DNA from: Hydrogenophaga sp. PBL-H3
GTDB taxonomy: Bacteria > Pseudomonadota > Gammaproteobacteria > Burkholderiales > Burkholderiaceae_C
DNA: 64,000 bases
Direction of reading: 5' to 3'
Assembly (NCBI RefSeq): GCF_010104355.1
Contig: NZ_CP044972.1
Span: forward strand, 496,001 to 560,000
Below the pieces are notes generated by a model. It worked only from the letters and a program-made list of their open reading frames with translations, made no database searches and was not told where the DNA came from. Positions 1 to 64,000 of the stretch are shown here, in pieces; within the stretch, counting starts at the first letter, position 1, and every line of letters starts with the position of its first letter. Both the position numbers and the translations under genes were made by a program.

Positions 1-1
1 C

Positions 2-1351
2 TTCAACGCCACGATGCGCTACGTGACCAACACCAAGGGCGAACTGGTGGTGATCTCGCGTTCCGGCGAAATCATCATCCACGACGAACACGGTCGCGAG
101 CGCGAGCGCCACAAGGTGCCGTACGGTGCGATTCTGTCGATCAAGGCCGACCAGAGCATCAAGGCCGGCGCCATCCTGGCGAACTGGGACCCGCTCACCC
201 GCCCGATCATCACGGAATTCGCCGGTCAGGTGCGTTTCGAGAACGTCGAGGAAGGCCTCACCGTGGCCAAGCAGGTGGACGACGTCACCGGCTTGTCGAC
301 CCTGGTGGTGATCGATCCGAAACGCCGCGGCGTGGCCAAGGTGGTGCGTCCACAGGTCAAGCTGATCGACGGGCAGGGCAACGAAGTGAAGATCCCGGGC
401 ACCGACCACTCGGTGACCATCGGCTTCCAGATCGGCTCGCTGATCCAGGTGCGCGACGGCATGGACGTGGGCCCTGGCGAAGTGCTGGCCCGTATTCCTG
501 TGGAAGGTCAGAAGACGCGCGACATCACCGGCGGTCTGCCGCGTGTGGCCGAGCTGTTCGAAGCCCGCAGCCCGAAAGACAAGGGCATGCTGGCCGAGAT
601 GACCGGCACCGTGTCGTTCGGCAAGGAGACCAAGGGCAAGGTTCGCCTGCAGATCACCGACCCCGAAGGCAAGGTGTGGGACGACCTCATCCCCAAGGAG
701 AAGAACATCCTGGTGCACGAAGGCCAGGTGGTCAACAAGGGCGAGAGCGTGGTGGACGGCCCGGCCGATCCACAAGACATCCTGCGCCTGCTGGGCATGG
801 AAGAGCTGGCCCGCTACATCGTCGACGAGGTGCAGGACGTCTACCGCCTGCAGGGCGTGAAGATCAACGACAAGCACATCGAGGTGATCGTTCGCCAGAT
901 GCTGCGCCGCGTGGTCGTGGACAGCGTGGGTGATTCGAGCTACATCGCCGGTGAGCAGGTCGAGCGTTCGGAGATCCTCAACACCAACGACGCGCTGCGC
1001 GCCGAAGGCAAGCTGCCGGCGGTGTTCAGCAACATCCTGCTGGGTATCACCAAGGCGTCGCTGTCGACCGACTCGTTCATCTCGGCGGCTTCCTTCCAGG
1101 AAACCACCCGGGTGCTGACCGAGGCGGCCATCATGGGCAAGCGCGACGAGCTGCGTGGTCTGAAGGAAAACGTGATCGTGGGTCGTCTGATCCCGGCCGG
1201 TACCGGCATGGCCTACCACGAGGCGCGCAAGGTCAAGGAGAAGATGGACGACGAAGAGCGCCGTGCCATCGCCGAGGCCGACGCCGTGTCGCTGGCAGCC
1301 GATCAGGCCGAGCAGGCCGACGCATCGAGCACCAACGAGTCCGCGGAGTAA
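2..1351 (+). CDS. rpoC: RNA polymerase subunit beta' (C-terminal part, cut by window start)
   Basis: This is the last 449 residues of the largest catalytic subunit of RNA polymerase; the reading frame is open to the first bases, so the true start lies upstream. The segment contains the family's C-terminal hallmarks: [17 protein letters not shown] near the start of the jaw/clamp region, [20 protein letters not shown] and the GRLIPAGTG motif shortly before the end. The tail after that motif is acidic and alanine-rich, as in other betaproteobacteria. The in-frame ATG at 14 is an internal methionine, not a start. A strong intrinsic terminator follows 22 bases after the stop codon, so the rpoBC operon ends here. 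Confidence 0.98.
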
Positions 1352-1373
1352 GGTCCTCCCCCCGCTGGCTTAC

Positions 1374-1408
1374 AAAAGGCCCCCAGCCATCCGGCTGGGG
1401 GCCTTTTT
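1374..1408 (+). terminator. Rho-independent terminator of the rpoBC operon
   Basis: A perfect 11-bp GC-rich stem (left arm 1378-1388, right arm 1393-1403) with an ATCC loop is followed by five T residues; A residues before the stem can extend the pairing into the T run. Confidence 0.95.
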
Positions 1409-1496
1409 CATGGTGCCGTCCTGCGCGTGGATGGTGGCCGCAGGTATATTGGCTCGGCCTGCCGGGGGGCGGGGTCGCCAACAAGGAGTGCTGAAG

Positions 1497-2090
1497 ATGT
1501 CCGTTTCGCTGGGGGTGTTGCTGGGTCTGGGTCTGGCGGTGTTCTTCTGGGGCGTGGGTGCCTACAACCGCCTGGTGCGGCTGAAGAACGGCATCGCCAA
1601 CGCGTTTGGCCAGATCGACGTGCAGCTCAAACGGCGCTACGACCTGATTCCCAACCTGGTGGAAGTGGCGCGCAAGTACCTGGCCCACGAGTCGCAGACG
1701 CTGGAGGCCGTGATCGCCGCGCGCAACCAGGCCCGCACGGTTGAACAGGCGGCGGCCTCCAGCCCACTCAACGCGGGCGCGCTGGGCGCCCTCGCGGGTG
1801 CCGAGCAGTTGCTCGGTGGCGCGCTGGGCCGGCTGTTCGCCGTGGCCGAGGCCTACCCCGATCTCAAGGCCGACCAGACCATGCGCGATCTGAGCGAAGA
1901 ACTCGCCAGCACCGAGAACCGCATCGGGTTTGCGCGCCAGGCCTACAACGACAACGTGCTGGAATTCAACGACGCTGCCGCACAGTTCCCCGCGCTGATC
2001 GTGGCGCGCCTGTTTGGCTTTCTGCCCCAAGCCATGCTGGAGTCCACCGCCAGCGAGGCGGAGCGCCAAGCCCTGCGCATCGAGATCTGA
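1497..2090 (+). CDS. lemA: LemA family membrane-anchored protein
   Basis: This 197-residue protein belongs to the LemA family, whose members have an N-terminal membrane anchor and a soluble helical domain; the biochemical role is not established. Residues about 3-22 are hydrophobic. The family signature follows: YNRLVRLKNGIANAFGQIDVQLKRR, then DLIPNLVEVARKY, and near the end a RQAYNDNVLEFN segment. The ATG at 1497 is preceded by AAGGAG at a good distance and gives the usual family length; in-frame codons further upstream lie within the terminator region and are not used. It lies 26 bases upstream of an M48 metalloprotease gene, a pairing common in bacteria that suggests a shared role at the membrane. 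Confidence 0.93.
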   Translation: MSVSLGVLLGLGLAVFFWGVGAYNRLVRLKNGIANAFGQIDVQLKRRYDLIPNLVEVARKYLAHESQTLEAVIAARNQARTVEQAAASSPLNAGALGALAGAEQLLGGALGRLFAVAEAYPDLKADQTMRDLSEELASTENRIGFARQAYNDNVLEFNDAAAQFPALIVARLFGFLPQAMLESTASEAERQALRIEI

Positions 2091-2116
2091 CCCTCCATCC
2101 TGAGCGCGGTCCAGCC

Positions 2117-3169
2117 ATGCGCTTCTTTGAGTTCCAGCGCCAAGCCCGGGGCGAGACCACGCGCCTGTTGCTGGCCTTTGGCCTGACTGTGGTGCTGCTG
2201 GTGGTGGCGGTCAACGCCGCGCTGGCACTGGCCTGGGGCCTGACCTGGGGTTTCTGGATGCCGGGCGCGCTGACCTACCCGCGCCATTTCTTCGCGGTCA
2301 ACACCGCTGTCACGCTGCTCTTCGTGCTGGGTGGTTGGTGGGTGGAGACCTCGCGACTGAGCGCGGGAGGCGGTGTGCGGCTGGCCGAGCAATTGGGTGC
2401 GCGGCTGGCCCAGCCCTCGGGCAACTTCGATGAACAACGTTTCTGCAACATCGTCGACGAGATGGCGATCGCCTCCAACGTGTCGAAGCCACAGGCCATG
2501 GTGGTGGCCCGGGACCAGGGTATCAATGCTTTTGCCGCCGGCTGGGACGAGGACGATGCGGTGGTCGCGGTCACCCAGGGCGCGCTGGAGCACCTCACGC
2601 GCGACGAACTGCAGGGTTTGGTCGCTCACGAGTTCAGCCACATCGGCGAGGGCGACACGCGGCTGAACATGCGGCTGGTCGGCATGGTGTTCGGGTTGGA
2701 AATGCTCTTTCGCATGGGGCAGGCGCTGTTCGAGCCCGACACCCGAGACCGGCGCATGGCGGCTGCGCTCATCGGCCTGGCCATCATGGGAGCCGGCTGG
2801 CTGGGCTGGGTGGCGGGACACGCCTTGCAGGCGGCCGTTTCCCGCCAGCGTGAGCACCTGGCCGATGCGCGCGCGGTGCAGTGGACGCGCAGCCGCGACG
2901 GCCTGGGCGGTGTGTTGCGAAAGATCCTGACCCAGCAGAACGAGGGCGTGGAGACGCGCGCCGTGGGCTCGATGGCGCAGCACATGCTGCTGGTGGCCAA
3001 CGAGTCGGGCAAGGTGGCCGGCTGGTTCGACTCGCATCCGCCACTCACCGAGAGGATTCGCCGCATCTACGGCCGCAACCTGGGCCCGCTGCCTCTGCAG
3101 CGCGAAGCCGAGCCCAGTGCCGCCCCGGGCGCAGCTGCCCCCGACGCCCCGGGTTGGACGCTGGTCTGA
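2117..3169 (+). CDS. M48 family membrane zinc metallopeptidase (HtpX/YggG type)
   Basis: This is a 350-residue integral membrane protease. Two hydrophobic segments (about residues 18-42 and 58-76) precede the catalytic domain. The zinc motif HEFSH is at residues 171-175 within LVAHEFSHIGEGD, and a glutamate in REHLADARAV at about residue 246 is the expected third zinc ligand. A further hydrophobic stretch (about 215-240) lies between them. It is transcribed with the LemA-family gene just upstream. Known relatives of the M48 family degrade misfolded membrane proteins; the substrate here cannot be told from sequence. The C-terminus is alanine/proline-rich. Confidence 0.92.
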   Translation: MRFFEFQRQARGETTRLLLAFGLTVVLLVVAVNAALALAWGLTWGFWMPGALTYPRHFFAVNTAVTLLFVLGGWWVETSRLSAGGGVRLAEQLGARLAQPSGNFDEQRFCNIVDEMAIASNVSKPQAMVVARDQGINAFAAGWDEDDAVVAVTQGALEHLTRDELQGLVAHEFSHIGEGDTRLNMRLVGMVFGLEMLFRMGQALFEPDTRDRRMAAALIGLAIMGAGWLGWVAGHALQAAVSRQREHLADARAVQWTRSRDGLGGVLRKILTQQNEGVETRAVGSMAQHMLLVANESGKVAGWFDSHPPLTERIRRIYGRNLGPLPLQREAEPSAAPGAAAPDAPGWTLV

Positions 3170-3220
3170 GGTGGCGTCGTCGTCGGGCCGTGCTGGTACC
3201 CTCGCGGGTCCCACACACCT

Positions 3221-4618
3221 TTGCCCGGAATCCGATTGACCGCCTCGGCCGCCCCTTCCCCATCTGCCCCGCGCCCATCCGGCGCACCGCTGGGCCCCAG
3301 CCTGGCCACCCAGTTGCGCCACACCGCGCGTTGTGTGCGCGCCGTGGAGCAAGGGCACTCGCTCAGCGATGTGTTGCCGCAGGTGGCGTCCGAGCTGCGC
3401 CCAGGTGTTCAGGCACTCACTTTCCATGTGTTGCGCCATCTGGGCACGGCGCGCGAGCTGGTTGAGCAGCTGGTGCAGCGCAAGCCCGACGCTGCGGTGC
3501 AGGCCCTGCTGTGCAGTGCCTTGAGTCTGATGCTGGAAGACGCCGAAGCCGGGTCGTCCAGTGGCCTGCATTACGCAGCCCACACAGTGGTCAACCAGGC
3601 CGTGGACGCGGCGCGGCAAGACCGCGGCACCACCCGCCAGGCGGCGTTCATCAACGCGTGTTTGCGCCGCTTTCTGCGCGAGCGCCCGGTGTTGATGGCT
3701 GCGGCGATGCGCCAGCCGGTGGCGCGCTGGAACCACCCGCTGTGGTGGATCGAGCGGCTGCAGCGCGACCATCCCGATCATTGGCAAGCCATCCTGGAGG
3801 CCAACAACCAGCCCGGACCCATGACGCTGCGCATCAACCGCCGCCAGGTCGGGCGGGCGGCCTACCAGCAGGCGTTGCTGGCGATCGGCGTGGCCTCCAC
3901 CCCGGTGGGTGACGATGGGCTGGTGCTCGACGCACCGCAACCGGTGGAGCGCCTGCCCGGCTTTGCGCAAGGCCATTGTTCGGTGCAGGACGCTGCGGCC
4001 CAGATGGCTGCGACGCTGCTGCTCGGCGAGCGCCACTGGAGTCCGGCCGACCGCGTGCTCGACGCCTGCGCCGCACCCGGTGGCAAGACCGCCCATTTGC
4101 TGGAGTGCGCCGACGTGAACCTGCTGGCGCTGGACGTAGATGCGCGCCGCTGCGAACGGGTCGACGACACCCTGAAGCGCCTGGGGCTGAAGGCCGAGGT
4201 GCGCTGCGCTGATGCGGCCAAGCCCGCCGCCTGGTGGGACGGCCAGCCGTTCGACGCCATCCTGCTCGACGCCCCCTGCACCGCCTCGGGCATCGTTCGC
4301 CGCCACCCCGACGTGCGCTGGCTGCGCCGCGCCAGCGACGTCAACCAGCTGGTGGCCGTGCAGCGCGGTTTGCTGGAAGCGCTCTGGCCATTGCTCAAAC
4401 CGGGCGGGCGCTTGGTGTACGCCACCTGCTCCGTGTTCCGCGCGGAGGGTGCCGATCAGGTGCAAGCGTTCCTTGAGCGCCACACCAACGCGGTGCATCG
4501 CCCCTCTCCAGGCCATTTGCTGCCCGGTTCAGCCGCCCCGCAGGGGCAGTTCAACGACAATCCGTTGGGTGGATATGACGGATTTTTTTACACATGCATC
4601 GACAAGGCGACGCCTTGA
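3221..4618 (+). CDS. rsmB: 16S rRNA (cytosine-967-C5) methyltransferase RsmB
   Basis: This SAM-dependent enzyme methylates C967 of 16S rRNA. The N-terminal third is an NusB-like RNA-binding domain (RQAAFINACLRRFLRERP); the C-terminal part is the Rossmann methyltransferase, with DACAAPGGKT as the SAM-binding motif. The two cysteines characteristic of RNA m5C methyltransferases are present: Cys353 in DAPCTASG and Cys403 in YATCSVF. Length is 465 residues if translation starts at the TTG at 3221; no ATG is available before the NusB domain, so TTG is the best choice although uncertain. It lies upstream of the DUF4390 and NtrY-like genes, an arrangement common in Burkholderiales. Confidence 0.95.
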   Translation: MPGIRLTASAAPSPSAPRPSGAPLGPSLATQLRHTARCVRAVEQGHSLSDVLPQVASELRPGVQALTFHVLRHLGTARELVEQLVQRKPDAAVQALLCSALSLMLEDAEAGSSSGLHYAAHTVVNQAVDAARQDRGTTRQAAFINACLRRFLRERPVLMAAAMRQPVARWNHPLWWIERLQRDHPDHWQAILEANNQPGPMTLRINRRQVGRAAYQQALLAIGVASTPVGDDGLVLDAPQPVERLPGFAQGHCSVQDAAAQMAATLLLGERHWSPADRVLDACAAPGGKTAHLLECADVNLLALDVDARRCERVDDTLKRLGLKAEVRCADAAKPAAWWDGQPFDAILLDAPCTASGIVRRHPDVRWLRRASDVNQLVAVQRGLLEALWPLLKPGGRLVYATCSVFRAEGADQVQAFLERHTNAVHRPSPGHLLPGSAAPQGQFNDNPLGGYDGFFYTCIDKATP

Positions 4619-4652
4619 TCCGCCGCCGCGCCAGACGCGGTGGAGCGGTGGC

Positions 4653-5366
4653 ATGACCCGTTGGCGACTGGCTTCCTGGGCGTCCCGGCTTGTCAGCCTT
4701 TGGGTACTGGCTTTGGGCATGATGGGTCCGGCCCAGGCCCAGAAGCCGCAGGTGTTCCAGCTCAACCTGCAGCGCACACCCGAGGCGTTGTACCTCTCGG
4801 GGCGCATGGAGTTGTCCCCCGAGCAGGTGGTGGAGGAGGTGCTGCTCAAGGCGGTGCCGCTGTACTTTGTCTGGCAGGCCGACGTCTACCGCGAGCGCTG
4901 GTACTGGGCTGATCGGCGCATCGCCAGCGTCACCCGCACCTTGCGCCTGGCCTACCAGCCCCTCACGCGCCGCTGGCGTGTGAGCCTGGCCAACGACGCC
5001 GGCGCCAGCGCCGGTGGGGCGGGGTTGCAGTACGCCCTGCACCAGAACTACGACACACTGGCCGATGCCCTGGCCGGCGTGGCCCGCGTCACGCGCTGGA
5101 AAATCATCGACGCAGCGCGCCTGCCCGCCGACGAGAACCACTACGTCGAGTTTGCATTTCGCCTGGATCTTTCCCTGTTGCCACGACCGTTCCAGATCGG
5201 TGTGGGCAACCAGCGCGAATGGAACATCGAAGTCCGCGACAGGATCAACGTCCCCCATCGGGCCGAGCCCGATCGACCGCAGGTGCCCGCCGCTCCGGGT
5301 ATCGACAGCGTGGAAGTTCCGGCCAGCGCCAGGGCCGAAGCGGAAACAACGACCCCGGTCCGCTGA
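4653..5366 (+). CDS. DUF4390 domain-containing exported protein
   Basis: This 237-residue protein has an N-terminal signal peptide (hydrophobic residues about 8-26, ending in AQA). The rest matches the style of the DUF4390 family of proteobacteria, with conserved aromatic-rich stretches such as LYFVWQADVYRERWYW. No enzymatic motif is visible and the function is unknown. The gene sits between rsmB and a membrane histidine kinase; this conserved placement suggests a link with the kinase, for example as a periplasmic partner, but that is only inferred. The ATG at 4653 was chosen because it places the signal peptide at the N-terminus; the same frame continues open upstream inside rsmB. Confidence 0.85.
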   Translation: MTRWRLASWASRLVSLWVLALGMMGPAQAQKPQVFQLNLQRTPEALYLSGRMELSPEQVVEEVLLKAVPLYFVWQADVYRERWYWADRRIASVTRTLRLAYQPLTRRWRVSLANDAGASAGGAGLQYALHQNYDTLADALAGVARVTRWKIIDAARLPADENHYVEFAFRLDLSLLPRPFQIGVGNQREWNIEVRDRINVPHRAEPDRPQVPAAPGIDSVEVPASARAEAETTTPVR

Positions 5367-5403
5367 CGTCCCCCGTGCGCCATCGCGCCCGCCCCCAACC
5401 ACC

Positions 5404-7656
5404 GTGAACCCAGTCCACACCACTCCCACACCCCGCAAGCGGCCAGGGGCCGTGCGTTGGGCCATCGGTGCCGGCCTGGTGTTCATGACCGGCGTGGGTA
5501 TGGTGCTGCTGTTCCTGCTCACCCTCGCCACACGCAACCGTGCGCTCTATGAGCAGAACTTCGGCTGGCTGGTGGCCATCAACGTTGCCGTGGCGGGTTT
5601 CCTGCTCCTGGTCATCTTATGGCTGGGCGTGCGCCTGGCCATGCGCTTCAGGCGAGGCAAGTTCGGCAGCCGCCTGCTGATCAAGCTGGCCGCCATTATC
5701 GGCCTGGTCGGCGTGCTACCCGGCTTGTTGATCTACACCGTCTCATACCAGTTCGTCTCGCGCTCCATTGAGAGCTGGTTCGACGTGCGCGTGGAGTCCG
5801 CGCTGGCCGCGGGCCTCAACCTCGGACGCACCACGCTGGACACGCTCACCGCCGACCTCAGCAGCAAGACCCGGGTGGCCGCCGAAGGCTTGGGGCGCGC
5901 GCCCAACTCGTCGGCGGTGCTCGCGCTGGAGCGCTTGCGCGAGCAACTCGGCGTGGCCGATCTCATTCTCTGGAGCGCCTCGGGTCAGGCGCTGGGCAGC
6001 TCCGGACTGTCGCGCTTCGAACTCAGCCCCGAGCGCCCCAGTGCTGCCCAGTTGCGCAGCGTGCGGAGTTCGCGGGTCGTGGCGCAGATCGAGGGACTGG
6101 ACGAAGGCGCAGACGGAGAGATGGAAGCGGTGATCGCCGCCGGACAGGCGCGCATCAAGGTGCTGGCGCTGGTCAGTCCGCCCAGCTTTGGCTTCAACAC
6201 CGAACCGCGCTACCTGCAGGTGGTGGCACCCTTGCCAGCCGCGCTGGTGGCCGACGCACTGGCCGTGCAAGTGGCCAACCGCGAATACCAGGAGCGCGCA
6301 CTGGCCCGCGAGGGGTTGCGGCGCATGTACATCGGCACGCTCACCCTTGCCTTGTTCCTGGCGGTGTTCGGCGCGGTGCTGCTCGCGGTGCTGCTGGGCA
6401 ACCAGCTCATCCGTCCGCTGCTGGTGCTGGCCGAAGGCATGCGCGAGGTGGCCACGGGCGATCTCTCGCCCAAAAAATCGCTCACCTCACGCGACGAGCT
6501 CGCCGGACTCACCCGCACCTTCGCCCTCATGACGCAGGACCTGGCGGACGCGCGGGCCGCTGTGCAGCAAAGCATGGAGCAGGTGGACGCCGCGCGCGAC
6601 AACCTGCAGACCATCCTGGACAACCTCACCGCCGGCGTGGTGGTGCTCGACAGGCAAGGCCGCCTGCAAAGCGTCAACCCCGGCGCGGCTCGCATCCTGC
6701 GTACGCCCCTGGCCGTTCACATGGGCGAGCCCTTGGCCGAAGTGCCCGGTCTGGAGGCCTTTTCCACCGGCGTGCTGCAGCAGTTTGAGCGGTTCCTGTC
6801 CGACCAGACGCCGCACGAAGGCGGGTACTGGCAGCAGTCGTTCGAACTCAGCGCCAATGGCACCACACCGTTCGACGAAGGCATCACCCTGATCGCGCGC
6901 GGCGCGCTCCTGCCCAACAACGAGCGCCTGCTCGTGTTTGACGACGTGTCCGAAATGGTCTCGGCCCAGCGCGCCAAGGCCTGGGGCGAAGTGGCGCGGC
7001 GCCTGGCGCATGAAATCAAGAACCCGCTCACGCCGATCCAGCTCTCGGCCGAGCGCCTGGCCATGAAACTCGACGGCAAGGTGCAGCCCGCAGAGCAGGC
7101 CATCCTCAACAAATCGGTGCGCACCATCGTGGACCAGGTCGACGCCATGAAGCGCCTGGTCAACGAGTTTCGTGACTACGCCCGCCTGCCCGCCGCGCAG
7201 TTGCAGCCCGTCGATCTGAACGCATTGGCGCGCGACATCCTTTCGCTCTACGACAACGCCGCCGTGCCCGTGCGCCTGGAAGCTGCAGACGATCTGCCCA
7301 TGGCTCAGGCCGACCCGCAGCAGGTGCGCCAGATCCTGCACAACCTGGTGCAAAACGCCCAGGACGCCATGGCCGGCGTGCCCGATGCCCAGGTGCTGCT
7401 GCGCACCCGCCGCTCCGACTCCGGCCAGTGGGTGCGCCTGTCCGTGCTCGACCAGGGCCCCGGTTTTGCCGAACACATTCTCAAGCGTGCCTTCGAGCCT
7501 TACGTCACCACCAAGGTCAAGGGGACCGGCCTGGGGCTGGCCGTGGTGAAGAAGATCATGGACGAGCACGGCGGCCGTGTGGACCTGAGCAACCGCGTGA
7601 CCGAAGGCAAGGTGATCGGCGCACAAGTGTCGTTATCATTCGCAGTTGCCAATTGA
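5404..7656 (+). CDS. NtrY-like membrane sensor histidine kinase
   Basis: This is a 750-residue sensor kinase. Order of parts: three hydrophobic segments in the first 110 residues, a periplasmic region (about 120-305), a fourth membrane segment (about 310-335), a HAMP linker (EGMREVATGDLSPKKS), a PAS domain (starting near LDNLTAGVVVLD), and a HisKA domain with the phosphoacceptor His536 in RLAHEIKNPLTPIQLSAERL. The ATPase domain has the N box (HNLVQNAQDAM) and G boxes (DQGPGF, KGTGLGLAVVKKI). This is the NtrY architecture. Start is taken as the GTG at 5404, since the next in-frame ATG would remove half of the first membrane segment. The response regulator 30 bases downstream is its likely partner. 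Confidence 0.92.
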   Translation: MNPVHTTPTPRKRPGAVRWAIGAGLVFMTGVGMVLLFLLTLATRNRALYEQNFGWLVAINVAVAGFLLLVILWLGVRLAMRFRRGKFGSRLLIKLAAIIGLVGVLPGLLIYTVSYQFVSRSIESWFDVRVESALAAGLNLGRTTLDTLTADLSSKTRVAAEGLGRAPNSSAVLALERLREQLGVADLILWSASGQALGSSGLSRFELSPERPSAAQLRSVRSSRVVAQIEGLDEGADGEMEAVIAAGQARIKVLALVSPPSFGFNTEPRYLQVVAPLPAALVADALAVQVANREYQERALAREGLRRMYIGTLTLALFLAVFGAVLLAVLLGNQLIRPLLVLAEGMREVATGDLSPKKSLTSRDELAGLTRTFALMTQDLADARAAVQQSMEQVDAARDNLQTILDNLTAGVVVLDRQGRLQSVNPGAARILRTPLAVHMGEPLAEVPGLEAFSTGVLQQFERFLSDQTPHEGGYWQQSFELSANGTTPFDEGITLIARGALLPNNERLLVFDDVSEMVSAQRAKAWGEVARRLAHEIKNPLTPIQLSAERLAMKLDGKVQPAEQAILNKSVRTIVDQVDAMKRLVNEFRDYARLPAAQLQPVDLNALARDILSLYDNAAVPVRLEAADDLPMAQADPQQVRQILHNLVQNAQDAMAGVPDAQVLLRTRRSDSGQWVRLSVLDQGPGFAEHILKRAFEPYVTTKVKGTGLGLAVVKKIMDEHGGRVDLSNRVTEGKVIGAQVSLSFAVAN

Positions 7657-7686
7657 CAACAAGTACCGAGGGAAACACACCGCGCC

Positions 7687-8379
7687 ATGGCAACAATTCT
7701 GGTTGTAGACGATGAACTGGGCATCCGGGACTTGCTTTCCGAAATCCTGAACGACGAAGGCCACACGGTCGAACTGGCCGAGAACGCGGCCCAGGCCCGC
7801 GCCGTGCGCGCCCAGTTGCGCCCCGACCTCGTGTTGCTTGACATCTGGATGCCCGACACCGACGGTGTGACCTTGCTCAAGGAGTGGGCCAGCACGGGCC
7901 TGTTGTCGATGCCGGTGATCATGATGAGTGGCCACGCCACCATCGATACCGCTGTGGAAGCCACGCGCATCGGCGCGACCGCATTCCTGGAAAAACCCAT
8001 CACCCTGGCCAAGCTGCTCAAGGCCGTGGACCACGGCCTGAACAAGACACCGCCCAAGACCAGTGCCACCGCAGCACCCATTCGCCTGACCGCTGGCCTG
8101 TCGATGGAACTCACGGTTGAAGCCGCCATGACCGGCAGCACACTGCCCGAACCCTTGATGGACATGGGACCTCAGTCGTCGCAGTCCTTCAATCTCGAAG
8201 GCCCGCTGCGCGAAACCCGTGACGAGTTCGAGAAGGCCTACTTCGAATACCACCTGGCCAAAGAGGCCGGCTCCATGACCCGCGTGGCCGAGAAGACCGG
8301 CCTGGAGCGCACCCACCTCTACCGCAAACTCAAGCAGCTTGGCGTCGACCTGGCCCGCAGCAAACGCAACGCACTCTGA
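7687..8379 (+). CDS. Response regulator with REC and Fis-type HTH domains (NtrX-like, AAA+ domain absent)
   Basis: This is a 230-residue response regulator, partner of the upstream NtrY-like kinase. Residues 1-125 are a receiver domain: acidic pocket VVDDE, phosphoacceptor Asp52 in LLDIWMPD, the switch Ser/Thr region (MMSGHA) and the conserved lysine in LEKPI. The C-terminal 45 residues form a Fis-like helix-turn-helix (VAEKTGLERTHLYRKLKQLGV) of the type seen in NtrC/NtrX activators. A linker of about 60 residues replaces the sigma-54-interacting AAA+ ATPase, so it cannot act as a classical sigma-54 activator. The layout resembles RegA/PrrA regulators instead. ATG at 7687 follows a weak purine-rich site. 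Confidence 0.9.
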   Translation: MATILVVDDELGIRDLLSEILNDEGHTVELAENAAQARAVRAQLRPDLVLLDIWMPDTDGVTLLKEWASTGLLSMPVIMMSGHATIDTAVEATRIGATAFLEKPITLAKLLKAVDHGLNKTPPKTSATAAPIRLTAGLSMELTVEAAMTGSTLPEPLMDMGPQSSQSFNLEGPLRETRDEFEKAYFEYHLAKEAGSMTRVAEKTGLERTHLYRKLKQLGVDLARSKRNAL

Positions 8380-8413
8380 GTCCCGCGCGGCTCGAATTTG
8401 CCGTCCCGGAAGC

Positions 8414-8422
8414 TGCTACAAT
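8414..8422 (+). promoter_or_regulatory. Extended -10 promoter of tRNA-Phe
   Basis: TGCTACAAT is a TGn-extended -10 element located 16 bases before the mature tRNA 5' end. No good -35 hexamer is seen, as is usual for extended -10 promoters. Confidence 0.6.
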
Positions 8423-8437
8423 CTCGCTTCTCTCGAA

Positions 8438-8513
8438 GGCCCGGTAGCTCAGTTGGTAGAGCAGCGGATTGAAAATCCGCGTGTCGATGGTTCGATTCCG
8501 TCCCAGGCCACCA
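8438..8513 (+). tRNA. tRNA-Phe (GAA anticodon)
   Basis: A 76-base cloverleaf with encoded CCA. The D stem is GCTC/GAGC, the anticodon stem GCGGA/TCCGC closes a loop TTGAAAA with anticodon GAA, and the T loop is TTCGATT. The acceptor stem has six Watson-Crick pairs and one C-A mismatch at position 5-68 (8442 with 8505). Confidence 0.97.
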
Positions 8514-8523
8514 AACTTCTCGC

Positions 8524-8552
8524 AAAAGCCCATCCACCGCGATGGGCTTTTT
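8524..8552 (+). terminator. Terminator downstream of tRNA-Phe
   Basis: GCCCATC pairs with GATGGGC (8528-8534 with 8541-8547) around a six-base loop. AAAA before and TTTTT after the stem give the typical intrinsic terminator. Confidence 0.93.
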
Positions 8553-8615
8553 CGTTTTCGGGTCGACCGCACGGACTCGACCCCGGGGCTTGCCCCCTTT
8601 GCCGACTGGACTCCC

Positions 8616-9011
8616 ATGAACGCCACCCACCCGATCGCCGGACGCGACGAACTGTTCGCCCGGTTCATGCAGGTGCTCAGCACCCGAACCCTGCGCCATG
8701 TGGCCGAAGAAGCGCGGCTCGATGGTGAAAGTCTGAAGGAGGCGGTGGAGCGCTACGAGATCGACTACGCCTGGCAGGTGCTGGGGTCGCAGCGGCTGCA
8801 GGACGCGTGTCTTGTGGTTCTCGGCGCCCGCCTGGAAAGCCGGGTCAGCGATGCGCAGCGGGCATGTCTGGTGGATGTGCTGCAATCCGCCGCGACCGCG
8901 CAGCCCACCGACGCGCTGATGAGTTTCGACAACGATGTGCCCGAGCACCTGACCACGCTGTTGTGTGCGTGGTTCGACCAGCAGTCGGCGCTGGCGACCG
9001 AAGCGGCCTGA
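8616..9011 (+). CDS. Small conserved-looking hypothetical protein
   Basis: A 131-residue soluble protein that I do not recognise. It is predicted mostly helical and acidic, with no signal peptide, membrane segment or known catalytic motif. Codon use and GC bias match the neighbours, which supports it as a real gene. The ATG at 8616 was chosen because codons further upstream lie within the tRNA-Phe gene and its terminator. It precedes a small lipoprotein gene by 80 bases. Confidence 0.65.
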   Translation: MNATHPIAGRDELFARFMQVLSTRTLRHVAEEARLDGESLKEAVERYEIDYAWQVLGSQRLQDACLVVLGARLESRVSDAQRACLVDVLQSAATAQPTDALMSFDNDVPEHLTTLLCAWFDQQSALATEAA

Positions 9012-9091
9012 GGGCGCTCACGCGCCGCATGGGCTGCGACAGAATGTGGCGTTCGGGCACACCATGCCCGCCATCACCGAAGGAGCGGGCT

Positions 9092-9319
9092 GTGAAGTTT
9101 TGCAAGGCATTTCGGATCGCGTTGCCGGTGCTGGCGTTGTTGACGCTCACCGCCTGTGGCGTGGAGACCGTGGGTGCCGCCGCGACGGCGGGTGCGATCA
9201 AGCAGCAGGAGATCGAACAAGGCCGCGCGGTGCAGCAGCAGGTGCAGCAGCAACTGCAACACTCCATGGACCAGACGCAGCAGCAGCGCGCCGAGCAACT
9301 GGACCAGGCCACGCGCTGA
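9092..9319 (+). CDS. Small glutamine-rich lipoprotein
   Basis: A 75-residue predicted lipoprotein. The signal peptide ends in a lipobox LTAC with the lipidated cysteine at residue 22. The mature part is a short helical region very rich in glutamine (EQGRAVQQQVQQQLQ and on), likely a coiled coil in the periplasm. Start is the GTG at 9092, preceded by AAGGAG at 9080-9085. Function unknown; small lipoproteins of this style are common in Comamonadaceae. Confidence 0.75.
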   Translation: MKFCKAFRIALPVLALLTLTACGVETVGAAATAGAIKQQEIEQGRAVQQQVQQQLQHSMDQTQQQRAEQLDQATR

Positions 9320-9334
9320 ACGCGCCGCCTGGGC

Positions 9335-9820
9335 TCAGCGCCAGCCCGGGGCCTTCTTGAGCACGAAGTTCATCACCGGCTCGCCCGCCAGGCGGCCTTC
9401 GGCGGGTCGGCGAATGCCGCGCAATTCCTGGCCGCAGCCGCTGGCGGTCACGTTGCCTTCCCACACCGCGTCCATGGTCACGCCATCGGCGGATTCGTCG
9501 AGGTTGAATTCGCCGCTGGTCACGTCGCCGGAGACCAGGGCCTGGCGGTCGTTGCCAGCGGTGGAGCGCTTGAGGTTGCCACGCACGCTGCCCGGGTACT
9601 CGGGGTGGCGCTCGAACAGGAGCGCGCCGGTGGAGGTGGGCGTGGCTTCGCTGCCGCTGGTCTGTGGCCACAGCACAAGCTGCCACAGGCCATAGAGCTG
9701 GGCGGGCGCCATGTCGGCGGGCGGTGTGCAGCCCACCGCAGGGGCCTGGGCGGCTGCCGGCGCCATGACGACGAAGGTGATCAGAGCCGCTGACAGCCAG
9801 CGCGATGGAAGCATGTTCAT
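9335..9820 (-). CDS. Exported hypothetical protein
   Basis: A 161-residue protein with a clear signal peptide (hydrophobic core around residues 9-20, cleavage likely after AAAQA). The mature domain looks like a small beta-rich fold with conserved-looking tryptophan and glycine positions (LYGLWQLVLWP, ELRGIRRPAEG). The two cysteines could form a disulfide. The start codon overlaps the stop codon of the Rep helicase gene by 4 bases (ATGA), so it is translationally coupled to it; a functional link is not obvious. Confidence 0.75.
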   Translation of the reverse strand: MNMLPSRWLSAALITFVVMAPAAAQAPAVGCTPPADMAPAQLYGLWQLVLWPQTSGSEATPTSTGALLFERHPEYPGSVRGNLKRSTAGNDRQALVSGDVTSGEFNLDESADGVTMDAVWEGNVTASGCGQELRGIRRPAEGRLAGEPVMNFVLKKAPGWR

Positions 9821-11895
9821 GGGGCGATGTCGGTGGCCTTTTGCGCGGCCTGGTCGGTGGCGCGCTGGGCGAACTCGGCGCGCAGCGCACGCAGTTTCTC
9901 GCGCGGGTCTTCTTTCACGGTGTTCTGGTCGAGCGCCATCTCCTTGATGAAACGGCTGGCCTGGCCGGGGATGCTTTCGCGGCCCTTCTTGCGCCGTTTG
10001 AGCCAGCTCACGGCGAGCGTGCGCTGCGCGCGCGTGATGCCCACGTACATCAGCCGGCGCTCTTCCTGCAGGCGCTGCGCCATGTTCTCGGCGGCGGCGT
10101 CGCTCTGGCCGGGCTCCTCGTCCATCTTGAACGGCAGCAGGCCTTCGTTCACGCCGACCAGCATCACGTGGGGCCACTCCAGGCCTTTCGATGCGTGCAG
10201 GGTGGAGAGCGTCACCACGTTCTGGTCTTTCTCGCGTTCACTCAAGGTGGAGAGCAGGGCGATGGTCTGCACCACCTCCATGAGGCTCTTGCGCTCCGCC
10301 TCCACCTGCACGCCGGCCTCATCCTCGATCTGGCCGCCGCAGCGCCCGGCGACCCAGTCGCAGAAGTCCATCACGTTGGTCCAGCGCGCGGCCGCCACCT
10401 TTTCGTTGTCTTCGCTGTCGTACAGGTGTTTCTCGTACGCGATGTCCTTGAGCCATTCGGTGAGAAAGGCGCGCGCGGCTTCATGGCCCACGGTGTGTTT
10501 GGCGCGGTACTCCAGCTCATTCACGCTGCGACCGAATTCATGCAGCGTGGCCACGGCGCGCGCGGGCAGGGCGCTGCTGAGCGAGTTCGAGAACAGCGCC
10601 TCGAACAGGCTGATCTTGTACTGCGTGGCGAAGCTGCCCAGCGCTTGCAGTGTGGTGTGGCCGATGCCGCGCTTGGGCGTGGTGGCAGAGCGCAGAAACG
10701 CCGGGTCGTCGTCGTTGTTGACCAGCAGGCGCAACCAGGCACAGAGGTCGCGGATCTCAGCCTTGTCAAAGAAGCTCTGCCCGCCCGAGACCTTGTAGGG
10801 AATCTGCGCGCGGCGCAGCGACTGCTCGAACGAGCGCGCCATGTGGTTGGCGCGGTAGAGGATGGCGAAGTCGCGAAACTCCTTGTGCTGCGAGTTAGAG
10901 CGCAGGCTCTGGATGCGGGCCACGGCGCGTTCGGCCTCGTGGTCTTCGTTGTCGGCGTCCACCACGCGCACCGGTTCACCTTCGCCGAGGTCGCTCCACA
11001 GCGTCTTGGGAAACAGCTTGGGGTTGGGCCCGATCACGTTGTTGGCCGCGCGCAGGATCGCGCTGGTCGAGCGGTAGTTCTGCTCCAGCTTGATGACCTT
11101 GAGCTCGGGGTAGTCCTGGGGCAGGCGCTTGAGGTTGTCCAGCGTGGCGCCGCGCCAGCCGTAGATCGACTGGTCGTCGTCACCCACGGCGGTGAAGCGT
11201 GCGCGCTCGCCCACCAGCAGTTTCAGCAGCTCGTATTGTGTGGCGTTGGTGTCCTGGTATTCGTCCACCAGCACATGCCCCATCTTCTTCTGCCAGCGCG
11301 CGCGCACCTCTTCGTGCTCGGTCAGCAGTTTGAGGGGCAGCGAGATCAGGTCGTCGAAGTCCACGCTCTGGTAGGCGGTCAGTCGCTCCTCATAGCGGCC
11401 CATGATGGTCGCGGTCACGCGCTCGTTCTCGTCCCTGGCTTGCGCCAGCGCCTGGGCCGAATTCAGGCCCGCGCTCTTCAAGGCGCTGATGGCCCACTGC
11501 CAGCCGCGCGCGGTGGCGGCGTCGGTCGTGCCGCCGCAGTCCTTGAGCAGGCTGGTGATGTCGTCGGTGTCGAGGATGGAGAACTGTTTCTTCAGGCCGA
11601 GTGCCGCGCCGTCTTCGCGCAGCAGGCGCACGCCCAGCGCGTGGAAGGTGCAGATCAGCACCTTCTTCGCGTCGCGCCCCACCAGTTGCTTGGCGCGTTC
11701 GCGCATCTCGGCGGCGGCCTTGTTGGTGAAGGTGATGGCGGCGATGCGGTCGGCCGCCAGGCCGGCCTGGATGAGCCGGCCGATCTTGTGGGTGATCACG
11801 CGCGTCTTGCCCGAGCCGGCGCCCGCGAGCACCAGGCAAGGCCCCCCCAGGTGGTTCACGGCTTCAAGCTGGGCCAGGTTCAAGCCGTTGGACAT
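9817..11895 (-). CDS. rep: ATP-dependent DNA helicase Rep (UvrD family, SF1A)
   Basis: A 3'-5' superfamily 1A helicase of 692 residues that helps replication forks pass protein blocks. Walker A GAGSGKT ends at residue 31, and the segment CLVLAGAGSGKTRVIT is closer to Rep than to UvrD. Further motifs seen: AITFTNKAAAEM (Ia), VDEYQDTN (II), GDDDQSIYGWRGA (III), LEQNYRST (IV), TLHASKGLEWPHV (V) and YVGITRAQ (VI). The ATG at 11895 puts the N-terminus where relatives begin (SNGLNLAQLEAV); an in-frame ATG at 11943 would add 16 residues. The 3' end overlaps the next gene by 4 bases. Confidence 0.93.
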   Translation of the reverse strand: MSNGLNLAQLEAVNHLGGPCLVLAGAGSGKTRVITHKIGRLIQAGLAADRIAAITFTNKAAAEMRERAKQLVGRDAKKVLICTFHALGVRLLREDGAALGLKKQFSILDTDDITSLLKDCGGTTDAATARGWQWAISALKSAGLNSAQALAQARDENERVTATIMGRYEERLTAYQSVDFDDLISLPLKLLTEHEEVRARWQKKMGHVLVDEYQDTNATQYELLKLLVGERARFTAVGDDDQSIYGWRGATLDNLKRLPQDYPELKVIKLEQNYRSTSAILRAANNVIGPNPKLFPKTLWSDLGEGEPVRVVDADNEDHEAERAVARIQSLRSNSQHKEFRDFAILYRANHMARSFEQSLRRAQIPYKVSGGQSFFDKAEIRDLCAWLRLLVNNDDDPAFLRSATTPKRGIGHTTLQALGSFATQYKISLFEALFSNSLSSALPARAVATLHEFGRSVNELEYRAKHTVGHEAARAFLTEWLKDIAYEKHLYDSEDNEKVAAARWTNVMDFCDWVAGRCGGQIEDEAGVQVEAERKSLMEVVQTIALLSTLSEREKDQNVVTLSTLHASKGLEWPHVMLVGVNEGLLPFKMDEEPGQSDAAAENMAQRLQEERRLMYVGITRAQRTLAVSWLKRRKKGRESIPGQASRFIKEMALDQNTVKEDPREKLRALRAEFAQRATDQAAQKATDIAP

Positions 11896-11996
11896 GGGAA
11901 AAAAGGGGACGGTGAGCGCATCGAAAACAGAGCGTTGGATCATACCGGCAGGGGGTAGGCGCGGCGGGTGGTTGCCGCGCCTGAGACAATCACCCC

Positions 11997-12959
11997 GTGC
12001 TCAACATCCTGCTCGTCACCTTCCCGTTTTTTGCGCTTGTGCTGGCGGGCTTTGTGGCTGCCAGGCGCAACATGCTGCCGCTGGAGGCGATTCCCGGGCT
12101 CAACGGTTTCGTGCTGTTTTTTGCCTTGCCCTGTTTGCTCTACCGCTTCGGCTCCACCACGCCGATCACCGAACTGCTCGATGCGTCGGTGATGGGGGTG
12201 TACCTGCTGTGCGGCCTGGTGATGGTGGCGTTCGCGGTGGTCATGAGCCTGAACGCACGCATTCGCTGGAACGACGCCTCGATCGGTGCCCTGGTGGCGG
12301 CGTTCCCCAACACCGGTTTCATGGGCGTGCCCTTGCTGGCCGCGCTGCTGGGCCCGCAAGTGGCGGGCACGGCGATCCTCACGATCCTGGTCGACATGGT
12401 GGTCACCAGTTCGCTGTGCATCGCGCTTTCAAGACTGGACGAAGCCGAAGGCCAGGGTGGGCGTGCCATGCTGGACGCGGGCAAGAAGGCGTTGCGCGGC
12501 GTGCTGGCCAATCCCATGCCCTGGTCCATCATCCTGGGTGCGGTGGCTTCCGCGTACGCGGTCTCCTTGCCCAAACCGGTGGAGCAGACCGTGTGGTTGC
12601 TGGCCGATGCAGCCTCCCCGGTGGCGTTGTTCACCATCGGCGCGGTGCTGGCGCGTGCGCAGATGCGGTCGAACCACCCGATGCCGCTGTCGGACTATGT
12701 GCCGGTGGTGCTGATGAAGCTGCTGTTGCACCCGCTGCTGGTGCTGGCGGTGGGCTCGGTGGCGATCCGGCTCGGCGCACCGCTCTCGTCCATGGCCCTC
12801 ACGGTGATGGTGCTGGTGGCGGCCTTGCCCAGCGCGAGCAACGTCTCTCTGCTGGCCGAGCGTTTCGGCGCGGACAACGGGCGCATCGCCCGCATCATCC
12901 TGGTGTCGACCGCCGCGGCCTTCTTCACGTTTTCAGCCGCAGTGACCTTGATGACCTGA
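11997..12959 (+). CDS. AEC family auxin-efflux-carrier-type transporter
   Basis: A 320-residue membrane protein with about ten hydrophobic segments, arranged as two five-helix halves typical of the AEC/bile-acid-transporter fold. Family features include NTGFMGVPLLAALLG in the first half and the small-residue-rich LPSASNVSLLAERF segment in the second. Relatives export or import small organic acids such as malonate or malate; the substrate here is unknown. Start is the GTG at 11997. The upstream sequence GACAAT ends only a few bases before the start, so the transcript may be nearly leaderless. Confidence 0.88.
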   Translation: MLNILLVTFPFFALVLAGFVAARRNMLPLEAIPGLNGFVLFFALPCLLYRFGSTTPITELLDASVMGVYLLCGLVMVAFAVVMSLNARIRWNDASIGALVAAFPNTGFMGVPLLAALLGPQVAGTAILTILVDMVVTSSLCIALSRLDEAEGQGGRAMLDAGKKALRGVLANPMPWSIILGAVASAYAVSLPKPVEQTVWLLADAASPVALFTIGAVLARAQMRSNHPMPLSDYVPVVLMKLLLHPLLVLAVGSVAIRLGAPLSSMALTVMVLVAALPSASNVSLLAERFGADNGRIARIILVSTAAAFFTFSAAVTLMT

Positions 12960-12998
12960 CCGCACGCCCGGCCCCATGGCAGCGGCTCCCGCCAGTGC

Positions 12999-15122
12999 TC
13001 AGATCGCCAGCGGGTCCACGTCCACCGCAAAGCGGATCAGGCCACGCGCCTCGGGCCGGCTGCGGCTCTCCAGCAGCACCGGCTGCCATGCCGACAAAAA
13101 GCGCTGCAGCGCGCTGCGCGAGGCGGCTTCCACCAACAGCTGTGCGCGCTCCACGTTGGCCACGCGCTGGATGGTGAGTGGTACCGCGGGGTACAGGGTC
13201 ACGTCATCGAAGTGCGGCAAACCCACCGCCGCCTGCGCCGCCGCGTTCAGGTAAGCCTGCGCCGCCTGCTGGGTGCGGGCGTCGGCGCGCAGCAACGCCT
13301 GGTGGCCATAGGGCGGCATGCCTGCGCTCAGGCGCTCGGCCAGTTGCGTGAGTGCAAACGCCGGGAAATCGTGCTGTTTGAGCGAGGCAAACAACGGGTG
13401 CTGAGGGTACCAGGTCTGCACCCACATTTCGCTGGCAGCGCTCTGGGCTGCGTCGCGCCCGGCGCGCCCGGCCGCCTGCATGAGCAACGCAAACAGCCGC
13501 TCGGGCGCGCGGTAGTCGCTGGCGAACAGCCCCGAGTCGGCATTGATGCTGGCCACCAGCGTGATGCGGCGGAAGTCGTGGCCCTTGGCGATCATCTGCG
13601 TGCCCACCAGCACATCGACCTCACCGCTGTGCATCGTGGCCAGCTGCACCTCCAGGCTGCCCTTGAGGCGGGTCGAGTCGGCGTCCATGCGCGCCACGCG
13701 CGCCGGCCCGCCGTCGGGGCGGCGCGCATCGGCCAGCAGGGCCGCGAGCTGTTCTTCCACCTGCTCGGTGCCGCGGCCCACGGGCGCGATGTCAAGGTTG
13801 CCGCAGTCGGGGCAGGCGCGTGGCACGCGCTCGGTGAAGCCGCAGTGGTGGCAGCGCAGCGTGCGGTCGAGCTTGTGGAACACGCGGTAGGCGCTGCAAT
13901 GCGGGCAGGCGCTCTTCCAGCCACAGTCGTGGCAGGCCAGAACCGGGGCGTAGCCGCGCCGGTTCAGCAGCACCAGGCACTGCTCGCCGCGCCCGATGCG
14001 CTCGGTCATGGCGGCAATCAAGGGGGGGGCAAGCACCGCGCCCTTGGGCTGGTGGTTCATGTCCACCAGGCGCAGGCGCGGCAGCGCACCGCCCCCGATG
14101 CGCGCCGGCATGGCCAGCCGCAGGTAGCGGCCCTGGTCGGCCGCGTGCCAGCTCTCCAGCGAGGGCGTGGCCGAGCCCAGCACCACTTGGCAACGCTCGC
14201 CCGCCGCCATGGCATCGCTCTCCACCTTGCCCCGGTACACCGCCAGATCGCGCGCCGAGTAACGAGCGCCTTCCTGGCTCTTGTAGCTGGGGTCGTGCTC
14301 CTCGTCGACCACGATCAGGCGCAGTCCGGGCAGGCTGGCCAGCACGGCCATGCGCGTGCCCAGCACGATGCGCGCCTGCCCGGTGTGGGCCGAGAGCCAG
14401 CTGGAGAGGCGCTGGGCTGGCGTCATGCCGCTGTGCAGGCAGACCACCGCACCCGCGCCACACAGGGGCTCGAAACGCTCGCGAAAACGGGTCTCCAGCT
14501 GCGGCGTGAGGTTGATCTCCGGCACCATCACCAGCACCTGCGCGTCGGCATGGGCTTGCAGCGCGCGTTGTGTGGCCTGCAGGTACACCTCGGTCTTGCC
14601 GCTGCCGGTGGCGCCGAACAGCAGCACCGGAGCCTTCGCATCGGCCAGCGCATCCAGCGCCTGGCTTTGTTCGTCGCTGAGGTCGTGGCCAACCGCCACA
14701 TCACCAGCCGCCACATCAGCCGCCGGCACCGGCCCGTCCACGCCGGCTGCTCGGCGCCGCTTGAGTCGGCGCGCCAGTTGCACGTTGCTGAGGTCGCGCA
14801 GTTGCGGCGGCAGCGCGGCCAGGGCCACCTCGCCCAGACTGCGTTGGTAATACTGAGCGGCAAATTTGACCAGCTGGCGCCAGCGATCGTTGAGCGGCGG
14901 CAGGCCGTCGAGCACGCCGGTCACCGGTTTGGTTTTCGCTTCGGTCAGGCCTTCGGGGGGTACGGCCGGGCAGTCCCACACCACACCCAGCACCTCGCGC
15001 GCGCCCAGCGGTACCCGCACCAGCGTGCCAGACGCGAGCGACAACTCACTTCGGTAGGTCAGGTGGGCACCCACCCCGCTGTGGGCGGGGGTGGCCACCA
15101 CGACGCTGGGCCAGAAAGCCAT
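12999..15122 (-). CDS. priA: Primosomal protein N' (replication restart helicase PriA)
   Basis: PriA recognises stalled forks and reloads the replisome. The 707-residue product has the N-terminal DNA-binding domain, Walker A GATGSGKTE at about residues 169-177, the DEEHD box and the superfamily 2 helicase motifs. The zinc-binding insertion has eight cysteines in CxxC pairs between about residues 395 and 441 (CHDC, CPHC, CHHC, CPDC). The ATG at 15122 gives the usual N-terminus; the open frame extends further upstream but lacks recognisable sequence. The upstream intergenic region contains DnaA-box matches, which could tie priA expression to DnaA. Confidence 0.96.
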   Translation of the reverse strand: MAFWPSVVVATPAHSGVGAHLTYRSELSLASGTLVRVPLGAREVLGVVWDCPAVPPEGLTEAKTKPVTGVLDGLPPLNDRWRQLVKFAAQYYQRSLGEVALAALPPQLRDLSNVQLARRLKRRRAAGVDGPVPAADVAAGDVAVGHDLSDEQSQALDALADAKAPVLLFGATGSGKTEVYLQATQRALQAHADAQVLVMVPEINLTPQLETRFRERFEPLCGAGAVVCLHSGMTPAQRLSSWLSAHTGQARIVLGTRMAVLASLPGLRLIVVDEEHDPSYKSQEGARYSARDLAVYRGKVESDAMAAGERCQVVLGSATPSLESWHAADQGRYLRLAMPARIGGGALPRLRLVDMNHQPKGAVLAPPLIAAMTERIGRGEQCLVLLNRRGYAPVLACHDCGWKSACPHCSAYRVFHKLDRTLRCHHCGFTERVPRACPDCGNLDIAPVGRGTEQVEEQLAALLADARRPDGGPARVARMDADSTRLKGSLEVQLATMHSGEVDVLVGTQMIAKGHDFRRITLVASINADSGLFASDYRAPERLFALLMQAAGRAGRDAAQSAASEMWVQTWYPQHPLFASLKQHDFPAFALTQLAERLSAGMPPYGHQALLRADARTQQAAQAYLNAAAQAAVGLPHFDDVTLYPAVPLTIQRVANVERAQLLVEAASRSALQRFLSAWQPVLLESRSRPEARGLIRFAVDVDPLAI

Positions 15123-15207
15123 GGTTAGCGGGTCTTCCTCAGTCGAACTGTCGGAAAGCGGCGTAAGTCGTTGATTTGGCTCAGCATCGGGACATATCCA
15201 GATTTTC

Positions 15208-15216
15208 TGTGGATAA
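15208..15216 (-). promoter_or_regulatory. DnaA box (TTATCCACA)
   Basis: The minus strand reads TTATCCACA, an exact match to the high-affinity DnaA box consensus TTATNCACA. It lies 86 bases upstream of the priA start codon. Confidence 0.6.
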
Positions 15217-15395
15217 CTTTGTTGATAGATTCGGTTTCCGGTGCCGCAGCCCTTGAAAATCAAGGCTTTGCTTAAACTGCCTGCAAAAAAAGCAGATTAC
15301 AAAACCTATATGAATCAACAACTTGTGGCGGAATCCCGTGGGAGGCATGGCTTGCAGGGGTGTTCGGACATCATGGCGCACCGCAGCACAAATTT

Positions 15396-15404
15396 TGTGC
15401 ATAA
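15396..15404 (-). promoter_or_regulatory. DnaA box (TTATGCACA)
   Basis: A second exact match to TTATNCACA on the minus strand, in the same orientation and 188 bases from the first. Confidence 0.55.
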
Positions 15405-15552
15405 GTGACGCCTGTCAAGTGTGTTTTTCGGCATTTTTTGTGTTAGCGGCGGGCGCTACCCCAGGGTCATGACGGTTTCATGACGCCTTTCGTCTTACTG
15501 AAACGCCTGGGGCGCTTGCCGCAGCCCGCGCCCAAACTGCGGTGCAAGCTCC

Positions 15553-15580
15553 AAAAACGGGAGCGCTTCTTCCGCTCCCG
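15553..15580 (-). terminator. Terminator of hemE
   Basis: Read on the minus strand, CGGGAGCG pairs with CGCTCCCG (15580-15573 with 15565-15558) and is followed by TTTTT (15557-15553). It sits just beyond the hemE stop codon. Confidence 0.9.
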
Positions 15581-15586
15581 AAGGGC

Positions 15587-16690
15587 TCAACCGGCAGCGC
15601 GCAGGCGCTTCGAGTGGGTGTGCACCGCGTTCACCAGGGCCGACACATGCTCCGGCGGCGTGAACTGGCTGATGCCGTGGCCCAGGTTGAAGATGTGGGT
15701 GGCGCCCGTGCCCGGGCCCTGGTGGGGTTTGCCGAAACTCTCCAGCACGCGCGCCACTTCGGCGTCGATCTGCGCGGGCTGTGCGAACAGCACGTTGGGG
15801 TCGATGTTGCCTTGCAGGGCCTTGCCGTCCGGCCCTTCGCCCACCTGGGCGCGGGCCTTGGCCAGATTCACGGTCCAGTCCAGGCCGAGGGCATTGCAGT
15901 CCAGCGTTTTCATGTCGTCCAGCCACAGGCCGCCGCCCTTGGTGAAGACGATGCGCGGGATCACCACGCCCTCGTGTTCGCGTTTGAGCTGGGCCAGCAC
16001 GCGCCTGGTGTAAGCCAGGCTGAAGTCCTGGAAGTTGCCGTCGGCCAGCACACCGCCCCAGCTGTCGAACACCATCACGGCCTGCGCGCCGGCGTCGATC
16101 TGGGCGTTGAGGTAGGCGGCCACCGAGTCGGCGTTGATGGCCAGGATGCGGTGCATCAGGTCCGGGCGGCTGTACATGAGCGTCTTGACCGCGCGGTAGT
16201 CGTCCGAGCCGCCGCCCTCGACCATGTAGCAGGCCAGCGTCCAGGGGCTGCCCGAGAAGCCGATCAGGGGCACACGGCCATTCAAGGCCTTGCGGATGGA
16301 GGTGACCGCGTCGAACACGTAGCGCAGCTTGTCCATGTCGGGCACGGCCAGCGCGGCCACGTCGGCTTCGGTGCGCACGGTCTTCGCAAACTTCGGGCCT
16401 TCGCCCAGCGCGAACGACAGGCCCAGGCCCATGGCGTCGGGCACGGTGAGGATGTCGCTGAACAGGATGGAGGCGTCCAGCGCGTAACGCTCCAGCGGCT
16501 GCAGGGTCACCTCGGTGGCGTAGTCCACGTTGGTGGCCAGTCCCATGAAGCTGCCGGCCTTGGCGCGCGTGGCGCAGTACTCGGGCAGATAGCGACCCGC
16601 CTGGCGCATGAGCCACACCGGCGTGTGGTCGGTGGACTGGCGCAGGCAGGCGCGCAGGAAGGTGTCGTTCTTCAGGGGAGCAAAGGGCAT
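15587..16690 (-). CDS. hemE: Uroporphyrinogen decarboxylase
   Basis: HemE converts uroporphyrinogen III to coproporphyrinogen III in heme synthesis. The 367-residue product shows the family's N-terminal signature [15 protein letters not shown], the [13 protein letters not shown] region and the second signature [17 protein letters not shown]; the end contains FNLGHGI, also conserved. Length is normal for bacteria. The ATG at 16690 fits the family start. It lies 99 bases after the redoxin gene on the same strand and ends in its own terminator. Confidence 0.97.
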
Positions 16691-16789
16691 GGGGCGTCCG
16701 GCGGGTTGTCTGCGATGCAGGTCATTATCCGGGCTGCACCGCGGTGCGCTGAACGTGGGTGACAAGGCCCTTGCGCAGCGGGAATCCGT

Positions 16790-17410
16790 TCAGGCGGGCT
16801 GGTACTTGACCGAGCAACCGTAAGCCCGGCTGTTCGCCACGCTCACCGGCTTGCCCGCCTGGATTTCCGCCATGGCCTGGCGCACGTAGTTGGTGGCCTT
16901 GGGGATGTCGTCCGCACGGGCCGAGGCGATGCTGTCGATGCCGCCGGCGTACACCAGCACGCCCTGCGCGTTGACGATGAACATGTGGGGCGTCACGCGC
17001 GCCGCATACGCCTGACCGACCTTGCCGTCTTCGTCCAGCAGGGCGGCGGTGGGACTGGCTCTCTGTTCGGTCATCCAGCGGCCGAGCTGGGCGGGCGCCA
17101 TGTGGTCGACGCTGTCGTCGCGCGTGGAGTTGATCGCCAGCCAGATGGCGCCCTGGGCCGTGACCTCTTTTTGCAAGGCCTGCATGTTGCCCTGGTAGTG
17201 TTTCTTCACGAACGGGCAGCCCGGGTTGTTCCATTCCAGCACCACCGGCTTGCCCTTGAACTGCGACAGCTTCACGGGTTTGCCCGCCGTGTCCATCAGG
17301 GTGAAGTCGGGCGCGGGCTGGCCCACGCTGGCAGCCTGGGCGGTGCCGGGCAGCAGCAGGCTGGCGAAGGGTGAGAGGGTGGCCAGGGCGATGATGGGGC
17401 GGCGTTGCAT
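16790..17410 (-). CDS. Exported thioredoxin-fold redoxin protein
   Basis: A 206-residue periplasmic thioredoxin-fold protein. The signal peptide ends at AQA (about residue 26). The mature part has the redoxin/AhpC-TSA layout: PAPDFTLMD, GKPVVLEW and then NPGCPFVKKHY, where a thioredoxin CxxC would be. Only the first cysteine is present there; another cysteine is near the C-terminus (AYGCSVKY). The cis-proline loop is VTPHMFI. It starts 54 bases after the stop of the ScsB/DsbD-like gene, so the membrane protein may pass electrons to it. The ATG at 17410 is preceded by AGGAG. Confidence 0.85.
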   Translation of the reverse strand: MQRRPIIALATLSPFASLLLPGTAQAASVGQPAPDFTLMDTAGKPVKLSQFKGKPVVLEWNNPGCPFVKKHYQGNMQALQKEVTAQGAIWLAINSTRDDSVDHMAPAQLGRWMTEQRASPTAALLDEDGKVGQAYAARVTPHMFIVNAQGVLVYAGGIDSIASARADDIPKATNYVRQAMAEIQAGKPVSVANSRAYGCSVKYQPA

Positions 17411-17464
17411 GGTGATGACTCCTGACAGCGGATCCACAACGAACAAAGCGACGACCGCGCAGGC

Positions 17465-19678
17465 TCAAAGCCTGGACAGCGCCGCGCGGACCTCCTCCAC
17501 ACTCAACACTTCGGACAGCACCTGCGGTGCCTGTCCGGTCTTGTAGATCGCGTACACCGGCACGCCGTTGCGGCCCAGCGTGGTCAGCGCGGCGGTCACG
17601 GCCGGGTCGCGGCGCGTCCAGTCGGCGCGCAGCAGCGCCACGTTCTTGCCGGCAATGTCACCCAGCACGGCCGCATCGGCCAGCGTGGTGCGCTTGTTGT
17701 ACTGGCAGGTCACGCACCAGGCGGCGGTGAAATCCACAAACACCGGGCGGCCTTCGGCCACCAGGCTGGCCTGCGTTTCGGGGCTCCAGGCCTGCCAGCT
17801 CACGCCCTGCACGGCGGTGGCCACCGCCTGGCCGGGTGTGGTTTCCTGCAGGCGCGTCACATGGGGGCCCACCGCCCAGCCCAGCCAGGCCAGGCCGGCG
17901 AGCGACAGGCCCGCCAGGGCCGTGCGGCTTCTCCCGCGCAGGCCGAGCGACCAGACCAGCAAGGCCAGCACGACCAGCAGCATGAGCAAGCCGGCCGCGC
18001 CGTCGATGCCGCTTTGCTGGCCGAGCACCCACAGGAGCCAGACCACGGTGGCGAACATCGGGAAGGCCATGCCGCGGCGGAAGGTGTCCATCCACGCGCC
18101 GGGGCGGGGCAGGGCGCGCGCCACGGCCGGGATCCAGCTGGCGGCCAGGTACGGCAGGGCCATGCCCAGGCCCAGCACCGCAAACACGGCCAGCGCCTGC
18201 GCAGCCGGCAGGCCGATTGCCAAGCCTAGCGAGGCGCCCATGAACGGCGCGGTGCAGGGCGAAGCGATGGCCGTGGCCAGCACGCCGGTGAGGAAGGCAT
18301 CCACCGTCGGGTTCCTGGCCTGCAGGCTGGCCAGGCGGCTGGGCAGCACGCTGCCAAACTCGAACAGGCCGGCCAGGTTCAGGCCGATCAGTGTGAACAG
18401 CACGGCCAGCCCCGCCACCACGGCCGGACTCTGCAGCTGGAAGCCCCAGCCGAGCTGCTCGCCCGCGGCGCGCAGGCCCAGCAGCAAACCGCCGAGCGCA
18501 GCAAACGACAGCACCACGCCAGCGCTGTAGGCCAGGCCGTTGGCGCGGTGGGCCGCGCGGTCGTTGGCGTGTTTGGCAAACGCCATGACCTTGATGGCCA
18601 GCACCGGGAACACGCAGGGCATGAGGTTGAGGATCAGGCCGCCAAGCAGTGCGCCCAGCAGGGCTGCGCCCAGGGAAAGCGAAGTCGCGTTGTTCGCCGG
18701 TGCGGCGGCGCGCGCGGTGTTGGCGTCCAGGGCGGCCTGCAATGCATCGGGCACGGCGGCCGGCAAGGGCGCCACCGCTGGCCAGGCGCCTTGCACCGGC
18801 ACATCGAGCCGCGCACCGGGCGAGCCGGGCCCGTGGCCGGGCGGGTTGGCCTCGGCCACCACCAGCGCGAGCTGCGCAGGGCTTTCGCTGCGGTGCGGCG
18901 AGAGCGGCACACGCGCGGTCCAGCGCGCACCGTCCCAGGCCTGGGTCCAGGGTGCGCCGGGCTCGATCAGGCCGGTGGTCTCGGGGTAGAACTCCAGCGC
19001 CTTTCCACGCCAGGCAGCGGGCAGGTTGGCCAGCGACACCTTGAGAAATCCCTCGTCGGGCTGCAGGCGGCTGTCGGCCACGGGCTGGTCTTTGGGCGCG
19101 GCCCGCAAGCTGGCCTCGAAGGCAGCACCAAAGCTGCCGGTGGAGCCCTGCACCGGAATGCTCAGTGTGAAGTTGCCCTCTTCCGGAATGCACTCCTTGC
19201 GGCAGACCAGCCAGGCCGCGTAAAGCTTCACGTCGATCGAGTCGCCCTTGAAGTCGGGGCTCACGGTCAGGGGCACCGGCAGCACCACGGTGCCGTCAAA
19301 GCCGTAGTTGGCCAGGGTGCCGATGGGGAACTTGCGCGGCGTGGGCCAGGCGATGTCGCCAGCCGTCACACCGGGCGGCAGGGTCCAGCGCAGCTCGGTG
19401 GGCAGGCCGGAGTCGCCAGCGTTCTTCCAGTAGGTGTGCCATTCGGGTGCGTGGGTGAGCTGCAGGCCGACCCAGATCTTCTGGCCCGGCCCGGCGCCGT
19501 CGGGCGCATGAGCCACGATCTCGGCGCGCGCCTGGTCGCTCTGCACCACGGTCACGCTGGCCGGGGTTCCGCCCAGCAGGCCCTGCGCGGCCACGCCCAG
19601 GGGCACAGCGGCGGCAAGCAGCCACGCGCCCAGCAGGCGAAGGACGGCGAAAGCTCTGAATTCGGTGGGAGAGGGCAT
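17465..19678 (-). CDS. DsbD/ScsB-like thiol:disulfide interchange membrane protein
   Basis: This 737-residue protein moves reducing power from cytoplasmic thioredoxin to the periplasm. Parts in order: signal peptide; a periplasmic N-terminal domain with the cysteine pair in VCRKECIPEEG; a core of about eight membrane helices with two functional cysteines, one in LMPCVFPVL and one in SPCTAPFMG; and a C-terminal thioredoxin-like domain with WCVTC (cysteines about 655 and 658). The long N-terminal domain favours an ScsB-type rather than a classical DsbD assignment. The ATG at 19678 puts the signal peptide first; the open frame upstream has no protein-like character. The redoxin downstream is a plausible electron acceptor. 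Confidence 0.92.
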   Translation of the reverse strand: MPSPTEFRAFAVLRLLGAWLLAAAVPLGVAAQGLLGGTPASVTVVQSDQARAEIVAHAPDGAGPGQKIWVGLQLTHAPEWHTYWKNAGDSGLPTELRWTLPPGVTAGDIAWPTPRKFPIGTLANYGFDGTVVLPVPLTVSPDFKGDSIDVKLYAAWLVCRKECIPEEGNFTLSIPVQGSTGSFGAAFEASLRAAPKDQPVADSRLQPDEGFLKVSLANLPAAWRGKALEFYPETTGLIEPGAPWTQAWDGARWTARVPLSPHRSESPAQLALVVAEANPPGHGPGSPGARLDVPVQGAWPAVAPLPAAVPDALQAALDANTARAAAPANNATSLSLGAALLGALLGGLILNLMPCVFPVLAIKVMAFAKHANDRAAHRANGLAYSAGVVLSFAALGGLLLGLRAAGEQLGWGFQLQSPAVVAGLAVLFTLIGLNLAGLFEFGSVLPSRLASLQARNPTVDAFLTGVLATAIASPCTAPFMGASLGLAIGLPAAQALAVFAVLGLGMALPYLAASWIPAVARALPRPGAWMDTFRRGMAFPMFATVVWLLWVLGQQSGIDGAAGLLMLLVVLALLVWSLGLRGRSRTALAGLSLAGLAWLGWAVGPHVTRLQETTPGQAVATAVQGVSWQAWSPETQASLVAEGRPVFVDFTAAWCVTCQYNKRTTLADAAVLGDIAGKNVALLRADWTRRDPAVTAALTTLGRNGVPVYAIYKTGQAPQVLSEVLSVEEVRAALSRL

Positions 19679-19888
19679 CGGGATCGGGCGTGGAATGGGG
19701 TGGCGCAAGGTGTGAGCGGCTCGGCCCGCCCAAGTTCCTTCGGCGGTCGAGGGCGGTGGCTTTTGAATGTAAGTCACCGCTGTTTTTCTGTCTTGCAGCG
19801 CCTGGGCGGGCGGCGCTCCCTTCACAGTCCCGCCTCGATTGGGTACAACCGGGTTCAGGGAACAGGTCTGCCCCGCATGGAGGTGTGC

Positions 19889-21127
19889 ATGGGATCGATC
19901 GTGGAGCGCGCCCTGTTGCCCTGGGCGCAACGCATGAAAACCCGGGTGAACCTGCCGGTTCGCCTGAGCTGGGGCGAGCGCGGCGCCTCTTCGCTGGCGC
20001 TGGGAGACTTCGAGCAGCCGCAGGTGGAGATCCACGTGCGCGACGCTTCGGCCCTGCCGCTGTTGATCGACCCCGGGCTGGACACGCTGGGCCAGGCCTA
20101 TGTGGAGGGGCTGATCGATGTGGAGGGCTCGGTGCCCGACATCCTGGCCGTGGCGCACGGGCTGGCGGCCAACGCCCAACCCGAGGGTGGCCTGCTCGGT
20201 CGCCTGCGCCGGCGCTTCGGCCACACGCGCGAGAGCGACAGCGAAGCCATCCAGTACCACTACGACGTGTCCAACGACTTCTACGCCCGGTGGCTGGGCG
20301 AAGGCATGGTGTATTCGTGCGGCTACTTCGAGCGGGGCGATGAAACGCTGGACGAGGCGCAGACGAAGAAGATCGACCACATCCTGACCAAGATCCGCCT
20401 GCGGCCGGGCCAGCGCCTGCTCGACATTGGCTGTGGCTGGGGCGCGCTGGTGTTGCGCGCGGCCCAGCGTTTTGGCGCGCAGTGCGTGGGCGTGACGCTG
20501 TCACAAAACCAGTTCGATCTGGCGCGCGAACGCGTGCGGGCTGCGGGGCTGCAAGACCGCATCGAGATCCGCCTGCAGGACTACCGTGACGTGAGCGACG
20601 GCCCGTTCGACCGGATCACCAGCGTGGGCATGTTCGAACACGTGGGGCTGGACCATCTGATGGCTTACTTCACGCACATCCGCGCGCTGCTCAAGCCCGA
20701 CGGCTGGGCCATGAACCACGGCATCACCAGCACCGACGCGTATGACGGCGAAACGCGCCACGGCGGCGGCCATTTCATCGACCGCTACGTGTTCCCGCAG
20801 GGCGAAGTGCCGCACATCAGCACGGTCTTGCGCACCTTGCAGGAGGGCGGGCTCGAAGCCTTCGACGTGGAAAACCTGCGCCGCCACTACATGCGCACCA
20901 CGCAGCTCTGGAGCGACGCCTTCGAGGCGCACACGGCACAGATCAAGCCGCTGGTGGACGAAAAACGCTGGCGCATCTGGCGCATCTACCTCGCGGGCTG
21001 TGCCTGGGCGTTCGAGCACGACGAGGTGGCGATCTACCAGGTGCTGTGCCGCGTGGCCGGGCAGAACGCCAGCGGCTTGCCCTGGTCGCGTCACTGGATG
21101 TACGCCGACCGTAAGATCGGCACATGA
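19889..21127 (+). CDS. cfa: Cyclopropane-fatty-acyl-phospholipid synthase family methyltransferase
   Basis: A 412-residue SAM-dependent enzyme that adds a methylene bridge to unsaturated acyl chains of membrane phospholipids. It has the family's N-terminal lipid-binding domain, the sequence IQYHYDVSNDFYARWLGEGMVYSCGYF before the SAM domain, the SAM motif LLDIGCGWGAL at about residues 177-187, and the catalytic-region segment SVGMFEHVGLDHL. The start at 19889 has GGAGGT immediately upstream; an ATG at 19877 would add four residues. The stop overlaps the start of the creatininase-family gene by 4 bases, so the two are co-translated. Confidence 0.93.
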   Translation: MGSIVERALLPWAQRMKTRVNLPVRLSWGERGASSLALGDFEQPQVEIHVRDASALPLLIDPGLDTLGQAYVEGLIDVEGSVPDILAVAHGLAANAQPEGGLLGRLRRRFGHTRESDSEAIQYHYDVSNDFYARWLGEGMVYSCGYFERGDETLDEAQTKKIDHILTKIRLRPGQRLLDIGCGWGALVLRAAQRFGAQCVGVTLSQNQFDLARERVRAAGLQDRIEIRLQDYRDVSDGPFDRITSVGMFEHVGLDHLMAYFTHIRALLKPDGWAMNHGITSTDAYDGETRHGGGHFIDRYVFPQGEVPHISTVLRTLQEGGLEAFDVENLRRHYMRTTQLWSDAFEAHTAQIKPLVDEKRWRIWRIYLAGCAWAFEHDEVAIYQVLCRVAGQNASGLPWSRHWMYADRKIGT

Positions 21128-21966
21128 CACGCTCCACCCGCTTCTGGTCCGACCTCACCACCGCCGACTTCGACTCGCTGGACCGGGTCCGCGCCATCGC
21201 CGTGCTGCCCGTGGCCGCCACCGAACAACACGGCCCGCACCTGCCGCTGTCGGTGGACACCGACATCGCCAACGGCGTGGTGGCCGCGAGCATGCCCCAC
21301 ATCGCGGCGGACCTGCCCGCGTTCTTTCTGCCCACGCAGGCGGTGGGGTTCTCGCCCGAGCACACGCGCTTTGCCGGCACGCTCACGCACCGGGCCGAGA
21401 CCGTGCTGCGCCTGTGGACCGAGATCGGCGAGAGCGTGGCCGCCAGCGGTGTGAAGAAACTGGTGCTGTTCAACGCCCACGGTGGGCAGGTGGGCCTGAT
21501 GGACCTGGTGGCGCGCGACCTGCGGGCGCGGCTGGGCATGCTGGTCTACAGCGTGAACTGGTTCAACCTGCCGCTGCTGGACGCCAGCGGGGCCGATGTG
21601 AATGCGATGTTCAGTGCGCAAGAACACCGCTTCGGCATTCATGCGGGCGAGATTGAAACCTCGGTGATGCTGGCGCTGAGCCCCGAGCGGGTGCGCATGG
21701 AACACGCTGCCGACTTCCACTCCACCTCGCAAGACCGCGCCGCGCGCTTTGCGATTCTGGGCAACGGCAAGAGCGCCAAGCTGGGCTGGCAAATGCAGGA
21801 CTACAACGCGTGTGGCGCGGTGGGCAATGCGGCTGCAGCCTCGGCCGAGAAGGGCCGCGTGGTGCTTGATGCCGCTGGCCGTGCGCTGGCGCGTCTGTTG
21901 AGCGAGATCGATCAGCTGCCTGCCGACACGCTGTCTGACATCACGGCGTTCAACGCAAAGTTGTGA
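21124..21966 (+). CDS. Creatininase family protein
   Basis: A 280-residue metal-dependent amidohydrolase of the creatininase family. Metal-ligand motifs are present: E34-x-H36-xx-H39 in ATEQHGPHLP, D in SVDTDIANG, the NAHGGQ segment and HAGEIETS with the conserved glutamate. Relatives include creatininase and the mycofactocin-system enzyme MftE, so the substrate cannot be named. The start ATG overlaps the cfa stop (ATGA). It converges with the histidine phosphatase gene, leaving only 9 bases between stops. Confidence 0.9.
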   Translation: MTRSTRFWSDLTTADFDSLDRVRAIAVLPVAATEQHGPHLPLSVDTDIANGVVAASMPHIAADLPAFFLPTQAVGFSPEHTRFAGTLTHRAETVLRLWTEIGESVAASGVKKLVLFNAHGGQVGLMDLVARDLRARLGMLVYSVNWFNLPLLDASGADVNAMFSAQEHRFGIHAGEIETSVMLALSPERVRMEHAADFHSTSQDRAARFAILGNGKSAKLGWQMQDYNACGAVGNAAAASAEKGRVVLDAAGRALARLLSEIDQLPADTLSDITAFNAKL

Positions 21967-21975
21967 AAAACCGGC

Positions 21976-22659
21976 TCAAGCGTAAGTCACCCAACGCTTG
22001 AAGGCGGGGTGGTCCAGGTGCGGCAGCGTGTTGTAGGTCAGCAGCGTGTGCCGTTTGGGGTTGAACTGGAACTCGGTCACCGCGCTGTTGCGGATGCGCA
22101 GGTTCAGCTCAATGGTGGCCTCCGGGCTCAGGCCCAGCACATGGCCCACCGCGGTGGAGATCGGCCCGCCGCTGGAGACCAGCAGCACATTTTCCCCGTG
22201 GTGCTTCGCCCTCACATGGTCCAGCGCGCTGGTGACGCCGTGCACGAACTCGGTGTAGCTCGGCATGCCCTGTGGGCTCACGGTGCCGGCCATCCATTGG
22301 GTCAGTCCATCACGCAGCAGGCGGAAGTGGTGTCGGTAGAGTTCGGGCGCTTCTTCGGCCGAGCGCGGCTTCTCCAGCGGGTGCGGGTGGATCGCGCGGA
22401 TCACGGCCTCGCTGTCGTACTCGTTGAGTCCAGGCCAGGCCAGCGGCTCGTGGTGCAGCTTCGCACCCTCGGCAATGCCGGCCCAGGTCTGGGCGTGGCG
22501 CTTGAGGGTGCCGGTGATGACGGCGTCGAACACCACGCCGCGTTCGGCCCAGTGCTCGCCCAGCCGGCGGCTCTGGCGTTGACCCATCTCGCTGAGCTGG
22601 TCGTAGTCGTCCGCACCAAACGAGGCCTGGCCGTGGCGCACAAGGTAGAGCGTTCCCAT
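21976..22659 (-). CDS. Histidine phosphatase family protein
   Basis: A 227-residue phosphatase of the phosphoglycerate-mutase-like superfamily. The catalytic RHG motif is LVRHGQASFG, with His9 as the phospho-acceptor; the second active-site histidine lies after LLVSSGGPI. The central region is longer than in minimal members. Substrate unknown. The start at 22659 matches the usual MGTLYLVRHGQ N-terminus; an ATG three codons earlier (22668) is possible. Confidence 0.9.
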   Translation of the reverse strand: MGTLYLVRHGQASFGADDYDQLSEMGQRQSRRLGEHWAERGVVFDAVITGTLKRHAQTWAGIAEGAKLHHEPLAWPGLNEYDSEAVIRAIHPHPLEKPRSAEEAPELYRHHFRLLRDGLTQWMAGTVSPQGMPSYTEFVHGVTSALDHVRAKHHGENVLLVSSGGPISTAVGHVLGLSPEATIELNLRIRNSAVTEFQFNPKRHTLLTYNTLPHLDHPAFKRWVTYA

Positions 22660-22872
22660 GAGCGGCATTCTGGGTCCGCGCCACGGTGTCACTTTGTCCC
22701 CGCAGCGACTGCGCAGTGCCCGGGGAGTCGCAGAGGCGTCTAACCTGATCGTCGAGTGCTCGCCGCCCGGGCGCGTTGAATGGAACACCCCTGCCTTTGT
22801 GGCGCTTTTCGGCCCGATGGCGCAGGCCGGCTGTGCTTCAATGATTCGATATGTTGGCCATGTTCCCTTTCC

Positions 22873-25206
22873 ATGCTGTTTGACCTGCCGACCCTGCTGG
22901 CCCTGCGGGTGGGCGTTGACGTCCTGATCGCGCTGGCCTTCTGGGCGCAGATGCGCCGCTACCCCGCCATCGGAGGGCCAGGCTGGTGGTCGCTGTCCGC
23001 CGTGCTGGGCATCCTGGGCTCGGTGATGCTGTGGTCGCGTGGCAGCTTGCCGGATGCCCTGACCTTCCCCACCGGCAACACCGCACTCGCGCTCAGCGCC
23101 CTGTTTGCGTGGCTGGGCTTTCGCAGCTACACGAGCCGCCCAACGCCACGCGTGCCCATCGTGGTGGGCGCACTCCTGTTCTTCTGCATCACGCTTCTCT
23201 TCCTGATCGAGTGGGATCTGCCCCCCGTGCGCCAGGCCCTGTTCAACGGAGCGGTGATCGCGATGACGGTGGGGTCTTTCGTCGACATCCGACGCGCTGA
23301 TCCGCAGGGTCGTGTGCCCGAAATGCAGGCGCTCAAGGTGCTCACGGCGATCGAGTTCTGCGGCATGGTGGCCTTTGCCGTCGCCTTGCAGGTGCTCAAC
23401 CTGTCGCAGGAGACCGTGACACCGCCTTTCATCTTCTTCTTCCTGCTCAGCAAGATGCTGCGGGTGGTCCTGTACGGCGCACTGGTGTCTTACCGCCTGC
23501 GCCTGGACGGCGACAAGGCTCGCCTGGGCCTGCAGCTGCGCGAAGCCGATTCGCGCGCCCTGATCGACAACCTCAGCGCAGGTGTGATGGTGTTCCGGCC
23601 CGACCACACCTTGTCCAGCATCAACACCGCCGCCCGGCGCTTTCTGGGGTGGGGCGAGGGGGGGGCCAACCCCGCCTTGCCCGAGCCCTCGGTGGACGGC
23701 TGGCGGATGCTGCGCGAGGACGGCCAGCCCATGCGCCGGCACGAAATGCCCTTCGAGCGCGTGCTCGCCACCGGTCAGCCGGTGCGCAGCGTGGTGATCG
23801 GCATGCCGCAGGGGGACGGCGAGGGCGTGCACTGGGGTCTGTGCAATGCCTACCCCGAGAACAACACGCAAGGCGGCTTGCGCCACGTGGTGCTGACCTT
23901 CATCGACATCACCTCGCTCAAGAACGCGCAGTCCCAGCAGAAGCACCTGCAGGCGCAGCTCGCGCAGTCCCAGAAAATGGAGGCGCTGGGCACCCTGGCC
24001 GGTGGCGTGGCGCACGACTTCAACAACATCCTGGCGGCCATCCTGGGCAACGCCGATCTGGCGCGGCAGGACCTGCCGCCCCAGGCCGCCTCGCGCGAGA
24101 GCCTGCACGAGATCAGCACCGCCGCGCGCCGCGGGCGCGAACTGGTGCGCCAGATCCTGGCGTTCAGTCGCCAGCAGCCGGTGGAGCGCACGCGGGTCAA
24201 CGTGTGCACCATCCTGGCCGAGTCCTGCACCCTGCTGCGTGGCGCCCTGCCGCCCCAGGTGGAACTGGTGCAGTCGTGCGCGCCCAACACCTTGTCCATC
24301 GAGGCCGACGCCACCCAGATCGGGCAGGTGATCGTCAACCTGTGCACCAACGCCATCCACGCGCTGGACGGCGGGCCCGGGCGCATCGAATGCCGCATCG
24401 ACAGCCTGGCGAACACCTCGTCGTTGTTGCCTCCGGAGCTTGCCCAGACCTGCGCCCAGCTCGATGTGGGCGCCGTGCGCCTGCGCGTCAGCGACAACGG
24501 CTGCGGCATGGTCGAGGCCGTGCGCAGCCGGATCTTCGAGCCCTTTTTCACCACCAAGGCGGTGGGGCGGGGAACGGGCCTGGGGCTGCCGGTGGTGCTG
24601 GGCATCGTGCAGGTTCATGGCGGTGCGATCGAGGTCGACACCGAACCCGGCGCAGGCACCATGTTCACCCTGTTTTTCCCCGCCGCCCCCATCGATCCCG
24701 CCTGGGATGGCGAGGAAACCCCTGCCCTGGTTTCGCGCGAACCCGTCACAATGGGTTTCGTTTCGCCCGTACCCCCACCCGTTTCAAGCTCCACACCCGA
24801 CCAAGCCATGGCCGACGAACCTTCTGCGGTGCCGCCCCACATCCTCTACCTCGACGACGACGACACCTTGGTGTTTCTGGTGCGACGCTTGCTGGAGCGA
24901 CGCGGCTACCGCGTCACGGCGGTCACGTCCCAGGCCCAGGCCATCGACGCGGTGAAGGCATCGCCCACGGGTTTCCAGTTGCTGCTGACCGACTTCAACA
25001 TGCCCGGCATGTCGGGACTGGAGGTGGCCAAGGCGGTGCTGGACATCAATCCCCGCCTGCCGGTGGCCGTGGCCTCGGGCTACATCACCGACGAACTGCA
25101 GGCCGAGGCCAAAGCCGCGGGTGTGCGTGAGGTGGTGTTCAAGACCGATGCGGTCGAGGCCTTCTGCGAGGTGGTCGCCAGGCTGGTTCGCTCGGAACCC
25201 GACTGA
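22873..25206 (+). CDS. Hybrid sensor histidine kinase with C-terminal receiver domain
   Basis: A 777-residue orphan hybrid kinase. Residues 1-210 hold about seven hydrophobic segments. A PAS domain follows (ALIDNLSAGVMVF). The HisKA domain carries His381 in GGVAHDFNNILAAILGN, the NtrB-like type, and the ATPase domain has VIVNLCTNAIHAL and RGTGLGLPVVLGIV. After a proline/serine linker comes a receiver domain with phospho-acceptor Asp707 (LLTDFNMPGMSGLE). No partner regulator is adjacent, so it may signal to a distant protein or regulate itself through its own receiver. The signal is unknown. It converges with tgt, stops 8 bases apart. Confidence 0.9.
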   Translation: MLFDLPTLLALRVGVDVLIALAFWAQMRRYPAIGGPGWWSLSAVLGILGSVMLWSRGSLPDALTFPTGNTALALSALFAWLGFRSYTSRPTPRVPIVVGALLFFCITLLFLIEWDLPPVRQALFNGAVIAMTVGSFVDIRRADPQGRVPEMQALKVLTAIEFCGMVAFAVALQVLNLSQETVTPPFIFFFLLSKMLRVVLYGALVSYRLRLDGDKARLGLQLREADSRALIDNLSAGVMVFRPDHTLSSINTAARRFLGWGEGGANPALPEPSVDGWRMLREDGQPMRRHEMPFERVLATGQPVRSVVIGMPQGDGEGVHWGLCNAYPENNTQGGLRHVVLTFIDITSLKNAQSQQKHLQAQLAQSQKMEALGTLAGGVAHDFNNILAAILGNADLARQDLPPQAASRESLHEISTAARRGRELVRQILAFSRQQPVERTRVNVCTILAESCTLLRGALPPQVELVQSCAPNTLSIEADATQIGQVIVNLCTNAIHALDGGPGRIECRIDSLANTSSLLPPELAQTCAQLDVGAVRLRVSDNGCGMVEAVRSRIFEPFFTTKAVGRGTGLGLPVVLGIVQVHGGAIEVDTEPGAGTMFTLFFPAAPIDPAWDGEETPALVSREPVTMGFVSPVPPPVSSSTPDQAMADEPSAVPPHILYLDDDDTLVFLVRRLLERRGYRVTAVTSQAQAIDAVKASPTGFQLLLTDFNMPGMSGLEVAKAVLDINPRLPVAVASGYITDELQAEAKAAGVREVVFKTDAVEAFCEVVARLVRSEPD

Positions 25207-25214
25207 ACGCTGCG

Positions 25215-26480
<1,266 letters not shown>

Positions 26481-26546
26481 TCACGGTTGGCACGGAGCAC
26501 CTCGCTGCTGGCCGCGAACCTCGCCATCCACCACAGGAGTCACACC

Positions 26547-26978
26547 ATGAAAATGAAAATCCTCCAGAGAGGACTTCTCGCTCTCGTCATCGCCTGCAGC
26601 TGGGGTGCCGCGTCGGCCCAGCCCGCTGTGTTCGATCCGGGCAAGCAGGAGTTTGCGGACAACTGCGCCAGCTGCCATGGCACCGATGGCAAGGGCAACG
26701 GGCCACTGGGCGAGTTGCTGCGCAAGAGCCCGCCCGACCTGACCCAGCTGGCAAAGAAAAACCAGGGTGTGCTGCCGATCAACCGGCTTTACGCCGTGAT
26801 CGATGGCGCGGGTGTGCCCAGCCACGGTTCGCGCGACATGCCGGTGTGGGGCCGCGAGTACCAGATCGACCAGGCACAGCAGATGCGTGAGGCGCGCGGC
26901 CATTACGACTCGGCCGGTCTCGTGCGCGCCCGCATCCTGGTGCTGCTGGAGTACATCAGCCGCATTCAGACACCTTGA
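26547..26978 (+). CDS. Small periplasmic c-type cytochrome (copy 1)
   Basis: A 143-residue monoheme cytochrome c. The signal peptide ends near ASAQ; heme attaches at C40-A-S-C43-H44, and the distal methionine is likely that of SRDMPVWG. Residues [14 protein letters not shown] resemble those of many small cytochromes linked to terminal oxidases or dehydrogenases. A clear paralogue with the same motifs lies at 61429-61851 in the stress cluster. The start at 26547 has AGGAG upstream. The FNR-type box upstream suggests induction at low oxygen. Its 3' end overlaps that of queA by 13 bases. Confidence 0.92.
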
Positions 26979-28081
26979 GCCGGTGAGCGTTGCAGCAGCA
27001 TGGCGTCGCCATAGCTGAAGAAGCGGTAGCGCTGTTCGATCGCGTGCGCGTACAGCGCCTTGATGTGATCGAAGCCCGCGAAGGCGCTGACCAGCATCAT
27101 CAGCGTGGACTGGGGCAGGTGGAAGTTGGTCACCATCGCATCGACCACCTGGAACGCAAAGCCCGGTGTGATGAAGATGTTGGTGTCGCCCTCGGTCTCG
27201 CCCGAATGCGCCCAGCTCTCCAGCGTGCGCACGGTGGTGGTGCCCACGGCCACCACGCGCCCGCCGCGCGCGCGGCACTCGGCGATGGCGCGCAGCGTGT
27301 CTGGCGGGATCGCATAACGCTCGTGGTGCATCACGTGGTCTTCGATGCGGCCGGCCTTCATGGGCGCGAAGGTGCCCGCACCCACGTGCAGCGTGACGCT
27401 GGCGCGCCGCACGCCGCGCGCATCGAGCGCGGCCAGCACCGCGTCATCAAAGTGCAGCGCGGCCGTGGGCGCGGCCACCGCACCGGGCACGCGCGCAAAC
27501 ACGGTCTGGTAGCGGCGCTCGTCGTCGGCCTCGTCTGTGTGGGTGATGTAGGGCGGCAGCGGCACATGGCCATGTTGCGCCATCAGCTCGTAGGGGGTTT
27601 CGCCGGCCGGGCCGTGCAGGCGAAAGCGGAACAGCTGGCCCTGCTCGTCCGGCCAGCGGCCGATGAAGACGGCATCAAACCCGCCCCGGCCCAGGCCGCC
27701 GCCCATGTGCAGCCGCCCGCCGACCTGCGGTTTCTTGCTCACGCGCAGATGGGCCACCACCTCGTGCGCCGAGCCGTCGCTGGCCTCATGCGGCAGCAGC
27801 ACGCGCTCGATCAACATCTCCAGCTGCCCGCCGCTGGCCTTCTGGCCAAACAGCCGGGCCTTCACCACCTGCGTGTCGTTGAACACGAGCAGGTCGCCGT
27901 CCCGGAGCAGGGAGGGCAGGTCGCGAAAGATGCGGTCCACCGGCGCGGCACCGGTGCCGTCGAGCAGGCGCGAGGCGCTGCGCTCGGGCGCGGGGTGCTG
28001 GGCGATCAGCTCGGTGGGCAGGTGGAAATCGAAGTCCGCCACCGTGAAGGCGCGCGCGACAGACGCAGAAGAAAAGGTCAT
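26966..28081 (-). CDS. queA: S-adenosylmethionine:tRNA ribosyltransferase-isomerase
   Basis: QueA transfers and isomerises the ribosyl part of SAM onto preQ1-modified tRNA, forming epoxyqueuosine. The 371-residue product shows [14 protein letters not shown] at the N-terminus, then [27 protein letters not shown] and [16 protein letters not shown], all family signatures. The ATG at 28081 gives the normal length; frames extend upstream without family sequence. It is divergent from recG with about 70 bases between them. Confidence 0.97.
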
Positions 28082-28153
28082 GCTGCTTGAGGGCTGGACG
28101 AAGCCCGTGCCAAGTGAAAAAGAAGGGTGAGGGGAAGCGGGCAGAATTGTCCC

Positions 28154-30328
28154 ATGCCCGACGCCACCCCCGCCCGCAAGCCACTCTCTGCCCCGCAGAA
28201 GGCCTTGCACCGGCTCGGGCTGGTGCGCGACATCGACCTGGCGCTGCACCTGCCGCTGCGCTACGAGGACGAGACCCGCATCGTCACGCTGCGGGGCGCC
28301 CGCGACGGGCAACTGGCGCAGATCGAAGGCACGGTCACCCACAGCGAGATCACCCAGCGCCCGCGCCGCCAGCTGCTGGTGACGCTGGACGACGGCACCG
28401 ACACCTGCACGCTGCGCTTCTTCACCTTCTACCCGGCGCACCAGAAGACGCTGGCCGTGGGCGAGCGGGTGCGCGTGCGCGGGGAGTTGCGCGGCGGCTT
28501 TCTGGGCTGGACCATGGTGCACCCGGCGTTTCACGCGGCGGGCGATGAACTGCCCGACGCGCTCACGCCGGTCTACCCCACCAGCGCGCAGCTGCCGCAG
28601 GCCTATTTGCGCAAGGTGGTGGCCAGCGGCTTGCGGCGTGCCGATCTGGGCGAGTCTTTGCCGCCCGCGCTGCTGGGCGGCCTGCAGGCCGTGGTGCGCG
28701 GCGCCTGGACCTTGCGCAACGCCTTGCAGTACCTGCACCATCCGGGTCCGGACGTGTCGCTCGACGCGCTCGAAGACCGCAGCCACCCGGCCTGGCAGCG
28801 CCTGAAGGCCGAGGAGCTGCTGGCGCAGCAGCTCTCTCAATTCACCGCGCGGCAGGAACGCGCCGCGCTGAGCGCGCCGGCCCTGCGCGCTGCGCCGGGC
28901 GGCCTGCACGAACAACTGCTCGGCGTGTTGCCGTTTGCGCTCACCACCGCGCAGCGCCGCGTGGGTGAAGAGATCGCGCGCGATCTCGTGCGGCAGATTC
29001 CCATGCACCGCCTGCTGCAGGGCGACGTGGGCTCTGGCAAGACGGTGGTGGCCGCACTCGCTGCGGCGATTGCCATCGACGCGGGCTGGCAGTGCGCGCT
29101 GATGGCACCCACCGAAATCCTGGCCGAGCAGCATTTCGCCAAGCTCATCGGCTGGCTGGAGCCCTTGCTCGCGCCGCTGGGCAAACGCGTGGCCTGGCTC
29201 ACCGGCAGCCAGAAAAAAAAGCAACGCGGCGAGATGCTCGCGCTGATTGCGAGTGGCGAGGCGGCGTTGGTGGTGGGCACGCACGCGGTCATTCAGGACC
29301 AGGTGGTGTTCAAGAACCTCGCGCTGGCGATCATCGACGAGCAGCACCGGTTTGGCGTGGCGCAGCGGCTGGCGCTGCGGGGGAAGATGCAGGTGCCGGC
29401 GGGGGCTTCGACAGGCTCAGCCCGAACGGGGATGGATACCGTGCAAACAGCAACAACTTCCGTTCAGGCTGAGCCTGTCGAAGCCCCCGCCCAGGAGCCC
29501 CACCTCCTCATGATGACGGCCACGCCCATTCCAAGAACGCTGGCCATGAGCTACTACGCCGACCTCGACGTCTCCACCATCGACGAACTCCCCCCCGGAC
29601 GCACGCCCATCGTCACCAAGGTGGTGGCCGACAGCCGCCGCGACGAGGTGATCGAGCGCATCCGCGGCCAGCTCGCGCAAGGCCGGCAGGTGTACTGGGT
29701 GTGTCCGCTGATTGAAGAGAGCGAGGCACTGGACTTGTCGAATGCCACCGCCACGCACGCCGAGCTGTCGGCTTCGCTGCCTGGCGTGCTGGTCGGTCTG
29801 CTGCATTCGCGCATGCCGGTGGCCGAGAAGAAGGCGGTGATGTCGCTGTTCACCGGCGGGCAGATGGGCGTGCTGGTCTCCACCACGGTGATCGAGGTGG
29901 GGGTGGACGTGCCCAACGCTTCGCTGATGGTGATCGAACACGCCGAGCGCTTCGGCCTCTCGCAGCTGCACCAGTTGCGCGGGCGCGTGGGCCGCGGCGC
30001 GGCGGCCTCGGCCTGCGTGCTGCTCTACACACCGCCCGACGGCGGGCGCCTCGGCGAGACCGCGCGCGAACGCCTGAAAGCCATGGCCGAGACCAGCGAC
30101 GGTTTCGAGATCGCGCGGCGCGACCTGGAGATCCGCGGCCCGGGCGAATTTCTGGGTGCGCGCCAGTCGGGCGCACCACTGCTGCGTTTTGCGGACCTGG
30201 CCACCGACACCCACCTGCTCGAATGGGCCCGCGCTGCCGCACCGGTGATGCTGGCCGAGTACCCACTGCTGGCCGAAAAACACATCGCCCGCTGGTTGGG
30301 TGGCAAAGCGGAATTCCTCAAAGCGTGA
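28154..30328 (+). CDS. recG: ATP-dependent DNA helicase RecG, with an in-frame repeat insertion
   Basis: RecG reverses stalled replication forks and migrates branched DNA. The 724-residue product has the N-terminal wedge/OB domain, Walker A GDVGSGKT at about 290-297, the box [20 protein letters not shown], and the C-terminal [14 protein letters not shown] motif. Between the DEQH box and MTATPIPRT, residues about 416-446 are encoded by a palindromic repeat (29401-29488) and read ASTGSARTG ... VQAEPVEA. This keeps the frame and probably forms a surface loop. The protein is correspondingly longer than typical RecG. Start ATG at 28154. Confidence 0.95.
29401..29488. repeat. REP-like palindromic repeat inside recG
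   Basis: Two inverted arms of 29 bp (29401-29429 and 29460-29488) differ at one base; each contains GGCTTCGACAGGCTCAGCC. A 30-base spacer separates them. I recognise the core as a dispersed repeat found very often in Burkholderiales and related genomes, usually between genes. Here it is inside the recG coding sequence, with no stop codon and the frame kept. Confidence 0.85.
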
Positions 30329-30366
30329 AGTCCATCTGAGCGCGTGCCTTCATCAAGCACAGGCCG

Positions 30367-30434
30367 TGGAACCGGCTTTGCTGGGCCACTGGCGTGGTCC
30401 CCAGGGGGGAAGACGCGAAGCGGCGCAGGGGGGG
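30367..30434. repeat. Probable dispersed intergenic repeat upstream of oxyR
   Basis: The stretch contains a series of small hairpins: CCGGC/GCTGG, GGCCAC/GTGGTCC, CCCC/GGGGG and a GACGCGAAGCGGCGC segment, ending in a run of G. The pattern resembles a repeat common near gene ends in Comamonadaceae; recognition is from memory and only one copy is in the window. Confidence 0.45.
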
Positions 30435-30446
30435 CACAATAGCTTT

Positions 30447-31406
30447 ATGACCCTGACCGAACTCAAATACATCGTGGCCGTGGCGCGCGAAAAGCACTTT
30501 GGCAAGGCAGCCGAGGCTTGCTTCGTTTCACAGCCCACCTTGTCGGTGGCCATCAAGAAACTCGAAGAGGAGCTGGAGCTCAAGATCTTCGAGCGCAACG
30601 CCAACGAGATCAGCGTGACGCCGCTGGGCGAAGAGATCGTGCGCCAGGCGCAGACCGTGCTGGAGCAGGCTGCGGCCATCAAGGAGATCGCCAAGCGTGG
30701 CAAGGACCCGCTGGCCGGGCCGCTCAAGCTGGGTGTGATCTACACCATCGGCCCCTACCTGCTGCCCGACCTGGTGCGCCACGTGATCGACCGCACGCCG
30801 CAGATGCCGCTGATGCTGCAGGAGAACTTCACGGTCAAGTTGCTGGAGCAGCTGCGCCTGGGCGAGATCGACTGCGCCATCCTGGCCGAGCCGTTTCCCG
30901 ACACCAACCTGGCCATTGCACCGCTGTACGACGAGCCATTTCTGGCCGCCGTGCCACACACCCACCCGCTGGCGCAGCAGACCCACATCACCAACGAGGA
31001 ACTCAAGCGCGAGACCATGCTGCTGCTGGGCACCGGCCACTGCTTCCGCGACCACGTGCTGGAGGTCTGCCCGGAGTTCGCGCGTTTCTCCAACGACGCG
31101 GAGGGCATCCGCAAGAGCTTCGAGGGCTCGTCGCTGGAAACCATCAAGCACATGGTGGCCGCCGGCATGGGCGTGACGCTGGTGCCGCGCCTGTCGGTGC
31201 CTTCGTCGGCGCTGCAAGGCTCGACCACGCCGGGGCAGGACTTCGGCGATTCGTCCTACGTGCGCTACCTGCCGTTCGAGGGCGAGGCGCCCACGCGGCG
31301 TGTGGTGCTGGCCTGGCGGCGCAGCTTCACGCGTTATGAAGCCATCGCCGAGCTGCGCAACGCCATCTACGCCTGCGAATTGCCGGGCGTCAAGAGGCTC
31401 TCGTGA
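30447..31406 (+). CDS. oxyR: LysR-family hydrogen-peroxide sensor OxyR
   Basis: A 319-residue LysR-type activator of peroxide defence. The N-terminal helix-turn-helix is [25 protein letters not shown]. The redox pair is present: Cys199 in GTGHCFRDH and Cys208 in EVCPEF, exactly the E. coli positions, which separates OxyR from other LysR proteins. Start is the ATG at 30447; no strong ribosome site is visible. Its stop overlaps the ubiA GTG start by 4 bases (GTGA). The order recG-oxyR-ubiA is common in this family. Confidence 0.95.
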
Positions 31407-32281
31407 GTGCTGCGATGCCCGCCCCGGGCGCGCCTTCCCGCTGGGCGCTCTACCTCAACCTGATCCGCTGGAACCGCCCTGCTGGCTGGCTCTTGCTGCT
31501 CTGGCCGTCGCTGTCTGCCTTGTGGGTGGCGGCGGGTGGATTCCCCGGCTGGCACCTGCTGGCGGTGTTCGTGCTGGGCACCATCCTCATGCGCAGCGCC
31601 GGCTGCTGCGTGAACGACGTGGCCGACCGCGAGTTCGACAAGCATGTGAAGCGCACGGCGCAGCGCCCGGTGACCTCGGGCCTGGTCTCGGTCCGCGAGG
31701 CATTGGCGGTGGGTGCGGTGCTGGCGCTGGCGGCGTTTGCGCTGGTGCTCACCACCAACACCCTCACGGTGCTGATGTCGTTCGCCGCGCTGGCCATCAC
31801 CCTGGCCTACCCGTACGCCAAGCGCTATGTGTCCATGCCGCAGGCCGTGCTGGGCGTGGCCTTCAGCTTCGGCGTGCCCATGGCGTTTGCCGCCGTTCAA
31901 TCCCAGGTGCCGCCGCTGGCCTGGGTGCTGCTGGTGGGCAACCTGTTCTGGGTGCTGGCCTACGACACCGAGTACGCCATGGTCGACCGCGACGACGACC
32001 TGCGCATCGGCATGAAGACCTCGGCCATCACGCTGGGCAAGGCCGACGTGCCTGCGGTCACTGCGTTCTACGTGGTGTTCCTCGCGGTCTGGACGGTGGC
32101 GCTGTGGACCGTGGTGAACCCCTGGGTTTGGGGCGCCATGCTGGTGGTGGCGCTGGCCCAGGTGGGGTGGCATTTCAGCTTGATCAAGGACCGCAGCCGC
32201 GACGGCTGCTTCAAGGCCTTCCGGCTCAACCACTGGCTGGGGTTCACGGTGTTCTTGGGCGTTGTGCTCGGGTTCGTTTGA
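31403..32281 (+). CDS. ubiA: 4-hydroxybenzoate octaprenyltransferase
   Basis: UbiA attaches the polyprenyl chain to 4-hydroxybenzoate in ubiquinone synthesis, in the inner membrane. The protein has about eight or nine hydrophobic segments and both aspartate-rich motifs: NDVADREFD (from residue 71) and [12 protein letters not shown], which bind the prenyl diphosphate through magnesium. The GTG at 31403 overlaps the oxyR stop; an ATG at 31415 would remove four residues. Confidence 0.96.
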
Positions 32282-32339
32282 GTTCGCGGCGTTTCGGACG
32301 TCCTGGCTCTGCAATGGCCAAACCATCAAGGAGCCCGCC

Positions 32340-32609
32340 ATGCGAGTCACCGCAACTGAAGCCAAGAATCGATTTGGCAGCCTCTGCGCACAAGCCAAGC
32401 GCGAACCGGTGTTCGTGGAGAAGGCTGGCCTCATCGACACCGTGATCCTCTCGGCTGAACAGTACGTGGCCCTGCAGGCCAGCAGCGGCAAGACCACCCG
32501 GGCTGCACGCAAGAAGGCGTTTGAAGCCGAGTTCGGTGACTGGATTGAAGCCCAGAACGCCCGCTTCGATGCGCTCGGCATTCCAGGTGAAGATCTGCGT
32601 CCGTGGTGA
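32340..32609 (+). CDS. Type II antitoxin with Phd/YefM-like N-terminus and CcdA-like C-terminus
   Basis: An 89-residue putative antitoxin. The N-terminal half (MRVTATEAKNRFGSL ... VILSAEQYVAL) is of the Phd/YefM DNA-binding type. The C-terminal tail (FGDWIEAQNARF, then GIPGEDLRPW) resembles the toxin-binding tail of CcdA. A ribosome site AAGGAG precedes the ATG at 32340. The gene just downstream is a broken ccdB toxin, so the antitoxin now appears to be an orphan, possibly kept as a DNA-binding regulator or as protection against related toxins. Confidence 0.8.
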   Translation: MRVTATEAKNRFGSLCAQAKREPVFVEKAGLIDTVILSAEQYVALQASSGKTTRAARKKAFEAEFGDWIEAQNARFDALGIPGEDLRPW

Positions 32610-32616
32610 ACAGCCG

Positions 32617-32834
32617 ATGCCGCAGTACGACGTCTACGCCAATCCCAGCCGCAGCGCGGCCGAGGGCATTCCCTACGTGGTCGTGATCCAGAGCGATCTG
32701 CTCGATGCCCTGGCCACGCGACTGACCATGCCGCTCCCCTGCCCGCCAAAGATTTGCGCCGACCTGTGGACAACGTGGCCGCGCAGGCCAGCGCCCTGGT
32801 GTCGGCCATGAACGTCGTGCTGTCGGGCATTTAG
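32617..32834 (+). pseudogene. ccdB: Decayed ccdB toxin gene (internal deletion with frameshift)
   Basis: The first 40 codons read MPQYDVYANPSRS ... IQSDLLDALATRLTMPL, a CcdB-family N-terminus. From about 32739 the CcdB C-terminus continues in a different frame (LPAKDLRRPVDN ... VVLSGI, stop at 32832-32834). The remaining 218 bases are about 100 short of a normal ccdB, so the middle of the toxin has been lost and the frame broken. It starts 7 bases after the antitoxin stop codon, the usual place for the toxin. Confidence 0.85.
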
Positions 32835-32891
32835 TTTGCGCCGGGGACAGCCGCGGAGCAGAGCGCACCGCGTCCGCGAGCCGAGTGAAGC

Positions 32892-33719
32892 TTACTTGCC
32901 GAACTCCCGCCCCAACTCCTCCGCGCGTTTCTGCGCAGCAAACAAAGCCGCCTCGAACGAAGTCTTCACGCCCGCAGCCTCCATCGACGTGAGCGCCGCG
33001 TATGTCGTGCCACCCTTGGAGGTCACGCGCTCGCGCAGCGTCTGTGGCGGGTCTTCCGAACGCTGGGCCAGCGTGGCGGCACCGATGAAGGTGCCCACCG
33101 CGAGCTGGTAGGCCACCTCGGGCGGCAGGCCCATGCGGGTGCCTGCGTCGCGCATGGCTTCGAGGAAATAGAACACGTAGGCCGGGCCTGAGCCCGAGAG
33201 CGCGGTGACTGCGTCCAGCTGCTGTTCAGAGCTCACCCACACCAGCTCTCCGGTGGTCTTCACCACGGCCTCCACCAGCGCGCGGTCGGCGGCGCTGGCA
33301 CCGTCGCGGGCGAACAGGCCTGTCATGCCCAGGCCGACCAGGGCCGGGGTGTTGGGCATGGCGCGCACGATGCGTTGCGACTGCAGCCAGGCGACCATGC
33401 TCTCGCTGGTGATGCCGGCGGCCACGCTCAGGTGCAGTGCAATGCCAAGGAAAGGCTGGCTGGCGAGTGCGGCTTCCTTGAAGGTTTGCGGTTTCACGGC
33501 CCAGACCACGAGGTCCGAGGGCCGCAAATCTGAACTGGCGACAGCGAGCAACAAAACACCGGGGAACTGCTGAGCGAGCTTCACGCGCTGTTCGTCCCAG
33601 GGCTCGACGATCTGCAGGGCACTGGCCGGGTGGCCCTGCCGGATGAGGCCGCCGACGATGGCGCTGGCCATGTTGCCGCCGCCGATGAAGGTGATGGTGG
33701 GGTGGGTGGGGGTGTTCAT
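32892..33719 (-). CDS. proC: Pyrroline-5-carboxylate reductase
   Basis: ProC reduces pyrroline-5-carboxylate to proline with NAD(P)H. The 275-residue product has the N-terminal nucleotide-binding motif FIGGGNMASAIVGGL, the segment VRAMPNTPALVGLGMTG and the family signature SGSGPAYVFYFLEAM followed by a TSKGGTTYAAL segment. Length and start (ATG 33719) are typical. It follows glpK by 32 bases on the same strand, probably read through from the glpR-glpK unit or from its own promoter. Confidence 0.97.
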   Translation of the reverse strand: MNTPTHPTITFIGGGNMASAIVGGLIRQGHPASALQIVEPWDEQRVKLAQQFPGVLLLAVASSDLRPSDLVVWAVKPQTFKEAALASQPFLGIALHLSVAAGITSESMVAWLQSQRIVRAMPNTPALVGLGMTGLFARDGASAADRALVEAVVKTTGELVWVSSEQQLDAVTALSGSGPAYVFYFLEAMRDAGTRMGLPPEVAYQLAVGTFIGAATLAQRSEDPPQTLRERVTSKGGTTYAALTSMEAAGVKTSFEAALFAAQKRAEELGREFGK

Positions 33720-33751
33720 TGCGCCATTGTCGCGCGCCGCCACCCCGGGTT

Positions 33752-35245
33752 TCAGACCGCCACTGTTTGCCTCACGGCGTGTTCCCACTGCGCCATTTTT
33801 TCGGCCGCGCGTTCGCGCGAGAGCGTGGGGTGGAAGGTGCGTTCGGCGCGCCACTGTTTCGTGAGTTCGTCCAGCCCGCCGTACAGGCCGGTGTGCAGGC
33901 CAGCGAGATACGCCGCGCCCAGGGCGGTGGTTTCGATCACCGCTGGCCGCACCACCGGGATGCCCAGCAGGTCGGCCTGGATCTGCATCAGCAGGTCGTT
34001 CACGCAGGCACCGCCGTCCACCCGCAGCTCGCTCACTGGCACGCCACCAGCGGCCACCGCGTCGCGGCTCATGGCGTCGAGCAGGGCCGCGCTCTGGAAG
34101 GCGATGCTCTCCAGAGCGGCGCGCGCGATGTGCGCGATGGTGGTGCCGCGCGTGAGGCCAGTGATGCTGCCGCGTGTGTCGGGCTGCCAGTAGGGTGCGC
34201 CCAGGCCGGTGAAGGCGGGCACCAGCACCACGCCACCGGCATCGGGCACGCTCTCGGCGAGCGCCTGGACCTGGCTGCTGGAATCGATAGCGCGCAGACC
34301 ATCGCGCAGCCACTGCACCACCGCGCCGCCAATGAACACACTGCCTTCGAGTGCGTACTGCTGTGGTCCGGGCGGCTGCGCTGCTGCCGTGGTGATGAGA
34401 CCGTTCTGGCTGACCTGGAAACGTTCGCCGGTGTGCATGAGCATGAAGCAGCCGGTGCCATAGGTGTTCTTGGCCATGCCAGCGGTGAAGCAGGCCTGGC
34501 CGAACAGGGCGCTTTGCTGGTCGCCCGCCACACCGCCGATCTCCAGCGGCGCGCCCAGCCACTCGGCCTTCATCTGACCAAAGTGCGCGCTCGACGGCAA
34601 GGCCTCGGGCATCAGGCTGTTCGGTATGTCGAGCAGCGCGAGCAGTTCGTCGTCCCACTGGCGGGTGTGCACGTTGAACAGCATGGTGCGCGCGGCATTG
34701 CTCACGTCGGTCACATGCCGCGCACCGCCCGTGAGTTGCCAGATCAGCCAGCTGTCCACCGTGCCGAAAGCGAGTTCGCCGCGTTCGGCCTGCGCGCGCG
34801 CGCCGCTCACGTTGTCCAGGATCCACTTGAGCTTGGTGCCGGAGAAGTAGGCGTCGATGCGCAGGCCGGTCTTGTGCAACACGGTGTCGGCGAGGCCGCG
34901 TTCGCGCAGTTCGGCGCAGGTGGCCTCTGCCCGGCGGTCTTGCCAGACGATGGCGTTGTAGACCGGCTCGCCGGTCCGGCGGTTCCACACCACGGTGGTC
35001 TCGCGCTGGTTGGTGATGCCCACGGCCTGGATCTGCCCGGCGCTCAGGCCGGCCTGTTTCAGCGCCTCACGCGCCGTCTCCAGCTGGGTCTGCCAGAGAT
35101 CGCGCGGGTCGTGCTCGACCCAGCCCGGCTGCGGGTAGATCTGGCGGAACTCGCGCTGCGCCATGGTCACGACGCGGCCGGCGTGGTCGAACACGATGCT
35201 GCGCGAACTGGAGGTGCCCTGGTCCAGGGCAAGCAGGTAGGTCAT
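33752..35245 (-). CDS. glpK: Glycerol kinase
   Basis: GlpK phosphorylates imported glycerol to glycerol-3-phosphate. The 497-residue FGGY-family protein shows the phosphate-binding loop [10 protein letters not shown], the glycerol-contact segment [16 protein letters not shown] followed by AIVWQDRR, and the ATP-site segment [13 protein letters not shown]. Start ATG at 35245. It lies 19 bases downstream of glpR; together with the divergent glycerol ABC transporter and glpD it forms a full glycerol uptake and oxidation module. Confidence 0.97.
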
Positions 35246-35264
35246 CTCGGCTTTCGTGTGAGGG

Positions 35265-36059
35265 TCAGGCGATGGCCGCGTCGTTGTGGGTGTCGCTGCC
35301 CGCGAGCACGCATTCCACGTTGCCCGCGGCGAGCAGGTCGGCGAAGGGCGGTGGTGGTGGCAGGTCGGTGAACACCACGTCGAGGTCGTCCAGCCGCGCG
35401 AGTTCGACCATGGCGGGCCGGTTGAACTTGCTGTGGTCGGCGGCGAGCCAGACCTCGCGCGACTGCTCGACGATGGCGCGCGCGACCTTGACCTCGCGGT
35501 AGTCGAAGTCGCGCAGCGTGCCGTCGGCCTCGATGCCGCTGATGCCGATCAGGCCGATGTCGACCTTGAACTGGCGCATGAAGTCCACCGTGGCCTCGCC
35601 CACGATGCCCTGGTCGGCCCCGCGCACCAGGCCGCCAGCGACGATCACCTCGCAGTCGGGGTTGGTGCTCATCAGCGAGGCGATGTGCAGGTTGTTGGTG
35701 ATCACGCGCAGGCCGCGGTGGTGCTGCAGTTCGCGCGCCACCGCCTCGATGGTGGTGCCGATGTTCATGATCAGCGAACAGCCGTTGGGCACGCGCCGCG
35801 CCACGGAGCGCGCGATGCGGGTCTTGGCGTCGGACTGCATGGCCTGGCGCTGGCGGTAGGCAATGTTCTCGGTGGTCGAGCCAGGCAGGCGCACGCCACC
35901 GTGAAAGCGCGAGAGAAACCCGGCCTCGGCCAGGCGCTGCACATCGCGGCGCACCGTTTGCAGCGTGACGCCGAAACGTTCGGCCAGGGCCTCGATGGTC
36001 TGCGGGCCGTGGGCGCGCACTTCGTCGAGCAGTTCGGTGTGGCGTGGATTCAGGTTCAT
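35265..36059 (-). CDS. glpR: DeoR-family glycerol regulon repressor GlpR
   Basis: A 264-residue DeoR-family repressor. The N-terminal helix-turn-helix is [33 protein letters not shown], and the sugar-phosphate-binding domain has the family's [10 protein letters not shown] and ITNNLHIA segments. Known relatives are released from DNA by glycerol-3-phosphate. Its position next to glpK and divergent from the glycerol transporter supports the GlpR name. The region upstream of its start contains repeated CGAACA motifs that are good operator candidates, so it probably regulates itself and the transporter. Confidence 0.92.
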
Positions 36060-36086
36060 CGGTGGTCGCGCAAAAACGGGGCCACC

Positions 36087-36095
36087 CGAACATAA
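36087..36095 (+). promoter_or_regulatory. Candidate GlpR half-operator near glpR
   Basis: CGAACATAA, identical to the sequence at 36140-36148 in the main array, lies 28 bases upstream of the glpR start codon. Confidence 0.5.
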
Positions 36096-36126
36096 CGGAA
36101 TTCTTTTTGACCCCGATCAGGGTAAA

Positions 36127-36176
36127 TACCGAATAAAAACGAACATAAACGAACAATAGAATCCGGCAAACGAAAT
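36127..36176 (+). promoter_or_regulatory. Helically phased candidate GlpR operator array
   Basis: AAACGAACA occurs at 36137-36145 and again at 36147-36155, exactly 10 bp apart. A weaker copy (TACCGAATA) lies 10 bp before and AAACGAAAT about 20 bp after. The repeats lie in the glpR-glpS divergent region, just upstream of the first transporter gene. Direct CGAACA-type repeats resemble the GAACG/CGAAC half-sites of DeoR-family GlpR operators. Confidence 0.6.
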
Positions 36177-36219
36177 GCCATCCGATCATGGATGTGCGGT
36201 TTTTCACACTGGGATTCGA

Positions 36220-37295
<1,076 letters not shown>

Positions 37296-37296
<1 letters not shown>

Positions 37297-38368
37297 TGGC
37301 TCGCATCGAACTCGACCTGGCGCACGCGTACAAGGCGCATCCGACGAAGGATGAAGACTACGCGTTGCTGCCCCTGAAGATGACATTCAACGACGGCGGT
37401 GCCTATGCGCTGCTCGGCCCCTCGGGCTGTGGCAAGACCACCATGCTCAACATCATCTCGGGCTTGCTGGTGCCGTCACAGGGCACGGTGAAGTTCGACG
37501 GGCGCGACGTCACCCGCCAGAGCCCGCAGCAGCGCAACATCGCGCAGGTGTTCCAGTTCCCGGTGATCTACGACACCATGACGGTGGCGCAGAACCTGGC
37601 GTTTCCGCTGAAGAACCGCAAGGTGCCCGAGGCCGAAATCAAGGCGCAGGTGGGGCGCATTGCCGAGATGCTGGAGATGAGCCACCAGCTCGACATGCGC
37701 GCCGCGGGCCTGAGCGCCGACCAGAAGCAGAAGATTTCGCTCGGCCGCGGCCTGGTGCGCTCGGATGTGTCGGCCGTGCTGTTTGACGAACCCCTGACCG
37801 TGATCGACCCGCACCTCAAATGGCAGCTGCGGCGAAAGCTCAAGCAGATCCACCACGAGCTCAAGCTCACGCTGATCTACGTGACGCACGATCAGGTGGA
37901 GGCGCTGACCTTCGCCGACGAGGTGGTGGTGATGACGCGCGGGCGCGCCGTGCAGGTGGGCGCGGCCGAGGCGCTGTTCGAGCGGCCGGCGCACACCTTC
38001 GTGGGTCACTTCATCGGCTCGCCGGGCATGAACTTTCTGCCCGCGTCCAGCGTGCGCGGTGGCCTGGTGGTGCTGGATCACCCGTTCGCGCTGACCAAGG
38101 GCCAGACCCTGCCCGAGGGGGCGCTGAAACTCGGCATCCGCCCCGAGTACCTGGCGCTCGGTCAGGCGGGTGAGCCCAACACGCTGCCCGCCCACGTGAC
38201 GCGTGTGCAGGACATTGGCACCTACGTGATGGTGACCTGCGAGGCCGGCGAACACCGCCTCAAATGCCGTCTCGCCCCCGAAGCCGCGGCGCCGGTGGCG
38301 GGCGACACGGTGCACCTGCGGGTGCTGGGTGAGCACACCTGCTTCTACCAGGACGAGGCACTGATCGG

Positions 38369-38372
<4 letters not shown>
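37296..38372 (+). CDS. glpT: Glycerol ABC transporter ATPase GlpT
   Basis: The second 358-residue ATPase of the glycerol importer. Walker A GPSGCGKT (41-48), the Q loop, Walker B (VLFDEP) and the switch His198 (YVTHDQ) are intact. The ABC signature is not: LSGGQ is replaced by LSADQ at 139-143, and the D loop reads LTVIDP. This complements GlpS, which has a good signature but no switch histidine. A TOBE-type C-terminal domain follows. The name follows the rhizobial glycerol transporter genes and is not the E. coli glycerol-3-phosphate antiporter GlpT. Its stop overlaps the next start (ATGA). Confidence 0.9.
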
Positions 38373-39254
<882 letters not shown>

Positions 39255-39262
<8 letters not shown>

Positions 39263-40067
39263 ACGCAGATTCAAGAAGCGCACCTTTTTCCTGTTGGCCT
39301 ACCTGGTCTTCGCGCTGCTGCCCATCTACTGGATGGTCAACATGAGCTTCAAGACCAACCAGGAAATCCTGTCTTCGTTCTCGCTGTGGCCCACCGAATT
39401 CACCTGGGCCAACTACAAGACCATCTTCACCGACCCGTCCTGGTACTCGGGCTACATCAACAGCCTGATCTACGTGGGCATCAATACCGTGATCTCGCTC
39501 ACCGTGGCGCTGCCGGCGGCCTACGCCTTCTCGCGCTACCGCTTCCTGGGCGACAAGCACGTGTTCTTCTGGTTGCTCACCAACCGCATGACGCCGCCTG
39601 CGGTGTTCCTGCTGCCGTTTTTCCAGCTCTACACCACGCTCGGATTGATGGACACACACATCGCCGTGGCCATGGCGCACCTGCTGTTCAACGTGCCACT
39701 GGCGGTGTGGATCCTGGAAGGCTTCATGAGCGGCATCCCGCGCGAGATCGACGAGACGGCCTACATCGACGGCTACAGCTTCCCGCGCTTCTTCTTCACC
39801 ATCTTCCTGCCACTCATCAAGGCCGGCGTGGGCGTGGCGGCCTTCTTCTGCTTCATGTTCAGCTGGGTCGAGCTGCTGCTGGCGCGCACGCTCACCAGCG
39901 TGAACGCCAAACCCATTGTGGCCACCATGACGCGCACCGTGAGCGCCAGCGGCATGGACTGGGCCACGCTGGCCGCAGCGGGCGTGCTCACCATCGTGCC
40001 GGGCGCCATCGTGATCTGGTTCGTGCGGCATTACATCGCCAAAGGTTTTGCCATGGGACGTGTTTGA
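39255..40067 (+). CDS. glpQ: Glycerol ABC transporter permease GlpQ
   Basis: A 270-residue permease with six membrane segments and an EAA loop (IDETAYIDGYSFPRFFFTIFLPLI). It forms the channel with GlpP. GAAGGAG lies upstream of the ATG at 39255. The name refers to the ABC permease, not to the E. coli glycerophosphodiester phosphodiesterase of the same symbol. A REP-like hairpin separates it from the DUF2160 gene. Confidence 0.9.
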
Positions 40068-40075
40068 AACTTTGT

Positions 40076-40106
40076 GGGTCAGACCATGCGAAGCGTGCTC
40101 TGACCC
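40076..40106 (+). repeat. REP-like hairpin between glpQ and the DUF2160 gene
   Basis: GGGTCAGA (40076-40083) pairs with TCTGACCC (40099-40106); after one C-C mismatch an inner stem CATGC/GCGTG closes on GAA. No T run follows, so it is not a terminator. The GGTCAGA/TCTGACC arms resemble REP elements common in betaproteobacteria. Confidence 0.7.
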
Positions 40107-40124
40107 CAACTGATTGGGGGTTTT

Positions 40125-40433
40125 ATGTTTCAGTGGATGGTCTGGACCACGCCTGTGGCCGTTTTCTTCACCTGCATCGTGCTCATGCTGATCGGCATGA
40201 CCGTGTGGGAAATCAAGTCGCCCACGATCGAGCGCAAGGGTTTCCTGCCCATGGTCACCACGCGCGGCGACCGCCTCTTCATTGGCCTGCTCGGCGCGGC
40301 CTACATCAACCTGGCCTTCATCGGCCTGGCGGGCTGGTTCATGCAGTGGCTCTCGCTGGAGCGGGAGCCCAGCATCTGGATTTCTTTCGTTGCATCCATG
40401 GCCTGGCTGGTGCTGGCGCTGCGCAAGGGCTGA
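40125..40433 (+). CDS. glpU: DUF2160 small integral membrane protein of the glycerol transporter (GlpU-like)
   Basis: A 102-residue protein with three hydrophobic segments (about 8-28, 48-72 and 78-97). It corresponds to the DUF2160 family, which is found almost only inside glycerol ABC operons and is called GlpU in rhizobia. Its biochemical role is not known; it may be an accessory to the permease. The ATG at 40125 is preceded by GGGGG. It sits between two hairpins in the transcript. Confidence 0.85.
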   Translation: MFQWMVWTTPVAVFFTCIVLMLIGMTVWEIKSPTIERKGFLPMVTTRGDRLFIGLLGAAYINLAFIGLAGWFMQWLSLEREPSIWISFVASMAWLVLALRKG

Positions 40434-40464
40434 TCGTTCGATGTTCTCCGGTATTCGGCCCATT

Positions 40465-40503
40465 GCTTCCCCGGGGCCGAGACCTGTCACACACCGGGGA
40501 AGC
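40465..40503 (+). repeat. Intercistronic hairpin before the glycerol-binding protein gene
   Basis: GCTTCCCCGG (40465-40474) is perfectly complementary to CCGGGGAAGC (40494-40503), with a 19-base loop. It ends about 10 bases before the ribosome site GAGGAG of the next gene and has no T run. Such stems commonly protect the downstream mRNA segment and raise expression of the binding protein. Confidence 0.75.
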
Positions 40504-40523
40504 ACACCGATCGAGGAGACAAC

Positions 40524-42257
<1,734 letters not shown>

Positions 42258-42326
42258 TGTGATGCATCGGTTTTTGTAGCAACCCGCCCTCCGTGCCCTG
42301 TGGTGCGGAGGGCCACTCCCCTCTTC

Positions 42327-43913
42327 ATGAAACGCGCAGAACTGCTTGAATCGCTGCCCCGCCACGGTGTGTACGACCTGGTGGTCGTCGGTGGCGGCGC
42401 CACCGGCCTCGGGGTGGCGCTCGACGCCGCGCTGCGCGGTTTCTCCGTCGTGCTGCTGGAGTCTCACGACTTCGCTGGCGGCACCTCGTCTCGCTCCACC
42501 AAGCTGCTGCACGGTGGCGTGCGTTACCTCGCCCAGGGCAACCTGGCCCTGGTGCGCGAGGCCCTTGCCGAGCGCGCCACCGTGTTGCGCATCGCGCCGC
42601 ACCTGGCGCAGCCGCTGCCGTTCGTCATGCCGTCGTATCACTGGTGGCAGACCCCGTTTTACGGCATCGGCCTCAAGCTGTACGACCAGCTGGCTGGCTC
42701 CGCAGGACTGGGTCGCACCGAGTTCCTGAGCCGAGAGCAGACCCTGCAGGCCCTGCCGGGCGTGAATCCCGACGGGCTTCGCGGCGGCGTCAAGTATTGG
42801 GATGGCCAGTTTGACGATGCGCGCCTGGCGTTGGCGCTCGCCCGCAGCGCCGAGGCTGCTGGAGCCCGTGTCCTGAACTACGCCGAAGTGACCGCGGTGC
42901 GCCAGTTGCAGGGTGGCGAAGGCCCGCTCTCGACCATCGACGTGAGTGACCGGCGTGGCGGCGCCTCCTTTGAGTTGCAGGCCCGATGTGTGGTGAACGC
43001 CACCGGCGTCTGGGTCGACGCGTTGCGTGACCACACACAGCCGGCATTGGCCCAGGGCTCACCCTCTCGCATGGTCAGCCCCAGCCAGGGTGTGCACGTG
43101 GTGGTCGACCGCGACTTCATGCCCGGCGGCCACGCGCTGCTGGTGCCCAAGACGCGCGACGGGCGTGTGCTGTTTGCCGTGCCGTGGCTGGGCAAGCTGG
43201 TGCTGGGCACCACCGACACGCCGCGCAAAGACCTGCCGCGCGAGCCCGACGCCTTCGCCGAAGAACTGGAATTCATCCTCAGCGAGGGCAGCCAGGCGTT
43301 GAGCCGGCCGGTGCGCCGTGAAGACATCAAGAGTCTCTGGGTGGGCCTGCGCCCGCTGGTGGCCGCGCCGGCGGCGACCGAGGGCGGCACCAAGGTCTTG
43401 TCGCGCGAACACACCATCGTTGTCGACGCCAATGGCCTGGTCACGGTGACCGGGGGCAAATGGACCACTTACCGCGCGATGGCCGAAGACGTTCTGGAGC
43501 GCTGCTTCGCCAGCCAGCTGTTGCCCAGGCGGGCAGGTGGCCTGACGGCGTCACATGCGCTGGCGGGTGCACCCGCCGCGTCCAGCGCCGCGATACCCTT
43601 GTACGCCGCGCCCGGTCTGCATCTGTATGGGGTCGACGGGGCCCAGGTGAACGAATGTCCGGGCAAGGACACGCTTCTGGGGCCGGGCTTGACCGAGGCC
43701 ATGGTGCGTTATGCCGCGCGTTTCGAGCACGCCCAGACGGTGGAGGACGTCCTCGCCCGGCGCTCCCGCATGCTGTTCCTGGACGCCGCCGAAGCCGCCC
43801 GTCTGGCGCCCGGCGTGGCCGCCATCCTGCAGCAAGAGCTGGGCACGGACCCGGCGCTTCGCCCATTTCTGGACTTGTGCGCCCGGTATCGCCCGGTGGC
43901 CAGCGGAATTTGA
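42327..43913 (+). CDS. glpD: Aerobic glycerol-3-phosphate dehydrogenase
   Basis: GlpD oxidises glycerol-3-phosphate to dihydroxyacetone phosphate and passes electrons to quinone. The 528-residue flavoprotein has the FAD motif LVVVGGGATGLG at the N-terminus, the family signature GGTSSRSTKLLHGGVRYL, the segment VSPSQGVHVVVD and a C-terminal domain starting after VTVTGGKWTTYRAMAEDV. Start is the ATG at 42327; a GTG at 42300 would add nine residues. It is the last gene of the glycerol operon and is followed by the promoter of the ribosomal cluster. Confidence 0.96.
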   Translation: MKRAELLESLPRHGVYDLVVVGGGATGLGVALDAALRGFSVVLLESHDFAGGTSSRSTKLLHGGVRYLAQGNLALVREALAERATVLRIAPHLAQPLPFVMPSYHWWQTPFYGIGLKLYDQLAGSAGLGRTEFLSREQTLQALPGVNPDGLRGGVKYWDGQFDDARLALALARSAEAAGARVLNYAEVTAVRQLQGGEGPLSTIDVSDRRGGASFELQARCVVNATGVWVDALRDHTQPALAQGSPSRMVSPSQGVHVVVDRDFMPGGHALLVPKTRDGRVLFAVPWLGKLVLGTTDTPRKDLPREPDAFAEELEFILSEGSQALSRPVRREDIKSLWVGLRPLVAAPAATEGGTKVLSREHTIVVDANGLVTVTGGKWTTYRAMAEDVLERCFASQLLPRRAGGLTASHALAGAPAASSAAIPLYAAPGLHLYGVDGAQVNECPGKDTLLGPGLTEAMVRYAARFEHAQTVEDVLARRSRMLFLDAAEAARLAPGVAAILQQELGTDPALRPFLDLCARYRPVASGI

Positions 43914-43934
43914 GGCATTTCGCAGCCCAGGACG

Positions 43935-43963
43935 TTGACAGCCTGCTAAAAGCATGTGATACT
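43935..43963 (+). promoter_or_regulatory. Sigma-70 promoter of the rplN (spc) operon
   Basis: TTGACA (43935-43940), a 17-base spacer and GATACT (43958-43963), with a TG two bases before the -10, give a strong extended promoter. The transcript would have a leader of about 140 bases before rplN, with G-rich and C-rich segments able to form hairpins. Confidence 0.8.
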
Positions 43964-44113
43964 GCGCGGCTTCGCTCTAAAAAAGCGATGCAATCTGCCC
44001 ACTCGGAAAGAGTTGGAGTTGGCTTCTGGCCACTCCGGTTCTAGACGACGGGCCCAAGACTGATCACTCCCGGCCGTGGTGGCTGGGGGGATTCAAGTTG
44101 GGACTTAAATCAA

Positions 44114-44482
44114 ATGATCCAAACGCAATCTCGACTCGATGTTGCCGACAACACGGGTGCCAAGTCCGTGATGTGCATCAAGGTGCTCGGCGGCTCCAAG
44201 CGGCGCTACGCCAGCGTGGGCGACGTCATCAAGGTCACCATCAAAGAAGCAGCGCCCCGTGGCCGCGTCAAAAAAGGCGAGGTTTACAACGCTGTGGTGG
44301 TTCGCACCGCCAAGGGCATCCGTCGTCAGGACGGCGCTCTCATCAAATTCGACGGCAACGCAGCAGTGTTGCTCAACGCCAAGCTGGAGCCCATCGGCAC
44401 CCGCATCTTCGGACCGGTCACGCGCGAGCTGCGCACCGAAAAGTTCATGAAGATCGTGTCGCTGGCGCCCGAGGTTCTCTGA
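44114..44482 (+). CDS. rplN: 50S ribosomal protein L14
   Basis: A 122-residue L14 with the family start [17 protein letters not shown] and the signature [20 protein letters not shown]. It is the first gene of the ribosomal run; in most bacteria it directly follows rpsQ, but here glpD precedes it and it has its own promoter. The ribosome site is weak. Confidence 0.98.
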
Positions 44483-44491
44483 GGAGTCATC

Positions 44492-44812
44492 ATGAACAAG
44501 ATTCGCAGTGGTGACGAAGTCATCGTGATCGCAGGTCGCGACAAGGGCAAGCGCGGCAAGGTCGTGCTCCGTGCCGACGACAGCAAGCTGGTCGTCGAGG
44601 GCGTGAACATCGTCAAGAAGCACGCCAAGCCAAACCCCATGAAGGGTGTGACCGGCGGCATCATCGAAAAAACCATGCCCATCCACCAGTCCAACATCGC
44701 CATCTTCAATGGCGCCACGGGCAAGGCAGATCGCGTGGGCATCAAGCTCCTGGCTGACGGCAAGAAAGTGCGCGTCTTCAAGTCCAGCGGCGAAGAAATC
44801 AAGGCGGCATGA
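44492..44812 (+). CDS. rplX: 50S ribosomal protein L24
   Basis: A 106-residue L24, one of the assembly-initiating proteins of the large subunit. The KOW motif is seen as [17 protein letters not shown] near the N-terminus. It starts 9 bases after rplN with GAGG upstream, and its stop overlaps a possible rplE start (ATGA). Confidence 0.98.
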
Positions 44813-45354
44813 CCATGGCACGTTTGCAAGACATTTTCCGCGACACCATCGCGCCCAGCTTGGTCGAGAAATTCGGCTACAAGTCGATCATGGAGGTGCC
44901 CCGCATCACCAAGATCACGCTGAACATGGGTGTGAGCGAGGCCGTTGCCGACAAGAAAGTCATGGACAACGCCGTGGGCGACCTGACCAAGATCGCCGGC
45001 CAGAAGCCTGTCGTGACCAAGGCCCGCAAGGCCATCGCTGGTTTCAAGATCCGCGAACAGCAGGCCATCGGCTGCATGGTGACCCTGCGCGGCGCCAAGA
45101 TGTACGAGTTCCTGGACCGCTTCGTCACCGTGGCGCTGCCCCGTGTGCGCGACTTCCGTGGTATCTCCGGCCGCTCGTTCGACGGTCGCGGCAACTACAA
45201 CGTCGGCGTTAAAGAGCAGATCATCTTCCCTGAGATCGAGTACGACAAGGTTGACGCCTTGCGCGGTCTCAACATCAGCATCACGACGACCGCCAAGAAC
45301 GACGAAGAGTGCAAGGCTCTTCTGGCTGGTTTCCGTTTCCCGTTCAAGAACTGA
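44809..45354 (+). CDS. rplE: 50S ribosomal protein L5
   Basis: L5 binds 5S rRNA in the central protuberance. Family segments [32 protein letters not shown] and [16 protein letters not shown] are present. The ATG at 44809 overlaps the rplX stop and has AAGG upstream; a second ATG at 44815 would give the classical 179 residues, so the first two residues are uncertain. Confidence 0.98.
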
Positions 45355-45362
45355 GGTGGCGC

Positions 45363-45668
45363 GTGGCTAAACAAGCACTACTGCAACGTGAACTCAAGCG
45401 CGAAAAACTCGCCGCCAAGTTCGCCAAGAAATACAACGAATTCAAAGCCGTCGCCAACGACGTCAAGAAGACCGACGAAGAGCGCGATGCGGCCCGCCTG
45501 GGTCTGCAGAAGCTGCCCCGCAACTCGAACCCGACCCGCCAGCGCAACCGCTGCGAGATCACCGGTCGTCCGCGTGGCACCTTCGCTCACTTTGGCCTGG
45601 CTCGCGCCAAGGTCCGTGAAATGGCGTTTGCCGGAGAAATCCCCGGCATCACCAAAGCCAGCTGGTAA
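45363..45668 (+). CDS. rpsN: 30S ribosomal protein S14 (zinc-independent form)
   Basis: A 101-residue S14 ending in [10 protein letters not shown]. The region [20 protein letters not shown] is typical; the CxxC pairs of the zinc-binding form are absent, so this is the longer, zinc-free type. Start is the GTG at 45363, preceded by TGAGGTG. Confidence 0.97.
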
Positions 45669-45686
45669 GCCCTAGGAGAACCACAA

Positions 45687-46082
45687 ATGAGCATGAGTGA
45701 TCCTATCGCCGACATGTTGACCCGCATCCGCAACGCGCAGATGGTCGAGAAGTCCACTGTGTCGATGCCGGCCTCCAAGGTCAAAGCCGCAATCGCCCAA
45801 GTCCTGAAGGACGAGGGTTACATCGACGGATTTCAGGTCAAGAACAATGACGGCAAGAGCGAGCTCGAAATCGCCTTGAAGTACTACGCTGGCCGTCCCG
45901 TGATCGAGCGCATCGAGCGCGTGAGCCGCCCCGGCCTGCGCGTTTACCGCGGTCGCAACGCCATTCCCCAGGTCCAGAACGGTCTGGGTGTGGCCATCGT
46001 CACCACGCCGCAGGGCGTGATGACCGATCGCAAGGCTCGCGCCACCGGTGTCGGCGGCGAAGTCCTGTGTTACGTCGCCTGA
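45687..46082 (+). CDS. rpsH: 30S ribosomal protein S8
   Basis: A 131-residue S8 ([18 protein letters not shown] ... [11 protein letters not shown]). S8 binds the central domain of 16S rRNA and in E. coli represses its own operon at the L5 gene; whether that control exists here is not visible. TAGGAG precedes the start. Confidence 0.98.
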
Positions 46083-46104
46083 TGCGGGCATTGAGGAGCA
46101 ATTA

Positions 46105-46638
46105 ATGTCACGTATTGGAAAACTGCCGGTCTCCATCCCTGCCGGGGTTGAGGTCGCCGTCAAAGACGATCTGATCAACGTCAAGGGTGCCCTGGGTGCC
46201 TTGGCACTGGCGCAAAACGCGCTGGTCAAGGTTGAAAGCAACAGCGGCGCGCTGACCTTCGTTCCCGTGAACGAGTCCCGCGAAGCGAACGCCATGTCGG
46301 GCACCATGCGACAGCTGGTGAACAACATGGTCAACGGTGTCAGCAAAGGCTTCGAAAAGAAGCTCACGCTGTTGGGTGTGGGCTACAAGGCCCAGGCACA
46401 AGGCTCCAAGCTCAACCTGACGGTGGGTTACTCCCACCCGGTGGTGATGGACATGCCTGCCGGTATCAAGGTGGAGACGCCGACGCCCACCGAAATCCTG
46501 ATCAAGGGTTCGGATCGTCAGCGTGTTGGTCAGATCGCTTCCGAAGTGCGGGCCGTGCGCCCCCCCGAGCCCTACAAGGGCAAGGGCATCCGCTATGCGG
46601 ATGAAAAGGTCGTGATCAAGGAAACCAAGAAGAAATAA
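46105..46638 (+). CDS. rplF: 50S ribosomal protein L6
   Basis: A 177-residue L6 ([17 protein letters not shown]; signature [12 protein letters not shown] near the end). GAGGAG lies upstream of the ATG at 46105; the open frame to the left overlaps rpsH and is not used. Confidence 0.98.
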
Positions 46639-46649
46639 GGATCAGGATC

Positions 46650-47015
46650 ATGTTGACCAAAAAAGAGCAACGTCTGCGCCGCGCCCGCCAAACGCGCATC
46701 CGCATTGCGCAGCAGGGCGCTGTCCGCCTGACCGTGAACCGCACCAACCTGCACATCTACGCCAGCGTCATCTCCGACGACGGCGCCAAAGTGCTGGCCT
46801 CGGCATCCACGGCCGAAGCCGAAGTGCGTGCCCAGATCGGCGGCGCTGGCAAAGGCGGCAACGCCGCTGCGGCAGCCCTGATTGGCAAGCGCATTGCCGA
46901 GAAGGCCAAGGCCGCCGGTATTGAAAAGGTGGCTTTTGACCGTTCCGGTTTTGCCTACCACGGTCGGGTGAAAGCCCTGGCAGACGCCGCCCGCGAAGCC
47001 GGCCTGCAGTTCTGA
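46650..47015 (+). CDS. rplR: 50S ribosomal protein L18
   Basis: A 121-residue L18, a 5S rRNA-binding protein, with the segments [16 protein letters not shown] and [26 protein letters not shown] at the C-terminus. It starts 11 bases after rplF. Confidence 0.98.
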
Positions 47016-47033
47016 TCAAACGGAAACCACAAA

Positions 47034-47552
47034 ATGGCTAAATTTACGGCAAACATCAAGAACGAAGCGAACGAAGACGGTTTGCGCGAAAAGATGATCG
47101 CGATCAACCGCGTGACCAAGGTGGTCAAGGGCGGTCGCATCCTCGGTTTCGCAGCACTGACCGTCGTCGGCGACGGCGATGGCCGCGTGGGCATGGGCAA
47201 GGGCAAGGCGCGTGAAGTGCCGGTGGCCGTGCAGAAAGCCATGGAGCAAGCCCGTCGCAACATGATCAAGGTGTCGCTCAAGAACGGTTCGTTGCACCAC
47301 AGTGTGCAGGGCGAACATGGTGCATCCAACGTGATGATGCTGCCCGCCTCCAAAGGTACCGGCATCATCGCGGGCGGCCCGATGCGCGCCGTGTTTGAAG
47401 TGCTCGGCATCACCGACGTCGTGGCCAAGAGCCACGGCTCGAGCAATCCCTACAACCTGGTGCGTGCCACGCTGGACGCACTGAAGAATTCAACCACCCC
47501 GTCCGACGTGGCTGCCAAGCGTGGCAAGTCCGTCGAAGACATCCTGGGTTGA
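47034..47552 (+). CDS. rpsE: 30S ribosomal protein S5
   Basis: A 172-residue S5 with the N-terminal RNA-binding segment [20 protein letters not shown] and the [17 protein letters not shown] signature. S5 helps translational accuracy and lies near the mRNA entry. Confidence 0.98.
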
Positions 47553-47563
47553 TTGGAGCGATC

Positions 47564-47746
47564 ATGACCACTCAAAACACCGTCAAGGTTCAGTTGGTGC
47601 GCAGCCCCATCGGAACAAAGCAATCCCACCGCGACACCGTGCGTGGCCTGGGTTTGCGCAAACTCAACAGCACCAGCGAGCTGCAGGACACGCCTGCCGT
47701 GCGCGGCATGATCAACAAGATCAGCTACCTGGTCAAAGTACTCTGA
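47564..47746 (+). CDS. rpmD: 50S ribosomal protein L30
   Basis: A 60-residue L30 ([27 protein letters not shown]). The start at 47564 (MTTQNTVK) matches the usual length; an upstream in-frame TTG is not needed. GGAG precedes the ATG. Confidence 0.97.
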
Positions 47747-47760
47747 TCGGAGTCACGGAC

Positions 47761-48192
47761 ATGCAACTCAATACCATCAAGCCCTCTGAAGGTGCCAAGC
47801 ACGCCAAGCGTCGCGTGGGTCGCGGCATTGGCTCCGGTCTGGGCAAGACTGCCGGCCGCGGTCACAAAGGCCAGAAATCCCGTTCGGGTGGCTACCACAA
47901 GGTGGGTTTCGAAGGCGGTCAAATGCCTCTGCAGCGCCGTCTGCCCAAGCGCGGCTTCAAATCGGCCCAACTGCAGTTCAACGCTGAAGTGACTCTGACC
48001 GACATCAGTTCACTCAATGTGGCTGACGTGGACATGCTCGTGCTCAAGCAGGCTGGCCTGGTTCCCCATCTGGCCAAGCGTGTCAAGGTCATCAAGACCG
48101 GTGAGATCACGCGCGCCGTGTCCTTCAAGGATGTGGCGGCCACTGCTGGTGCCAAAGCTGCGATCGAAGCCGCCGGCGGCTCCTTCGCCTGA
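47761..48192 (+). CDS. rplO: 50S ribosomal protein L15
   Basis: A 143-residue L15 with the glycine-rich N-terminal extension [20 protein letters not shown] and the [17 protein letters not shown] signature. It begins 14 bases after rpmD and is followed by secY. Confidence 0.98.
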
Positions 48193-48215
48193 CCGGACTC
48201 CAACGGAAACAACCT

Positions 48216-49535
48216 GTGGCAACTGGCTCCACGTCCCTCGCGAAAACCGGCAAGTTCGGCGACCTGCGTCGTCGACTGGTTTTCTTGCTGCTCGCTCTGG
48301 TGGTGTACCGCATCGGTGCGCACATTCCGGTGCCGGGCATCGACCCCGCGCAACTTGAGCAGCTGTTCAAGGGACAAGCGGGTGGCATTCTCAGCCTCTT
48401 CAACATGTTCTCGGGCGGGGCGCTGTCGCGTTTCACCGTGTTCGCGTTAGGCATCATGCCGTACATCTCGGCATCGATCATCATGCAGCTCATGACTTAC
48501 GTGGTGCCCACGTTTGAGCAGCTGAAAAAAGAGGGAGAGGCTGGCCGTCGCAAGATTACCCAGTACACCCGTTACGGCACATTGGGTCTGGCGATCTTCC
48601 AGTCCATGGGTATTGCCTTGGCGCTGGAAGGCTCTGCGGGTTTGGTGATCGATCCCGGCATGGGTTTTCGCCTGACGGCTGTGGTCAGCCTCGTTGCCGG
48701 CACTATGTTTCTGATGTGGCTAGGTGAACAAATTACCGAGCGCGGTCTTGGCAACGGCATTTCGATCTTGATCTTTGCGGGTATTGCCGCTGGTTTGCCC
48801 AGTGCCGTGGGCGGTCTGCTGGAACTGGTTCGCACCGGTGCCATGAACATCCTGATCGCTATTTTTATCATCGCGCTCGTAGTCTTGGTGACCTACTTCG
48901 TGGTGTTCGTTGAGCGTGGTCAACGCAAGATCCTGGTCAACTACGCACGCCGTCAGGTGGGCAACAAAGTCTACGGCGGTCAGTCGTCACACTTGCCGCT
49001 GAAGTTGAACATGGCCGGCGTGATTCCACCGATTTTCGCGTCATCGATCATTCTGCTGCCCACCACGGTAGTGAGTTGGGTGAGCACGGGTGACTCCACC
49101 CGCTGGTTGCGTGATATCGCATCTGCGTTGTCGCCAGGCCAACCGATTTATGTGGCGTTGTACGCTGCGGCGATCGTCTTTTTCTGCTTCTTCTACACGG
49201 CGTTGGTGTTCAACAGTCGTGAGACCGCCGACAACCTGAAGAAGAGTGGGGCGTTCGTGCCTGGCATTCGCCCCGGCGACCAGACAGCACGCTACATCGA
49301 CAAGATCCTGCTTCGACTGACGCTGGCCGGTGCCGTGTACATCACTGCGGTGTGTTTGCTGCCCGAGTTCCTGATCCTGAAGTACAACGTGCCGTTCTAT
49401 TTCGGCGGCACCTCTTTGCTGATCATTGTGGTGGTCACCATGGATTTCATGGCGCAGGTTCAGAACTACATGATGTCTCAGCAGTACGAATCACTGCTCA
49501 AGAAGGCCAACTTCAAGACGTCACCCGGCAGTTGA
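48216..49535 (+). CDS. secY: Protein translocase subunit SecY
   Basis: SecY is the channel of the general secretion pathway. The 439-residue protein has ten membrane segments, the plug region after [10 protein letters not shown], and the cytoplasmic loop motif [21 protein letters not shown]. Start is the GTG at 48216, the position that gives a normal length. The position between rplO and infA is the standard one. Confidence 0.98.
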
Positions 49536-49543
49536 GTTTTTGT

Positions 49544-49762
49544 ATGTCCAAGGACGACGTGATCGAGATGCAAGGTGAGGTTGTTGAGAACCTTCCCAAT
49601 GCGACCTTCAGGGTCAAGCTCGAAAACGGTCATGTGGTCCTGGGACATATCAGCGGCAAGATGAGGATGCACTACATCCGTATCCTGCCAGGCGACAAGG
49701 TCAAGGTAGAGCTCACGCCCTACGACCTCACCAGAGCGAGAATTGTTTTTCGCTCGAAGTGA
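49544..49762 (+). CDS. infA: Translation initiation factor IF-1
   Basis: A 72-residue OB-fold factor ([38 protein letters not shown]). The ATG at 49544 lies just after the secY stop. Many betaproteobacteria carry infA here as well as a second copy elsewhere. Confidence 0.97.
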
Positions 49763-49805
49763 ATGGTTGGTTGTTGAATACTTTTGGAATATCTAGGAGA
49801 AGACT

Positions 49806-49919
49806 ATGAGAGTTTCGGCTTCGGTCAAAAAAATGTGCCGCAACTGCAAGATCATCAAGCGGCACGGTGTTGTGCGAGTCATTTGCACCGATCCGCGTCA
49901 TAAGCAGCGTCAAGGCTGA
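49806..49919 (+). CDS. rpmJ: 50S ribosomal protein L36 (zinc-binding form)
   Basis: A 37-residue L36. The zinc ligands CRNC, a later cysteine (VICTD) and a histidine (PRHKQRQG) are all present, so this is the zinc-containing form. AGGAG precedes the ATG at 49806. Confidence 0.97.
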
Positions 49920-49939
49920 TTGAAGTTTAGAGGACCATC

Positions 49940-50305
49940 ATGGCTCGTATTGCAGGCATCAACATTCCGCCGCACAAGCACGCTGAAATCGGCTTGACGG
50001 CAATCTTCGGTATTGGTCGCACCCGCGCTCGCAAGATTTGCGAAGCATGCGGCATCGACTACACGAAGAAGATCAAGGACCTGAGCGACGCGGAACTTGA
50101 AAAAGTTCGCGATCAGGTCGGCACGTTCACGATCGAAGGCGACCTTCGCCGCGAGACCACCATGAACATCAAGCGATTGATGGACATTGGTTGCTATCGC
50201 GGTTTCCGTCACCGCCGTGGCCTGCCGCTGCGCGGTCAGCGCACGAAGACCAATGCGCGTACGCGCAAGGGTCCCCGCAAGGCAGCCCAGTCGCTGAAGA
50301 AGTAA
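49940..50305 (+). CDS. rpsM: 30S ribosomal protein S13
   Basis: A 121-residue S13 ([21 protein letters not shown]-terminal [21 protein letters not shown]), which contacts the P-site tRNA and the subunit interface. It is followed by rpsK after 18 bases. Confidence 0.98.
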
Positions 50306-50323
50306 TCGGTTCGAAGGATTCCC

Positions 50324-50728
50324 ATGGCCAAGTCACCCTCCACCAGCGCGTCCGCACGCGTTCGCAAGAAAGTCCGCAAGAACATTGCCGACGGTATCGC
50401 TCACGTGCACGCTTCGTTCAACAACACCATCATCACGATCACCGATCGCCAGGGCAATGCCTTGTCGTGGGCTTCGTCTGGTGGTCAGGGCTTCAAGGGC
50501 TCGCGCAAGTCAACGCCGTTTGCTGCCCAGGTGGCATCGGAAGTGGCCGGACGCGCTGCCATTGAGCAAGGCATCAAGAACCTGGATGTCGAGATCAAGG
50601 GCCCTGGTCCTGGTCGCGAATCGTCTGTGCGAGCCCTGGGTGCCCTCGGCATCCGGATCAACTCCATCTCTGACGTGACGCCCGTTCCACACAACGGCTG
50701 CCGTCCGCAGAAGCGCCGCCGCATTTGA
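50324..50728 (+). CDS. rpsK: 30S ribosomal protein S11
   Basis: A 134-residue S11 with the segment [22 protein letters not shown] and the end [14 protein letters not shown] promoter with an embedded palindrome and a terminator-like stem separate it from rpsD, so transcription may be reset here. Confidence 0.98.
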
Positions 50729-50753
50729 GGCGGTACCGCGTACGCGGTATAAT
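50725..50753 (+). promoter_or_regulatory. Promoter upstream of rpsD
   Basis: TTGAGG (50725-50730, overlapping the rpsK stop codon), a 17-base spacer and TATAAT (50748-50753) form a good sigma-70 promoter. A transcript would start near 50760. Confidence 0.7.
50734..50749. promoter_or_regulatory. 16-bp perfect palindrome in the rpsD promoter spacer
   Basis: TACCGCGTACGCGGTA lies between the -35 and -10 hexamers and overlaps the -10 by two bases. It could be an operator, or, in read-through RNA from rpsK, a short hairpin with a GUAC loop. Confidence 0.5.
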
Positions 50754-50771
50754 GGAAAGCTTTTTTCGAGC

Positions 50772-50803
50772 GCCACCGCAGTCACCTGCGGTGGCATTTT
50801 TTG
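50772..50803 (+). terminator. Terminator or attenuator between rpsK and rpsD
   Basis: GCCACCGCA (50772-50780) pairs perfectly with TGCGGTGGC (50787-50795) and is followed by ATTTTTTG. It lies only about 12 bases after the predicted start of the rpsD promoter. CCACCGC at 50810-50816 could pair with the right arm instead (50788-50794), giving a possible antiterminator. Confidence 0.8.
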
Positions 50804-50890
50804 CTAAGCCCACCGCCACTTCATTCGAGGAGTGGCTCCCGCAATGACATCGTTCGATGTGGGTTGCGGTAGAAACATAAGGACATCAAC

Positions 50891-51514
50891 GTGGCACGTT
50901 ACCTCGGCCCCAAGGCCAAACTTTCCCGCCGTGAAGGCTCTGACCTGTTGCTCAAGAGCGCTCGCCGCTCCATCAGCGACAAGGCCAAGTTCGACTCCAA
51001 GCCAGGCCAGCACGGCCGTACCTCCGGCCAGCGCACTTCAGATTTTGGCGTGCAGTTGCGCGAGAAACAAAAAGTCAAGCGCACCTATGGTGTGCTGGAG
51101 CGCCAGTTCCGCCGCTACTTCGCCGAAGCCGATCGTCGCCGTGGCAACACCGGCGCCAACTTGCTTTTCCTTTTGGAGGCGCGGCTTGACAACGTCGTGT
51201 TCCGCATGGGCTTTGCTTCGACCCGTGCCGAGGCGCGGCAGATCGTGTCGCACAAGGCGATCCTTGTGAATGGCAAATCGGTGAACATTCCTTCGTACTC
51301 TGTGAAGGCTGGCGATGTGATCGCCGTTCGCGAGAAGTCGAAGAAGCAGGGTCGCGTGCTGGAAGCCATGGAGTTGGCCAAGCAAATCGGCTTCCCCGCT
51401 TGGGTGGATGTTTCGGTCGAGAAGGTCGAAGGCGTGTTCAAGAAATCGCCTGACCGCGACGAATTCGCCTCTGATGTCAACGAATCGTTGATCGTCGAAC
51501 TGTATTCCCGTTAA
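50891..51514 (+). CDS. rpsD: 30S ribosomal protein S4
   Basis: A 207-residue S4 with the start [16 protein letters not shown] and an S4 RNA-binding domain ([26 protein letters not shown]). Start is the GTG at 50891. S4 is a known autogenous repressor in other bacteria, so the attenuator-like structure in its leader may be a control point; this is inference. rpoA follows after 94 bases. Confidence 0.98.
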
Positions 51515-51608
51515 TTTCGTTCCCGGTTTGCACCTTCACGGGTGCGGCCGGGCCATGCTCCATCTGCCTTATCGGTGTAACGAGCCGAGGGTACTGAAGG
51601 AAGTTTGA

Positions 51609-52592
51609 ATGCTGAACAATCTGCTGAAGCCCAAAACCATCAACGTCGAGCAACTCTCGGCAAACCGCGCCAAAGTCACGCTTGAGCCCTTCGAGCGTGG
51701 TTATGGCCATACGTTGGGCAACGCCCTGCGCCGCGTTTTGCTGTCTTCCATGACCGGCCATGCGCCGACTGAAGTCACCATTGCGGGTGTGGTGCACGAG
51801 TATTCGTCGATCGACGGCGTTCAGGAAGACGTGGTCAACATGCTCCTGAACCTCAAGGGCGTGGTGTTCAAGCTCCACAACCGCGATGAAGTCACGCTGA
51901 GCTTGCGCAAAGACGGTGAAGGTCTCGTGACCGCTGCCGACATCCAGACCCCGCACGATGTTGAAATCGTGAACCCCGGCCACGTGATCGCCACGCTGTC
52001 TGCCGGCGCCAAGCTCGACATGCAGATCAAGGTCGAAAAAGGTCGTGGTTATGTGCCGGGCAGCCTGCGTCGCAATGACGATCAGGCCCGCTCCATCGGT
52101 CGCATCGTGTTGGACGCGTCGTTCTCGCCCGTCAAGCGCGTGAGCTACACGGTCGAGAGCGCTCGCGTCGAGCAGCGCACCGATCTGGACAAGCTGGTGC
52201 TGGAGATCGAGACCAACGGTTCCATCGGTCCTGAAGAAGCCGTTCGCGCCTCGGCCAAGATCCTGGTCGAGCAGCTGGCTGTGTTCGCGCAACTCGAAGG
52301 CGCTGAACTCAACTTCGAAGCTCCTGCACAGCGCAGCTCGCAGCAGTTCGACCCGATCCTGTTGCGCCCTGTCGATGAGCTCGAGCTCACCGTGCGTTCG
52401 GCCAACTGCCTCAAGGCCGAGAACATCTATTACATCGGTGATCTGATCCAGCGCACCGAGAACGAGTTGCTCAAGACCCCCAACCTGGGTCGCAAGTCGC
52501 TCAACGAAATCAAGGAAGTGCTCGCTTCGCGCGGCTTGACCTTGGGCATGAAGCTTGAGAACTGGCCACCGGCCGGTTTGGACAAGCACTGA
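51609..52592 (+). CDS. rpoA: RNA polymerase subunit alpha
   Basis: A 327-residue alpha subunit. The N-terminal domain dimerises ([21 protein letters not shown]), and the C-terminal domain has the DNA- and activator-contact helices ([39 protein letters not shown]). GGAAG precedes the ATG. FNR-type activators contact this C-terminal domain, relevant to the stress cluster downstream. Confidence 0.99.
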
Positions 52593-52678
52593 AATTCCGC
52601 TAGCCGGCACGAAGCCGGCCACGGACGAACTCGCAGTACCTGACACGGCTGCGGGCAAAACAACTGAAAGGATGAAAT

Positions 52679-53074
52679 ATGCGTCACGGACACGGACTTA
52701 GAAAACTCAATCGCACCAGCGAACACCGCCTTGCAATGCTTCGCAACATGATGAACTCGTTGCTCACGCACGAAGCCATCAAGACCACGGTGCCCAAGGC
52801 CAAAGAACTGCGCCGCGTGGTCGAACCCATGATCACCCTGGCCAAGGTGGCCACCGTGGCCAACCGCCGCCTGGCATTTGACCGTTTGCGCGACCGCGAT
52901 GTGGTCGTCAAGCTGTTCAACGAACTGGGCCCGCGCTTCGCCGCACGACCCGGTGGTTACACCCGCATCCTGAAGATGGGTTACCGCGTGGGCGACAACG
53001 CTCCGATGGCACTCGTCGAACTCGTGGACCGTGCAGAAGATGCGGCACCCGCGGCCGACGCCGACAAAGCGTGA
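52679..53074 (+). CDS. rplQ: 50S ribosomal protein L17
   Basis: A 131-residue L17 ([23 protein letters not shown]) that ends the ribosomal run. Its stop codon is part of the extended -10 promoter of the following tRNA-fMet gene. Confidence 0.98.
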
Positions 53075-53080
53075 TAGAAT
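53072..53080 (+). promoter_or_regulatory. Extended -10 promoter of tRNA-fMet
   Basis: TGATAGAAT is a TGn-extended -10 element. Its first three bases are the rplQ stop codon; the element ends 11 bases before the mature tRNA. Confidence 0.6.
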
Positions 53081-53091
53081 CTAAGGCTTGA

Positions 53092-53168
<77 letters not shown>

Positions 53169-53195
53169 ACCAAATCAAGCGCTTGCTTGTCACTG

Positions 53196-53223
53196 AAGCC
53201 CTCGGAAACGAGGGCTTTTTTGT
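53196..53223 (+). terminator. Terminator of tRNA-fMet and the rpsD-rpoA-rplQ unit
   Basis: AGCCCTCG (53197-53204) pairs with CGAGGGCT (53209-53216) around GAAA, followed by a T run to 53223. Confidence 0.93.
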
Positions 53224-53224
53224 T

Positions 53225-53248
53225 TGTGACGAGGTCTGTGACGAGGTC
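53225..53248 (+). repeat. Tandem 12-bp repeat
   Basis: TGTGACGAGGTC occurs twice head to tail, then TGTG begins a partial third copy. No gene is supported between 53224 and 53454; this strip separates the tRNA terminator from the stress cluster. Confidence 0.85.
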
Positions 53249-53454
53249 TGTGTCGTCACAGAAATCGTTGAGCGACGTTGTGACCGTTGGGCAACTTGTC
53301 GACTCGCTAGTCAACACTTCTTCAAGTTGCTTCTTGCGCAACGTCGGTTGTGCAGCGTCTTCCGACCCTCGGTGCTTCGCGGTGTACGTCGCTAGACGGA
53401 AGCAAGCAGTCTTTCGGCTCGACTAATCCGACTGAGCGAAACGCGTAACGTGCT

Positions 53455-53736
53455 TCAGTGTTCCGAGAGCGGTTCGCCGGGTCGGACGCCTTGGTCCTCG
53501 CGAGCAACGGAGGCCTCTGCCGCGAGCCAGTCTTCCAGGTCGTGACCGTCCACGCAGCCGCGGGCCTCGTACAGCGCGTAGGCCGCTTCGTGAATGCGTG
53601 CCTCGCGCGAATAGCCGGCCTGCGCACTGCCAGAGCCGTCCGGACGAGCATGTCCATCTCCCAGGGACATCACCGCCATCGGAGGCCGCTTGATCAATGC
53701 CTTCGTGCCAACCGCGCTGGCTGAAGTCTGCTTCAT
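53455..53736 (-). CDS. DUF2934 domain-containing protein
   Basis: A 93-residue protein. The C-terminal part carries the DUF2934 pattern (IHEAAYALYEARGCVDGHDLEDWLAAEA), a short helical motif of unknown function common in proteins near stress genes of betaproteobacteria. The N-terminal half has no recognisable features. AGGAG precedes the ATG at 53736. The FNR-type box at 53844-53857 with a TAGTCT -10 on the minus strand (53822-53817) points to this gene. Confidence 0.85.
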   Translation of the reverse strand: MKQTSASAVGTKALIKRPPMAVMSLGDGHARPDGSGSAQAGYSREARIHEAAYALYEARGCVDGHDLEDWLAAEASVAREDQGVRPGEPLSEH

Positions 53737-53843
53737 GTCTGTGCTCCTGTTAATACAAGTATTTGTGGGTTGCACCTGAACTGCAGCTGCGTGAATGAAG
53801 CCGAGGGTGCATGTGCAGACTAGTGACTTGCGCGTTAACCACG

Positions 53844-53857
53844 TTGAGCACACTCAA
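53844..53857. promoter_or_regulatory. FNR/FixK/DNR-type box between the DUF2934 and CBS genes
   Basis: TTGAGCACACTCAA matches TTGA-N6-TCAA perfectly. On the minus strand TAGTCT (53822-53817) follows after 21 bp, toward the DUF2934 gene. On the plus strand only a weak -10 candidate is seen before the CBS gene. Confidence 0.65.
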
Positions 53858-53937
53858 TCCGGACACTTGCCCGGAGCGCACACTGAAACGCCTCGGAGAG
53901 GCAGTGGCCTTTCCTGGCCACGTCACAGGAGTTCCAC

Positions 53938-54480
53938 ATGCAAGTCGGCACCGTCTGTACCCGACAGGTCGTCACCATTGATGCCGGCAGCTCGGTTGCA
54001 GAAGCGGCGTGTCGCATGCGTGACCACCATGTTGGCTCGCTGGTGGTGACCCAATCCACCGCCGACGGCGCACAGGTGATCGGCATCGTGACGGATCGGG
54101 ATCTGGTGATGGACGTACTGACCCAGCCCGCAACATCCCTTCAAGCGCCGATCGAGACCTGGGCCCGGAAAGATCTCGTCTTCCTGGTGGAGGACGACAG
54201 TCTGGAGAACGCGGTGGCGGCAATGCAGGCGCGCGGTGTGAGGCGCCTGTTGGTGAAAGATGCCACGGGTCACCTGTGTGGCGTCCTTTCAATTGATGAC
54301 CTGTTGGACTCCTTTGCAGTCCACTTGGCAGGTCTGGCGGGCGTGTTTCGCAGCGGCCCTCAATGGAAGGCCGGTACGACGCAGGCGCCTTCCTTCGCCA
54401 AAAGCAGCGAATCCCCGCGGTTTCCCGGCTTTGGCCTCGGCGCGTGGTCGCGCGCCGTCTCCAGCGCGGGGCGGCCATGA
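53938..54480 (+). CDS. CBS-domain protein
   Basis: A 180-residue protein with a CBS pair: first repeat VCTRQVVTIDAGSSVAEAACRMRDHHVGSLVV ending at GIVTDRDLVMDVL, second from VFLVEDDSLENAVAAMQ to GVLSIDDLLD. Such pairs usually bind adenine nucleotides and sense energy or redox state. The last 45 residues are low-complexity and have no known domain. AGGAG precedes the ATG at 53938. It heads a plus-strand unit with a tiny membrane ORF. A second CBS protein is at the right end of the cluster. Confidence 0.88.
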   Translation: MQVGTVCTRQVVTIDAGSSVAEAACRMRDHHVGSLVVTQSTADGAQVIGIVTDRDLVMDVLTQPATSLQAPIETWARKDLVFLVEDDSLENAVAAMQARGVRRLLVKDATGHLCGVLSIDDLLDSFAVHLAGLAGVFRSGPQWKAGTTQAPSFAKSSESPRFPGFGLGAWSRAVSSAGRP

Positions 54481-54611
54481 GGCTGCTCATAGCTTTGATC
54501 GTTGCCCTGGTCACCATCTTCGGATCGCTGTTCGGCCTGCGCCGCTGCGAGGGCAGTGAATTGCCGAGCAACACCGTGTCTTCCCCGCTGTCCAGCCTCG
54601 CTTCCCGGTGA
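54477..54611 (+). CDS. Putative small membrane protein
   Basis: A 44-residue frame whose first 20 residues form one hydrophobic helix (MRLLIALIVALVTIFGSLFG), followed by a short polar tail. Its ATG overlaps the stop of the CBS gene (ATGA), which supports coupled translation. No homologous family is recognised, so it is tentative. Confidence 0.45.
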   Translation: MRLLIALIVALVTIFGSLFGLRRCEGSELPSNTVSSPLSSLASR

Positions 54612-54620
54612 GCCTTTACC

Positions 54621-55631
54621 TCACATCATCAGCACAGCCGCGCCCTGCAGGCGGCCGGCACGCAGGTCGTCCAGCGCTTTGTTGGCCTGTTCCAGCGCGT
54701 AGGCGGTGGTGTCCACCCGCAGGGGCGCGGTGTCCACGAACGCGAGGAACGCCGAGGCATCGGCACGAGTGAGGTTGGCCACCGAGACCAGCTGACGCTC
54801 CTCCCACAGCCATGCGTAGGGAAAGGCCGGGATATCGCTCATGTGAATGCCCCCGCACACCACACGTCCGCCCTTGCGCACGGCGCGCAAGGCCAGCGGC
54901 ACCAGTGCACCCACCGGCGCAAAGATGATCGCGGCGTCCAGCGGTGTGGGTGGAGCCTCGTCGGAACCGCCCGCCCATGCAACGCCCAGCTCACGCGCAA
55001 AGCCCTGGGCCTGCGCATCGCCGGGGCGGGTGAAGGCGTACACCTGCCGGCCTTGGTGCCGCGCGACCTGGGCCATCAGGTGGGCCGCCGCCCCGAAGCC
55101 GTAGAGACCAAGCACCCGGGCATCATCGCCGGCCATGCACAAGGCCCGCCAGCCGATCAGTCCGGCACACAGCAGGGGCGCCAGGTGCTGCGCGTCCATG
55201 GGCAGGTCCAGCGGCAGGCAGAACGCGGCTTCGGCGATCACATGGCTGGCAAAACCGCCGTCGCGCCCCTGTCCGGTGAACAGCGCGTGGTCGCACAGGT
55301 TCTCGCGCCCGACCCGGCAGAACGCGCAGTGGCCGCAGGTGTGGGCCAACCAAGGCACGCCCATGCGCTCACCCAGCCGGCTCGCGTCCACGCCCGGCCC
55401 CACCGCTTCCACCACACCGACGATCTCGTGTCCCGGCACCAGCGGCAGCCGCGGCAAGGGCAACTCGCCGTCGACCACATGCAGGTCGGTTCGGCACACG
55501 GCACAGGCCTCGACACGAAGCCGCAGCTCACCCGGCCCGGGCTCGGGCAGTAGGCGGGTTTCCAGCCGCAGGGCCTGGGCGGGCGCGTGCAGGACCATGG
55601 CGCGCATCGTGGACGGAGAGATCCGGGACAT
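54621..55631 (-). CDS. Zinc-dependent alcohol dehydrogenase family protein
   Basis: A 336-residue medium-chain dehydrogenase. Catalytic zinc ligands are Cys in CRTDLHVVDG and the HE pair of VPGHEIVG; the structural zinc site has four cysteines in CGHCAFCRVGRENLC. The NAD-binding segment is VLGLYGFGAAAHLMAQVA, in which the glycine motif is slightly unusual (GFGAAA). Similar enzymes occur in anaerobic and stress gene clusters. The ATG at 55631 was chosen with AAGG upstream. It is divergent from the UspA gene, with an FNR-like box between them. Confidence 0.9.
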   Translation of the reverse strand: MSRISPSTMRAMVLHAPAQALRLETRLLPEPGPGELRLRVEACAVCRTDLHVVDGELPLPRLPLVPGHEIVGVVEAVGPGVDASRLGERMGVPWLAHTCGHCAFCRVGRENLCDHALFTGQGRDGGFASHVIAEAAFCLPLDLPMDAQHLAPLLCAGLIGWRALCMAGDDARVLGLYGFGAAAHLMAQVARHQGRQVYAFTRPGDAQAQGFARELGVAWAGGSDEAPPTPLDAAIIFAPVGALVPLALRAVRKGGRVVCGGIHMSDIPAFPYAWLWEERQLVSVANLTRADASAFLAFVDTAPLRVDTTAYALEQANKALDDLRAGRLQGAAVLMM

Positions 55632-55665
55632 GGCGGGACCTTGACCCGGCTTGAACAGCCCGGGA

Positions 55666-55679
55666 TTGAGCCTGCGCAA
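55666..55679 (+). promoter_or_regulatory. FNR-like box (one mismatch) upstream of the UspA gene
   Basis: TTGAGCCTGCGCAA has seven of eight TTGA/TCAA positions. TAGCGT at 55702-55707 follows after 22 bp, the same geometry as at the cytochrome c gene. Confidence 0.5.
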
Positions 55680-55742
55680 CGAAGTCCGGATCGAGTGGGC
55701 GTAGCGTCCCGTTCGCGCACGATTACTTTCAAAGGTCAGACC

Positions 55743-56564
55743 ATGCAAGCCCCCGGCTCCATCCTGCTGCATCTCGACAGTTCAGCCCGCACGGCCCAGC
55801 GCATCCAGCTCGCGCGCCAACTGGCCGAGGATTTTTCGGCGCAGGTGACGGGCCAGCCCTGCCTGCTGACGGCCCTGGTGCGCTACCCGTTTGCCATGGA
55901 AGGCGCAGGCGCCGCCGTGGCCGCCACGCAGGAGCAGGACAAGGAGGCGATCGACAAGATCCACAAGCTGTTCCATCAGCTCGCGGCTGGCCATGGCCGG
56001 CTTCATTGGACCGACCCGCTGGCCGATGGGCCGTGGGGCTTTGCGCGCCAGGCCCTGTATGCCGATCTGGTGATCCTGGGACAGCGCGATGCGAAGGACC
56101 CTGCGGCGGCGGAACTGCCGTCCGACTTTGTCTCCAGCGTGCTGCTCGACAGCGGTCGGCCCGGCCTGATCCTGCCCTTCAGCGGCGAGATCGGTGTCGT
56201 CGGTCGCACGGTGCTGGTGGCCTGGAAGGAGACCCGCACGTCGGCCCGCGCAGTGTCTGCGTCCTTGCCCTGGCTGCAGCGGGCAGGGCAGGTGCACGCA
56301 GTGGGGTTCGGCGAAGACGTGGATGCGACGCTGCAACCGCTGCAAGACTACCTGCAGACCCACTGTGTTCACACCAAGACCCACGCGGGCGGCCCTGAAG
56401 ACAGCGAGGTCGGTGAACGCCTGCTGTCGATGGCGGCGGACGTGGACGCGGACCTGCTCGTGATGGGCTGCTATGGACACGGGCGGACCCGCGAGTGGGT
56501 GCTGGGAGGTGCCACGCGCACGGTGCTGGCCTCGATGACGCTGCCGGTGTTGATGGCGCATTGA
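55743..56564 (+). CDS. Tandem universal stress protein (UspA family)
   Basis: A 273-residue protein made of two Usp folds. The first repeat is degenerate. The second carries the ATP-binding pattern G-2x-G-9x-G-T in MGCYGHGRTREWVLGGATRTVL. In other proteobacteria, Usp genes of this kind are induced by oxygen limitation through FNR/Anr. The ATG at 55743 follows a weak AGG site. The stop codon lies inside the FNR-type box of the next unit. Confidence 0.9.
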   Translation: MQAPGSILLHLDSSARTAQRIQLARQLAEDFSAQVTGQPCLLTALVRYPFAMEGAGAAVAATQEQDKEAIDKIHKLFHQLAAGHGRLHWTDPLADGPWGFARQALYADLVILGQRDAKDPAAAELPSDFVSSVLLDSGRPGLILPFSGEIGVVGRTVLVAWKETRTSARAVSASLPWLQRAGQVHAVGFGEDVDATLQPLQDYLQTHCVHTKTHAGGPEDSEVGERLLSMAADVDADLLVMGCYGHGRTREWVLGGATRTVLASMTLPVLMAH

Positions 56565-56574
56565 GCAGGCTCAA
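56561..56574 (+). promoter_or_regulatory. FNR/FixK/DNR-type box upstream of the GYD-protease-DHH-PRPP unit
   Basis: TTGAGCAGGCTCAA matches TTGA-N6-TCAA perfectly and overlaps the UspA stop codon. TAGAGT (56596-56601) follows after 21 bp; the GYD gene starts about 30 bases later. Confidence 0.65.
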
Positions 56575-56634
56575 GCGGCTTTCGCGGTGGGCCCCTAGAG
56601 TGACCTCCTTGCTGTCACGCAACGGGAAGTCGCC

Positions 56635-56943
56635 ATGCCCACCTTCATCCTCCTGACCCGCCTGGCGCCGCAGGCATTGCACCAGCCCAAGTCGTTCGAG
56701 ACGCTGGAGCGGCACGTGTCGCAGCAGGTGCTGAACCACTGCCCGACGCTGAAGTGGGTCAGCAGCCACGCGCTGCTGGGCCCCTGGGACTACCTGGACA
56801 TCATCGAGGCGCCCGACATGGAGACCATGACGCGGGCTTCCCTGCTGGTGCGCAGCTACGGCAAGGCCCACACCGAAATCTGGCCCGCCATGCCGTGGCC
56901 CGACTTCAAGCAGATGCTGCGGGCCCTGGCCCAGGAGGAGTGA
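56635..56943 (+). CDS. GYD-domain protein
   Basis: A 102-residue protein of the GYD family (TFILLTRLAPQAL, LGPWDYLDIIEAPDMETM, AHTEIWPAMPW). The domain is a small alpha/beta fold related to ferredoxin-like proteins; its role is unknown. It is the first gene of a four-gene plus-strand unit that probably starts at the FNR-type promoter just upstream. Confidence 0.85.
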   Translation: MPTFILLTRLAPQALHQPKSFETLERHVSQQVLNHCPTLKWVSSHALLGPWDYLDIIEAPDMETMTRASLLVRSYGKAHTEIWPAMPWPDFKQMLRALAQEE

Positions 56944-56948
56944 GCAGG

Positions 56949-58391
56949 ATGGACATGCACCGGCGAGCACACACGCAGGCGTTGTGGCGTGCCCGGTGGG
57001 TGGCCCTGGTGGTGAGCGCCTTGCAGGGCATGGTCGCGCCGGCACAGACCCCGCCACCGGTGGCCCCGCGGGCCGCCGTGATCCCGGGGGCGATCATGCC
57101 CAACTACCGCGCCATCGTTCAGCTGGCTGCGCCGGCCGTGGTCGGCATCACGGTCACCGGCTCGCGCAAGGTCTCGCCCCAGGACTGGCTGCCCTGGCCC
57201 GACGAAGAGCCCTTCTCCTCCCTCTTCAAGAACCTGCCGCGCGGCACACCGCCGGGTGAGCGGGCTTTTCGTGGCCAGGGCTCGGGCTTCATCATCACGG
57301 CCGACGGCCTGGTGCTCACCAGCGCGCACGTCATCCAGGGCGCCGAGCAGATCCTGGTACGGCTGAGCGACCGGCGCGAGTTCAAGGCCCAGGTGCTGGG
57401 GACCGATCCGCTGACCGATGTGGCGGTGCTGCGCGTGGCAGCCAGCCAGTTGCCGGTGGTGCGGCTGGGGCGCGTGGACGACCTGCAAGTGGGTGACCCG
57501 GTGCTCGCGATCGGCGCACCCTACGGCCTGGAGCAGACCGCCACGCAAGGCATCGTGAGCGCCAAAGGCCGTGCCTTGCCCGGCGAATCCGTTGTCACGT
57601 TCATCCAGACCGACGCGGCGGTGAACCCGGGCAACTCGGGTGGGCCCTTGCTCGATGCCAGCGCTTCGGTGGTGGGCATCAACGCCCAGATCTATTCACA
57701 GTCGGGCGGCTACCAGGGCCTGTCGTTCGCCATTCCGATCGAGGTGGCCTTGCGCGTCAAGGACCAGATCGTCGCGCACGGGCGGGCCCAGCATGCGCGG
57801 CTGGGTGTGTCGATCCAGAACCTGAACCAGTCGCTGGCCCGCTCCTTCGGCCTTGATGTGCCCAATGGCGCCCTGGTGGTGAGTGTGGCGCGCGACAGCG
57901 CCGCACGCTCCGCCGGCCTGATGGCGGGTGACGTGATCACGTCCGTCAATGGCCAGCGCGTCGACAACGCAGGCGAACTCGGCGCCCGGCTGGCGCTGCT
58001 GTCACCCGGCGACACGGTCCAACTCACGGTGTGGCGCAACCGTGCCCAGCGCACATTGAGCGTGACACTGGGGCGGGCCTCCGACGACACGGCTCCGAGC
58101 ACCCAAAGGTCCGCTGCGGCACCGGGCCAACTCGGTCTGAACCTGCGACCGCTCACTCGCGAGGAGCGCGAAGCGGCGTCGCTGGACAGTGGCGGCTTGA
58201 TGGTCGTGGACAGCTCGGGCCTGGCGGCGCGCGCGGGGGTGGTGGCGGGCGACGTGCTGCTGGCGGTCAATGGCACACCGGTGTCGTCAGTGGAGCAGGT
58301 GCGCGCCATGATTGCGCGCAAGCCCCCTGCCGTGGCGCTGCTGATCGAGCGAGACGGTGATCGTCTTTTCATTCCCGTCGAGTTGGACTGA
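56949..58391 (+). CDS. DegP/DegQ-like periplasmic serine protease (S1C) with two PDZ domains
   Basis: A 480-residue HtrA-type protease for periplasmic quality control. A short signal segment (residues about 14-32) is followed by the trypsin-like domain with the triad His127 (TSAHVI), Asp157 (LTDVAVL) and Ser230 (GNSGGPL). Two PDZ domains follow (LGVSIQNL and on; LGLNLRPL and on). ATG at 56949, 5 bases after the GYD gene. It may protect envelope proteins under the same stress that induces the neighbours. Confidence 0.93.
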   Translation: MDMHRRAHTQALWRARWVALVVSALQGMVAPAQTPPPVAPRAAVIPGAIMPNYRAIVQLAAPAVVGITVTGSRKVSPQDWLPWPDEEPFSSLFKNLPRGTPPGERAFRGQGSGFIITADGLVLTSAHVIQGAEQILVRLSDRREFKAQVLGTDPLTDVAVLRVAASQLPVVRLGRVDDLQVGDPVLAIGAPYGLEQTATQGIVSAKGRALPGESVVTFIQTDAAVNPGNSGGPLLDASASVVGINAQIYSQSGGYQGLSFAIPIEVALRVKDQIVAHGRAQHARLGVSIQNLNQSLARSFGLDVPNGALVVSVARDSAARSAGLMAGDVITSVNGQRVDNAGELGARLALLSPGDTVQLTVWRNRAQRTLSVTLGRASDDTAPSTQRSAAAPGQLGLNLRPLTREEREAASLDSGGLMVVDSSGLAARAGVVAGDVLLAVNGTPVSSVEQVRAMIARKPPAVALLIERDGDRLFIPVELD

Positions 58392-58400
58392 ATCCCCGCC

Positions 58401-59405
58401 ATGACAGCACCCGACACGACACCGCCCCGGGGTCATGCGGTGGCGCGCTTCGATGTGTGCAATGGTGATGCCGATGGGCTGTGCGCGGTGCGGCAGTGGC
58501 GCCTGCACGACCCGTCGGCTGCGCGCCTGATCACCGGGCTCAAGCGCGACATTGCCCTGTTGCAACAGGTGCCGTGCGTGGCGGACAGTGAGGTGCTGGT
58601 GTGCGACCTGTCGATGCAGCGCAACCGGGCAGCGCTGGACCGGCTGTTGGAGGGCGGCGCGCAGGTGCGCTGGTTCGATCACCACTGGAGCGGTCCGGTG
58701 CCGGCCCACCATCGCCTTGATGCCCACCTCGATTTCAGCCATGAGGTGTGCACCAGCCTGCTGGTGGACCGGTACCTGGGCGGGCGCTTCCGCGCCTGGG
58801 CCCTGGTGGGTGCCTACGGCGACGAACTCACCGCCGTGGCCGACCGCCTGGGTGAGGCGTCGGGGCTCGACCCGTTGCACCGCGCGCTGCTGCGCCGCCT
58901 TGGCCTGGCCATCAACTACAACGCCTACGGCGAAGACCCGTCGGACGTGTGCATCGCGCCAGCCGGGTTGTACGAGCGACTGGCGCGCCACAGCTCGCCG
59001 TGGACCCTGCTGCGCGACGAACCGGTGATCCACGAGATCGAGGCCTGCCGGCGGCGCGACTTCCGGGTGGCCATGGGGGTCCAGCCCCATTGGGAAAGCG
59101 CGCAGGCCCGCGTGGTGGTGCTGCCCTCGGCACCCTGGAGCCGCCGGGTCTCGGGTTTCCTGGCCAACGCGCTGGCGGCGGTGCACCCCGGCCAGGCCCA
59201 GGCCGTGCTCACCGAGCGGCACGACGGCCACTACACGGTCAGTGTTCGCGCGCCGCGCACGTCACCCCATGGCGCACACACGGTGTGCCAGGCCTTTGGT
59301 GGCAGCGGGCGGGCCGCTGCCGCCGGCATCGACGCCCTGCCCGCGGACGCGCTGGACCCTTTTGTGCGCTCACTGTCGCAGGCGCGCTGGGAAGCCCCAT
59401 GCTGA
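58401..59405 (+). CDS. DHH-family phosphoesterase
   Basis: A 334-residue phosphoesterase of the DHH superfamily (RecJ, NrnA, c-di-AMP phosphodiesterases). Motif I is FDVCNGDADG, and the DHH motif is WFDHHWSG. The C-terminal DHHA1-like element reads GGSGRAAAAG where GGGH-x-x-AAG is usual, so the conserved histidine seems to be missing. Substrate unknown. Its last 7 bases overlap the PRPP-synthetase homologue, and it begins 9 bases after the protease gene. Confidence 0.88.
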   Translation: MTAPDTTPPRGHAVARFDVCNGDADGLCAVRQWRLHDPSAARLITGLKRDIALLQQVPCVADSEVLVCDLSMQRNRAALDRLLEGGAQVRWFDHHWSGPVPAHHRLDAHLDFSHEVCTSLLVDRYLGGRFRAWALVGAYGDELTAVADRLGEASGLDPLHRALLRRLGLAINYNAYGEDPSDVCIAPAGLYERLARHSSPWTLLRDEPVIHEIEACRRRDFRVAMGVQPHWESAQARVVVLPSAPWSRRVSGFLANALAAVHPGQAQAVLTERHDGHYTVSVRAPRTSPHGAHTVCQAFGGSGRAAAAGIDALPADALDPFVRSLSQARWEAPC

Positions 59406-60373
59406 TCTTTTCGCTCGACGGAGGCACCGATCTGGCGCGCGCCCTGAGCACCCGGCTGGCGCAGCCGCTGGCCGACTTCGAGGACCGCGCCTTCGAAGAC
59501 GGCGAACACAAGTGGCGCCCGCTGTGTGACCCGCGCGCGCAGCAGGTGTTCGTGCTGGCCAGCCTGCACGGCCGCCCCGACGCGAGCCCGCACGACGCCC
59601 TGTGCCGGCTGTTGATGTTCATCGGTACGCTGCGCGACCACGGCGCGGCGCGCATCACGGCCCTGGTGCCCTATCTGGCCTATGCGCGCAAGGACCGCCG
59701 GACGCAACCATTCGATCCGCTGGCACTTCGATACGTGGCTCAAATGTTCGAAGCGGTCGGCACCGACGAGTTGGTGGTGCTCGATGCGCACAATTCAGCG
59801 GCCCTTCAGAACGCGTTTCGGGTACCAACCCAACTGCTGGAGGCCCATCAGGCTTTTCAGACCGTAGCCCGAGCCATTGCAGAACATGGACCATGCGCAG
59901 TGGCATCTCCCGACCCGGGAGGGGTGAAACGGGCACAGCTGTGGCGAGAGGCACTGGAGACTGAGCTCTCACAACCTCTGGGCTTTGCCGTGGTGGACAA
60001 GCGGCGCAGGGCGGGTCAGGTCACAGGTCAGCATCTGGTGGCGGGTGACGTGGAGGGTTGTACCGTGCTGCTGCTCGACGACCTCATCGCCAGCGGCGAG
60101 ACCATGGTGAGGGCTGCCATCGCATTGCGCCTGGCCGGCGCGCGCGAGGTAGTGGCGTTCGCCGCCCATGGCCTGTTCACGGGCGACGCCTGCCTTGTTC
60201 TTGGCGACCCAGCCATCAGTCGGGTGGTGGTGACCAACAGCGTGCCGTCATTCCGCGTACCGGCGGATTCGGCCTTGGCGGGCAAGCTGACGGTTGTGTC
60301 GGCCGCCGCCCTCTTTTCGGAGGCCGTCAGCGAGCGCTGCTCGTCGATTCCGGCGGCTCCACCGATTCGTTGA
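59399..60373 (+). CDS. Ribose-phosphate pyrophosphokinase homologue (second, stress-linked type)
   Basis: A 324-residue homologue of PRPP synthetase. Conserved: YLAYARKDRRTQPF, the histidine of LDAHNS, SPDPGGVKRA, the flexible-loop start K201-R-R in VDKRRRAG and the PRPP-binding loop DD in LLDDLIASGET (227-228). It is clearly more divergent than the housekeeping enzyme, so it may make PRPP under special conditions or act on another sugar phosphate. Overlap with the DHH gene implies coupled translation. Its 3' end overlaps the convergent phosphotransferase gene by 47 bases. Confidence 0.85.
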   Translation: MLIFSLDGGTDLARALSTRLAQPLADFEDRAFEDGEHKWRPLCDPRAQQVFVLASLHGRPDASPHDALCRLLMFIGTLRDHGAARITALVPYLAYARKDRRTQPFDPLALRYVAQMFEAVGTDELVVLDAHNSAALQNAFRVPTQLLEAHQAFQTVARAIAEHGPCAVASPDPGGVKRAQLWREALETELSQPLGFAVVDKRRRAGQVTGQHLVAGDVEGCTVLLLDDLIASGETMVRAAIALRLAGAREVVAFAAHGLFTGDACLVLGDPAISRVVVTNSVPSFRVPADSALAGKLTVVSAAALFSEAVSERCSSIPAAPPIR

Positions 60374-61403
60374 GCAAGAGGGCGTCCAAGGCCATTTGAG
60401 CATGCATCACATAGCGCCCTGCTTGCGGCATCCACCGCTCGGGCGTGCGAGGCTGTGGGTCCAATAGATGCGCCACCGAAAGGCGCGCTCGCACTAGGGC
60501 ACGGTGGGCGGTGTACAGCTGCAGCACCGTGTGGGTAGGCCTGTCGCCCAGCGCTCGTTCACATCCACTCATAACGCGCTCTCCGATCCATCCAGCACCG
60601 GCCATGCGGCATTCGAGCGCAAGGAAAGCCAACTCGTCGAACGGATCGACCTGCCGCAGCGATGCGCTGAACTCAATGCAGTCGATGACCACGGGTGGGT
60701 GCAGAAGGCACACATGCTCGGGCCGAAGGTCGCCATGCCCATCAACGATTCGTCCCGACAGGGCACGAATTCCGAGGGCTGCTTGGTGCAACGCGAGTCC
60801 CGTCCTCATTTGTTGAATCGCCTGCGCAGCGCCTGGGACCACCCAACGCGGGTCCAACAGCACACGGCTGCTGAGGCGCAACTCCTGCAGCATGCGATCG
60901 ACATGATGCATGGGTGAGATGTTGGCCGGCACAGCGGTGCGATAGAAGTCGGCCAATATCCGCACCAAGGCATCAACGTCGCCCTCCAGGACCGTGCGGT
61001 GGGCCATGGCTTCGTCCAGCATGCGGGCCCGGGGTAACCGCTTCATGTGAACCAGCCAGTCCACCACATAACTGCTCCGATGCACCAGTGGCTCGTTGAC
61101 CAGCAAAGGTCGACCGTCCACGAGCGTCAAGGCCATCAGGCCCTGGTAGATGCCCGGCGCCAGGCGGGCATTGAGACGCACCTCTTCGCGGCAGAAGGCC
61201 TCGCGATAGCCGAGCTGGGTGAAATCCAGAAAGGCTTGGCGCACCGGCTTCTTGAGCTTGAGCACCTGATCCTTCAAAAGAAACACCCACGACATGTGGG
61301 TCTCGATCACCTCCAATTCGCCGGGCTGGGCGCTCGATTGCAGAGCGACCAGGGCCAACTCGTGGCTGGTGTCGGCGCTGGTCAAGTTTGCGCTGGAGCT
61401 CAC
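60327..61403 (-). CDS. Aminoglycoside-phosphotransferase-like kinase family protein
   Basis: A 358-residue protein of the protein-kinase-like phosphotransferase fold. N-terminal SWVFLLKDQVLKLKKPV suits the ATP-binding lysine region; the catalytic loop is DGHGDLRPEHVCL and the metal-binding aspartate is in VVIDCIEFS. It matches the kinase half of a family that often has an extra P-loop domain; that second domain is absent here. Substrate unknown; a role in antibiotic resistance is not implied. It is probably the last gene of the hsp20-hsp20-cytochrome unit. Confidence 0.82.
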   Translation of the reverse strand: MSSSANLTSADTSHELALVALQSSAQPGELEVIETHMSWVFLLKDQVLKLKKPVRQAFLDFTQLGYREAFCREEVRLNARLAPGIYQGLMALTLVDGRPLLVNEPLVHRSSYVVDWLVHMKRLPRARMLDEAMAHRTVLEGDVDALVRILADFYRTAVPANISPMHHVDRMLQELRLSSRVLLDPRWVVPGAAQAIQQMRTGLALHQAALGIRALSGRIVDGHGDLRPEHVCLLHPPVVIDCIEFSASLRQVDPFDELAFLALECRMAGAGWIGERVMSGCERALGDRPTHTVLQLYTAHRALVRARLSVAHLLDPQPRTPERWMPQAGRYVMHAQMALDALLLNESVEPPESTSSAR

Positions 61404-61428
61404 GACTCAACGTCCCCCGTCGTGTCGG

Positions 61429-61851
61429 CTATTGCTGGAGCCGTTCGAGGTGATTCACCAAGTCCAGGATTCGTCGGCGCGCTGCATCTTCCGCGAGTTG
61501 TGGGTTGCCTCCGGCCTGCGTGAAGCGCTCGACATAGGTGTTGCCCCAGACCGGCATCTCACGCGAGCCGTGCGGGCCGATGTCGGTCGAACCGCGCCCG
61601 TCAATCAACGCAACCAGCCGTTCGCGCGGAAACACGCCGCCGTTGCGTTGCGCCAGCCGGGAGAGGTCGGTGGGCGGAGTCACGAGATAGCGCGTCAGAG
61701 GTCCATCCCCACGTCCACTGGCCCCATGGCAACTGGCACAACTGTTCTGGTAGTCCCAGCGCCCCGGGCCCGCTCGAGGCTGAGCCTGGGCGGAAGCCAT
61801 CAGCGCTAGCAGCAGGGCCGACACGATCCAACAGGGTCTCATGGTGTTCAT
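61429..61851 (-). CDS. Small periplasmic c-type cytochrome (copy 2)
   Basis: A 140-residue monoheme cytochrome c. The signal peptide ends near AQAQ; heme site is C38-A-S-C41-H42, with the likely axial methionine in SREMPVWG. It is a paralogue of the cytochrome at 26547-26978, sharing the SCHG-x-GRGDGPL, PTDLSRLAQRNGGV and HGSREMPVWG pattern. It is located between hsp20 and the phosphotransferase, probably in one transcript. An ATG three codons later is an alternative start. Confidence 0.9.
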   Translation of the reverse strand: MNTMRPCWIVSALLLALMASAQAQPRAGPGRWDYQNSCASCHGASGRGDGPLTRYLVTPPTDLSRLAQRNGGVFPRERLVALIDGRGSTDIGPHGSREMPVWGNTYVERFTQAGGNPQLAEDAARRRILDLVNHLERLQQ

Positions 61852-61874
61852 GCTGGCCTCCTGGTTACATTCCC

Positions 61875-62354
61875 TCAGGCGCCGTGCACGGGAATGCGCC
61901 GGCCCCGGTCGCGGTCTACACGCGGCATGTCGATTCGCAAAACGCCGTTGCGGTAGTGGGCCTGGGTGTGCTGCGCGTCGACTCTGTGCGGCAAGCTAAC
62001 GTCGCGCCGGAAGCTGCCGTAAGCACACTGCATCAAACGGTAGCCACCGTCGCCACTCTCTTGCTCGATACGCTTTTCACCGGAGACACTGAGCAGGTCA
62101 CCGTCGATATCGATCTGCAGGTCTTCACGGTTCATGCCGGGCAGTTCCATGCGCACGATGATGCGGTCGTCCTCCACCCGAAGGTCGGCGAATACCAGCC
62201 CCCAGGCTGCGCCGGCCTTGTTGTCCGGCGCAGCGTCGTGGCGGAAACGCGTAAGCGCCCCGCCAGCGCGCCGACGCAGGTCACGCCAACCTTCTGCCAG
62301 CGAAGCCCACGCGTGTTGCACGCCCTGTCGCCAAGGTGCTGTGAGCGTGTTCAT
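61875..62354 (-). CDS. Hsp20/alpha-crystallin small heat shock protein
   Basis: A 159-residue small chaperone. The alpha-crystallin domain begins near FADLRVEDDRIIVRMELPGMNREDLQID and includes LLSVSGEKRIEQE and the NGVLRIDMPR strand. The N-terminal arm is longer and arginine-rich. It follows the first hsp20 gene by 4 bases. The two are divergent enough to be distinct subunits or hetero-oligomer partners. Confidence 0.92.
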   Translation of the reverse strand: MNTLTAPWRQGVQHAWASLAEGWRDLRRRAGGALTRFRHDAAPDNKAGAAWGLVFADLRVEDDRIIVRMELPGMNREDLQIDIDGDLLSVSGEKRIEQESGDGGYRLMQCAYGSFRRDVSLPHRVDAQHTQAHYRNGVLRIDMPRVDRDRGRRIPVHGA

Positions 62355-62358
62355 GGCG

Positions 62359-62787
62359 TCACTGAACCGCTATGCGCTTGCTGGAGGTGTCGGCCTTCTT
62401 GGGCAGGGTCAGCGCCAGGATGCCGTCCTGGTAGCTGGCCTGCACCTTGGCTTCATCCACCGGACAGGCCAGTGTGAAGCTGCGGCTGGCGTAGCCCTCC
62501 TGGCGTTCCTGGCGCAGCATGCGACCACCGTTGTCCTTTTCTTGCTTTTCCGTCTTCACCTCGGCGCTGATGGTGACCACGTTACCGTCGACGCGCACGT
62601 CGATGTCGTCCTTCTTCACGCCGGGAATCTCGGCCTTGACGGCGTAGCTGCCGTTCTGCTCGGAGAGATCGAGCTTGATGCGCGGCGCGGCTTCCGGCAT
62701 CTCGAAGCGCCATGGGCGCATGAGAGAACGGAAGGTGTCGTCGAAGGGGTCGAGGGCGAACGGGTCAATGGTGCGAAGTTCATTCAT
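62359..62787 (-). CDS. Hsp20/alpha-crystallin small heat shock protein
   Basis: A 142-residue small chaperone with the alpha-crystallin domain PRIKLDLSEQNGSYAVKAEIPGV to GILALTLPKK and the terminal IxV-like motif KRIAVQ. GGAG lies before the ATG at 62787. It is the first gene of the inferred four-gene minus-strand unit hsp20-hsp20-cytochrome-phosphotransferase; an imperfect FNR-like box is about 108 bases upstream. Confidence 0.93.
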   Translation of the reverse strand: MNELRTIDPFALDPFDDTFRSLMRPWRFEMPEAAPRIKLDLSEQNGSYAVKAEIPGVKKDDIDVRVDGNVVTISAEVKTEKQEKDNGGRMLRQERQEGYASRSFTLACPVDEAKVQASYQDGILALTLPKKADTSSKRIAVQ

Positions 62788-62894
62788 GGTGATGCTCCTT
62801 GAGAACAGTGAAAGAGGGACGCCCGCCGGGGCCAGATGCATTCGGCGCGGTGCCGACGCCAGAGCCATGTTGCGCCGGTAGCGTCCCCCCGCCA

Positions 62895-62908
62895 TTGAGT
62901 CAACGCAA
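62895..62908 (-). promoter_or_regulatory. FNR-like box (one mismatch) upstream of hsp20
   Basis: On the minus strand the sequence reads TTGCGTTGACTCAA, seven of eight positions of TTGA-N6-TCAA. At the -10 position only a weak hexamer (CAACAT) is found, so this is the least certain member. Confidence 0.35.
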
Positions 62909-62937
62909 TGCAGGGACACGCAACCACTGGCGCTTCA

Positions 62938-63399
62938 TCAGGCCCGCTCGCGTCGCTCGCGCAGGGCTTCGGTCTCGATCACGGATGCCATCTCGCGCAG
63001 CTGCTCGGCCAACAGGGCAAGCACGTCGTCCAGCGTCACCAGGCCGACCAGTACCCCTTGCGATGTGACCACCGGCAGGCGGCGAATGCCCTTGCGGCGT
63101 ATGGTCACGAGCATGTCCTTGACCGAGTCGTCTTCCAGTGCGCTGATGAGTTCACGGCTCATCACATCGCCCACGGTGAGCTGGGTGGCATCGAGTTCGC
63201 GCGCAACCACGGCGGTCACGATGTCGCGGTCGGTGAGCATGCCCACCACCAGGCGGCCCGCGCCGGTCTCGTCGACCACGACCAGGCAACCCACATGCCG
63301 TCTGCGCATGAGCTGCGCGGCCTGCACCAGCGACAGGTCGCGCTCGGCGAACACCACGATGCGGTTGCAGACATCGCCTGCCAGCATTTTTTCACGCAT
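62938..63399 (-). CDS. CBS-domain protein
   Basis: A 153-residue protein that is essentially one CBS pair (VVFAERDLSLVQAAQLMRRRHVGCLVVV to GMLTDRDIVTAVV; VMSRELISALEDDSVKDML to GLVTLDDVLALL). It lacks the long tail of the other CBS protein in the cluster. Similar stand-alone CBS proteins bind AMP/ATP. It follows the BON gene by 48 bases and may share its transcript. ATG at 63399 with GGAG upstream. Confidence 0.9.
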   Translation of the reverse strand: MREKMLAGDVCNRIVVFAERDLSLVQAAQLMRRRHVGCLVVVDETGAGRLVVGMLTDRDIVTAVVARELDATQLTVGDVMSRELISALEDDSVKDMLVTIRRKGIRRLPVVTSQGVLVGLVTLDDVLALLAEQLREMASVIETEALRERRERA

Positions 63400-63447
63400 G
63401 TTGCTCTCCGGCCCGGGTGGACGAGACAAGGCCGCAGCGGTCCTGGT

Positions 63448-64000
63448 TCAAGGGCTGATGCGCAGTTCGTTGTCGACCCGCGTGATGCCCGGCGCCGACC
63501 AGGCCGCGCCCTGAGCCGCCACACGCTCGGCCAACGAATGCACGGAGCCCCGCAGCACGGAGGTGGAGCCGTTGACATGCACCTCGATCCCCTTGGCCTC
63601 GCGCTCGGCCTGGCGTGTGAGCGCATCCCGGATACGTTTGCCGATGTTGTCCGGCGCGATTCGGGGTTTGAGCACGATGGCGTTGTTGACACCCACTACA
63701 CCGACCAGCGGCCGCACCAGGTTGGCGGCGGCAGCGCGCTGAAACTCCCAGTCGACTTCACCAGTGAGGGTGACCCAGCCTTTCTCGACCTTCACCTGAA
63801 TGCGCTCGGCCGGCACCGAGCTGTGCCATTGGAATGCAGTCTCCACGGCGTGGGCGATTTCGGAATCGCTGCGTGCGCTGCCGGCCGTCAGCTTGACGTC
63901 GATCTCGATCGCCACGGCGCGCACGCCCGCCACGCGCTGCGCCACCTTCTCCACCTCGTACTTCTCCACGAACGTGTTCAGGTGCCCCGAGAGCGTCACC
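63448..64000 (-). CDS. BON-domain protein (OsmY-like, cut by window end)
   Basis: The last 183 residues of a protein with repeated BON domains: the visible ones show the VTLTGEVDWEFQRAAAANLVRPLVGVVGVNN and VNGSTSVLRGSVHSLAERVAA patterns, and a first repeat is interrupted by the window edge (VTLSGHLNTFVEKYEVEKVAQRVAGV). BON proteins such as OsmY are periplasmic stress proteins that may bind membranes. No signal peptide can be judged because the N-terminus is missing; the GTG at 63999 is internal. Confidence 0.9.
   Translation of the reverse strand, partial: VTLSGHLNTFVEKYEVEKVAQRVAGVRAVAIEIDVKLTAGSARSDSEIAHAVETAFQWHSSVPAERIQVKVEKGWVTLTGEVDWEFQRAAAANLVRPLVGVVGVNNAIVLKPRIAPDNIGKRIRDALTRQAEREAKGIEVHVNGSTSVLRGSVHSLAERVAAQGAAWSAPGITRVDNELRISP

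Follow-up and report, generated by a model that had tools for sequence, protein, structure and literature searches.

FNR-type boxes at class II spacing in a duplicated, putatively low-oxygen stress gene cluster of Hydrogenophaga sp. PBL-H3

What switches on the group of stress genes that lies towards the end of a 64,000-nucleotide stretch of the Hydrogenophaga sp. PBL-H3 genome (the window)? An initial annotation had picked out five sequences resembling TTGA-N6-TCAA, the first four of them followed at a fixed distance by a TAGNNT hexamer, and had read these as operators of an FNR-type activator. A pattern scan of the window recovers all five boxes, and the TAGNNT hexamers are present at the four sites for which they had been described, 21 or 22 bp downstream (Table 1). 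The five were, however, a selection from 30 sites with at most one change from the motif (10.1 expected), and one perfect site, at 48910, had been overlooked. The window thus holds four perfect sites (26436, 53844, 56561 and 48910), where shuffled sequence gives a mean of 0.41 and reached four in 0/100 shuffles; the sites at 55666 and 62895 each deviate at one position. Three of the four perfect sites, as well as 55666, are followed by TAGNNT. Site 48910 has no −10 and lies in a coding frame with a secY-like translation (named by reading), and 62895 has CAACAT in place of TAGNNT. If the hexamer is taken as −12 to −7, the centre of the box falls at −40.5 (21 bp) or −41.5 (22 bp), in keeping with the class II activator geometry first suggested (box near −41.5). 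The possibility that the box is the −35 element of an ordinary sigma-70 promoter was rejected, as by reading TTGAGC ends 29–30 bp before the −10 and not ~17.

The protein families listed for these genes (Usp, Hsp20, CBS, BON, GYD, zinc ADH, HtrA, cytochrome c and PRPP synthetase) were all matched with Pfam. The cluster runs past the end of the window, to 67721, and comprises 17 genes (copy A). The start of the CASCH open reading frame, picked by script, lies 97 bp past the 26436 box.

Table 1. Boxes, putative −10 elements and genes in window coordinates; offset is the distance in bp from box to −10.
Feature	Position	Strand	Remarks
Perfect FNR-type box TTGAGCAACCTCAA	26436..26449	+	upstream of cytochrome c gene
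Putative −10 TAGGAT	26472..26477	+	offset 22 from 26436 box
Cytochrome c-like gene, 143 aa	26547..26978	+	CASCH haem motif, on which the name rests
DUF2934 protein, 93 aa	53455..53736	-	Pfam PF11154, E 2.9e-14
Putative −10 TAGTCT for DUF2934 gene	53817..53822	-	offset 21
Perfect FNR-type box TTGAGCACACTCAA	53844..53857	.	between divergent DUF2934 (-) and CBS (+)
Possible weaker −10 CACACT, CBS direction	53879..53884	+	offset 21
Two-CBS-domain protein	53938..54480	+	Pfam PF00571, E 7.5e-23
Zinc-type alcohol dehydrogenase	54621..55607	-	Pfam PF08240, E 7.4e-28
One-mismatch box TTGAGCCTGCGCAA	55666..55679	+	in ADH/Usp divergent spacer
Putative −10 TAGCGT for Usp	55702..55707	+	offset 22
Universal stress protein, 273 aa	55743..56564	+	Pfam PF00582, E 1.5e-06
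Perfect box TTGAGCAGGCTCAA	56561..56574	+	overlaps 3' end of usp
Putative −10 TAGAGT for GYD-HtrA-DHH-PRPP gene row	56596..56601	+	offset 21
GYD-domain protein	56635..56943	+	Pfam PF08734, E 4.4e-21
HtrA/DegP-type protease with PDZ domains	56949..58391	+	Pfam Trypsin_2, PDZ
DHH-phosphoesterase-like protein	58401..59405	+	named by reading; 0 Pfam families
PRPP-synthetase homologue	59399..60373	+	Pfam PF13793, PF14572
Presumed kinase-like protein	60327..61397	-	0 Pfam families
Cytochrome c	61429..61851	-	Pfam PF00034, E 1.6e-4, over its cut-off
Hsp20 small heat-shock protein	61875..62354	-	Pfam PF00011, E 6.8e-19
Hsp20 small heat-shock protein	62359..62787	-	Pfam PF00011, E 8.3e-21
Possible −10 CAACAT	62867..62872	-	offset 22 from 62895 box
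One-mismatch box TTGCGTTGACTCAA	62895..62908	-	upstream of Hsp20 gene
Two-CBS-domain protein	62938..63399	-	Pfam PF00571, E 1e-26
BON-domain protein	63448..64000, on to 64101 past window	-	Pfam PF04972
BON gene box TTGAGCATGCTCAA	64364 (C1:560364)		CACACT at offset 22

The spacing was first spotted inside the window, and it was therefore tested on sites outside it. Genome-wide there are 87 perfect boxes, against 27 for a reversed control pattern; positions are known for 80, and 76 were used (7 sites lack a known position, and of five look-alike sites on C3 only one was included). The genome was scanned for TTGA-N6-TCAA with TANNNT 21–22 bp away, and the hexamer begins at this offset in 16/152 flanks (shuffle mean 0.96, maximum 5 in 500 shuffles), with 10 cases at 21 and 6 at 22, while every other offset from 0 to 59 has 0–2. 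The peak recurs outside the window, with 13 matches among 72 own-genome sites, three of which (C1:563841, 3361573 and 3366012) belong to the rest of the cluster or to its second copy and 10 of which lie elsewhere. Since only 16/152 flanks have TANNNT at this spacing, probably many of the 87 are inactive or arose by chance.

A diverged second copy of the cluster is found at C1:3361203-3371997, with counterparts for 10 of the 17 genes; gene calls come from a rough codon score, and long frames, L022:6380-9898 for example, are probably spurious. Both copies have a box that departs from the motif in no more than one position, with [TC]ANNNT at 21–22 bp, at five promoters (DUF2934, Usp, GYD, Hsp20 and BON). 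The copies are not independent of each other, and the intergenic spacers have partly changed while box and −10 stay. In the second copy, the DUF2934 box lies at C1:3361573 with TAGGCT at 21, and the Usp promoter has the one-mismatch TTGACGCTGCGCAA with TAATTT at 21, aligned with 55666. The GYD promoter there has TTGAGCATGCTCAA at C1:3366012 and an identical TAGAGT at 21, although most of the spacer differs; the Hsp20 promoter has the one-mismatch TTGCGTTCGCTCAA at the collinear L022:12840, with CAACAT at 22, and the BON box is followed by CACACT at 22 in both copies. No −10 like the CBS-side CACACT (53879) is found at that side of the second copy, which has no CBS counterpart there. For the GroEL gene the copies disagree: box 67841, with TAGGCT, has no counterpart in the second copy, and the one-mismatch sites 67892 and L022:16074 were rejected as a conserved pair, lying 171 and 77 bp from the start respectively.

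Relatives of the DHH-like protein (58401..59405) were found at 65 loci (1.12 Mb, mostly Burkholderiales), some of them closely akin and not independent (e.g. L132/L165 and L125/L136). Perfect boxes number 84 in these loci, and the control pattern occurs 6 times. TANNNT lies at 21–22 bp in 23/166 flanks (83 of the 84 sites, one being too close to an end; shuffle mean 0.52, maximum 3), and CANNNT (27) and GANNNT (18) show further peaks at these offsets. A perfect box is present in 34 of the 65 loci and absent from 31. The condition that the annotation had named as refuting, a lack of conserved boxes before orthologues, was not borne out in the second copy or, judged locus by locus, in relatives. 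The genes of the cluster are unevenly common to the 65 loci (CBS 14, BON 13, Hsp20 8, Usp 7, GroEL 5, DUF2934 1, GYD 1); the GYD protein occurs in 1/150 family genomes, that of PBL-H3 alone (both copies), and the exact composition of the cluster is rare among family genomes. A further 17 loci (L194-L210), the next-best matches in other genomes to an FNR-like query and presumably FNR, have one perfect box in 15/17 cases (control pattern 2 in 60.6 kb). In 14 of these 15, [TCG]ANNNT follows at 21–22 bp, and CACAGT or CACATT at 22 in 9.

These sequences are best read as FNR-type promoters of class II that would serve a stress regulon responding to low oxygen. We put the probability at about 0.75 that the boxes are real FNR-family class II operators, with canonical FNR the most likely activator and the cluster on at low oxygen. 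We infer that an FNR-family dimer would bind at −40.5/−41.5, covering the place of a −35, and would bring the polymerase to a weak −10 (either TAGNNT or CANNNT/GANNNT). The 53844 box, and perhaps 55666 too, separates divergent genes and may act on both of them. An FNR-type switch stands at the standard promoter distance, so the genes are probably on when oxygen runs low. The activator would most likely be the oxygen-labile [4Fe-4S] FNR encoded at C1:2691534-2692253, and a labile FNR would switch the cluster on as oxygen falls. That gene product has C-x2-C-x5-C, a further Cys and an LETVSR helix, which correspond to the four Fe-S cysteines and the ExxSR helix of E. coli FNR, and its gene adjoins genes that read as hemN-like and cbb3-oxidase-like and carry perfect boxes. 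The products of the cluster (Usp, two Hsp20, a GroEL paralogue, HtrA, BON, CBS, ADH and cytochrome c) may protect proteins and the envelope, and may keep redox balance in oxygen-short cells.

The 15 regulator loci read include a single canonical FNR and a single FNR-like protein poor in cysteine. CRP has an Arg before the Glu of its recognition helix, and two further proteins with E-x-x-S-R (L073 and L081) were set aside because Arg precedes Glu in them, as in CRP. The cysteine-poor protein could act in place of FNR or with it. Anr and Dnr form a two-tier regulatory cascade, and a similar arrangement is conceivable here, if unlikely: FNR would switch on the cysteine-poor protein (C1:1914491-1915348) through the perfect box TTGATGTGCATCAA upstream of its gene, and that protein would then act as chief activator at the stress boxes, in which the half-site TTGAGC is frequent. 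The gene lies inside a third stress cluster. Its product combines an FNR-type recognition helix (HETVSR) with the lack of C-x2-C-x5-C; AHET[VI]SR is present in 13/13 aligned sequences, its own included, and C-x2-C-x5-C is absent from 13/13 in the stretch read, where the N-terminal starts are not certain and L190 is truncated. In G114, a genome of the same genus, TTGAGCATGCTCAA shares a locus with the orthologue, and GC follows TTGA in 30/168 half-sites of the 65 stress loci but 0/30 in L194-L210. However, a close relative of this regulator (by a cut placed at the score gap) occurs in only 13/150 family genomes, whereas the site TTGAGCNNGCTCAA is found in 75/150. The number of such sites per genome does not track the regulator (on average 0.83 sites in the 12 genomes that have it, the own genome being excluded from the 13, against 0.73 in the other 137; Mann-Whitney p = 0.74), and the box before its own gene lacks [TCG]ANNNT at 21–22 bp.

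A little more doubtful again is a division of labour in which a TTGAGC-N2-GCTCAA sub-class would be read mainly by the cysteine-poor regulator once FNR has turned it on. If so, the duplicated and third stress clusters would form a second, delayed low-oxygen tier, apart from a respiratory tier of TTGAT type. That the sites are mainly repressor sites, or belong to promoters read differently, with an incidental −10 match, seems very improbable: FNR-family repression does occur in 5/39 Group I promoters of Herbaspirillum (PMC5934665, in excerpt), but the narrow 21–22 bp peak has activator geometry and was seen again in two separate data sets. Chance palindromes chosen by eye from a GC-rich genome would account for 48910, to judge by its appearance, and probably for many of the 26 one-mismatch sites (10.1 expected with up to one change), and any single site can still be chance, but for the set as a whole this is refuted by every shuffle test, in count and in spacing, by the sites outside the window, by the second copy and by the relatives.

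A pattern found by eye has become a quantified promoter grammar (box, 21–22 bp, [TCG]ANNNT). It is seen again in related loci, most of them from Burkholderiales, and can help to list the targets of FNR-family regulators in genomes not yet studied. The analysis also shows that a stress cluster of low-oxygen type occurs twice in one genome with its operators kept, and points to a subfamily of cysteine-poor FNR-like regulators.

How does the cluster compare with known systems? DosR is a two-component response regulator, and its operator differs from the FNR box. The likeness to the DosR regulon of Mycobacterium tuberculosis, in which Usp and alpha-crystallin genes are hypoxia-induced (PMC6127331, in excerpt), is a functional analogy only. 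Of the initial reading, FNR-type operators with class II geometry stand, a dormancy role being putative, but the idea is not new for the order, in which both a low-oxygen-activated locus (lxa of B. cenocepacia) and Fnr control of Usp, adhA and cytochrome genes (Herbaspirillum) are already known. A literature search found no paper joining Hydrogenophaga, Fnr and universal stress, and the available part of PMC4603805 has nothing on FNR. According to the available parts of PMC6127331 and PMC9104464, the lxa locus (BCAM0275-BCAM0323) of Burkholderia cenocepacia J2315/K56-2 is induced by low oxygen, is needed for anoxic persistence, and encodes universal stress proteins, an alpha-crystallin (BCAM0278) and a BON protein (BCAM0280). 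The Hydrogenophaga cluster, whose Usp, Hsp20 and BON genes match this content at the level of Pfam domains, is a candidate locus of lxa type. The lxa locus has 50 genes, whereas copy A has 17, of which copy B retains 10, and the Hydrogenophaga cluster differs in its DUF2934, GYD, HtrA, DHH-like and PRPP-synthetase genes. B. cenocepacia H111, described in the same part of PMC9104464 as being without the lxa locus, needs the FNR-type Anr1 and Anr2 for anoxic survival; anr2 lies beside uspA, and a TTGATCTCGATCAA site precedes the cytochrome bd genes (PMC9104464, in part). Deletion of anr alters the expression of cyd and cio-1 (PMC11742914, in excerpt). In Herbaspirillum seropedicae, in the sections available of PMC5934665, uspA_1/2, adhA and cytochrome genes are under direct activation by Fnr1 and Fnr3, and the directly bound promoters, with Fnr-type motifs, include those of two uspA genes, adhA, cytochrome c and an oxidase. 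That species has three orthologues of Fnr, of which Fnr3 and Fnr1 are proposed to form heterodimers (PMC5934665, in excerpt), whereas the 15 loci read in PBL-H3 include one canonical FNR besides the cysteine-poor protein.

The window contains four perfect copies of the FNR-type box TTGA-N6-TCAA (0.41 in shuffled sequence), and 30 sites fit it with at most one change (10.1 expected). The five sites of this kind named by the initial annotation are all real and correctly placed, and TAGNNT follows at 21-22 bp in those described as having it, but with 30 such sites the list is a selection, and it lacked one perfect box, at 48910. That box has no -10 element and lies within a reading frame which, by reading, resembles secY, and is therefore probably a chance match.

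Since the pattern originated in the window (C1:496001-560000), its spacing was tested on the rest of the genome; the whole genome (4.82 Mb, three contigs) contains 87 perfect boxes, compared with 27 for the reversed control. In the 152 flanks examined (76 of the 87 sites), TANNNT starts 21 bp from the box in 10 and 22 bp in six, with 0-2 at every other offset between 0 and 59; shuffled flanks gave a mean of 0.96 and a maximum of 5 for the two offsets combined (500 trials). Without the window, 13 matches persist among 72 sites, three of them in the remaining cluster or its second copy and 10 elsewhere in the genome, so the association holds beyond the region in which it was first proposed. TAG begins 11 of the 16 hexamers at these offsets, in agreement with the TAGNNT form originally described. 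The sequence TTGAGTTCCTTCAA (reverse strand) recurs at five positions of the 105-kb contig C3 (C3:16678, 28739, 43510, 68484 and 79173) and is probably a repeated element.

The same geometry is found in other bacteria. Probing with the DHH-like protein of the cluster (58401-59405) recovered related proteins from named records in 65 loci (1.12 Mb, some loci mutually dependent), most of them in Burkholderiales, the nearest being from a Hydrogenophaga MAG (88% identity). These loci hold 84 perfect boxes against six for a control pattern, with 34 of the 65 having one, and TANNNT lies at offset 21 in 17 cases and at offset 22 in six (shuffle mean 0.52, maximum 3, 500 shuffles). Peaks at these offsets are likewise seen for CANNNT (27) and GANNNT (18), hence the first position of the -10 is degenerate. 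Translations of the downstream frames read as Usp, BON, CBS, GroEL-like, DUF2934, cytochrome c, PEP synthase-like and acetate kinase-like proteins. Gene content is only partly common to the cluster and the 65 loci (CBS in 14, BON 13, Hsp20 8, Usp 7, GroEL 5, GYD 1, DUF2934 1). Among the 65, 24 have a relative of the neighbouring PRPP-synthetase homologue and 38 one of the kinase-like protein.

Positions and content of the features discussed (bare numbers, window positions; C1, contig of this genome; L numbers, extracted loci; -10, putative elements)
Feature	Position	Strand	Content
Perfect boxes in window	26436, 48910, 53844, 56561		
Further boxes outside window	64364, 67841		
Stress cluster, copy A	C1:549455-563721 = window 53455-67721		
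Genes, first half of window part			DUF2934, CBS, ADH, Usp, GYD, HtrA, DHH-like protein (families: Pfam, except DHH-like)
Genes, second half of window part			PRPP-synthetase homologue, kinase-like protein, cytochrome c, two Hsp20, CBS, BON (families: Pfam, except kinase-like)
BON gene	reaches 64101		
Beyond BON, in order	ends 67721		saccharopine-dehydrogenase-type gene, small gene, GroEL paralogue
Stress cluster, copy B	C1:3361203-3371997 = L022:5203-15997		
Genes with copy-B counterpart			DUF2934, ADH (two pieces), Usp, GYD (42/102 residues), DHH, cytochrome c, Hsp20a, CBS153, BON, GroEL
GroEL paralogues	L017:6087-7721 (copy A), L022:14363-15997 (copy B)		544 aa
FNR-like regulator, L071	C1:1914491-1915348 = L019:14491-15348	minus	AHETVSR helix, without FNR cysteine set
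DUF2934 promoter -10			TAGTCT (A), TAGGCT (B)
Usp promoter -10			TAGCGT (A), TAATTT (B)
GYD promoter -10			TAGAGT (both)
Hsp20 promoter -10			CAACAT (both)
BON promoter -10			CACACT (both)

The stress cluster extends past the window end, to 67721, and is present twice in the genome as diverged copies (71-89% nucleotide identity over aligned pieces). The DHH-like and kinase-like proteins gave no Pfam match and are named by reading only. The genes of the GYD-HtrA-DHH-PRPP row are separated by 5, 9 and -7 bp. Ten of the 17 copy-A genes have a copy-B counterpart, with protein identities of 60-96%, GroEL being the best kept (96%). No match to HtrA, PRPP synthetase, the saccharopine-type gene or the small gene was found in the copy-B locus. 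The kinase-like gene aligned there only in fragments, and the remaining Hsp20 and CBS genes hit nothing beyond their paralogues. Copy A is closer to the Hydrogenophaga MAG locus (L114) than to copy B in Hsp20a (99% vs 88%), BON (94% vs 90%) and DHH (88% vs 84%), and nearer to copy B in cytochrome c and GroEL (the latter over a MAG alignment of 64 residues only). FNR-type boxes at 26436, C1:1901729 and L114:7982, each with a -10 at 21-22 bp, precede small cytochrome c genes that resemble one another.

Five promoters retain the box (at most one mismatch) and [TC]ANNNT at 21-22 bp in both copies, with spacers partly altered. For GroEL, the copy-A box at 67841 with TAGGCT has no copy-B counterpart, and one-mismatch boxes lie at unlike distances before the start (67892, 171 bp; L022:16074, 77 bp). 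On the whole, this footprint is a fair argument that selection acts on the boxes and -10 elements.

Most likely, an FNR-family dimer would bind centred at -40.5/-41.5 and activate a weak -10 in class II style, and with FNR as the activator this would occur at low oxygen. Being palindromic, the box at 53844 may act on both DUF2934 (TAGTCT) and CBS (CACACT); site 56561 would drive GYD-HtrA-DHH-PRPP, and on the minus strand 62895 would drive the Hsp20-cytochrome c group and 64364 the BON-CBS group.

A search of the genome for Crp-type helix-turn-helix proteins gave 20 matches (14 above the cut-off), and in the 15 extracted loci that were read, four have E-x-x-S-R in the recognition helix (L070, L071, L073 and L081). 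In L073 and L081 an Arg precedes the Glu, as in CRP, and both were therefore set aside as unlikely candidates. L070 is a canonical FNR (C-x2-C-x5-C and one further Cys), adjoining hemN-like and cbb3-oxidase-like genes which themselves have perfect boxes. The alternative, L071, is encoded in a third stress cluster, alongside genes for Usp, BON, an HtrA-like protein and cytochrome c. L071 and 12 relatives share a helix of the form AHET[VI]SR, and the FNR cysteine set was seen in none of them. Close relatives, counted at a score gap, occur in 13 of 150 family genomes including this one. With L071 as query, 126 of the 150 genomes give a match (E <= 1e-20). Most of these score about 90-122 bits, a range that includes the genome's own FNR (101 bits), so FNR is probably widespread. 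Among 17 loci of such weaker matches (L194-L210), 15 have one perfect box, 14 of these with [TCG]ANNNT at 21-22 bp, matching the geometry of the stress cluster; GC follows TTGA in 0/30 of their half-sites vs 30/168 in the stress loci. Counts of TTGAGCNNGCTCAA over the 150 genomes did not track presence of the FNR-like gene. FNR, having the sensor cysteines and being probably widespread, is taken as the default candidate activator over the L071 protein.

No published account of this duplicated cluster turned up in the open-licence literature searched, nor any of the cysteine-poor FNR-like proteins as a family, which the queries did not name. The type of cluster is already known, given the systems published for Herbaspirillum and B. 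cenocepacia. B. cenocepacia strain H111 requires Anr for anoxic survival and is described as being without the low-oxygen-activated locus lxa (PMC9104464). In Herbaspirillum, uspA, adhA and cytochrome genes are directly activated by Fnr (PMC5934665). The low-oxygen locus of B. cenocepacia combines Usp, alpha-crystallin and BON (PMC6127331, PMC3759415, PMC9104464).
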